Assembly (NCBI GenBank): GCA_003562195.1
Contig: PWVT01000151.1
Span: 1 to 34,567, forward strand
Reading direction: 5' to 3'
DNA: 34,567 bases
Source: Phycisphaeraceae bacterium
GTDB taxonomy: Bacteria; Planctomycetota; Phycisphaerae; Phycisphaerales; SM1A02
Made by a program: the position numbers and the translations under genes. The notes below the pieces were generated by a model. That model was not told the DNA's origin. It saw only the letters and a program-made list of their open reading frames with translations, and searched no databases. Positions 1 to 34,567 of the stretch are shown piece by piece; the first letter of the stretch is position 1, and every line of letters starts with the position of its first letter.

Positions 1-52
1 GCTGTATTTCTAACGTATCGCGGCATTTTGTCCAGTTGACTGCACGACAAAG
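1..52. repeat. Left copy of 52-bp imperfect direct repeat
   Basis: Bases 1-52 align without gaps to 7656-7707, with about 38 of 52 positions identical. Both copies begin with gctgtattt and share the block tgtccagttg. The right copy lies 4 bp upstream, in the minus sense, of a truncated tRNA-Gly, so the unit may be a tRNA upstream region or an attachment-type flank. The window begins at the first repeated base, so the repeat may extend to the left. Confidence 0.55.
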
Positions 53-287
53 CCAACATTTGTTGCGCAACAACCTGTTGTGCATGGCTTGAGGAGACAC
101 CGGATTGCTCACTTCGCTTGACCATGGGGCTCGGGTGGCCGCACGGAAAGCTGACGCTCTTCTGTGCCGGACGCCCGAGCATGTCGAACAGCAATCCATC
201 CCTTCGGTATGGCAAAGAGGCCGGTCTGCTGGGGGTACGCATCAGCTCAATGTCTTTGCGCCAACGCACTGCACGAGCGCTTGCTGT
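53..287. other. Non-coding flank downstream of the RND permease gene
   Basis: I see no convincing gene here; the open frames lack any recognisable domain. The stretch contains a 13-base word (148-160) that recurs exactly at 7620-7632 inside the tRNA-Gly fragment, in the same orientation. It also holds a short palindrome-like run of tgttgcgcaacaac near 61-74. It is the 3' flank of the efflux permease gene, and no clear T-tract hairpin terminator was spotted. Confidence 0.4.
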
Positions 288-3200
288 TCAGTTTGCACTT
301 CCTCCTGCATCCTGCGAGCCCACGACCCTACTCATACTCGCACCCTGAGCGGTGAAGAGGGCACGGCTTGCGCGCGACACGCCGCTGCGCACATCATCCA
401 GCAGCGTATACGCCACGGGAATGGCAATGAGCGTTACGAGCAGCGAGAGACACAGTCCGCCGATGACGATCACCGCGACTGCGCGGCGCTCTTCCGCGCC
501 CGGTCCCGCGCCGATGACCAGCGGCGTCATGCCCGCGATCAATGTCAACACGGTCATCAGGATCGGACGCAAGCGATCGCGATTAGCTTGGATGATCGCC
601 TTCGTCCGTTCAACACCTGCCTGGCGCAGTTGGTTCATGTGATCAACTTGGAGAATCGCCTGCTTCATCGCCACGCCGAAGAGCACCAGCAGGCCAAGCC
701 CGGCATACAGGTTCAGCGTCTGGTCGAACAGCCACAGCGTCAGCAGCGCAAATGGAACGGTTAGCGGCACAGACAGCAACACCACCAGCGGCTCGGTCAG
801 CCGTTCGTAGGTCGCGGCGAGAATGATGTACACGAAGATCAGGGCAAGACCAACCGCCCAAAGAAACTCGAAGAACGTTCGTTCCAGTTCGCGCCCGCCG
901 CCGGAGGCGATCGTCGAGTATGTGGGCGGCAGGTTCATCTCATCCACCGCGCTGCGCAGGACATCCATTCGATCCGCAAGCGCGTAGCCCGGTGCCACAT
1001 TGGCCCGCAGACTGACCTGACGCTGGCGGTCGATACGGTCGATACGTGATGCCGAGATGCTCGGGGTCAGGTCGACAAGATTATCCAGACGCACCAGATT
1101 GCCGGCGCGGGTCGGTACATGGAGTGTGGCGATCGTCTCAGGTTCGTTGCGATACCCTTCATCGAGCCGTAGCTGCACATCGTATTCCTCGTTCACGTTC
1201 GGATCGCGGAAGCGCGAGACGCGCTCATCGCCGCCGACCATCAGGCGCAGACCGGTGGCGATATCCGAGACGGCAACATCCAGTCGCGATGCACGGTCGC
1301 GGTCGATCTCCGCCTGTAGTTCCGGCCGATCAAGTTGCAGTGTCGCATCAGCATCGACAATGCCAAGCTCATCGGAGCGATCGGAAAGTTCCCGTGCGTA
1401 CTCCGCAAGACGCTCAAGGTCCGGCCCCTGCAGGATGAAGTCGATCTCCGCGCCGGTCGCGCCGAACTGGAACCACCTGACGTTGCGGATGGAGACCCGC
1501 ACGTTCGGGTACTGCCGCATTCGTGACCGCGCCTCAGCCATGATGTCGCGTTGCGTGTAGTTGCCGCGAAACGCTGCGCCGGGATCACCCTGCAGCGTGC
1601 TGCGAATCAGCCGCGTGAGTGAGAAGCGGCGCGTATGATGATCGTCGATCTTCACAAACGCGCGCGTCTGGTTGAGCGAGCCGCTTGATGAGAGATGCGA
1701 TCCGACGGAGGCAAGGACCGTCTGCACGCCGTCGATGGACATCAGCTCGCGCTCCATCGCTGCCATCACTTCGTTCATCGCTTCAATGCTCACACCCTCC
1801 GGCGTGCGCAGAACGACCTCGAACTCGCTCTCATCAATGTTGCTCGGCGTCCACTCCTGCTGGACCCAGCCATAGATCGGTATGACCGATGCCATCACCG
1901 CGATCGCAACGACTGCTACGGGAAGGCGAACACGTACCGCCCACGTCAGCAGTGCAGTGTATGAGCGGTCAATCGGGCGGTAGAAGCCGCTGCGCGACTT
2001 TGGCGCACCATTGCCATGCGACTTCGCGCTCGCCAACATGCGCGAGCTCATCATCGGCGTGAGCACGATCGACACCACTAAACTGACCAGTACCGCCACC
2101 GCCGCGGTCAAACCGAACTGAAACAGAAACAGGCCGGAGATGCTTGACATGAACGAAACCGGCACGAAGATTGCCACCAGGCAGAGCGTCGTCGCCACCA
2201 CCGCGCCGCCGATCTCAGCCGTCGCTTCGCGGGCTGCGTCCATCGCGCTCATGCCCTTTTCTTCCACGAACCGGAAGATGTTCTCCAGAATCACCAGCGC
2301 GTTGTCGATCACCACGCCCACCATCAGCACAAGCGCAAGCATCGTCACGCTGTTGAGCGTGAAGTCCATCACCCACATCATCGCGAAGACGGAAATCAGC
2401 GACACCGGAATCGCCACGCCCGCGATGACCATCGACCGCCAACTGCGCATAAACAGCAGAATCACCAGACACGCCAGGATGCTGCCTGCGATGAGGTGCA
2501 TGTTGATCTCGCGCAGCGCTGCGTGGATGTAGTTCGATTGATCTCGCACAACCTCCATGCGCACATCACTCGGCAGTTGCCCGGCAACAACTGCCAGTTC
2601 ATCCTTCACCGCTTCAATCACTGCCACCGTATTTGCGCCGCTCTGCCGCAGTACCTCGATCGTCACCGCCGGCTCACCGTTCAACCGCGCGATTGAACGC
2701 TGTTCTTTCGTTCCATCTTCGACTCGGCCGATATCAGAAAGGCGAATTGGCACCCCGCCGCGCGTTTCGATGACCAGATCCTCAAACATTTGCGGGTCGA
2801 GCAGTCGCCCCATCGTGCGAAGCGTCTGCTCGCGCGGCCCCGCAGTCACATGCCCGCCGGGTATGTCGACGTTCTGAGCCAGCACCGCATCACGCACCAC
2901 CGTGATCGGCAGGTTGTACGCCGCCAGCCGATCGGGATCGATCCACAGATTGATTGCCCGTTCCACCCCGCCCACCACACGCACCTGCCCGACGCCGGGC
3001 GCCCGCTCGATGCGCAGCTTGACCGTTCGCTCCGCCAGCTCCGTCAGTTCGCGCAGCGACCGCTCGCCGTAGAGCGCAATTTCAATCACCGGCGAACCCT
3101 GCGTATCCACTTTGCTCACAATCGGCGGCTCAACCTCACGTGGCAGATCGCCCATCGCGGCCGACACGCGATCGCGCACTTCCTGAGCAGCAACATCAAC

Positions 3201-3503
3201 ATCCTCGCCCAATCCAAAGTTCATGCGAATGTAGGAGCGCCCCGGCGCGGAGATGGATGTCAGCTCATCGATCCCGCCGATGGTGTTGACCGCTTCCTCC
3301 AGCCGCTCAGTCACCTGCGATTCAACTTCAATCGCCGATGCGCCGGGCAGGTCCGTCGAAATCGTGATGCGCGGCATCTCCATATCGGGGAAGCGGTCCA
3401 CACCCAACTGCGAATACGCCGCCACACCGGCAACAAGCAGCGCGACAATCACCATCGAAGCGAATACCGGCCGGCGAATACAAAGGTCTGCAAATCGTCT
3501 CAT
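288..3503 (-). CDS. RND-family efflux transporter permease (AcrB/MexB-like)
   Basis: This 1071-residue inner-membrane proton-driven exporter is the full usual length for the family. TM1 lies at about residues 14-34, followed by a porter domain starting FPDMEMPRI. TM2-6 lie at about 340-480, a second porter half follows, and TM8-12 end the protein. In TM4 the proton-relay pair reads D400-N401 (AcrB has Asp-Asp). The TM10 lysine is present as K947 in VAMKQAIL. The first ATG at 3503 is used, and the N-terminus MRRFADLCIRRPV is typical. It starts 27 bases after the stop of the adaptor gene, so the two form one minus-strand operon, with the TolC-like gene divergent. The substrate cannot be told. 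The lack of the HME (metal) TM4 signature and the divergent pair leave it in the broad HAE group. Confidence 0.95.
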   Translation of the reverse strand: MRRFADLCIRRPVFASMVIVALLVAGVAAYSQLGVDRFPDMEMPRITISTDLPGASAIEVESQVTERLEEAVNTIGGIDELTSISAPGRSYIRMNFGLGEDVDVAAQEVRDRVSAAMGDLPREVEPPIVSKVDTQGSPVIEIALYGERSLRELTELAERTVKLRIERAPGVGQVRVVGGVERAINLWIDPDRLAAYNLPITVVRDAVLAQNVDIPGGHVTAGPREQTLRTMGRLLDPQMFEDLVIETRGGVPIRLSDIGRVEDGTKEQRSIARLNGEPAVTIEVLRQSGANTVAVIEAVKDELAVVAGQLPSDVRMEVVRDQSNYIHAALREINMHLIAGSILACLVILLFMRSWRSMVIAGVAIPVSLISVFAMMWVMDFTLNSVTMLALVLMVGVVIDNALVILENIFRFVEEKGMSAMDAAREATAEIGGAVVATTLCLVAIFVPVSFMSSISGLFLFQFGLTAAVAVLVSLVVSIVLTPMMSSRMLASAKSHGNGAPKSRSGFYRPIDRSYTALLTWAVRVRLPVAVVAIAVMASVIPIYGWVQQEWTPSNIDESEFEVVLRTPEGVSIEAMNEVMAAMERELMSIDGVQTVLASVGSHLSSSGSLNQTRAFVKIDDHHTRRFSLTRLIRSTLQGDPGAAFRGNYTQRDIMAEARSRMRQYPNVRVSIRNVRWFQFGATGAEIDFILQGPDLERLAEYARELSDRSDELGIVDADATLQLDRPELQAEIDRDRASRLDVAVSDIATGLRLMVGGDERVSRFRDPNVNEEYDVQLRLDEGYRNEPETIATLHVPTRAGNLVRLDNLVDLTPSISASRIDRIDRQRQVSLRANVAPGYALADRMDVLRSAVDEMNLPPTYSTIASGGGRELERTFFEFLWAVGLALIFVYIILAATYERLTEPLVVLLSVPLTVPFALLTLWLFDQTLNLYAGLGLLVLFGVAMKQAILQVDHMNQLRQAGVERTKAIIQANRDRLRPILMTVLTLIAGMTPLVIGAGPGAEERRAVAVIVIGGLCLSLLVTLIAIPVAYTLLDDVRSGVSRASRALFTAQGASMSRVVGSQDAGGSAN

Positions 3504-3530
3504 GGTCTGCTCATCAGCCGCACACGTTGC

Positions 3531-4751
3531 TCATTCACCAACGCGTACCGGGTCGCCCGATTGAATCGCGCCGGGCCTGCGAATCACTCGCTCATTGCCC
3601 TCCAGTCCATCCGTAATCTCCACCCACTCTTCGCCGCGCCGGCCGATCGTCACTGTCCTCGCCACCGCGTTGCCATCGTCGATCGTGAACACGCGATCCA
3701 CACCCGCAAAGCTCGCAATCGCATCACGCCGCACGGTCAGCGCATCCTCATCGTCACGCACGACAACTCGTCCGCGCACAAACGCGCCCGGCCGCAGTTC
3801 GCCCGGATTCTCCACATCCGCCTCCACGAGCAGTACTCGCCGCGCTTCATCAATCAGCGGGCTGAGTCGTGTCACCGTCGCTTCATACGTCTGCGGATCA
3901 TTCTCCACCGTGAAGCGAATCGATTGGCCGCGCGTAATCATCGTCGCTCTCCGTTCCGGCACTTCCACGCGCAATCGCAGGCGATCCGTACGAACCAGCC
4001 TCACGACAGGATCACCCGTGCTGAGGAACTCGCCCATTCCTGCGATGCGCTGCTCGACCGCGCCGTCAAACGGTGCTCTCACGACCGTATCGCGCAGCAT
4101 CTGCAGCGCGATCTCCAATGCGGCCTCGCGTTCCTGAAGGATCGCCAATCGATGCCGCGCCTCTTCCAGCGAATCTTCATACTGCGTCTGCGCCACTTCC
4201 ACCGCAATCTCAGCAGCGCGCAGTTCCGACTCCGGCGTCAAGCCGCGCTGCGCCAGCGGCTGCAACCTGGCCAGTTGCAACTCCGCCTCGCTCATTTGCG
4301 CCTTCGCCCGCTTGACGATGTTCAGTCGCGTCAGGTCCGAAGAAGGCGAATCTGATCCATCGGGGTTCATGCCCATGCGCACGCGCGCCTGCGCCAATTG
4401 TGCTTCGGCCTGTCGCACACCGAGTTCATAATCACGCTGCTCGATCCGCCCGATCGGCTGGCCCGCTGCCACCTCGTCACCAAGATCAACGTGCAACTCG
4501 GCCAGGCGCCCCGCCACCTTCACGCTTACCGTCGCTGCCTCCGACGCCGCCAGCGACCCGACCACTTCAACCGTTTGCTCCAGCGTGCGCCGCTCGACCG
4601 GCGAAACAGCCACGCTTCGCGCTTCGCCTTCTGTCCCCGCTGCGCCGCCCGGCTCGCCTGCTCCCTGTTGCGCAGCGCGCCAGACCCACACGCCGGACGC
4701 AACCACCGCCAGCATCACCGCTACCGTCACAATCCATTTCAGAGTTCGCAT
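3531..4751 (-). CDS. RND efflux periplasmic adaptor (membrane fusion protein, HlyD/AcrA type)
   Basis: This 406-residue adaptor links the inner-membrane pump to the outer-membrane channel. The N-terminus carries one hydrophobic anchor or signal (about residues 5-27) and a Gly/Ala-rich linker. The first half of the lipoyl-like sandwich follows (about 50-85), then an alpha-helical hairpin rich in Glu/Gln/Ala (about 90-205). The return strand contains VRAPFDGAVEQRI, the hallmark motif. A beta-barrel and membrane-proximal domain close the protein. ATG at 4751 is preferred over the in-frame TTG one codon earlier. It is first in the operon with the RND permease, and its promoter must lie in the divergent region 4752-5120. 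Confidence 0.95.
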   Translation of the reverse strand: MRTLKWIVTVAVMLAVVASGVWVWRAAQQGAGEPGGAAGTEGEARSVAVSPVERRTLEQTVEVVGSLAASEAATVSVKVAGRLAELHVDLGDEVAAGQPIGRIEQRDYELGVRQAEAQLAQARVRMGMNPDGSDSPSSDLTRLNIVKRAKAQMSEAELQLARLQPLAQRGLTPESELRAAEIAVEVAQTQYEDSLEEARHRLAILQEREAALEIALQMLRDTVVRAPFDGAVEQRIAGMGEFLSTGDPVVRLVRTDRLRLRVEVPERRATMITRGQSIRFTVENDPQTYEATVTRLSPLIDEARRVLLVEADVENPGELRPGAFVRGRVVVRDDEDALTVRRDAIASFAGVDRVFTIDDGNAVARTVTIGRRGEEWVEITDGLEGNERVIRRPGAIQSGDPVRVGE

Positions 4752-5120
4752 CAAAATCAGTTTCTCTCAGGATGTGTACATCAAACAGGCGCCTGCCCGC
4801 GACTATTCCCCATCTGACCCGCATCCGCCAGCAGACTATAGTACGAGCGCGCCCCGTTAAAAGTACAATCACGCCGTTCTCGATCGATCCGCTGCCTGCA
4901 CCGCAACACATCGCAGCGTGCCCGCTGCCAGCGTGAAGGACGATGCACTTGCGGTAAGCCGCTGTGATCGACCGAGTTTGAATTGATCACGATTGACGAG
5001 GACTTCGCGGCAAGTGGCCGCGCCTGGAGGGCTCAAGCGGAGTGCAGCATGGTGTGACCGACTCGTCAGCCCATCCTCGGCTTGCTGAAATGGATGTGCT
5101 CGCCGACGATGTGGGGCATC
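4752..5120. promoter_or_regulatory. Divergent promoter region between adaptor and TolC-like genes
   Basis: This 369-base gap separates two divergently read halves of one efflux system and must carry promoters for both. A TACTAT -10-like box for the minus strand is seen at 4838-4843 (ATAGTA on plus). A TACAAT -10-like box for the plus strand lies at 4864-4869. No convincing -35 partner was found for either, so these boxes are weak calls. No regulator gene adjoins the pump, so control is likely by a distant or global factor. In-frame TTG and ATG codons from 5082 could extend the TolC-like gene into this region. Confidence 0.35.
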
Positions 5121-6569
5121 ATGAGTACGGTTCATCATCATCATCGTTATCGCTTCCTATTCCATCATCGCGCGCTGTATGCGATCGGCCAGATCGTGGT
5201 GGTATGCGTGGTGGGATCTGTGGTGGGGCTTCAGGGATGCGCTGCGGTCCAGCCGCGGGAGTCGTTTGATGCGGTGGAGCGTCTGGTCAGCGAGCGATCA
5301 TCGCAGCGGGTCCATTGGCGCACCGGCGGCGAGGAGGATCAGGCGGTCGATGCGATGATCGCAGCGATGCTGGAGCAGCCGCTTGATGCTGATGCTGCGG
5401 CGCAGATTGCGCTGCTCAACAATCGCGCGTTGCAGGCGGTGTATGAAGACCTTGGCATAGCGCAGGCGGACCTTGTGCAGGCGGGGCTCCTCAGCAATCC
5501 GACACTTTCGGTGAGCGTGTTGTTTCCCACGGTGGGCGTTGAGGTGCGGCCGAACCTGGGCGTGGTGCAGCCGTTTCTTGATCTGTTCTTCATCCCGCTG
5601 CGGAAGAAGGTGGCGGAGTCATCGCTGGCCGCAGCGCAGCAGCGCGTGGCGGAGCAGGTGATCGCGCACGCAGCGCAGACGAAGGCGGCGTTCTACCGGG
5701 CGGCAGCGGACCAGCAGGCAGCGGCGATGCTGCGCGAGATCGCGAAGGCGACGGCGGAGTCGCTTGCGGATGTGCGGCAGCTGCGCGAAGCAGGGTCGGT
5801 GACCTATCTCGATCTGCGCAATATGGAAGCGCTGCACGAGCAGACGCGCATGGAACTGGCGCGGGCGGAAGCGGAGGTGACGATCAACCGCGAGCAGGTG
5901 ACGGCGATGATGGGGTTGAGTGGTGATGCGATTCATTGGGAGATGGATGCGCAGTTTGGTGAGGTTGATGCGCTGCCCGCGGATGACTTTGAGGGCTTGG
6001 TGGTGGAGGAGATTGAAGAGATGGCAGTGGAGCGGAGTCTGGCGCTGGCGTCACTTCGGGCGCAAATTGATGCGGCTGGGGCTGATCTGGGGATTGCGGG
6101 GGCATCGGCATTGCTGCCGTCGGCGAATCCTGGCGCATCAGCGCAGCGGCGGAGTGGCGAGTGGTTTGTCGGGCCGTCACTTGTGTTGCCGCTGCCGATT
6201 TTCGATCAGGGCCAGGCGGTAACGGCGGCGGCGGAGGCGCGGTTGCGTCAGCAGATGATGCTGCACGATGCGGCTGCTGTTGAAGTTCGCTCCACAGCGC
6301 GGACGGCGGCGACGCGAGTGAGGATCGCGCGGCAGACGGTCGAGCATTACCACGATGTGCTCCTGCCGATGCGCGAGGAGATGTATGAGGACAGTCTGCT
6401 GCAGTTTCATGCGATGAACATCAGCATGTTGGACTTGATCGTTGTGCGGCAGCAGCAACTGGCGACGAAGCGCGAAGCGATCGAAGCGGCGCATGAGTAT
6501 TGGCTTGCGCAAACGACGCTGGAGCAGGTGCTGGCGGGCAGTTCGCCGGGGGCTGCTGCGCAGCGATGA
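5121..6569 (+). CDS. TolC-like outer-membrane efflux protein (OEP family), putative lipoprotein
   Basis: This 482-residue channel component exports pump substrates across the outer membrane. The N-terminus is polar with four consecutive His. A hydrophobic segment (about residues 18-37) ending in a lipobox-like GLQGC follows, so lipid attachment is likely, as in the OprM/NodT class. Two OEP repeats follow. The Ala/Gln/Glu-rich helices have the typical AQADLVQAGLLSNPTLS in the first half and an FDQGQ stretch in the second. The start is uncertain: in-frame ATG codons also occur at 5094 and 5109. I chose 5121 because it gives a compact signal peptide and has a GTGGGG run just upstream. It diverges from the adaptor/permease operon, which supports one tripartite pump. 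Confidence 0.92.
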   Translation: MSTVHHHHRYRFLFHHRALYAIGQIVVVCVVGSVVGLQGCAAVQPRESFDAVERLVSERSSQRVHWRTGGEEDQAVDAMIAAMLEQPLDADAAAQIALLNNRALQAVYEDLGIAQADLVQAGLLSNPTLSVSVLFPTVGVEVRPNLGVVQPFLDLFFIPLRKKVAESSLAAAQQRVAEQVIAHAAQTKAAFYRAAADQQAAAMLREIAKATAESLADVRQLREAGSVTYLDLRNMEALHEQTRMELARAEAEVTINREQVTAMMGLSGDAIHWEMDAQFGEVDALPADDFEGLVVEEIEEMAVERSLALASLRAQIDAAGADLGIAGASALLPSANPGASAQRRSGEWFVGPSLVLPLPIFDQGQAVTAAAEARLRQQMMLHDAAAVEVRSTARTAATRVRIARQTVEHYHDVLLPMREEMYEDSLLQFHAMNISMLDLIVVRQQQLATKREAIEAAHEYWLAQTTLEQVLAGSSPGAAAQR

Positions 6570-6596
6570 ACGGGGTCCATTTAACGGGGTCCATTT
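6568..6596. repeat. Tandem pair of a 14-bp repeat
   Basis: Directly at the stop codon of the TolC-like gene the word aacggggtccattt occurs twice in immediate succession. This looks like a small duplication or slippage product. It lies between the TolC-like gene and the ferritin-like lipoprotein gene and has no hairpin potential of note. Confidence 0.7.
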
Positions 6597-6663
6597 CCCG
6601 TGTCGCGGGATGGCTATCTTGCTCTATCTGCTCTATCATTGTGTGAAAGGAGCGGCTATTGAC

Positions 6664-7230
6664 ATGAAATGTCAAAAATTTACGGTTGTGAAGATGATGA
6701 TGCTCGCGGTAAGCGCTGCGGCACTTCTTACGCTTGCTGCGTGTGAGAGCAATCAGTCAACTGTGGCGATGGCCAATGATCCTGTCGCCACGGGCAGTGC
6801 CGGTGCGGTTTCACTGTCCGGCGAGCATCTTGATGACCGAACGCGTGATGCGCTGCGCGAAGCGCTGGATGATGAACGCCATGCGATCGCGATGTATCGC
6901 GCGGTCATGGAGAAGTTCGGCAACGTGCGACCCTTCAGCAACATTGTCCGTGCCGAAGAACGACATGAAGCAGCGCTCCTGCGGCTGTTTCGGGCATACC
7001 GCCTGGACGTGCCGGATGACCGCTGGGCAGATCACGAGTTCGATCTGCCGGCAACACTGGCCGAGGCATGCGCAGCGAGCGCGAAGGCCGAGGAAGAAAA
7101 CATCGCGATGTACGATCGCTTTCTCGAGTTTGTCGATGAGCCCTCCATTCGCACTGTCTTCCAAAACCTGCGCAACGCCTCTGCGGATCGCCATCTACCC
7201 GCGTTTCGGCGCTGCGCCAGAAGGCGGTAG
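6664..7230 (+). CDS. Ferritin-like (DUF2202-type) lipoprotein
   Basis: This 188-residue exported protein has a signal peptide ending in the lipobox LTLAAC with the lipidated Cys at 27. It then carries a four-helix ferritin-like domain of the DUF2202 kind. Candidate di-iron ligands are D70/E71 and H73 (DDERHA), E98 and H101 (EERHE), E143-E145, and D175 with H177 in a motif resembling the family's ASENHLRAF. ATG at 6664 is chosen for the signal peptide and an AAAGGAG box at about 6646-6652. It is separated from the TolC-like gene by only about 95 bases on the same strand, so it may be co-expressed with it. The function of DUF2202 proteins is not established; metal or redox chemistry is inferred from the fold. 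Confidence 0.8.
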   Translation: MKCQKFTVVKMMMLAVSAAALLTLAACESNQSTVAMANDPVATGSAGAVSLSGEHLDDRTRDALREALDDERHAIAMYRAVMEKFGNVRPFSNIVRAEERHEAALLRLFRAYRLDVPDDRWADHEFDLPATLAEACAASAKAEEENIAMYDRFLEFVDEPSIRTVFQNLRNASADRHLPAFRRCARRR

Positions 7231-7279
7231 TCGTCAACTATCGCGCTGCCATCAAATGCGTGGGGTTGCTTCGGCGTGA

Positions 7280-7430
7280 TCAGTTGATGCCGACAACCAT
7301 TGAGTCGGGACCGAAGAGGTGCTCGACGAAAGCGTCGCGGAAGCCGCATTTCTTCATCCAACCGATGCAGTCCGCGCCGGTGTAGTCGAACCCGCCGGTC
7401 GCGCAGATCATCAGCAGTGCTGGGCTGCTG
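7280..7430 (-). pseudogene. C-terminal remnant of a SAM-dependent (O-)methyltransferase
   Basis: Reading the minus strand down to a TGA at 7282-7280 gives about 50 residues that include [17 protein letters not shown], then [16 protein letters not shown] and [10 protein letters not shown]. This closely matches my recollection of the C-terminus of acetylserotonin or hydroxyneurosporene O-methyltransferase-like enzymes. The frame stays open further upstream to about 7600, but the residues there do not look like the family and no SAM-binding glycine motif appears. The gene is therefore a 3' fragment without start or catalytic core. It may have been cut by the event that placed it next to the truncated tRNA. 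Confidence 0.7.
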
Positions 7431-7613
7431 CGCGAAATGTGTGAACAGGCCGATGGTTGCGCGACACGGATCGCATGCGCAACATTTCCGCGCCAGGCTG
7501 CGCAACAAAGGTGTTCTTCTGATCCCCATTCATCCGGCCGAGAATGCCGCGAAACCCCGTCATTTACAGCATTTTCGCAATCCAGCGGCGCAACGTCAAC
7601 GTCCGTCCTCTGG

Positions 7614-7651
7614 CTTGGGAAGCTGACGCTCTACCACTGAGCTACACCCGC
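7614..7651 (-). pseudogene. 5' half of tRNA-Gly(CCC), truncated
   Basis: On the minus strand from 7651 the sequence reads GCGGGTGTAGCTCAGTGGTA then GAGCGTCAGCTTCCCAAGC. This is an acceptor 5' strand, a complete D arm, and an anticodon stem and loop with anticodon CCC. After AAGC the match stops: the 3' side of the anticodon stem does not pair, and no T arm or acceptor 3' strand follows. It is therefore a tRNA fragment, not a functional gene. The break point sits in the anticodon stem. Confidence 0.75.
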
Positions 7652-7655
7652 GATC

Positions 7656-7707
7656 GCTGTATTTGTAGCACTTCTCAACATGCTGTCCAGTTGGCAGCGC
7701 AACAAAT
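7656..7707. repeat. Right copy of 52-bp imperfect direct repeat
   Basis: This is the ungapped match to bases 1-52, about 38 of 52 identical. It lies immediately 5' of the truncated tRNA-Gly on the minus strand. The two copies are 7655 bases apart and bracket the efflux genes, the ferritin-like lipoprotein gene and the methyltransferase remnant. Confidence 0.55.
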
Positions 7708-7908
7708 CAGCTCATCGGAACGATACCGTGCCTTGTCACCCATTGCGGGATTCGGCATGCGTATGGCGCAATGCACCTCTTGCATCGCATTGGAGTTGAC
7801 CTCCGTTGTCGAGGGAGGCGAGCGCCAGCCACGCCAGTGAACTGTACTCAATTGGTGGTCCGAAAACGCCGATGCCCCATGTGCATCCCGTGCTTTGGAA
7901 GGCCATCT

Positions 7909-10900
7909 ATGCCTGGTTCCTCGAAGTTATCAGAACACTTCACCACCGCCGCAGCCATTGACGCACTCGAGATTGCTGCCCGGCAAACCCAGTGCGCCAT
8001 GGCCACGCTCGATGCCCGCGGCTATATCACCTGGGCCAGCGAGCACTTTTGCACACGCTGCAGCTACAGGAATGGAAACGTCGCCGGACACTTCGCCTCA
8101 ACGCTGCTCAACGGCCTTGGCGTCGACCCGCAGGAGGTCGCAGCCATCAACGAGAAGGTCGCCAACCAGCAAACGTATCTCAATGAGCGGGTCAACTGCC
8201 GACACGAAGGCGACCAACAGTGGGTGACCATCGAACTGCATCCGCTTGCTGATAATGCGGGCTTTACGCTGACGATCATCGACCAGCCGCACACCGATAA
8301 CGCTGACCGCAAGCTGCAGCGCATGCGCGAGCGATACATGCTCATGTCCAAGGCAACTCAGGATGTGATCTGGGATTACGATGTTGTCAACGATCACATC
8401 TGGTGGAGCGACAATCTCTATTATGCGTTTGGCCACGATCCAGTAGGGTCGCATACCTCGATTGCGTGGTGGTCCGAACTGGTCCATCCGGATGACCGTG
8501 AGCGCGTAATTGAGGGACTGAAAGATGCAATGTCCAGCACACGACAGAACTGGACTGCTGAGTATCGTCTGTGCCGCGCCGATGGTTCGTACGCTCATGT
8601 CATTGATCGTGCAAGCATCGTGCGCGATGCCGATGGTAAGCCGCTTCGGCTCGTCGGTGCGATCATGGACATGACCAGACAGAAGGGCATTGAAGAGAAG
8701 CTCCGGCTTCAGAAGATGCTGTTCGAGTGTCAGACCGAAGCATCTCTTGATGGCATTCTGGTTGTCGACAATCAACGCCGCATCATCAGCCACAATCGTC
8801 GCTTTGTGGAAATGTGGGGCATCTCCGACGAAATTTTAGCCACCGGCCGTGATGATCTTGTGCTGCAATCGGCTTTGAGCAAGGTCGTCAATGCCGATGA
8901 ATTCATTGAACGTGCCGAGTACCTGTACGAGCATCCAGATGTCGTTTCCAAGGACTCGATCGAACTTCGTGATGGTCGCACGTTCGACCGGCATACCGCC
9001 GTGGTGAAGACCGATGATGACACCATCTACGGCCGCGTGTGGTACTTCCGCGATGTCACCGCAACACGCCGTTACGAAGCGCAACTGGAACAGCACAATC
9101 TCGTGGTGGAAAACTCCAACGCTGTGGTCTTTCGGTGGCGGGCCACGGAAGACTGGCCAGTGGAGCTGGTGACGGAAAATGTCGCACAGTTCGGATACAC
9201 CGCATCTGAGTTGCTCGAAGGCAAAGTCAAATTCGCCTCAATGGTGCATCCTGATGATGTCGCGCGAGTGGCCGGTGAAGTGCACATGCACAGCGTCAGC
9301 GGAGCCGAGTCGTTTGAACAGGAGTACCGCCTGGTCTGCCGCAACGGTGAAGTTCGCTGGATCTTCGATCGCACCGTCGTCGAGCGAGATAAAAGTGGGC
9401 AAGTCACACATTACCAGGGGATTGTCTTCGACATCACCGAACGCAAACACAGCGAGTTTCGTACGCAAAAACTGTTGCACGATCTCGAAGAGCGCGTCAA
9501 GGAGAACAGAACGCTCATCGCAGTGCTACGTGCGATGAACCAGCATGTGACCGACATCGACCACACCTTACAGGTCATCGCTAATACACTCCCGCTCGGT
9601 TTTCAATATCCTTCATGCACCGCAGCCCGGGTGACCTATGGTGGCAAGATTTATGAATCCTGCGGCTATGAGCCATCCGATCATTGCATTACAGAGCCGT
9701 TCATATGCGAAGACGGGTCCATGGGGCTGATTGAAGTCGTTGCCGTGTACGAGCGTGATGAGGATGACGACGCCGACCGATTTTTCGATGAAGAACGTCA
9801 ACTCATCCGCACGGTCGCCGATGCGCTGAAGTCCCACCTCGAACGACTGCGAATCGATGAGCAATTGCGACAACACCGGATCGTCGTGGAGAACTCCAAT
9901 ACGCTTCTGTTCCGCTGGCGCGCCACGGAGGGCTGGCCGGTGGAAATGGTTTCGGACAACATCAGACAGTTCGGCTACATCGCCGAGGATCTGCTCAGCG
10001 GCAAGGTCAGCTTCGAGTCCATTGTCCACCCGGACGATCGTGCTTGGGTCGAACAAGAAGTACTCGATTGCTTGGAGCGTGACATCGACGCACTTGACCA
10101 GGAATACCGCATCGTCTGTCGCAATGGTGAAGTGCGATGGGTCTATGACCGCACGACCGCCGAACGCAATGAGCACGGTGAGATCACTCACTTTCAGGGT
10201 TTGATCATCGACATCACCGACCGCTGCGAAGCGGAACAAGCCCTGCGTGAAAGTGAAGAGCGCATGCGCAACATTGCTTCGCAGGTTCCAGGCGCAGTGT
10301 TCCAGTTCCGCATCGACAGCCACGGCCAACGCAGCTTTCCATACATCAGTAAGGGCATTGAAGATCTCTGTGGCGTCTCTACGGGCGAAATTGTTTCCAA
10401 TCCCATGGCCATCATGCAGACTATTCTGCCTGAGGAAGTCGAACATATCGATGCGTCAATCGATGAATCAGCGCGCACCATGGAGTCGTGGCGCGAAGAG
10501 TTTCGTATTCGCCATTGCGATGGATCGATTCGGTGGATCTCCGGCCAGTCGATTCCAACGCGCCAGGATGACGGGTCAATTCTTTGGCACGGGCTGCTCC
10601 TGGATATCACCGAACGCAAGACCTCCGAGAACGAACTTCGCCGCCTTACCGCGATTATTGAAGCCACGACCGACTTCGTAGGCGTTGCCGATGCTGATGG
10701 AAAGGCGGTGTACATCAACGCAGCCGGACGAAGAATGATCGGCTTTCAACACGATGAATCGATCGCTGATCTCGACATCACCACGATGAGCCCACCATGG
10801 GCCGCAAAGAAGCTGACTCAAGAGGCCATCCCCACCGCCATTACGGAAGGCGTCTGGGTGGGTGAAATGGCGCTTCAACATCGCGACGGCCATGAAATCC

Positions 10901-12228
10901 CCGTCTCGCAATTGATTCTCGCTCACAAGAACGCGTACGGCGAAGTTGAACACCTTTCGACGGTCATGCGCGATATCACCATTCGAAAGCGGGCTGAAGA
11001 CACGCTGAAGGAGGCCAAGGAAGCAGCCGAGGAAGCCAGCCGCGCAAAAAGCGAGTTTCTCGCCAACATGAGCCACGAGATTCGAACGCCGCTCACTGCC
11101 ATCATCGGCTATGCCGAATTGTTGCGCTGTGATGAATCGCTCATCACCTCCACAGAGCGTCGCGAACAATGCATCACCACGATTCTCAATGCCGGCGAAC
11201 ATCTCATGACCGTCATCAACGACATCCTGGATATCTCCAAGATCGAGGCCGGTCACATGCACGCGCAGCTCGCCAAGACATCGCTACCTCAACTCATTGA
11301 TGAAGTCGCCACCCTGATGGCCGTGCGCGCTCGAGACAAGAGCGTGACACTTGACGTGCACTTCGCCACCGCCGTCCCCGAAACGGTGATGACCGATGCC
11401 ACGCGACTGCGGCAGATCCTCATGAACCTCACCGGCAATGCCGTCAAATTCACCGATGAGGGAACTGTCACCATCGAAGTCACTCATTGTCAATCCGATG
11501 ATGGTGATCGCCTGACGATCGATGTGCGAGATACCGGCCCGGGACTGACCGACAAGCAGCAATCCAAGCTCTTTACAGCGTTCTCGCAGGCCGATTCCAG
11601 CGTGACTCGCAAACATGGCGGAACCGGGCTCGGCCTGGTCATCAGCCAGCGCCTAGCCGAATTGATGGGCGGTAAGGTGTTCTTACAATGGAGCCAACTC
11701 GGCAAGGGATCATGTTTCCGCATTGAACTCCCGCTCGAACTTGTCGCAGGCACGCGCTTCATTCGCAATATTGATGAGGTCGCCACACTGCAGACGTTCA
11801 GCGTTGAAACCGGACCGATACAATTGCACGGCCGCATTCTTCTTGCTGAGGACGGGATCGAAAATCAGCGGTTACTTCAGACGCACCTCACCAAAGCCGG
11901 GGCTGTGGTGGATGTCGCCAACGACGGCGTAATTGCCATGGAGATGCTTGAAGACGCTGCGCGAAAGGGCACGCCGTACGACCTGCTTGTCACGGACATG
12001 CAAATGCCCGAGATGGATGGTTACACCCTGGCCAGCATGCTGCGTCATAACGGATGGGGGATTCCAATTATCGCCCTCACCGCGCATGCCATGGCTGAAG
12101 ATCGAGACTTGTGCCTGCAATCCGGCTGTAACGGATACGCCTCAAAGCCGATCAAGCGTGCCGCGCTGCTTCGACTGTGCGCTCAGTGGTTGCCCAAATC
12201 TCGGGTCAATCAAAACGAAGCGGCATAA
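7909..12228 (+). CDS. Cytoplasmic multi-PAS hybrid sensor histidine kinase
   Basis: This 1439-residue signalling kinase has no signal peptide or transmembrane segment, so it senses in the cytoplasm. Approximate order is PAS 25-140, PAS 142-265, PAS 268-390, PAS 394-511, GAF-like 535-648, PAS 651-771, PAS 778-901, PAS 911-1031, HisKA, HATPase and receiver. The phospho-acceptor His is H1056 in MSHEIRTP. ATP-binding boxes are N1173 (NLTGNAVKF), D1208 (DTGPGL) and G1237 (GGTGLGL). The receiver has acidic D1315, phospho-Asp D1363 (VTDMQMPEMDG) and K1413. ATG at 7909 is chosen because GGAAGG lies 7 bases upstream. PAS 394-511 and 651-771 are close duplicates. No separate response regulator adjoins it. 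The ABC exporter gene starts 31 bases later and may be co-transcribed. Confidence 0.95.
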   Translation: MPGSSKLSEHFTTAAAIDALEIAARQTQCAMATLDARGYITWASEHFCTRCSYRNGNVAGHFASTLLNGLGVDPQEVAAINEKVANQQTYLNERVNCRHEGDQQWVTIELHPLADNAGFTLTIIDQPHTDNADRKLQRMRERYMLMSKATQDVIWDYDVVNDHIWWSDNLYYAFGHDPVGSHTSIAWWSELVHPDDRERVIEGLKDAMSSTRQNWTAEYRLCRADGSYAHVIDRASIVRDADGKPLRLVGAIMDMTRQKGIEEKLRLQKMLFECQTEASLDGILVVDNQRRIISHNRRFVEMWGISDEILATGRDDLVLQSALSKVVNADEFIERAEYLYEHPDVVSKDSIELRDGRTFDRHTAVVKTDDDTIYGRVWYFRDVTATRRYEAQLEQHNLVVENSNAVVFRWRATEDWPVELVTENVAQFGYTASELLEGKVKFASMVHPDDVARVAGEVHMHSVSGAESFEQEYRLVCRNGEVRWIFDRTVVERDKSGQVTHYQGIVFDITERKHSEFRTQKLLHDLEERVKENRTLIAVLRAMNQHVTDIDHTLQVIANTLPLGFQYPSCTAARVTYGGKIYESCGYEPSDHCITEPFICEDGSMGLIEVVAVYERDEDDDADRFFDEERQLIRTVADALKSHLERLRIDEQLRQHRIVVENSNTLLFRWRATEGWPVEMVSDNIRQFGYIAEDLLSGKVSFESIVHPDDRAWVEQEVLDCLERDIDALDQEYRIVCRNGEVRWVYDRTTAERNEHGEITHFQGLIIDITDRCEAEQALRESEERMRNIASQVPGAVFQFRIDSHGQRSFPYISKGIEDLCGVSTGEIVSNPMAIMQTILPEEVEHIDASIDESARTMESWREEFRIRHCDGSIRWISGQSIPTRQDDGSILWHGLLLDITERKTSENELRRLTAIIEATTDFVGVADADGKAVYINAAGRRMIGFQHDESIADLDITTMSPPWAAKKLTQEAIPTAITEGVWVGEMALQHRDGHEIPVSQLILAHKNAYGEVEHLSTVMRDITIRKRAEDTLKEAKEAAEEASRAKSEFLANMSHEIRTPLTAIIGYAELLRCDESLITSTERREQCITTILNAGEHLMTVINDILDISKIEAGHMHAQLAKTSLPQLIDEVATLMAVRARDKSVTLDVHFATAVPETVMTDATRLRQILMNLTGNAVKFTDEGTVTIEVTHCQSDDGDRLTIDVRDTGPGLTDKQQSKLFTAFSQADSSVTRKHGGTGLGLVISQRLAELMGGKVFLQWSQLGKGSCFRIELPLELVAGTRFIRNIDEVATLQTFSVETGPIQLHGRILLAEDGIENQRLLQTHLTKAGAVVDVANDGVIAMEMLEDAARKGTPYDLLVTDMQMPEMDGYTLASMLRHNGWGIPIIALTAHAMAEDRDLCLQSGCNGYASKPIKRAALLRLCAQWLPKSRVNQNEAA

Positions 12229-12259
12229 CGGCACTCGCCGCTGACGCATCGGCGGCTCT

Positions 12260-14311
12260 ATGATCAGTTTCATGCCCTTCAGACCACGCACCAGCCGCAT
12301 TCGATTTCGAGAGTATCGAACCGACCTCGCCCAGCACCGCACAGAAGGTTCCAGCCGCACTGCCGCCGCGCATGCCAAGAACAAGGCCCAGCGGACGCGC
12401 ACCTTCGTCGACCTGATCAAGGCATTCTACGGCATGCTGCGAGGCCAGCGGAAACTGGTCGCCTCGGCTCTGGTGATGCTCTCCATCGCCACGCTGCTGA
12501 GTCTCATTCCGCCCTATGCCACCAAACTGGTCGTGGACAATGTCCTCGGCGATCAACCACTGCCCGCACTGCTTGCGGAGTACCTCCCGGCTGACATGAC
12601 CTCCCGTCAGTTGCTGGCGTACATCGCCATCGCAGTCATCAGCATCGCCTTGACCTCCGTGGGCATCGGTATCTGGAGCCGATGGCAGGCCACGCGCGTC
12701 AGCAAGCTGCTGGAATCGAGAATTCGCCGGCGCATGTTCCAACATGCGGTGCGACTGCCGCTGCACATGATCCAGAAGCTCAAGTCCGGCGGGGTGGCGA
12801 GCATTCTCCGCGAAGATGCAGGGGGCGTGGCGGAGTTGATCTTCGGCATGCTGTACAACCCCTTCAAGGCCATCATCACGCTTGTCGGCTGCCTCATCGT
12901 GTTGGCGATTGTCGATTGGCGATTGCTGCTTGGGTCCATGATCCTCTTCCCGGTGATCTTCCTCACCCACCGCACATGGATCAGCCGCATCCGCCCGGTA
13001 TGGCGCGACATCCGCGCCAGCCGCCAGAGCATCGACGGCCACGCCACCGAAGCGTTCGGCGGCATGCGCGTGGTGCGAACCTTCGGCAGACATCGCAGTG
13101 AAACCAACCGTTTTATCCGCAACAACCATTTGATGATCCGCCAGGAGATCCTTGCGTGGTGGTGGTCACGCAGTGTGGATATCGCATGGTCGGTGCTCAT
13201 TCCCATCGCCTCCGCTGCGCTGCTGTGGTACGGCGGCCTGCGCGTGCTCGATGGAGCGATCACCATCGGCGACCTCGTGCTGTTCCTGGCATACCTCGCG
13301 ATGCTGCTCGGGCCGCTGGCCACGCTTGCGACCAGCGCCACGCAGTTTCAAAACAGTCTTGCCGGACTTGATCGCGTGCTCGACCTGCTTGCCCAGCCGA
13401 CGGAGATGCCGACGAAGCCGGGCATGACCTATGTGCATCCGAGCACGACCAATGGCCGCATCACGCTGCGCAATGTCAGCTTCGCCTACCCCGGCAAGGA
13501 TCGTCACGGCGCTGATGTGCCGTTCGCCCTCAACCACGCCGAAACGCCCACAAGCAACGGCTCCACCGGCCACACCGCGGTGACCAACGGTGCGCTGGTA
13601 CTGAGCGATATCAATCTGGATGTCCAGGCCGGTGAGATGATCGCACTGGTCGGCCCCAGCGGTGCGGGCAAGACCACGCTGTGCAACGTTGTTGCGAGGT
13701 TCTACGATCCCGTTGAAGGGTCGATCGAACTCGACGGCACCGATCTGCGCGACATCGATGTCGATTCGTATCGCAGGTTGCTCGGCATCGTTGAGCAGGA
13801 CATCTTCCTGTTCGATGGCACCATCGGCGAGAACATCAGCTACGGTGCGCCGCCCAGCAAAGATGTCTCGCTTGCAGACATCGAACGCGCAGCCAAGCTC
13901 GCCAACGCTCACGAGTTCATCGGTGAAATGCCGCACGGCTACGACACCGTCATCGGCGAGCGCGGCGTGCGGCTCAGCGGCGGTCAACGCCAGCGTCTTG
14001 CGATCGCCCGTGCATTGCTGGCCGACCCGAGGATTCTGATTCTTGATGAGGCCACGAGCAATCTGGATACCGAGGTCGAGCGGCTGATCCAGGAAAGTTT
14101 GCAGCGGTTGATGAAGGGGCGCACGAGCTTTGTCATCGCTCACCGGCTGAGCACCATCGCCCACGCTGACCGCATTGTCGTGATCGACCACGGGCGCATC
14201 ATTGAGCAAGGCACACACGAGCAGTTGATGCAAAGCAGCAGCCGCTACCGCCACATGGTGCGTCTGCAAACCGGTCGCGAAGCCGAGGCGGTGGTGGAGG
14301 ACGACGCGTAA
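12260..14311 (+). CDS. ABC transporter, fused permease/ATPase (MsbA-like exporter half-transporter)
   Basis: This 683-residue type IV exporter half-transporter works as a dimer to flip or export lipids, drugs or peptides. An unusual polar, arginine-rich N-terminal extension of about 60 residues precedes the transmembrane domain (about 70-370, six helices). In the ATPase domain are Walker A 465-473 (GPSGAGKTT), signature LSGGQ 572-576, Walker B D596 with catalytic E597, and H-loop H628. An insertion of about 30 residues rich in Thr/Ser/Gly/Asn (near KDRHGADVP to TGHTAVT) lies between the A-loop strand and the rest of the nucleotide-binding domain. The start may be the second Met at 12272. It follows the hybrid kinase gene closely. 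The substrate cannot be assigned from sequence. Confidence 0.93.
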   Translation: MISFMPFRPRTSRIRFREYRTDLAQHRTEGSSRTAAAHAKNKAQRTRTFVDLIKAFYGMLRGQRKLVASALVMLSIATLLSLIPPYATKLVVDNVLGDQPLPALLAEYLPADMTSRQLLAYIAIAVISIALTSVGIGIWSRWQATRVSKLLESRIRRRMFQHAVRLPLHMIQKLKSGGVASILREDAGGVAELIFGMLYNPFKAIITLVGCLIVLAIVDWRLLLGSMILFPVIFLTHRTWISRIRPVWRDIRASRQSIDGHATEAFGGMRVVRTFGRHRSETNRFIRNNHLMIRQEILAWWWSRSVDIAWSVLIPIASAALLWYGGLRVLDGAITIGDLVLFLAYLAMLLGPLATLATSATQFQNSLAGLDRVLDLLAQPTEMPTKPGMTYVHPSTTNGRITLRNVSFAYPGKDRHGADVPFALNHAETPTSNGSTGHTAVTNGALVLSDINLDVQAGEMIALVGPSGAGKTTLCNVVARFYDPVEGSIELDGTDLRDIDVDSYRRLLGIVEQDIFLFDGTIGENISYGAPPSKDVSLADIERAAKLANAHEFIGEMPHGYDTVIGERGVRLSGGQRQRLAIARALLADPRILILDEATSNLDTEVERLIQESLQRLMKGRTSFVIAHRLSTIAHADRIVVIDHGRIIEQGTHEQLMQSSSRYRHMVRLQTGREAEAVVEDDA

Positions 14312-14668
14312 GGACAATTCCGGGCATCCCGGTTGTGCGATAGCGTTGATGCGCGCACACACGCCACTCGAAGAAGACGGACAAAATCACGAATCTGAAA
14401 TTGTTTTCGCCCGATTTCAGCGGTGTTGTGGTGACTTCGATGCGCACTTGCGCGCGCCAGCGTTGCCGCGCATCCCTTTATAGAGGGATATTGCTGTGTC
14501 TACCCACCGTCCACCCCCACCGCGATACGGCCTCACGCCGCACCCCACGCGATCACGCCTCGCGCGATCGGCCGCCCGATGCATCGTCTGGAATTGGATG
14601 CTCTGCTCGTTGAGCTACCGAGCAAAGTCGCGATCAGCAGAAACCCGCCCATTTTTTGAAAAACCGCC
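14312..14668. other. Convergent intergenic region between ABC exporter and ftsY
   Basis: This 357-base gap between two convergent genes holds no convincing gene. A small hairpin (ccggg/cccgg near 14319-14333) follows the ABC gene. An ATCCCT/AGGGAT inverted pair at 14472-14489 could be part of a terminator or promoter. A tRNA-Asn-like 5' fragment on minus is listed separately. The minus strand is open across part of the region in frame shared with a shadow frame of ftsY, but it shows no domain. Confidence 0.4.
14594..14625 (-). pseudogene. Possible 5' fragment of a tRNA-Asn-like gene
   Basis: On minus from 14625 the sequence reads TTGCTCGGTAGCTCAACGAG then CAGAGCATCC. It matches the first 30 or so bases of bacterial tRNA-Asn (the CTCGGTAGCTCAACGGCAGAGCA pattern), including both sides of the D stem. 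It then diverges in the anticodon stem, with no GTT anticodon, T arm or acceptor 3' strand. The D loop has one extra base and lacks the usual GG pair, so chance or an unrelated hairpin remains possible. Confidence 0.35.
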
Positions 14669-15628
14669 TTACGACCGTGCCGCTTCCGGAGCGTTGGCAT
14701 CTTCAGCGAACATTGCGTCGATGAAGGCGTCCGGATCGAACGGCTGGACATCGTCGGGCGTTTCGCCAATGCCGATGAGCTTCACCGGCACGTCCAGTTC
14801 ATCACGAATGGCGAGAACGATGCCGCCTTTGGCGGTGCCGTCGAGTTTGGCGAGGAAGATGCCGGTGACGTCGATCGCCTGCTTGAAGATTTTGGCCTGG
14901 TTGACCGCGTTTTGTCCCGACGTGGCATCGAGCACGAGCAGCACTTCGTGCGGGGCGCCGGGGATTTTCTTTTCCAGCACGTTGCGGATCTTCGTGAGCT
15001 GCCGCATGAGATTGTCCTGCGTGTGCAGGCGGCCGGCGGTATCAACCAAGAGCACATCCACGCCGCGCGCCAGCGCTGCATCGGCAGCATCAAATACCAC
15101 CGCAGCAGGGTCTGCACCAGCAGTGCCCTTGACGATGTCAACCTTCAGACGCTCTGCCCAGATCTCCAGTTGCGCCACCGCCCCGGCTCGGAACGTATCA
15201 GCAGCGGCCAGCAACACCGAGCGGCCTTCATCACGCAGCGACTTGGCAATCTTCGCCACGCTCGTCGTCTTCCCCGCGCCGTTGATGCCCGCAACCAATA
15301 TGACCGTCGGCTTGGTGTCTGCGGTCACGAGCGAACGGTCCGCATCGTCCCAGCGCGATTTCAACCGCCCCTTGAGAAACTCCATCGCGTCTTCGCCCTT
15401 GGACACTTTGCCCGCACGAAATTCCTTGCGAAGGTCAGCAATGATGCTCGTCGCGTTGTTCACGCCCACATCGGCGGTGATGAGATGCGTTTCGATCTCG
15501 TCGATCAACTCCTCGCTGAGCTTGCGGCCCCAGAGCATGGAGCGGAGCGAACCGGTAAACGCATCGCGCGTTCGCGCCAGGCCGGTGCGAATCTTTGCGA
15601 CTGTTGATTTGAAGTTAAAAAAACCCAT
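14669..15628 (-). CDS. ftsY: Signal recognition particle receptor FtsY
   Basis: This 319-residue SRP GTPase docks ribosome-nascent chain complexes at the membrane for co-translational insertion. The N domain is at about residues 10-95, and the G domain follows. Walker A is GINGAGKT at 114-121, with ADTFRAGA soon after. DTAGR lies at 196-200 and AKLD at 260-263 (TKLD is more common). GIGETPDDVQPFDPDAF, the FtsY C-terminal signature, is present. There is no long acidic A domain, a short form seen in many bacteria. ATG at 15628 (MGFFNF) is preferred over an in-frame GTG at 15643, which lies inside a dispersed repeat arm. It is third in the ribH-nusB-ftsY minus-strand cluster, about 95 bases after nusB. 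Confidence 0.95.
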   Translation of the reverse strand: MGFFNFKSTVAKIRTGLARTRDAFTGSLRSMLWGRKLSEELIDEIETHLITADVGVNNATSIIADLRKEFRAGKVSKGEDAMEFLKGRLKSRWDDADRSLVTADTKPTVILVAGINGAGKTTSVAKIAKSLRDEGRSVLLAAADTFRAGAVAQLEIWAERLKVDIVKGTAGADPAAVVFDAADAALARGVDVLLVDTAGRLHTQDNLMRQLTKIRNVLEKKIPGAPHEVLLVLDATSGQNAVNQAKIFKQAIDVTGIFLAKLDGTAKGGIVLAIRDELDVPVKLIGIGETPDDVQPFDPDAFIDAMFAEDANAPEAARS

Positions 15629-15636
15629 AGATGAGA

Positions 15637-15755
15637 AAGGCACTCAGGCAGAAAGGCATGAAGAGAGCAAGACAAGGACGTATGTGGGCATTGCGGCACG
15701 GATTGAGGTGCGTGCTATGGACTCATGCCTCCATGCCTTCATGCCTCAGTGCCTT
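15637..15755. repeat. Palindromic dispersed repeat, copy A (nusB end to ftsY start)
   Basis: The left arm 15637-15661 (AAGGCACTCAGGCAGAAAGG...) and the right arm 15731-15755, read on minus, match at about 21 of 25 positions. They make a 119-base element with inverted terminal arms and a 69-base centre. The same arm motif (AGGCAnnnAGGCAGAAAGG) occurs at 31614-31700, so this is a family, not a single hairpin. The right arm encodes the last codons of nusB, and the left arm sits just 5' of the ftsY start. No transposase lies inside, so it resembles a MITE or REP-type element. Confidence 0.75.
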
Positions 15756-16133
15756 ATATATCCGATCAAGCACGCCGTTGATGAACAGCGGCGATTTTTC
15801 CGTGGAGTATTCCTTGGCCAGCTCGACTGCTTCGTTGATGGCAACTTTTGGCGGCGTGTCGGTGGTCATCTCAAAATGCGCCAACCGCAGCAGATTGCGA
15901 TCGATCAACGGTTGACGGTGTGTCGGCCACTCGGGCGTGAGTTCTGCGATCACCGTATCGGCTGCCTCACGTTGCTGCCAGGCACGCACGGCCAGGTCGT
16001 ACCCGGCCTGGTGGATGGCATCATCGCCGGGCGAATTCTCCAGCGAGCGGCGAATGTCTTCTTCATCGCCGCCTGCATCAAACTGGTACATCGCCTGCAA
16101 CGCGCAGCGGCGGATATCACGCGAGTACGCCAT
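15723..16133 (-). CDS. nusB: Transcription antitermination protein NusB
   Basis: This 136-residue all-helical RNA-binding protein joins the Nus complex for rRNA antitermination and processing. It has the family features: an N-terminal ALQAMYQFD helix, an [11 protein letters not shown] segment, [16 protein letters not shown], and a closing [12 protein letters not shown] at 16133 overlaps the TGA of ribH by one base, so the two genes are translationally linked. The family usually ends soon after NGVLDRI. Here the extra tail [10 protein letters not shown] is encoded by the right arm of a dispersed palindromic repeat. The tail is unlikely to matter for the fold. Confidence 0.93.
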
Positions 16134-16621
16134 CAGACAGCCGCCTCCTGTGACGCGGCAATGGACCGCACCGCGTTGGCTGCAGCAATGGTGGCGGCCA
16201 TGGCTTCCTCGCCCTTGTTGCCCGTGGCTCCGCCCGCTCGCGAGCGGGCCTGTTCCAAGTTCTGGCACGTCAGCACACCAAAGGCAGCTGGAATCCCGCT
16301 TTGCACAACGATGTCCTTCAATCCGCCAGCTACGGCATTGGCGATGTACTGGTCGTGGGTGGTTTCGCCAGTGATGATGCAGCCAAGGGTGACAATACCA
16401 TCCACATCGCCCCGGTCTGCCAGAGCTTTGGCGATGGCGATCAACTCGAACGCGCCGGGGGCGGCCAGCATGGTGAGATCAGCTTCATCACCGCCAGCCG
16501 CTTTGAATCGAGACACCGCGCCAAGGCGCAGCGCATCGGTGATATCAGCGTGGTATTCGCTGACAACGATGGCAAGACGCAGGCCGCGGGCACTGCCGCT
16601 GGATGGGATAGAGCTTTTCAT
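16133..16621 (-). CDS. ribH: 6,7-dimethyl-8-ribityllumazine synthase
   Basis: This 162-residue enzyme condenses 5-amino-6-ribitylamino-uracil with 3,4-dihydroxy-2-butanone 4-phosphate in the penultimate step of riboflavin synthesis. Visible motifs are [10 protein letters not shown] near the N-terminus, the substrate loop APGAFELI at about 54-61, and the catalytic region [13 protein letters not shown] with His89. The N-terminus carries a short flexible extension before RLAIVVSEY. It heads the ribH-nusB-ftsY operon and diverges from trpB across about 100 bases. Its butanone phosphate co-substrate would come from the RibB domain encoded at 22891-24093. Confidence 0.96.
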
Positions 16622-16720
16622 ACGGTATGGCGAAGAGAGTCATCGTATGTGGCCGATGCACGCGAGGCAAAGAGCCATACCCTATGATATGAACCGTTGT
16701 GTGCCTGCTACTATCCTGGC
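16622..16720. promoter_or_regulatory. Divergent intergenic region ribH / trpB
   Basis: These 99 bases must carry promoters for both the ribH-nusB-ftsY operon and trpB. A TATGAT box at 16683-16688 is a plausible plus-strand -10, but no good -35 partner is visible. There is no FMN riboswitch-like structure upstream of ribH; the space is too short for one. trpB has no recognisable Shine-Dalgarno sequence. Confidence 0.3.
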
Positions 16721-17926
16721 ATGTCCACTCTGTCCCAAGTTCCTGACGCCGGCGGCCGCTTTGGTGAGTTCGGCGGACGATACGTGCCCGAGACGCTCAT
16801 CGCTGCTTTGGATCAGCTTGATCAGGCCTATGAAGAGGCCCGCAGCGATCCGGCGTTCCAGGCCGAACTTGACTCCCTGCTGCAGCACTTCGTCGGCAGA
16901 GCCACACCGCTCACGCACTGCCAACGGCTGACCGAGCACGTCGGCGGGGCGCAGATTCACCTCAAACGTGAAGACCTTGCCCATACCGGTGCCCACAAAA
17001 TCAACAACACCATCGGCCAGGCACTGCTCAGCAAGCGCATGGGCAAGCAGCGCGTGATTGCGGAAACCGGAGCCGGGCAACACGGCGTCGCCACGGCGAC
17101 CGCCTGCGCCCATTTCGGCCTGCAATGTGAAATCTACATGGGTGCCGAGGACGTTCGTCGCCAGAACCTGAATGTCTTTCGCATGCGCCTCTTGGGCGCA
17201 AAGGTGAATGTGGTCGAATCCGGCTCGCGCACCTTGAAGGACGCAACCAACGAAGCAATGCGCGACTGGATGGGCTCGGTGGACCACACGCATTACATCC
17301 TCGGCTCCGTCGTCGGGCCGCACCCCTTCCCGCGCATCGTGCGTGATTTCCAAGCCATCATCGGCAACGAATGCCGCGAGCAGTGCCAGGCACAGTTTGG
17401 TTTGTTGCCGGATTGCATCGTTGCCTGCGTTGGTGGTGGCTCGAACGCAGCGGGCATCTTTTATCCGTTCGTGGATGACGCCAGCGTGCGATTGATCGGT
17501 GTGGAAGCTGGCGGCCGCAGCGCGATGCTCGGCGATCATGCTGCCCCCCTGTCGCACGGCTCGCCAGGCGTATTGCACGGCTCGCTCAGTTATGTCCTGC
17601 AGGATGAGTTCGGGCAGACGGCGCAGGTGCATTCGTGCTCGGCGGGTTTGGATTATCCCGGCGTCGGGCCCGAGCACTCATACTGGCGCGATGTCGGCCG
17701 AGTGAGTTACACATCGGTCACGGATGAGGCGGCGCTAAAGGCGTTTTGCAAGCTTGCGGAACTGGAAGGACTGATCCCGGCACTGGAAACGGCACATGCA
17801 CTGGCGTGCGGCATGCGCGAAGCGGCGATGATGCGGCCGGATCAGCATCTTGTCATCAATCTCTCTGGCCGCGGCGATAAGGACGTGCAGGAGGCCTCGC
17901 GACTGCTTGAAGCAACTGGCGAATGA
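16721..17926 (+). CDS. trpB: Tryptophan synthase beta chain
   Basis: This 401-residue PLP enzyme replaces the serine hydroxyl with indole to give L-tryptophan, normally in complex with TrpA. The N-terminus [15 protein letters not shown] is diagnostic. The PLP lysine is K93 in HTGAHKINN. The phosphate-binding glycine loop [10 protein letters not shown] and the catalytic-region ETGAGQHG are intact. The C-terminal NLSGRGDKD is typical of the TrpB1 class. ATG at 16721 is used; an upstream GTG would add eight unconserved residues. trpA is not adjacent, so the trp genes are dispersed. Confidence 0.97.
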
Positions 17927-18126
17927 ACCCGAATGTGTGGCGGCTTGGAATCGTCTGATAACTCGTGCCTTTTGTCCGAATCGGGAAAGGCGAATCATGT
18001 AGGTTGAGGGCCTCTCCATGGAATCATTTAAGTCATGGTGGGTCTCTACACCGATAGGTCGATGAACGAAACAGTGCGAGTCGGGCACTGCCATGGAACA
18101 ATCCCATCTTGTCACGAAAGGCCCGC

Positions 18127-18357
18127 ATGAACGCACACTCCCGCTACTCCCGCTTGTTCTGCCGGCTCGCAGTTGCCATGTCCTTGGGTGCAGCATCGCT
18201 GGCCCTTTCCGGATGTGCACGATCGGAACTGATCGGCTTTGAACGCCATTTGTCCACCACGGTTCGTCCCGGGCCCGCAGAAAACAAGGATGTCATTGCT
18301 GCGTTTCGGCTGGATGAGCCGGCTGTGCCACCTTCGGCTGTCGCACGCGGTCAATAA
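18127..18357 (+). CDS. Small putative lipoprotein of unknown function
   Basis: This frame encodes 76 residues. A basic, hydrophobic N-terminus (about residues 8-29) ends in the lipobox ALSGC with Cys30. Only about 45 residues follow, and they show no known domain. AAAGG lies five bases before the ATG at 18127. It stands alone between trpB and a degraded TetR gene. A real gene is suggested by the signal peptide and ribosome-binding site, but the length is short and no family is recognised. Confidence 0.5.
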   Translation: MNAHSRYSRLFCRLAVAMSLGAASLALSGCARSELIGFERHLSTTVRPGPAENKDVIAAFRLDEPAVPPSAVARGQ

Positions 18358-18422
18358 CCCCACTCTCAGTCGAGCGGCCAGCATCGCAGTGCCGGCTGTT
18401 ACTCTGGCCGGTCAACTGTCGT

Positions 18423-18569
18423 GTTTCCGAAGGTCGCGTCGAGACTTGGCATGTTGATGCCCATGGTCTCTGCAAGGGCGGCAAGCGAAGTCCCTTCGAA
18501 CCCGTACCTCCAGAAAAGCCCCATCGCTGCTCCAAACGCTGAATCGGTATCAAACGATCTAGGGCAGCC
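18423..18569 (-). pseudogene. N-terminal remnant of a TetR/AcrR-family regulator
   Basis: On minus, about 49 residues match the helix-turn-helix region of TetR proteins: a PRSFDTD start, then AMGLFWRYGFEGTSL, ETMGINMPSLDATFGN. The match stops right after FGN, where family members continue with a Lys/Glu helix, and a stop codon follows within ten residues. The ligand-binding domain is absent. The remnant lies between a small lipoprotein gene and the DinB-like gene, in the opposite direction, so it may be what is left of a divergent regulator of the latter. Confidence 0.7.
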
Positions 18570-18679
18570 ATGCGTTCTGGAATGCGTGAACGATTGATCG
18601 AAAAGCACGGTCATCCATTTGACGCTCGTTGCCGTTATCAATACTTTTCGTATTCACTACACAATCTCAGGAGGAGCCC

Positions 18680-19198
18680 ATGAAGGGAACTGACATCATT
18701 CGAAGCGCGCTGGCATTCACCGACCGGTTCGGCATGAAAATGCTCGAAGATATGCGCGATGCCTGCACCACCTACCCCACACCAAACGGTGGCAACCATC
18801 CACTCTGGATCGTCGGTCATCTGGCGGTCACAGAGGGCGAGCTTTACGGCATGGTGACTGGCGAACCCAATCCGGTTGAGCAGTGGAATGTTCACTTTGC
18901 CCCAGGCACAGCCCCCTCCGAAAACGTAGAAGACTATCCGCCATATGACGAACTGCTTGATACGTTGCAAAAGCTTCGCAGCCGCACCCTGAAGTTGCTT
19001 GATGAGCTTAGCGATGATGACCTCAGTCGCGCTCCGAAACGCAATTTCCCTGGAGGCGAAGACATTTTTGGCACGGTTGGCCAAGTCCTTACAGCGATCG
19101 CCATGCACCAGGAGTTTCATCTCGGCCAGATTGCCGATGCTCGCCGCGCTGCTGGGCGAAAGCCGATGTTTGAAATGGACACTACGTCAACAACATGA
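18680..19198 (+). CDS. DinB-superfamily protein
   Basis: This 172-residue four-helix-bundle protein is of the DinB/YfiT kind. These proteins are metal-dependent enzymes or damage-induced proteins, some acting as thiol or glutathione-analogue transferases. Candidate metal ligands are H47 (with H40 nearby, in NHPLWIVGHLA) and H143/H147 (AMHQEFHLGQ). A strong AGGAGG box at 18670-18675 sits five bases before the ATG. The upstream TetR remnant hints at past local regulation. The substrate is unknown. Two-His spacing and the end motif HLGQIADARR support the family placement. Confidence 0.85.
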   Translation: MKGTDIIRSALAFTDRFGMKMLEDMRDACTTYPTPNGGNHPLWIVGHLAVTEGELYGMVTGEPNPVEQWNVHFAPGTAPSENVEDYPPYDELLDTLQKLRSRTLKLLDELSDDDLSRAPKRNFPGGEDIFGTVGQVLTAIAMHQEFHLGQIADARRAAGRKPMFEMDTTSTT

Positions 19199-19464
19199 TC
19201 ACCATGAATTAACTGCAACCGTGTCGTTTGGGGCGGGTTCAAGTCGATCATCAACGCGGTCAGCAAGCAAGCCAGAGCAATAATCCCGAACAGTACCCTG
19301 TCTGCAGCGATACCGGTTTGCTGCATCGCTGAAAAAATCAAATTTTGTGGAATGATCCCGCGTCGCGGCTGTCTTGAAGTATTACCGCGCGATATTCTGC
19401 GCGCTGCTGGCTGTGACATTTTCCTGCCTGTGGCGCATCGCGAAGATGAGTGACCCAGGAGAAG
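19199..19464. other. Intergenic region upstream of the Arg-rich protein gene
   Basis: No gene is supported here. On minus there is an open frame with one hydrophobic run (near LFGIIALACLLTALMIDL, about 19230-19300), but it runs into antisense of the DinB-like gene and has no matching family. Promoter elements for the downstream gene are not clear. A CCAGGAG ribosome-binding site is visible at 19455-19461. Confidence 0.4.
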
Positions 19465-21360
19465 ATGATGATGCACCGATCACATGTCGAATCAGTTCGC
19501 CTCATTCGATCAGCCACATGCTGCAGGGCGCGCCTCGGTTCATTGGTGATCCTTTTGGTCGCCATGTGTGCCATGCTGCCGCTTCAAGCCACTGCAATGG
19601 CATCATCAGATTCGCGTGAGCGTAGTGCCGCGCGCGAGCGACAGTCTTCCGCAGCCGACAATGCCCGGGCCGAACGTGAGCGTGCAGCAGCACAAGCTCA
19701 ACGGGCAGAACGCCGCGCCCAAGCCGACCGCGCCGCCGAGCGCCAGCGGCAACGCCAGGCCCAACAACAACGGGCACAGCGCGAGGAAGCCAGATCACGC
19801 CAACAGCGTGAATCACGTCCTCAGCGATCGTCACAACGGCCACAAGTCACACCACCCAGCCGCGATCGTGCTATACCGCCAACGCAGCAGCAACGACCTC
19901 GCCCAACTGTGACTCGACCGCAAATCACCCCGGAACGTCCCCGCCCGCAGTTCACACGCCCCAGCTTTACCAGACCGCAACACACGAGACCTCAGTTTAC
20001 ACGTCCGCACTGGTCCCGACCGTCTGTGACCCAACCAGCCCGCGAGAGGCCCAACACCGCACGGCCACAGTTCACACCGCCTTCGCAAACTCGCCCGCCT
20101 CGACGTGACTTCGCTCCACGCCCGGAACACCCGTCGCTTTCTCGCTTCGATCCGCCGCGAGGGCGATCACATCACCTTGATGAACGTCGTCCGGGGACAC
20201 GACCGACATTTACTCCGCAAGATCGGACCCGTCAGCCGGGTCATAGTCGGCCTGCCCTGCGTAATCACGAGCATGCGTCAACGTTGGATCGACAGCGGCG
20301 TGTGCGTGAGGAGCGCCGTCAGCGCAGCGAGCGGCCGTCACTTTCTGACTTTGAACGCACCGAACGTGATCGCCACGCACGCACGCTTGATCGGCAAACA
20401 CCCGAGCAGCGCAGCCGGGAACAATTACGTGACCCCAACTCCGATCAATCTGATGCGCAAACATTGGACCGCCGCCGTGGTCAACATCCTCAATCAGATC
20501 GCCAACCACAGACACCTGATGTGAATGTGAGCCACAGTACAAACGTCACGAATGTCACCAATGTGACGAACGTGACGTATCACAAACATCGATCTCACAT
20601 TCGGCATCGGCCGCGGGCTGCCAAGGGCAGTTCCTTTTGGTTCGGCTTCTACTTCTCCTCTGCCAGTTTCAAGCGACCGTGGCACGCAAATTACTGGTGC
20701 GGGCATCATGTGTGTGGCGGGTGGTGCTCGGTGTATCGCCCACGTTTCTCATGGGGCTGGTGCCCGACATGGTGGTATCCCACTCGAACGGTGTATCTCC
20801 GCCCGCTCGGCCGGCCGATCTACCTGACCACGCACCATACCACTTACATCACCGCTGCTCCTGCCGCACCCCAGCCCGTACAGCAACCGGCGTGCCCGGT
20901 GCCGCACCGTGAAGCATGGGAACTGCTTGCCGATTCGCACTTTCAGCACGCTCTGGAAGCATTTGCATGTTTGGCCCAAGAACATCGCTACGACGGCCTT
21001 CCGCACGTCGGCTACGCACTGGCCAGTGCCATGGTTGGCTCGGATGAATCGGCCATTGCATTGATGCGACACTCGGTGCTGGTTGATGTCGAATCGCTAC
21101 GATACGTGCCTGCCGACAGTCGGTTGGATGATCATATTGCAGCTTTGCTTGAGTTCTACGCCGAGTTGGCCGTCCATCCCGGCCACGAGCACGATGGATT
21201 GTTTATGGTCGGTGCGCTTCGTACGATCCTGACCGACCACGGTGGAGCTTACTTCGCCCTTACACAGGCGATGAACCAAGGCAGCCGCGAGCGTTCCATG
21301 GTGAAACTGCACAGTATGGTCGCCACGCTACTCCACGAAGGCCTGCACCCAAGCCGCTGA
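19465..21360 (+). CDS. Arg/Pro-rich repetitive exported protein with C-terminal TPR-like domain
   Basis: This frame encodes about 631 residues and has no named family I can give. A signal-like hydrophobic segment (LGSLVILLVAMCAMLPLQATAMA) comes first. An Arg/Ala/Gln/Glu-rich, coiled-coil-like stretch follows. Next is a Pro/Arg region with a loose five-residue repeat of the xFTRP type, then Arg/Asp-rich low complexity. Four NVT triplets (NVTNVTNVTNVT) precede a His-rich patch and a Trp/Tyr/Cys-rich segment (YWCGHHVCGGWC). The last 160 residues look globular and TPR-like (EAWELLADSHFQHALEAFACL). Codons vary between repeat units, arguing for selection on protein sequence. Three ATGs in a row (19465, 19468, 19471) follow the CCAGGAG box. 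Planctomycete genomes encode similarly built proteins with NVT/NVN repeats. A cell-envelope role is an inference. Confidence 0.8.
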   Translation: MMMHRSHVESVRLIRSATCCRARLGSLVILLVAMCAMLPLQATAMASSDSRERSAARERQSSAADNARAERERAAAQAQRAERRAQADRAAERQRQRQAQQQRAQREEARSRQQRESRPQRSSQRPQVTPPSRDRAIPPTQQQRPRPTVTRPQITPERPRPQFTRPSFTRPQHTRPQFTRPHWSRPSVTQPARERPNTARPQFTPPSQTRPPRRDFAPRPEHPSLSRFDPPRGRSHHLDERRPGTRPTFTPQDRTRQPGHSRPALRNHEHASTLDRQRRVREERRQRSERPSLSDFERTERDRHARTLDRQTPEQRSREQLRDPNSDQSDAQTLDRRRGQHPQSDRQPQTPDVNVSHSTNVTNVTNVTNVTYHKHRSHIRHRPRAAKGSSFWFGFYFSSASFKRPWHANYWCGHHVCGGWCSVYRPRFSWGWCPTWWYPTRTVYLRPLGRPIYLTTHHTTYITAAPAAPQPVQQPACPVPHREAWELLADSHFQHALEAFACLAQEHRYDGLPHVGYALASAMVGSDESAIALMRHSVLVDVESLRYVPADSRLDDHIAALLEFYAELAVHPGHEHDGLFMVGALRTILTDHGGAYFALTQAMNQGSRERSMVKLHSMVATLLHEGLHPSR

Positions 21361-21620
21361 CACTGAGAACACCGCGGTCACACTTAGTGCAAACAAATTT
21401 ACCGATCGCTCGACGGTGTGTGTTCATCAAGACATGACAGATTGCAGTGCCCCTGCCTGTGGTATTCACTGAGACGAAAGCCGGGCCATCGTTTCAGAGG
21501 TGAGCATGCAGAATTGCCCGGAAGTTCCCGACTGTCACACACAACGTGCATGAGTTTCCCGTGGTACAACAAGCAAGCCCTTCGAGCAGTTGGCCGAAGA
21601 GCTTGATGCGGCGAGAAAAG
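21361..21620. other. Intergenic region before tRNA-Pro(TGG)
   Basis: I see no gene, repeat or clear terminator in these 260 bases. Open frames are short and lack domains. It is the convergent junction between the Arg-rich protein gene and the minus-strand tRNA-Pro. Confidence 0.4.
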
Positions 21621-21694
21621 TCGGGGTGACAGGATTCGAACCTGCGACTTCGTGCTCCCAAAGCACGCGCTCTACCAAGCTGAGCTACACCCCG
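21621..21694 (-). tRNA. tRNA-Pro (anticodon TGG)
   Basis: On minus it reads CGGGGTG TA GCTC...GAGC, an anticodon arm CGTGC-TTTGGGA-GCACG with anticodon TGG, a T arm with GGTTCGAATCC, and a closing CACCCCG plus discriminator A. It is 74 bases, all stems pair, and CCA is not encoded. It reads CCA and, by wobble, other proline codons. It shares almost all its acceptor, D and T arm sequence with tRNA-Pro(CGG) at 29668-29741. Confidence 0.97.
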
Positions 21695-21722
21695 CAGTGT
21701 TCACAGGCCCATGATAGCCGAT

Positions 21723-22799
21723 TCATCCGTCAGGACGACTTGCGATCTCGTCCTTGATCGCATCTATCTCGCGCCATTGTTCATCCGGATCGGTCAGATC
21801 TTGCCACAAATCAACCAGCGCCTCGCGGCGGGTATCGCCGTTGTCACGGGCGAAGCTGGTCCAGTGTACCGGGTCAGTGCCGTTGGTCGGCGTGAGCTGT
21901 AGGCCCCACATGGGTTGAAAACCATGTGTGTCCATTGAATAGCGCATATCGCCCAGCGCGTGCTCGTCGCCGTGCACATAGGCAACATACCCATCGGTGA
22001 ATGCGTCAAATCCCTCAAAGACTTCCAAAATGCGTTCGCCAGCCACCGCATCCAACGGCAGGTCCTCACGCATGATCTGGCGACGCGTTTCCCCGGTTCG
22101 TATCAGCGTTGGTCCGAGCAGCCCCGGACGCACTGCATCAGCATGCAGGTTGCCATGAGAGTCCTCATACAAGGATCGCCAAACCACGATATTACCGAAA
22201 CTCGGCATGGCACGCCCGCGCACGATGTCATGGCCGCGCAAGTCCGCCAGTTGCTGTTGCGTGTGCAGTACGCGCTGGTTCTGCACAAACCCAAGCCCGA
22301 CGTACATCAGCGAGATCGCAAAGGCAATGCGTGTTGGCCATGCCTTGGCAACGATCAATGCAATCACCACGCCGACAATGAGTGGGACCGTAAACAGCGG
22401 ATCAATAATGCTGATCACATCCCACGACACTCGTTCATTGCGAAACGGCCAGAACAGGTAAGTCCCGAAACTGGTGAAGGTGTCGTTGATGCCGTGTGTC
22501 GCGCAGCCAATGGTCGCAGCGAGCCATGCGCTGAATGCGTGCGGGCGAAATCGCTTGAAAATCAACAACAGCGGCGCGGCTGCGAGCAGCCCGCCGATCG
22601 GGATAAATGCCAACGCGTGTGTGAAGTGCCGGTGATGCTCCCACGGCAAGGCGGGGTCAGCCAGGAAACCCCAGAACACATCCACATCCAGCAGCAGCCC
22701 GCCAGCGCCGCCAAACAGGATGGCTCCACGGCCGAGCTTGTTGTGCATTATGCCGTGCGCTGCCGCAGCGCCGAACACGGTATGAGTGATGGGGTCCAT
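21723..22799 (-). CDS. Membrane-bound metal-dependent hydrolase-like protein (YdjM/DUF457 family)
   Basis: This 358-residue integral membrane protein starts MDPITHTVFGAAAAHG, the conserved head of the YdjM/DUF457 family. It contains the typical His/Asp-rich pattern, including DVDVFWG, HHRHFTHAL and a later HGINDTFTSFGTY. About five hydrophobic helices lie between residues 20 and 180. The C-terminal half is soluble. Family members are annotated as inner-membrane, metal-dependent hydrolases, but the reaction is not known. ATG at 22799 is preferred to a GTG two codons upstream because it gives the conserved start. It is divergent from the RibB-fusion gene, about 90 bases away. Confidence 0.88.
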   Translation of the reverse strand: MDPITHTVFGAAAAHGIMHNKLGRGAILFGGAGGLLLDVDVFWGFLADPALPWEHHRHFTHALAFIPIGGLLAAAPLLLIFKRFRPHAFSAWLAATIGCATHGINDTFTSFGTYLFWPFRNERVSWDVISIIDPLFTVPLIVGVVIALIVAKAWPTRIAFAISLMYVGLGFVQNQRVLHTQQQLADLRGHDIVRGRAMPSFGNIVVWRSLYEDSHGNLHADAVRPGLLGPTLIRTGETRRQIMREDLPLDAVAGERILEVFEGFDAFTDGYVAYVHGDEHALGDMRYSMDTHGFQPMWGLQLTPTNGTDPVHWTSFARDNGDTRREALVDLWQDLTDPDEQWREIDAIKDEIASRPDG

Positions 22800-22890
22800 T
22801 GGCACAAACTTTAGCGCATTGTCCAGCTCGAAGCGCGATGGCCAGTTCCATGGACGCGTAGCTGAACGTAGCCCTGGATCGCCCTACACT

Positions 22891-24093
22891 ATGCGTCTCA
22901 TGGCCCTGTCACCGATTCCCGATATTCTTGAAGACCTGCGTCAAGGCAAGATCGTCATCCTTGTCGATGATGAAGACCGCGAAAACGAAGGTGACTTCAT
23001 CTGCGCCGCTGAGAGCATCACGCCGCAACTGATCAACTTCATGACGCGCGTCGGCGGCGGATATCTATGCGTCTCGCTCACGAGTGATGACTGCGATCGG
23101 CTGGACCTTGGTCCACAAGCCGCGACGAACACCTCACTGCGCGGCACGCCGCTGACAGTGAGCATCGACGGCCATCCGAAGCATGGTGTCGGCACCGGCA
23201 TCTCCGCACCCGATCGCGCCAAGACCATTCAACTCATGGTCGATCCTGAGACCACCCCTAGTGATTTCGTGCGACCAGGGCATATCAACCCGCTTCGAGC
23301 GCGCGATGGCGGCGTACTGGTGCGCACCGGGCAAACTGAAGGTGCGGTAGACCTCATGCGTCTAGCAGGCATGCGACCGGCGGCTGTGCTCATTGAGATT
23401 GTCCGTGAGGATGGCGAGATGGCGCGCATGCCCGATCTTGAACAGCTTGCCGCAAAACACGAAATGAAGATCTGTAGCGTCGAGCAGATCATCGAATACC
23501 GCCTTGGTCGTGAAGCCCTTTTGCAACGCATCGAACCGTTGGCGGGCACACCCATGCAGACAGCTCACGGTTGCTTCAACCTCATTGCGTATCAAAGCAC
23601 CATTGATCCGCTACCGCACTTGGCACTCACGGTCGGGGGGATCGGTGAGCTGGATGAAACCGGCCATCCCCAGCATTGCGACGATGCGGTTCTCGTTCGC
23701 ATGCACCGCCGCGATCTGCTTGGCGACATTTTCGATGAACAGACCAGCGGGAGCGGTTCACAACTGCGACAATCCATGAAGATGATCCAAGATGCAGGTC
23801 GTGGAGTTCTCGTGTATCTCAGGCCGGAAGGCGCGGGTGATGACCTGCGTGGACGTCTGCAAAAGATTCGCCGTCCTGCAAGCGATGACGTCAACGTGCC
23901 TGATCTCACACGTCTCGACGGCGTGGGCGGGACGGTCCATCAGATGGATCATCGTGAGTTCGGCATCGGTGGACAGATTCTGCGCGATCTGGGGCTATCC
24001 AAACTACGAATCCTCACAAATCACCCGAAGTCCCTGCCCGGACTACATGGTTTTGGATTGGAAGTTGTCGAGCAAGTTCCCATTCGGAAGTGA
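22891..24093 (+). CDS. 3,4-dihydroxy-2-butanone 4-phosphate synthase fused to degenerate GTP cyclohydrolase II-like domain (RibBX-type)
   Basis: This 400-residue protein has a RibB domain (about 1-205) that makes the butanone phosphate used by lumazine synthase, and a C-terminal RibA-like domain (about 210-400). RibB motifs present are DDEDRENEGDF and RPGHINPLRA. The usual GHTE metal-binding His is Gln148 (GQTEGAVDL). In the RibA-like half, the canonical HSECLTGD...RCDCG zinc site reads H272-R-R-D275-L-L-G-D, then S286 and S288. All three zinc cysteines are thus replaced while the flanking Gly, Asp, Gln and Leu align. The later REFGIGGQILRDLG and GFGLEVVE motifs are kept. Such RibB fusions with a non-GCHII C-terminus have been called RibBX. 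ATG at 22891 is used; 22900 is also possible. A true ribA should exist elsewhere. Confidence 0.9.
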   Translation: MRLMALSPIPDILEDLRQGKIVILVDDEDRENEGDFICAAESITPQLINFMTRVGGGYLCVSLTSDDCDRLDLGPQAATNTSLRGTPLTVSIDGHPKHGVGTGISAPDRAKTIQLMVDPETTPSDFVRPGHINPLRARDGGVLVRTGQTEGAVDLMRLAGMRPAAVLIEIVREDGEMARMPDLEQLAAKHEMKICSVEQIIEYRLGREALLQRIEPLAGTPMQTAHGCFNLIAYQSTIDPLPHLALTVGGIGELDETGHPQHCDDAVLVRMHRRDLLGDIFDEQTSGSGSQLRQSMKMIQDAGRGVLVYLRPEGAGDDLRGRLQKIRRPASDDVNVPDLTRLDGVGGTVHQMDHREFGIGGQILRDLGLSKLRILTNHPKSLPGLHGFGLEVVEQVPIRK

Positions 24094-24114
24094 TGCGGAG
24101 TTGGAGGGGAATGT

Positions 24115-24453
24115 ATGGTAGAGCAGTTTGTATCAGAGCCAATTGTGCCTGAAAAAGGTGCGTTTTCGACGGAATTGATGGCCATTGGCCTGGCATCTCT
24201 GCCAGCGGCATTCACATGGAGGAACCGGCGGTACGTCATCGCCGAATCTATCGGACACGAGAAGAAAAGTTCGCCTGAAGGCGGCAGGGCGGGTAACGAG
24301 GTGTATTTACGGCGTCAGGAGTTCACAGTCCGGCTTGATTCCGGTGAAATCGCCCGGTTGTATATCGAGCGGCACGCCCGTCGGGGTGCAAGCCGCACTG
24401 CGGCGAAACATCGCTGGTTTATGTACACGATCACCGGTCCTGACTTACCATAG
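24115..24453 (+). CDS. Small conserved cytoplasmic protein, unknown function (possibly DUF6504-like)
   Basis: This frame encodes 112 residues. A strong GGAGGGG box at 24103-24109 precedes the ATG at 24115, and the gene begins 21 bases after the RibB-fusion stop, so the two are probably co-transcribed. The pattern FTWRNRRYVIAESI, then a beta-rich stretch ending LYIERH and WFMYTITGP, resembles small DUF6504-type proteins with a WRxRRYxV motif. I am not sure of that assignment. There is no signal peptide or membrane segment. No function can be inferred. Confidence 0.65.
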   Translation: MVEQFVSEPIVPEKGAFSTELMAIGLASLPAAFTWRNRRYVIAESIGHEKKSSPEGGRAGNEVYLRRQEFTVRLDSGEIARLYIERHARRGASRTAAKHRWFMYTITGPDLP

Positions 24454-24519
24454 TGACCCGTGCCGGTGTCACGGCCCGGATGGGCCGCACCGCCGGCACA
24501 AAGGACCAGTGGAGCGAAC

Positions 24520-24999
24520 ATGCAAAGTTCCGTCATCGACAAACCTGCTGGGCCTCTCCAACGCGAGCATACTTCGCCACAGGTGCGCCGCATCTGGGCA
24601 TCGGCGGTCGCATTGGCGTGCGCTGCGTTGCTGGGCGTTGCGCTGTTCGTTACACCAGCCCAAGCCGGGCTTGGTTCCCATGAGCAGTTGAACTTGCCAA
24701 AGTGCGGGTGGATCATGTCGATGGATGTGCCCTGCGTGACGTGTGGGATGACCACCGCGTTTTCTCATGCAGCTCGCGGCAGCTTTCTGCAATCCATACT
24801 GGCTCAACCGCTTGGTTTTCTGCTTGCAATGGCAACGGCCATGACGCTGCTCGTCGCGGTGTACGTGGCATTGACCGGCTCGCAAGTGACACGAATGTTC
24901 TCACGGTTGTGGGCTCCGCGCATGTTGTGGCTGCTGGCGGCGCTTGCTGTGGGCTCGTGGGTTTTCAAGATCGTTACATATAAGGGATTGGTCGCATGA
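24520..24999 (+). CDS. DUF2752 family membrane protein
   Basis: This 159-residue inner-membrane protein carries the DUF2752 hallmark CGWIMSMDVPCVTCGMTTAF, where the PCxxCGMTxAF part is diagnostic. It has three hydrophobic helices (about 25-45, 90-115, 125-148). The ATG at 24520 follows a GGAG box; an upstream start at 24460 would add a non-conserved tail. Its TGA overlaps the ATG of the following lipoprotein gene (ATGA at 24996-24999), indicating translational coupling. The family function is unknown. The paired cysteines suggest metal or disulfide chemistry, which is inference. Confidence 0.85.
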   Translation: MQSSVIDKPAGPLQREHTSPQVRRIWASAVALACAALLGVALFVTPAQAGLGSHEQLNLPKCGWIMSMDVPCVTCGMTTAFSHAARGSFLQSILAQPLGFLLAMATAMTLLVAVYVALTGSQVTRMFSRLWAPRMLWLLAALAVGSWVFKIVTYKGLVA

Positions 25000-25670
25000 A
25001 CATGCGAAGGTTCAAAATGTTGGCCGTGTTCTTTGCCTGTGCACCGGTGATGACGGGCTGTGAAGTCGGCATGCTTGTCGGCGGCATGATGCAGAACTAC
25101 GAGTACCAGAAGCTCATACAGGTTCTGCCGGAATATGACGATCTTGAGGATCGCACCGTGGCGGTGCTGGTCGATGCAGATCTCGCCACGCTCTATGAAC
25201 ATCCCGAACTTGTCGCGGCCATCACTGGTGGAGTCGCCGGGCGAATTCAGCGCGATGTCCCCGGCGCCCGCGTGATGCCGCCGGATTTGGTCCTCGGTTG
25301 GCAGTACCACACACCGCAATGGAATGCCATGCCTTTCGGCGAGATCGCGGACACCCTTGATGTCGAGCGAGTCGTGATGATTGATATTTTTGAGTATCGC
25401 CTCAATCCGCCAGGAAACCGTTGGGAGTGGGAAGGCATCTGTGCTGCGAACATCGGTATCATCGAACGCGATGGCTTTGAGCCGGACGCATTTGCACAAA
25501 CATTCACTATTGTCGGCAAATATCCACCCGTTCGTGCCCTCACACGTGAAGAAGCAGACCCTCGGTCAATTGAAACTGGTTTGCTTGCGGAGTTCATCAA
25601 GGAAACAGCATGGTTATTCCATGAGCATGAACGACCGAAGTATCCCGATAAGTATCGCACACCGCGTTGA
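24996..25670 (+). CDS. Putative lipoprotein A of a paralogous pair
   Basis: This 224-residue exported protein has a signal peptide ending in the lipobox-like VMTGC with Cys22. The mature part begins with a Tyr/Gln-rich stretch, then an alpha/beta pattern: DRTVAVLVDADLATLY, a helix with VAGRIQRDVPG, and DTLDVERVVMIDIFEY. This layout resembles LpoB/CsgG-like outer-membrane lipoprotein folds, but the family is not certain. It overlaps the DUF2752 gene by four bases and is followed after 22 bases by a paralogue with the same layout. Coupling to a membrane protein gene suggests an envelope role. No catalytic motif is seen. Confidence 0.8.
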   Translation: MNMRRFKMLAVFFACAPVMTGCEVGMLVGGMMQNYEYQKLIQVLPEYDDLEDRTVAVLVDADLATLYEHPELVAAITGGVAGRIQRDVPGARVMPPDLVLGWQYHTPQWNAMPFGEIADTLDVERVVMIDIFEYRLNPPGNRWEWEGICAANIGIIERDGFEPDAFAQTFTIVGKYPPVRALTREEADPRSIETGLLAEFIKETAWLFHEHERPKYPDKYRTPR

Positions 25671-25692
25671 CGCGCCTCGACAGGTTCCACCT

Positions 25693-26358
25693 ATGCCCAT
25701 TCGTCAAATTATCTCGTCCTTGCTGCTCGTGGTATGTGTCACTGCGTCGGGCGGTTGCAACATTGTTACGCCTGCAGCGTTTCTGCTTACCCCACCGCCG
25801 ATGACCGAAGCCGAGTACGAGTTGAAGGACCGGCCAACGGTCGTGTTCATCGATGATCGCGATAGCGTGGTGAATCCCGTGGCTTTCCGTCGTACGATTG
25901 GCGACAAAATCAGTGAAGATCTCATGGTGAAGAAGGTGCTGTCGCACACGATTCGCTCACACGATGCAATGGGTGTCGCTGCCCGTCACGATACAAAGTC
26001 GAAAGTCATGCCCATTGACGCCATTGGCCGTGCAGTTGATGCTGAACAGGTGATCTACGTCGAGATGGTGACATTCGTCGATCACATTGACGGACAAACG
26101 CCTCGCGCACTCGCCACAGCCCGCGTTCGCGTGATTGACGTCGTCAATCGCGAACGGCTGTACCCGACATCCGAGGACGATCAGCCGTTTCGACTCGTTG
26201 AAGTCTTAACCCGTGAGTTCAGCCAGGATGAGTACGCCTCACGTGCGACGCGCATCCAGATCTACGAAACGCTCGCCAATGAACTCGGAGCAGCCATCGC
26301 TAAATTGTTTTATCGACACGAGACTCGTGAGCTTGGTCAGCGATTGGGCGGGCGCTGA
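25693..26358 (+). CDS. Putative lipoprotein B of a paralogous pair
   Basis: This 221-residue protein has a signal peptide with lipobox ASGGC and Cys22. It is the downstream paralogue of the preceding lipoprotein: DRPTVVFIDDRDSVVN corresponds to DRTVAVLVDADLATLY, and IGRAVDAEQVIYVEMVTF to IADTLDVERVVMIDIFEY. A beta-strand-rich C-terminal half includes RVRVIDVVNRERLYP. I chose ATG at 25693 because it starts the signal peptide; an in-frame open stretch continues upstream but overlaps the first lipoprotein gene. It is the last gene of the run before the glycosyltransferase. Function unknown. Confidence 0.8.
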   Translation: MPIRQIISSLLLVVCVTASGGCNIVTPAAFLLTPPPMTEAEYELKDRPTVVFIDDRDSVVNPVAFRRTIGDKISEDLMVKKVLSHTIRSHDAMGVAARHDTKSKVMPIDAIGRAVDAEQVIYVEMVTFVDHIDGQTPRALATARVRVIDVVNRERLYPTSEDDQPFRLVEVLTREFSQDEYASRATRIQIYETLANELGAAIAKLFYRHETRELGQRLGGR

Positions 26359-26440
26359 GTTGAATGTCCTTGAGCCGAGCTTCATGAATTTCCTGCTGGG
26401 ATCACTGGCGAAAACGCGCTGAAACCGTTACAAGCACTGC

Positions 26441-27625
26441 ATGTCCCTGCCGCGCGTGCTGCATTTGATTGATCCGTATGTTCCCGGCAGTCCCGATCTG
26501 CGCGATGCCTCGGGCGGCTGCCCCTGCACGATGCGGCTCATCGCAGAAACGACAAAGCGCATCACCTCATGGGCGCATGATGTGCTCGTTCTCGGCACCA
26601 TTCAAGATGTGAAGCTGGCACAAGACTGCGGGCTTGATGTTGCAGGACAATACTGTCCACCCCGGATTTTGCCGTTGGCAGGACGCCGTGGCCTGGTGCG
26701 CGTGATGCAGCGCCTGGCCAACACTCGCGGTGTATGTCATTTGATCCACGGCTGGACGCCGCGAGCAGCCATGTACGCATCCATCACATTGCCGAATATC
26801 CCGCGCGTGTGCAGTGTGCACATGGGCCTCTCGCACAAGGATGTCGGTGGTGTCTCCAACACTGCCGCGCGGGCCATGTTTACCCGCCGCGCCACGCCGG
26901 TTCTCGCGGAATCCCAGGCCGTCAAACGGCAGGTATCATCTGCCGAGATCGACCAGCCGAACATTCATGTGATACCACCCGGCGTAGATCCAGCGTCCAT
27001 CAACACTGACGATCGTCAAGTGGTGCGCACGCGATGGGGCGTGACGGATACGACATATGTCATCGGCGCACTGGCTGAGCCAGCCAGTTCGTCTGATGCT
27101 CGAATTGCAATCCGCGTGATTTCCAGTTTGCGGCTGACGGGGCGCAATGTGCGAATGGTCATGCATCACGACGCGTCACGACGCGCTGATGCAAAGTGGT
27201 GGGCGAAGAAGCTCGGCTATGAGGACTTGTTGATTTTCGATGATCTTGCCAGCCAGCCGTGGCGAATTGCATCTGCACTTGATGCTGTTTGGGTTACAAG
27301 TGCCTCACACAATGCGTCGGTGCGGCCGATGAGCTGCTTGCCCCTCCTCTGGGCCATGGCTGCGGAACTGCCGATCGTCGCGGAAGATGCCGGCGCAACA
27401 CGCGAGTTTTTTACAGAACTGCAGCATGGGCTGATTGCACCGCCGGGCGACATACCCGCGATACTCGACCGCTTGGCTCATGTGTACGATGAGCGAGAAT
27501 GGGCTGCATCAATGGCTTGCTCAGCGGGCAACTTTGTGCGAGAGCACGCTTCGCCCCAGCAGTTCGCGCAGGTGCTCAGTGCGCTGTATCCCCGGCACGC
27601 CACAACGAAAACAGTCAGTGGCTGA
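26441..27625 (+). CDS. Glycosyltransferase, GT4 family
   Basis: This 394-residue cytoplasmic enzyme would transfer a sugar from a nucleotide-sugar donor to a surface polysaccharide, glycolipid or small acceptor. The N-terminal half begins RVLHLIDPYVPGSPDL and carries the Rossmann-like acceptor domain. The C-terminal half has NIHVIPPGVD, the GT-B linker signature. It also has a donor-site region LPIVAEDAGATREFF and GLIAPPGDIPAI in place of the more usual E-x7-E arrangement. It begins about 80 bases after the second lipoprotein gene. Donor and acceptor cannot be predicted. Confidence 0.87.
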   Translation: MSLPRVLHLIDPYVPGSPDLRDASGGCPCTMRLIAETTKRITSWAHDVLVLGTIQDVKLAQDCGLDVAGQYCPPRILPLAGRRGLVRVMQRLANTRGVCHLIHGWTPRAAMYASITLPNIPRVCSVHMGLSHKDVGGVSNTAARAMFTRRATPVLAESQAVKRQVSSAEIDQPNIHVIPPGVDPASINTDDRQVVRTRWGVTDTTYVIGALAEPASSSDARIAIRVISSLRLTGRNVRMVMHHDASRRADAKWWAKKLGYEDLLIFDDLASQPWRIASALDAVWVTSASHNASVRPMSCLPLLWAMAAELPIVAEDAGATREFFTELQHGLIAPPGDIPAILDRLAHVYDEREWAASMACSAGNFVREHASPQQFAQVLSALYPRHATTKTVSG

Positions 27626-27668
27626 ACATTCCGTTGCATCGGCCATGCGGCGGGCTACACTTTAGGTA

Positions 27669-28088
27669 ATGAGCAGCACGTTCATACGCCTGATGCTCGC
27701 GATGGCCATGGTGCTTTGGTCGCCTGCATGGTGCTGTTGTGCACTACGAGCTGCGGCAGCGCATGCGCTCGACGAAGCGACCTCCGAAGGAATCATCGGC
27801 TCATGCTGCTCACGAGCGCCGGCCCCACCGCAGCAGCGCTCATGCTGCGATGACGGTGAGGAATCCACCTGCCAATGTAACGATCGACCGAGCGAACTCA
27901 ATCGTCTCGACACTGCACCGAAACTCGTAGCACCATCGCTGGAGCGCATGGCGGTGGTGGAGACCGTTTTCATTCTCTCCGCTGATGATCAGCAAATCTC
28001 GGTTCGCGTTCGAGATGCAGCGTACCGCCGTTGCCATCCACCGCCGTCGAAAACACTTCTTGCACAACACTGCCTGCTTTTGGTCTGA
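27669..28088 (+). CDS. Cysteine-rich exported protein, unknown function
   Basis: This frame encodes 139 residues. A hydrophobic N-terminal segment (LMLAMAMVLWSPAWCCCALR) looks like a signal peptide or anchor. The rest carries eleven cysteines, many in runs: CCC near residue 23, then two CC pairs with Asp/Glu/Ser around (GSCCSRAP, RSCCDDGEES), CQC, and single Cys near HPP and at the end. This is consistent with metal or thiol chemistry. It lies about 95 bases before an HMA-domain lipoprotein and then an outer-membrane barrel gene. Short Cys-rich proteins beside copper or mercury genes occur in planctomycetes, as I recall. The annotation is otherwise open. Confidence 0.6.
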   Translation: MSSTFIRLMLAMAMVLWSPAWCCCALRAAAAHALDEATSEGIIGSCCSRAPAPPQQRSCCDDGEESTCQCNDRPSELNRLDTAPKLVAPSLERMAVVETVFILSADDQQISVRVRDAAYRRCHPPPSKTLLAQHCLLLV

Positions 28089-28183
28089 TTGATCGCTGCG
28101 CACGCGTATCGCGGTGCCGGCTTCGCCGGTGCTGATGTGTTTTGTTTTGAAATCAATCATCGTAGATAAAGAAAGGCAGTGCC

Positions 28184-28537
28184 ATGCGCATTGTGACTTT
28201 GACATTCGCTTCGTGTGCACTCGCTGGTCTAATAGCTGTGACCACGGGCTGCGCCTCAAATGAAACCTCACGGGTTGACCGCTCCACCTTCGAACAGCAG
28301 GGCCCCATTGAATCAGAAACGGCCACGCTGGTAGTGCATGGGATGGGCTGTCCGCTGTGCGCGAACAACGTGGACCGGCAACTCCTCGCCGTGCCCGGTG
28401 TGACTGATGTCAGCATCGATCTGGGCTCCGGCTCAGTGACGGTCTACCTTGCTGAGTCGAATCGACCCACCCGTTCGCAGTTAGCCCGCGCGGTCGATGA
28501 AAGTGGCTTTACACTGGTCGCGCTCAGTACGCCATAA
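28184..28537 (+). CDS. Heavy-metal-associated (HMA) domain lipoprotein
   Basis: This 117-residue protein has a signal peptide with lipobox VTTGC and Cys23, a Ser/Glu-rich linker, and one ferredoxin-like HMA domain (about 46-115). The metal-binding loop is GMGCPLCANN with C56 and C59, the classic GMxCxxC site seen in MerP, CopZ and P-type ATPase N-domains. AAAGG lies eight bases before the ATG. Export of the HMA domain to the periplasm or outer membrane would make it a scavenger or chaperone of Cu, Hg or related ions, more like MerP than CopZ. It sits between a Cys-rich exported protein and an outer-membrane barrel. Confidence 0.88.
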   Translation: MRIVTLTFASCALAGLIAVTTGCASNETSRVDRSTFEQQGPIESETATLVVHGMGCPLCANNVDRQLLAVPGVTDVSIDLGSGSVTVYLAESNRPTRSQLARAVDESGFTLVALSTP

Positions 28538-28575
28538 TCCACAGTCCATGACTGATGCAATTGGAGAACAACACC

Positions 28576-29433
28576 ATGCACACGCTCAGAACACTGACAT
28601 GCCTCGCCGTGGCGATCACCGCTGCGGCCATACCGTTTGACCAAGCGGTCGCACAGGAGGCGATCAACAGCCCGGCCGCCACGCAGCCATCCACCGGACG
28701 TTGGGTGGTTCGTGGACAATTTCGACATCTCGATGCGCGCGAAAGCCCACGCACAGGCGATGAGCGCATTCGCAGAACCACGCAGAATCTGTCGATCGCA
28801 TATGGGCTGCGCAGCAACCTCTCGCTGACAGCGGAAGTCCCCTTTCAACAGCAGCGGCTGCGCGATGGCGAAACCGGCAACGTCAAGCGCGATTACGGAA
28901 TCGGCGATGTCACTGCGCAAGTCAAGTGGCGCATCCATCAGCACGATTTCGGCCCGATCGACACCTCACGGTTCAGTCTCATTGGTGGCGTGCAACTCCC
29001 CACGTTTATGCGACCGTTCAGCACCGAGTCAGTCAACCCGATGCTTGGTGGTGTGTACACTCATGTACAGGGCCTTCACGGGTTCAACGCGTCGGCTATC
29101 TTCAAGCTCAACACCGGCACCGGCACGCGCAACAACATCGGTGGCGGTGACGGCAAGGCCGATGCTCTGTTCTATGACGCCTCGTACCTCTACCGCATCT
29201 CACCGGCGACATACTCACCGGAAACCAGCGGCGGAGCCCTCTACGGCGTGCTGGAACTCAACGGCCTGTACGAAACGAATGGCGACAATGAATTGTTCCT
29301 CTCGCCAGGAATCATGTACGAGGCCCGATCATGGACAGTCGAGGCCAGTGTGCAGATTCCTGTCTGGCAGGACGTTGATCGTCGGCCGGAAACGCGGCTT
29401 GTCGGCGTCGTTGGCGTGCGCCTGCTGTTTTAG
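28576..29433 (+). CDS. Outer-membrane beta-barrel protein (transporter/phenol MetA-like family)
   Basis: This 285-residue protein has a cleavable signal peptide (about residues 1-26, ending AVAQEA). Alternating beta strands follow throughout and end with a C-terminal phenylalanine (VGVVGVRLLF), typical of outer-membrane barrels. The layout, with an N-terminal SIAYGLRSNLSLTAEVPF and YGIGDVTAQVKWR, matches the phenol_MetA_deg/transporter family. ATG at 28576 is preferred to an in-frame codon seven earlier because it opens the signal peptide. The gene starts 38 bases after the HMA lipoprotein gene, so they are likely co-transcribed. A channel for metal or small organic solutes is an inference. 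Confidence 0.85.
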   Translation: MHTLRTLTCLAVAITAAAIPFDQAVAQEAINSPAATQPSTGRWVVRGQFRHLDARESPRTGDERIRRTTQNLSIAYGLRSNLSLTAEVPFQQQRLRDGETGNVKRDYGIGDVTAQVKWRIHQHDFGPIDTSRFSLIGGVQLPTFMRPFSTESVNPMLGGVYTHVQGLHGFNASAIFKLNTGTGTRNNIGGGDGKADALFYDASYLYRISPATYSPETSGGALYGVLELNGLYETNGDNELFLSPGIMYEARSWTVEASVQIPVWQDVDRRPETRLVGVVGVRLLF

Positions 29434-29502
29434 GAGGTCAGTGACTTGCTTGATCGGCAGCCCCTTGCGCGGTAAAGTGCCCCGCTTGGCTCGTTGCCGT
29501 AT

Positions 29503-29585
29503 GGGCGAATACCTAAGTGGCCAAAGGGGACGGGCTGTAAACCCGTTGGCGTACGCCTTCGCAGGTTCGAATCCTGCTTCGCCCA
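29503..29585 (+). tRNA. tRNA-Tyr (anticodon GTA)
   Basis: It is 83 bases. The acceptor GGGCGAA pairs with TTCGCCC, followed by discriminator A. The anticodon arm ACGGG-CTGTAAA-CCCGT has anticodon GTA. A class II variable arm (GGCGTACGCC) is present, as expected for tRNA-Tyr in bacteria. The T arm reads GCAGGTTCGAATCCTGC. CCA is not encoded. A strong hairpin follows at 29593-29625. Confidence 0.96.
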
Positions 29586-29592
29586 CTTGCTT

Positions 29593-29625
29593 GTCCCACG
29601 GCGGCTGGAGAAACCGTCGTGGGAC
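29593..29625 (+). terminator. Hairpin between tRNA-Tyr and tRNA-Pro
   Basis: GTCCCACGGCGG (29593-29604) pairs with CCGTCGTGGGAC (29614-29625) over 12 pairs, including one G-T, across a nine-base loop. The run after it is GGGTGTTTCG, without a true T-tract, so termination may be weak or the hairpin may be a processing site between the two tRNAs. Confidence 0.55.
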
Positions 29626-29667
29626 GGGTGTTTCGTATCGGCAGGGAGATGTGTTGATCGAGAGCTA

Positions 29668-29741
29668 CGGGGTGTAGCTCAGCTTGGTAGAGCGCGTCGT
29701 TCGGGACGACGAGGCCGCAGGTTCAAATCCTGTCACCCCGA
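29668..29741 (+). tRNA. tRNA-Pro (anticodon CGG)
   Basis: It is 74 bases. The acceptor CGGGGTG pairs with CACCCCG, with discriminator A. The anticodon arm CGTCG-TTCGGGA-CGACG gives anticodon CGG. The D arm matches that of tRNA-Pro(TGG), and the T arm differs by one base (GGTTCAAATCC here, GGTTCGAATCC there). CCA is not encoded. A decayed copy of this gene occurs 1073 bases downstream. Confidence 0.96.
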
Positions 29742-29801
29742 CTTTAGAAAAGCTCCGAGGGCATCGACCGTCCCCTGAGTTATTGTGCTGGGCAGGCCGA
29801 C

Positions 29802-30701
29802 ATGCAGGAGCATCATCGCAGTGGTATTCAGTACCTGCAGACGGCAACCGCGCTGCTGCACCGGGTTCGCAGCGAGCATCCCACGGCGGGCCTGCTTGAA
29901 GCCGCGGACTTGCATTGGTGGTGGCGCACCCCACGTTCAACTGACGAGATCCCGCAACTCTTCTGGTTCGATGACGCCGGTCGCCCGGAGGCGGCAGTGA
30001 TCGCAACCGATTGGGGCGATGCGGTCGCGCTCGATCCGATCGTCCTGCCCAACGCATCTCTCGACTGGATCGCCCATGTCATCGAGCGCGGCCTGGCTCA
30101 CGCTGGGGAACTCGGGTTCAGCTCCATCGATGTCGTGATCGACCGCGCCGATCACATCATGCGTGAAGTGCTGGTCTGCCACGGCTTTACTGAAGAACCG
30201 AACAGCATGCTCAATGTGGTCGATGCGTGGCTGATTGTGAGTGATCGAATTGCAGTCAGTCCCCTTCATGCGGGCTACCGGTTGTGCAGTCGCCTCGACA
30301 CACAGGACCAGCCGCACCACATGGTTCATCGAAACGGCCCGAAACTGGAAACGCGCCTTCAGCAGACTTCGCTGTATCGCCCGGAACTTGATCTTTTGGT
30401 ACTGGACGCCAGCAGGAACGTCGCAGCGTATGGCCTGTTCTGGTTTGATCCCGACACCGCAACGGGCCTGGTCGAACCGATGCGTACTGAAAACGACCAC
30501 CAGCGGCGAGGCCTCGCCCGCCACATCCTGACCGAAGGGATCAACCGCCTCGCTGAAGCGGGCGCGAAGCGCATCAAACTCTGCTTCAACCCCACCAACA
30601 CCGCAGCCAAAGAGCTTTACGTCAGCGCCGGTTTCAAACCCGACAAACAGACTGCTGTGCTCTCCCGCAAGGGGATGAAACATGGAGGCGAAGGACGTTG
30701 A
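29802..30701 (+). CDS. GNAT-family N-acetyltransferase (two-domain)
   Basis: This 299-residue enzyme would transfer an acyl group from acetyl-CoA to an amine. The C-terminal GNAT domain (about 195-295) has the beta-4/alpha-3 acetyl-CoA site RTENDHQRRGLARHIL, corresponding to the Q/RxxGxG/A motif, and then NPTNTAAKELYVSAGF, the conserved beta-6 region. The N-terminal half (WWWRTPRSTDEIPQLFWFDD) resembles the degenerate first domain of mycothiol-synthase-like double GNATs. It lies between tRNA-Pro(CGG) and a decayed duplicate of it. The substrate is unknown. The start at 29802 has only a weak GGGCAGG box. Confidence 0.88.
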   Translation: MQEHHRSGIQYLQTATALLHRVRSEHPTAGLLEAADLHWWWRTPRSTDEIPQLFWFDDAGRPEAAVIATDWGDAVALDPIVLPNASLDWIAHVIERGLAHAGELGFSSIDVVIDRADHIMREVLVCHGFTEEPNSMLNVVDAWLIVSDRIAVSPLHAGYRLCSRLDTQDQPHHMVHRNGPKLETRLQQTSLYRPELDLLVLDASRNVAAYGLFWFDPDTATGLVEPMRTENDHQRRGLARHILTEGINRLAEAGAKRIKLCFNPTNTAAKELYVSAGFKPDKQTAVLSRKGMKHGGEGR

Positions 30702-30740
30702 GCTGGAAAGCGTTAGTCGCGATTGCGTGGTATTACGCCA

Positions 30741-30814
30741 GATTTAATCGCCCGGCTTGGTAGATCGCGTCGTTCGAGTCAACGAGGCCGAAGGTTCAAA
30801 TGCCACTCGCCTTG
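30741..30814 (+). pseudogene. Decayed tRNA-Pro(CGG) copy
   Basis: This region aligns without gaps to tRNA-Pro(CGG) at a fixed offset of 1073 bases. The D-loop to T-loop part is best conserved (GGCTTGGTAGA, CGCGTCGTTCGAG, ACGAGGCCGAAGGTTCAAAT). The acceptor stem is lost on both sides, and the 3' anticodon stem is altered from GGGACGACG to GAGTCAACG, so folding and charging as proline tRNA are not expected. Confidence 0.85.
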
Positions 30815-30833
30815 CCAACACGGCTGGTGCTGA

Positions 30834-31109
30834 TCATCGACGTGTGGTGGCTGCCCCGCCACCGCCGAAACTGCCCAGATCGATCAGCACAGCAATGACG
30901 ATCAACGCGATGAAAATTCCCGTTGGCGATCCACCGGTCTGGTGATAGCCAAACGCATAAGCCAACGTGGTCAGCGGCAGGAAGAGGAATCCCAGTAGTG
31001 GCCAGAGCAACGTCTGATACGCACTTTCGAGGTAATCGCTGGAAATCAGCAGCAGGATGATCACGATGCGTGGCGTGAGAAGGGCCAGGATGGCAAGCAG
31101 GCATGGCAT
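30834..31109 (-). CDS. Small membrane protein of unknown function
   Basis: This 91-residue protein has three hydrophobic helices: about 2-22, 30-52 and 64-82. The central motif LLWPLLGFLFLPLTTLAYA is similar to a small conserved membrane protein common in actinobacteria and other phyla with a PRIVIxLL start, as I recall. It ends in a Gly-rich tail GSFGGGGAATTRR. ATG at 31109 begins MPCLLAILALLTPR; open sequence upstream would extend into the nuoA 5' region with no signal. It is divergent from nuoA. Function unknown. Confidence 0.7.
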   Translation of the reverse strand: MPCLLAILALLTPRIVIILLLISSDYLESAYQTLLWPLLGFLFLPLTTLAYAFGYHQTGGSPTGIFIALIVIAVLIDLGSFGGGGAATTRR

Positions 31110-31209
31110 GGCAGGATTGTCGCCGGGAATGGACGCGAAGGCAAGGTTGAGCGAACACAACTCCGGCGGTATCCTGTGCCACTGACCGATCCCCCACCAC
31201 CGAACGCCC

Positions 31210-31602
31210 ATGCTCACACTCGCTGTTGATCTCGCCAGTTACATCCCTATTGGGATTCTCATCGTCATGGCGGTGATATTCGGCGTGGTGAACATCGTTG
31301 GGTCGCGGTTGCTCGGTCCGACATCGCACGGCGACGTGAAGGATTCGACCTACGAAGCGGGCATGGACCCAATTGGCTCGGCCCGTCGTCGCTTCAATAT
31401 CCGCTTTTACATTCTCGCGATGACGTTTCTCGTGTTCGATGTCGAGATCGTCTTTCTGTATCCGTGGGCGGTAACTTTCACACAATTGACGCCTCAGAGC
31501 GAGGAGGCGGCACTGTTTCTGGGGCGCATCTCATTCTTCATCGGCACGTCCGTCATCGCGTACATTTACGCGTGGCGCAAGGGCGTCTTCCGCTGGGATT
31601 GA
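31210..31602 (+). CDS. nuoA: NADH-quinone oxidoreductase subunit A
   Basis: This 130-residue membrane subunit of respiratory complex I sits near the junction with the peripheral arm. It has three helices (about 10-30, 73-95, 97-120). The loop KDSTYEAGMDPIGSARRRFNIRFY and the LVFDVEIVFLYPWA segment with acidic residues are diagnostic. The usual start ATG at 31210 is used, although no clear ribosome-binding site is visible. Unusually, nuoB and the other nuo genes do not follow. A dispersed repeat comes directly after the stop. Confidence 0.95.
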   Translation: MLTLAVDLASYIPIGILIVMAVIFGVVNIVGSRLLGPTSHGDVKDSTYEAGMDPIGSARRRFNIRFYILAMTFLVFDVEIVFLYPWAVTFTQLTPQSEEAALFLGRISFFIGTSVIAYIYAWRKGVFRWD

Positions 31603-31613
31603 TCGAAAGGGCG

Positions 31614-31700
31614 AGGCATTAAGGCAGAAAGGGATCAAAGCATCGAGTGATGCGTTGTCGCATGCGCTGCGCCGCTTTCTGCCTTTCTGCCTCGATGCCT
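31614..31700. repeat. Palindromic dispersed repeat, copy B (after nuoA)
   Basis: The left arm 31614-31632 (AGGCATTAAGGCAGAAAGG) and the right arm 31682-31700, read on minus, match at 17 of 19 positions around a 49-base centre. The left arm also matches the left arm of the copy at 15637-15755 at about 19 of 22 positions, so the two elements belong to one family. It begins 11 bases after the nuoA stop. The centre itself contains a short palindrome (gcatcgagtgatgc). Confidence 0.75.
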
Positions 31701-31702
31701 TT

Positions 31703-31743
31703 AACAAAAAACCCCTGTAGCGGTGGTGGGCCCGCTACAGGGG
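31703..31743 (-). terminator. Rho-independent terminator on minus strand
   Basis: CCCCTGTAGCGG (31712-31723) and CCGCTACAGGGG (31732-31743) pair perfectly over 12 bases across an eight-base loop. On the minus strand the stem is followed by TTTTTTG (31711-31705), an intrinsic terminator. It lies about 335 bases past the nrdJ stop, so it may end nrdJ transcripts or a separate small transcript in between. Confidence 0.85.
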
Positions 31744-32078
31744 GAGGGAAGAGGAAGAAGCGGACGCCTCATTCGAGGCGGGCTTCCTCAAGCGCCGTGG
31801 TCATCCGTGGCCGCCGGCTGTTGCAAGAACCGCGATGGGGAAGGGCTTGCGGAGCGGGTCGCCACGGTGTTTGCGAACTCAGTCGAGCGAGCGTCGCGCT
31901 GCACCGGGCGGCTGGTGTCACTTCGATTCCTTGTTGACCAGCCGTTGCGAGATCGTCCAACCACTCGCCGACCGTCGATCGATCTCCTTTCCATGCCCTA
32001 CCTATCCATCGCTCCGAGCCGAAAGCCGATCATCCCCCGGAGCGCGTGGGGATGATCGGAGAGAGAGAGAGAATGGTG
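31744..32078. other. Intergenic region between nrdJ and its downstream terminator
   Basis: These 335 bases have no recognised gene. On minus, a frame of about 63 codons (31960 to 31769, starting TTG) ends 26 bases before the terminator. An AAGGAG sequence lies upstream, near 31990, but too far from that TTG to serve it, and the product has no domain. A hairpin CGCCTC-ATTC-GAGGCG occurs at about 31766-31781. The region could be an unusual 3' untranslated region, a small RNA gene or a small protein gene. I see no tmRNA, SRP RNA or RNase P hallmark. Confidence 0.35.
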
Positions 32079-34567
32079 TTAACTACACCCCATTGAGTTA
32101 CCACAGTTGAGGCACTTGTAACAGGTGCCGTTTCGGACAGTAATCGATCCACACACATCGCATGCCGGAGCGTCTGTCTGCATGGTGGCGTTGGAACGGT
32201 CGAGCGCCCGCACCGCTGACTGTTCAACCGTCGAGGTCGATTCACTCGTCCGCAGTACGACCGCTTCGGTGGTCTTGGTCATGGTGGTACGCTTGGACTC
32301 GGCTGCCTCGCCACCATCATGGTTGATCCGCGGCGTGGTCGGCTCAGTCTTGCGAGCTTCCGGTGCGCGGCTGTCGAGCTTGGCTGGTTCGCTCTTGCGC
32401 TGCGGAGCGTTTGCTTCGCGGTAACCGGCAATAAACTCCATGCCCAGCCAGCGGAAAATGTAATCCACCAAGCTCTTGGCAAACGGCACATCGCGATTGG
32501 TCGTCATGCCCATCGGCTCGAAGCGCTGATGAGCGAACTTGTTGACCAAGCTCTCGACCGGCACACCATACTGCAGCGCAACGCTAATCGCCGTGCCCAG
32601 ACTGTCCATCAGGCCGCCGATGGTCGAACCTTCCTTGCTCATCGTGATAAACAGTTCGCCAGGTTGACCGTTGTCATACATACCGACCGTGAGATAGCCC
32701 TCGTGGCCAGCCACGTTGAAGTGATGGGTAATGCTCTTGCGCGTATCAGGCAGTCGGCGCCGCATCGGCCGCTCGATAATCTTCTCGACGATGCGCTCGA
32801 TGTACTCCGGCTCAGCGGCCTTTTCGTTTTCGTCCTGATCGGAGAATCGCTTCGATGTCGAGATCGCTGCAGCCGCGTCCGCAACTTCGGATGAGACCTC
32901 CCCCAACGCGGCCTCCACTCCGTCAGAGTCTTCCTCGTCGTCATCCACGGTGTCGGACTTTGTGTTCAGCGGCTGGCTCAATTTCGATCCGTCGCGATAC
33001 AGTGCATTGGCCTTGAGACCGAGCTCCCAGCTCAACTGGTACGCAGAGGCAACATCCTCAACGGTCGCATCCTGCGGCAGGTTGATGGTCTTGGAAATCG
33101 CGCCAGTGATGAATGGTTGGGCTGCCGCCATCATGCGGATATGGCCTTGGGGCTTGATGAACCGTTTGCCGATCTTCCCGCACGGGTTAGCGCAATCGAA
33201 GACGGAAAGGTGCTCATCACGCAGTTGCGGCGCGCCTTCCACGGTCTGCGTGCCGCAAATCGTTTGATTGAGTTCATCGATTTCTTTGCTGCTCAGCCCG
33301 AGCATGCGAAGGCCGTTGAAGCTGGCATCGTTTCGGGCCTTCTCAGCATCCACGCCGGCTTTCTCCAGCACGTGGTCGGGCATCGACCAGGCATTGAACG
33401 CAAAGCCAAGCTCAAACACGGTCGGCAGTGCGTTCTCCAATTGCACCAGTTCCTCTGAGTTGTACCCCTTGCTCAGTAGAAATTCACGGAACGTGCCATC
33501 ACGAAACGGCACATCGATATCCAGCGTGCCCATGACATACGTGATGATGCCATCAACCTCGCTCTCGCCATAGCCCAATGCCTTCAGCGCCGGTCGCAAC
33601 GATTGATTGGCGATCTTGAAGTACCCGCCGCCAGCGAGCTTCTTGAACTTGGTCAATGCAAAGTCCGGCTCAACGCCCGTGGTGTCGCAATCCATCAACA
33701 GGCCAATTGTGCCCGTCGGTGCGATGACCGTCACCTGCGCGTTGCGATAGCCGTGCTGCTGGCCAAGCTTCAGCGCGTCGTCCCATGCGACGGTTGCCCG
33801 TGTGAGCAGATCCTTTGCGTTGGCCAGATTGATCTTGCCGCTGGCAAACAGTTCGTGATCGATCGGCACGGGGGTGATTTCCAGTTCTTCGTACACCTCT
33901 GCATCACGCGGGATGCCATGAGCAGCCCGGCGATGGTTGCGAATCACCCGAAGCATGGAATCTCGGTTCTCCGCAAACCCGGCAAAGGGCTGAAGCTCGC
34001 GGGCCATCAACGCGCTCGTCGCGTACGAACGGCCGGTCAGAATCGAAGATACCGCTCCACACAGTGCACGGCCTTCCTCACTGTCGTACGCAATGCCCGC
34101 CTGCATCAGCATTGCACCAAGATTGGCATAGCCCAATCCCAGCGTGCGATACTTCCAGCTTTGCGCAGCGATTTCCTTCGAGGGGAATGCAGCCATCAAC
34201 ACCGAGATTTCGAGCACAATCGTCCACAGGTCGATCGCGTGCTCGTACCGCTCGACGTCAAATTCGCGCGACTCGGCGTTGTAGAATTTCTGTAGGTTGA
34301 TCGACGCAAGATTGCATGCCGTGTTGTCCAGAAACATGTATTCACTGCACGGATTGCTTGCGTTGATCCGTCCGCCAGCCGGGCAAGTGTGCCAGGCATT
34401 GATGGTCGAGTCGTACTGCAACCCGGGGTCAGCCGAACGCCACGCTGCAAAGCAGATGTCATGCCACAGCTTGCGGGCCTTGATGGTCTTGACCGGCTTT
34501 CCGGTGGTGCGGCCGATGAGCTCCCAATCGCCATCGTCCTTGACTGCTTTGAAGAAATCGTCGGTCA
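32079..34567 (-). CDS. nrdJ: Adenosylcobalamin-dependent ribonucleotide reductase (class II), C-terminal part, cut by window edge
   Basis: The C-terminal 828 residues of a B12-dependent reductase that converts ribonucleotides to deoxyribonucleotides are present. The frame is open to the right edge of the window, so the N-terminus lies outside. The catalytic-site motif NPCSEYMFLDNTACNLASIN and the segment TGTIGLLMDCDTTGVEPD are typical. An acidic linker (VDDDEEDSDGVEAALGEV) joins the barrel to a C-terminal TSCPD-like domain (FITMSKEGSTIGGLMDS). The last 27 residues are a Cys-rich tail CDVCGSITVRNGTCYKC plus LNCGNSMGCS, which reduces the active-site disulfide and probably binds zinc. The reading direction is toward the 31703-31743 terminator. 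Confidence 0.95.
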   Translation of the reverse strand, partial: TDDFFKAVKDDGDWELIGRTTGKPVKTIKARKLWHDICFAAWRSADPGLQYDSTINAWHTCPAGGRINASNPCSEYMFLDNTACNLASINLQKFYNAESREFDVERYEHAIDLWTIVLEISVLMAAFPSKEIAAQSWKYRTLGLGYANLGAMLMQAGIAYDSEEGRALCGAVSSILTGRSYATSALMARELQPFAGFAENRDSMLRVIRNHRRAAHGIPRDAEVYEELEITPVPIDHELFASGKINLANAKDLLTRATVAWDDALKLGQQHGYRNAQVTVIAPTGTIGLLMDCDTTGVEPDFALTKFKKLAGGGYFKIANQSLRPALKALGYGESEVDGIITYVMGTLDIDVPFRDGTFREFLLSKGYNSEELVQLENALPTVFELGFAFNAWSMPDHVLEKAGVDAEKARNDASFNGLRMLGLSSKEIDELNQTICGTQTVEGAPQLRDEHLSVFDCANPCGKIGKRFIKPQGHIRMMAAAQPFITGAISKTINLPQDATVEDVASAYQLSWELGLKANALYRDGSKLSQPLNTKSDTVDDDEEDSDGVEAALGEVSSEVADAAAAISTSKRFSDQDENEKAAEPEYIERIVEKIIERPMRRRLPDTRKSITHHFNVAGHEGYLTVGMYDNGQPGELFITMSKEGSTIGGLMDSLGTAISVALQYGVPVESLVNKFAHQRFEPMGMTTNRDVPFAKSLVDYIFRWLGMEFIAGYREANAPQRKSEPAKLDSRAPEARKTEPTTPRINHDGGEAAESKRTTMTKTTEAVVLRTSESTSTVEQSAVRALDRSNATMQTDAPACDVCGSITVRNGTCYKCLNCGNSMGCS

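Follow-up and report, generated by a model that had tools for sequence, protein, structure and literature searches.

A candidate CutF-like metal-sensing leader ahead of a conserved HMA-lipoprotein and outer-membrane-barrel gene pair in Phycisphaerales

Why should a small, putatively exported cysteine-rich protein be encoded directly ahead of an HMA-domain lipoprotein and an outer-membrane barrel? The three genes lie in the 34,567-nucleotide stretch analysed here (the window, G000:C274), which is one contig of an incomplete Phycisphaeraceae genome (2.75 Mb in 306 contigs, 79% complete), and a first-pass annotation had read them as a putative trio of proteins trafficking metal outside the inner membrane. 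The three ORFs are in order on the plus strand (Table 1), the first encoding a product with eleven cysteines, as described, and a hydrophobic N-terminus, and the statement that no P-type ATPase, MerA or CusA is adjacent held for the flanking genes scanned (0/4); by Pfam, two of these on the left are unmatched, one is a glycosyltransferase and one an acetyltransferase. The glycosyltransferase gene (26441-27625) is upstream of the trio, and tRNA genes at 29503 and 29668 lie 3' of the barrel gene. Rfam at gathering scores returned three tRNAs in the window and no riboswitch or other known RNA. The window also carries an RND pump (ACR_tran) with an HlyD_D23 gene (288-4754, minus strand) and an OEP gene (5082-6569, plus strand), an efflux set that sits 21-24 kb from the trio. 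A literature search, limited to the library searched, gave no titles on this gene set or leader in Phycisphaerae.

Table 1. Position of genes and sequence elements at the locus, numbered from the first nucleotide of the window
Feature	Position	Strand	Comment
Cys-rich leader gene, putatively exported product	27669..28088	+	139 aa, 11 Cys; proposed CutF-like metal-sensing leader
Cys cluster CC...CC...CxC, codons 46-70	27804..27878	+	last pair (C68, C70) starts 72 residues before the C-terminus
Conserved C-terminal motif SKTLLAQHCLLLV, last 13 codons	28047..28085	+	adjoins the stop; PPP ends one residue before the motif
Anti-Shine-Dalgarno CACTGCCT inside terminal leader codons	28068..28075	+	fully complementary to the HMA-gene Shine-Dalgarno region
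Leader-HMA intergenic region	28089..28183	+	95 nt
10-bp hairpin, then T-rich stretch	28112..28134	+	terminator-like; this locus only, 1/27
Shine-Dalgarno region of the HMA gene, AGGCAGTG	28174..28181	+	complementary to 28068-28075
HMA-domain lipoprotein gene	28184..28537	+	117 aa; HMA profile, lipobox, CPLC motif
Lipobox Cys23 of the HMA lipoprotein	28250-28252	+	VTTGC, by eye
Metal motif CPLC (Cys56, Cys59) of the HMA lipoprotein	28349-28360	+	
Outer-membrane beta-barrel gene	28576..29433	+	285 aa; predicted 12-strand, FapF/COG4313 fold; in-frame ATG at 28555 would give 292 aa

The assignment of the second gene was borne out: its HMA domain (PF00403) scores 45.1 bits against a gathering cut-off of 24.8, with a lipobox (TTGC) and the metal-binding CxxC present in GMGCPLC. 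C56 and C59 are invariant among 24 aligned HMA lipoproteins, and the strict lipobox pattern is found in 23 of 32 relatives tested, the other nine having LP[AG]C (seven) or different variants (two). The window protein has the HMA profile and CPxC motif in common with MerP and CopZ; it differs from them in being lipid-anchored, in having no adjoining MerT, MerA or CopA, and in scoring below their cut-offs (25.8 versus 92.55 bits for MerP, TIGR02052; at best 43.8 versus 85 for the CopZ families). Outside the alignment stands an HMA lipoprotein gene with an in-frame TGA at the position of the second motif cysteine (CPF-TGA; L076:2296-2700, minus strand, genome G056); given that G056 also encodes a tRNA-Sec, selenocysteine is a likely metal ligand in this putative protein. 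Two matches to the SelB profile in G056 were rejected as SelB, being EF-Tu (L249) and IF-2 (L257) by Pfam.

The barrel of the first-pass annotation likewise stood, since AlphaFold2, supplied with a 32-sequence alignment, gives a 12-strand barrel with a mean pLDDT of 89.9. The modelled protein is of the FapF/COG4313 fold, matching FapF (5o65) with a Z of 23.5 (rmsd 2.5 over 224, 12% identity) and the COG4313 channel (4rl8) with a Z of 23.1 (rmsd 2.6 over 227, 8% identity); the 12-strand fold is common to these channels and the predicted barrel, which differs from them in its low identity and in its HMA-lipoprotein gene partner. The window protein itself matched nothing in Pfam, Phenol_MetA_deg (PF13557) included, and nine of the 32 aligned relatives matched Phenol_MetA_deg (best 8.5e-13). 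Its closest named relatives (58-59% identical) come from Phycisphaerales metagenome-assembled genomes. Four sequence matches in the PDB (E 0.58-0.83) were treated as chance.

Among 101 genomes of the same family, own genome included, the barrel was matched in 34, giving 38 strong loci (E <=7.3e-23) once two weak loci had been dropped. In 32 of these 38 the barrel gene is immediately preceded, on its own strand, by an HMA-lipoprotein gene, the two lying -4 to 247 nt apart with the starts as called; chance adjacency is no concern, because the HMA profile matches at only four places in the genome of the window. Two of the six barrels without the pair begin at a contig end (L072 and L093), and the remaining four (L085, L086, L087 and L090) form a divergent clade with HMA proteins near all of them. 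A leader-like ORF was defined as one of 90-210 aa with a hydrophobic N-terminus, at least 5 cysteines after residue 15 and a stop 40-420 nt before the HMA core. Such an ORF was present in 24 of 32 testable loci versus 20 of 1410 control windows drawn from both strands of the same loci; L058 was not testable, starting at the contig start. One of the 24 (L061) has a different Cys-rich protein, following a MerR-type gene. L062, L063 and L088 fail the automatic test and have Cys-rich frames visible by eye, and at L068, L070, L083, L091 and L092 the HMA and barrel genes are present with no leader found. Beyond the family, the pair occurs in three further families of the order (L229-L237). It also extends to another class, in which one genome (L238) adds a leader-like ORF to the pair and L239 lacks the leader. 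By eye, a Cys-rich frame is present in L229, L232, L234, L235, L237 and L238 and absent from L230, L236 and L239. The trio therefore co-occurs in other planctomycetes, and the three genes are a conserved unit.

Several variants of this arrangement were seen. L090 has a double-HMA protein near its divergent barrel (by Pfam), and a similar protein was recognised by eye in L085. Pfam also identified a single frame fusing MerB, MerT and HMA (L086:4538-5803, plus strand), separated from the barrel downstream by 2 kb that include another ORF. A MerT-HMA fusion was likewise identified near the divergent barrel of L087 (8781-9746, minus strand); the barrel family may also serve mercury operons. Upstream of the barrel, L061 and L240 encode a small exported Cys protein of another type, whose motifs resemble DCPG..CPLTGE.C. 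A homologue of the leader lies just 3' of the L061 barrel (G012:C21:85750-86199), where it presumably heads a second operon.

A profile (A3) built from 15 leaders matched in 74 of 301 genomes of the order, with 88 places listed, and in eight of 392 genomes drawn from the phylum, all eight belonging to the same order. We examined 69 leader loci (63 matches from 60 stretches plus six loci, one weak match on the other strand of L164 being left out), of which four reach a contig end within 510 nt and 65 have enough sequence. Recognised metal genes lie within 6.5 kb downstream in 27 of the 65, comprising CusA-type RND genes (18), multicopper oxidases (6) and YHS-like genes without either (3); a further 37 have OEP/HlyD/MacB-type efflux genes without a recognised metal gene, as HlyD with ABC and MacB/FtsX (34) or as OEP or HlyD alone before the contig end (3). 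These neighbours were named from seeds by Pfam and NCBIfam (OEP, HlyD_D23, MacB_PCD/FtsX, CusA/CzcA, Cu-oxidase): the RND seed scores above cut-off for TIGR00914 CusA/CzcA, the oxidase seed comes nearest to copper_res_A without reaching its cut-off, and the seed taken to be YHS-like has no profile match. Outside the fetched pair loci, a barrel is found within 6.5 kb downstream in one of the 69; at L137 the leader is followed by a multicopper oxidase plus the HMA and barrel genes. The Cys-rich gene thus often opens efflux and metal operons and is not reserved for the HMA/barrel pair. Among the 65 loci, L154 alone shows neither recognised efflux nor metal genes; the ORF that follows there looks methyltransferase-like by eye.

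The Cys-rich protein of the window matches no Pfam or NCBIfam family. Its cysteines are at positions 22-24, 46-47, 59-60, 68, 70, 122 and 135; its N-terminus has a predicted helix at residues 3-17, and the model is mostly disordered and of low confidence (pLDDT 56.6). Six to 16 cysteines and a hydrophobic N-terminus are present in the 33 leaders collected, and the leader evolves as a translated protein, with dN/dS of 0.32-0.83 in seven pairs of relatives, the value of 0.83 resting on seven changes. When 100 leaders were thinned to 73 so that none shared 50% identity or more across the final 60 residues, positions -13 to -1 were strongly conserved (mean z 18.8) and positions -60 to -21 were near background. 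The same was true of 28 leaders picked by position upstream of the HMA gene alone, which avoids profile-picking bias (mean z 7.2 versus 0.47). Since the conserved Leu, Arg and Gly residues of the C-terminus are encoded by several synonymous codons, it is the peptide that is conserved and not the RNA alone. Alanine at -4 is encoded by GCG in 18 of 18, with other Ala codons common elsewhere in the same genes; shared descent or an RNA constraint may explain this uniformity.

The distance from the last Cys pair to the C-terminus is also constrained, with a median of 72 residues (quartiles 68-75, range 23-80, n=67). In 24 leaders whose starts are defined, counting neither pairs that fall less than 40 residues from the end nor five leaders in which the start or frame is doubtful, this distance has an sd of 3.9 (median 73), against 20.1 for the distance to the start. 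A diproline is found within -32 to -9 in 46 of 73 leaders, compared with 19 of 73 in an equal upstream stretch, and within the last 15 residues in 17 of 73. A proline stall motif is thus enriched, not universal, and was rejected as a common signature of the leader.

Pairing between the terminal leader codons and the next Shine-Dalgarno (SD) sequence was assessed by a duplex test that sets the SD of each locus against those of other loci, with control segments and row and column correction. In its last 27 nt, the leader pairs with the SD of its own locus beyond what composition accounts for (residual -3.15, sd 0.69, 0/3000 swaps, n=21). Moving upstream, the adjacent segment pairs weakly (p 0.05, or 0.015 by helix length), and the two beyond it give no signal. 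Against shuffled segments, the mean z of the duplex is -1.04 at -36 to 0 (n=21). In the other leader operons, whose start codons were guessed by SD score for this test, the last 27 nt gave p values of 0.005 (energy) and 0.06 (helix length; n=31), with no significant pairing upstream of them. The helix comprises eight Watson-Crick pairs in the window and ten in both L059 and L067, its letters differing between loci; in four of 23 loci (L064, L069, L071 and L088) no helix exceeds four Watson-Crick pairs.

Downstream of the leader stop, the sequence forms more stable structure than its dinucleotide shuffles (z -1.9, n=23), unlike random stretches (z -0.03, n=69; p 7e-9), and the same holds in the other operons (z -1.7, n=38, versus -0.1 for random stretches, n=72); the intergenic region of the window taken alone is not significantly structured (z -0.87). 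Part of this signal comes from inverted repeats, because the antisense strand is structured too (-1.45). General burial of the SD in the intergenic fold was rejected, and since mean pairing of the SD zone is not above shuffles (z -0.19, n=23), the evidence for the anti-SD is the duplex test. A conserved intrinsic terminator between leader and HMA gene was also rejected as a general mechanism: among 27 loci one was found in the window alone (1/27), in the other operons terminators number two of 38 against one of 72 random stretches (p 0.27), and the window holds two terminator-like sites against 2.0 in shuffles.

Short leaders with these properties have precedents. PMC9973294 describes CutF of Rhodobacter capsulatus (cutFOG) as a nascent peptide that is exported and carries both a Cu motif and, at its C-terminus, a proline motif, the cutO SD being hidden in a stem-loop that follows; in the same paper, CutF-like genes mostly precede copper genes, for example OEP, CusA and CusB, and their Cys/His sites vary across clusters. 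The window leader falls within the CutF-like filters given there (<150 aa, PP in the last 15 residues, same-strand gene within 1000 nt), with 139 aa, PP at -15/-14 and 95 nt. Set against that description, it resembles CutF as a short, putatively exported Cys leader with a stall-like C-terminal region, a structured intergenic region and a hidden SD for the next gene, and its family also precedes OEP and CusA-type genes; it differs in its cargo (the HMA lipoprotein and barrel), in ending on a motif of the type LLxxHC(A/L)L(I/V)V-stop, in having no CxxxC copper motif and in placing the SD partner within its own last codons.

CruR/DUF2946 of Bordetella, as presented in PMC9426467, has CXXC and RAPP at conserved spacing, controls an outer-membrane TonB-dependent transporter via Rho and has a few homologues in Planctomycetes. 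The window leader is alike in heading an outer-membrane-barrel operon, in a Cys motif at conserved spacing from the C-terminal motif and in a poorly structured product followed by an intergenic region (162 nt in CruR, 95 nt here); it is unlike CruR in that its barrel is not TonB-dependent and its terminator is not conserved. RAPP was found in none of the last-60-residue stretches of 73 leaders, and the window leader has no CxxC. DUF2946 membership was rejected on profile scores (PF11162): the window leader has no match, and two of 15 members match below cut-off, the better with 19.0 versus 23.7 bits. Arrest peptides of the uA_LPPP kind lie upstream of secA in Phycisphaerales (PMC10987492). The same paper reports stalling of the Phycisphaerales uA_LPPP peptide on Bacillus subtilis, and its authors note that no experiment had demonstrated arrest by CruR or CutF. 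The likeness to uA_LPPP is in the order, a putative signal sequence and the C-terminal PPP of the window leader and L071; the difference is that SecA and not metals are regulated there, and that LPPP is the motif there, the conserved part here being the last 13 residues. On paper, the Phycisphaerales design would be that of a metal-sensing leader of the CutF/CruR type, without RAPP and below the DUF2946 cut-off.

Some loci carry a regulator gene in the place of the leader. A CsoR-type gene is directly before the HMA gene in L231, where it was recognised by eye alone, and in L233, where the protein scores best against copper-sensing RicR (89 bits, below the cut-off of 175); the MerR-type regulator of L061 is best against mercury-resistance MerR, below cut-off, with CueR and ZntR close behind. 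Their presence supports both a regulatory role for the leader position and a soft-metal signal. Of the soft metals, copper seems the likeliest; two observations point to mercury instead, namely that the L061 regulator is nearest to mercury MerR and that two divergent barrels (L086 and L087) are beside MerB/MerT-HMA genes. As to direction, we infer that the barrel is slightly more likely to transport outward, from the efflux pumps and multicopper oxidases that neighbour the leader family and from the CsoR at the same position. Inward transport has in its favour that CruR controls a TonB-dependent transporter and that divergent barrels adjoin MerT. MerT is an uptake protein, and the mercury genes of L086 and L087 would suggest an inward path there.

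The Cys-rich gene looks like a regulatory leader because its conservation is limited to the C-terminus, its Cys-to-stop spacing is fixed, it heads other operons and a CsoR-type gene can replace it; on this sequence evidence the first gene probably encodes a regulator and not a trafficking protein. The envelope metal-trafficking trio of the first-pass annotation thus survives in part. A conserved, metal-related envelope set stands, comprising a Cys-rich protein whose N-terminus is hydrophobic, together with the HMA lipoprotein and the predicted barrel. The Cys-rich protein as a third dedicated trafficking protein does not, given the features just listed and that the same family precedes CusA-type, MacB-type ABC and multicopper-oxidase operons which, but for one, have no barrel.

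We lean, with modest confidence, towards a CutF-like leader that controls the envelope pair in response to copper or another soft metal, in a metal-responsive operon of Phycisphaerales. At low metal, the leader would be finished and the ribosome would depart, leaving the last codons to pair with the SD and the HMA gene poorly translated. The Cys cluster, about 72 residues upstream, would be just out of the ribosome tunnel and translocon while the last codons are translated, and a metal captured by this cluster, Cu(I) being likeliest and another soft metal possible, would prolong a pause of the ribosome at the terminal codons. The paused ribosome would cover the codons that hide the SD, allowing the HMA lipoprotein and then the barrel to be translated. 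The lipoprotein, anchored probably at the outer membrane, would bind metal by its CPxC motif and exchange it with the FapF/COG4313-fold barrel for passage across the outer membrane, slightly more likely outward. The conserved gene set and C-terminus, the fixed spacing, the complementarity of leader and SD and the occurrence of the leader before other operons are results of sequence comparison; stalling, the sign of the response and the metal are drawn by analogy from CutF, and we infer the contact of lipoprotein and barrel as well as the direction of transport.

A mature periplasmic metal buffer or chaperone, working with the HMA lipoprotein and barrel, would fit the hydrophobic N-terminus and the cysteine content of the collected proteins, the weak purifying selection on the protein and the efflux or metal genes that adjoin 64 of the 65 leader loci. 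We nevertheless think such a role unlikely: conservation is confined to the C-terminus and the Cys-to-stop spacing, with the middle of the protein at background, the terminal codons are complementary to the next SD, and the family also precedes operons without the pair. That complementarity bears differently on the proposal that the protein has both roles, binding metal while its gene is simply coupled to the next, so that any ribosome at the end opens the SD and no metal-dependent arrest takes place: the leader-SD helix alone would give such coupling, and the C-terminus could then be a degradation or sorting tag, as a nonpolar C-terminus is cited as a degradation signal of CruR in PMC9426467. 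Here too the probability seems low, as coupling leaves the fixed Cys-to-stop spacing unexplained. Secretion of the Cys-rich peptide through the FapF-like barrel, as an extracellular metallophore loaded by the HMA lipoprotein, draws on the best structural match of the barrel being a polypeptide exporter; we regard it as very improbable, the COG4313 channel matching equally well and a barrel lying downstream of so few of the leaders outside the fetched pair loci.

Beyond the controlled pair, the favoured CutF-like reading can be extended, more tentatively, to a new family of metal-sensing nascent-chain leaders that is common ahead of Phycisphaerales efflux and metal operons. Such a family would combine a new arrest motif ((S/T)LLRxHCALIV-stop and variants), a Cys sensor about 72 residues back, in or just outside the translocon, and an anti-Shine-Dalgarno in its own last codons, and at this locus would control an undescribed outer-membrane metal path of HMA lipoprotein and FapF-fold barrel.

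If this is true, metal sensing by a nascent exported peptide would also be a widespread switch in a phylum distant from the Proteobacteria in which CutF and CruR were studied, with a different terminal motif and a measurable geometry, namely a fixed Cys-to-stop distance and an anti-SD in the last codons, which would make the question of metal sensing testable by comparison. The HMA lipoprotein and FapF-fold barrel would then be a new candidate for the movement of metal across the outer membrane.
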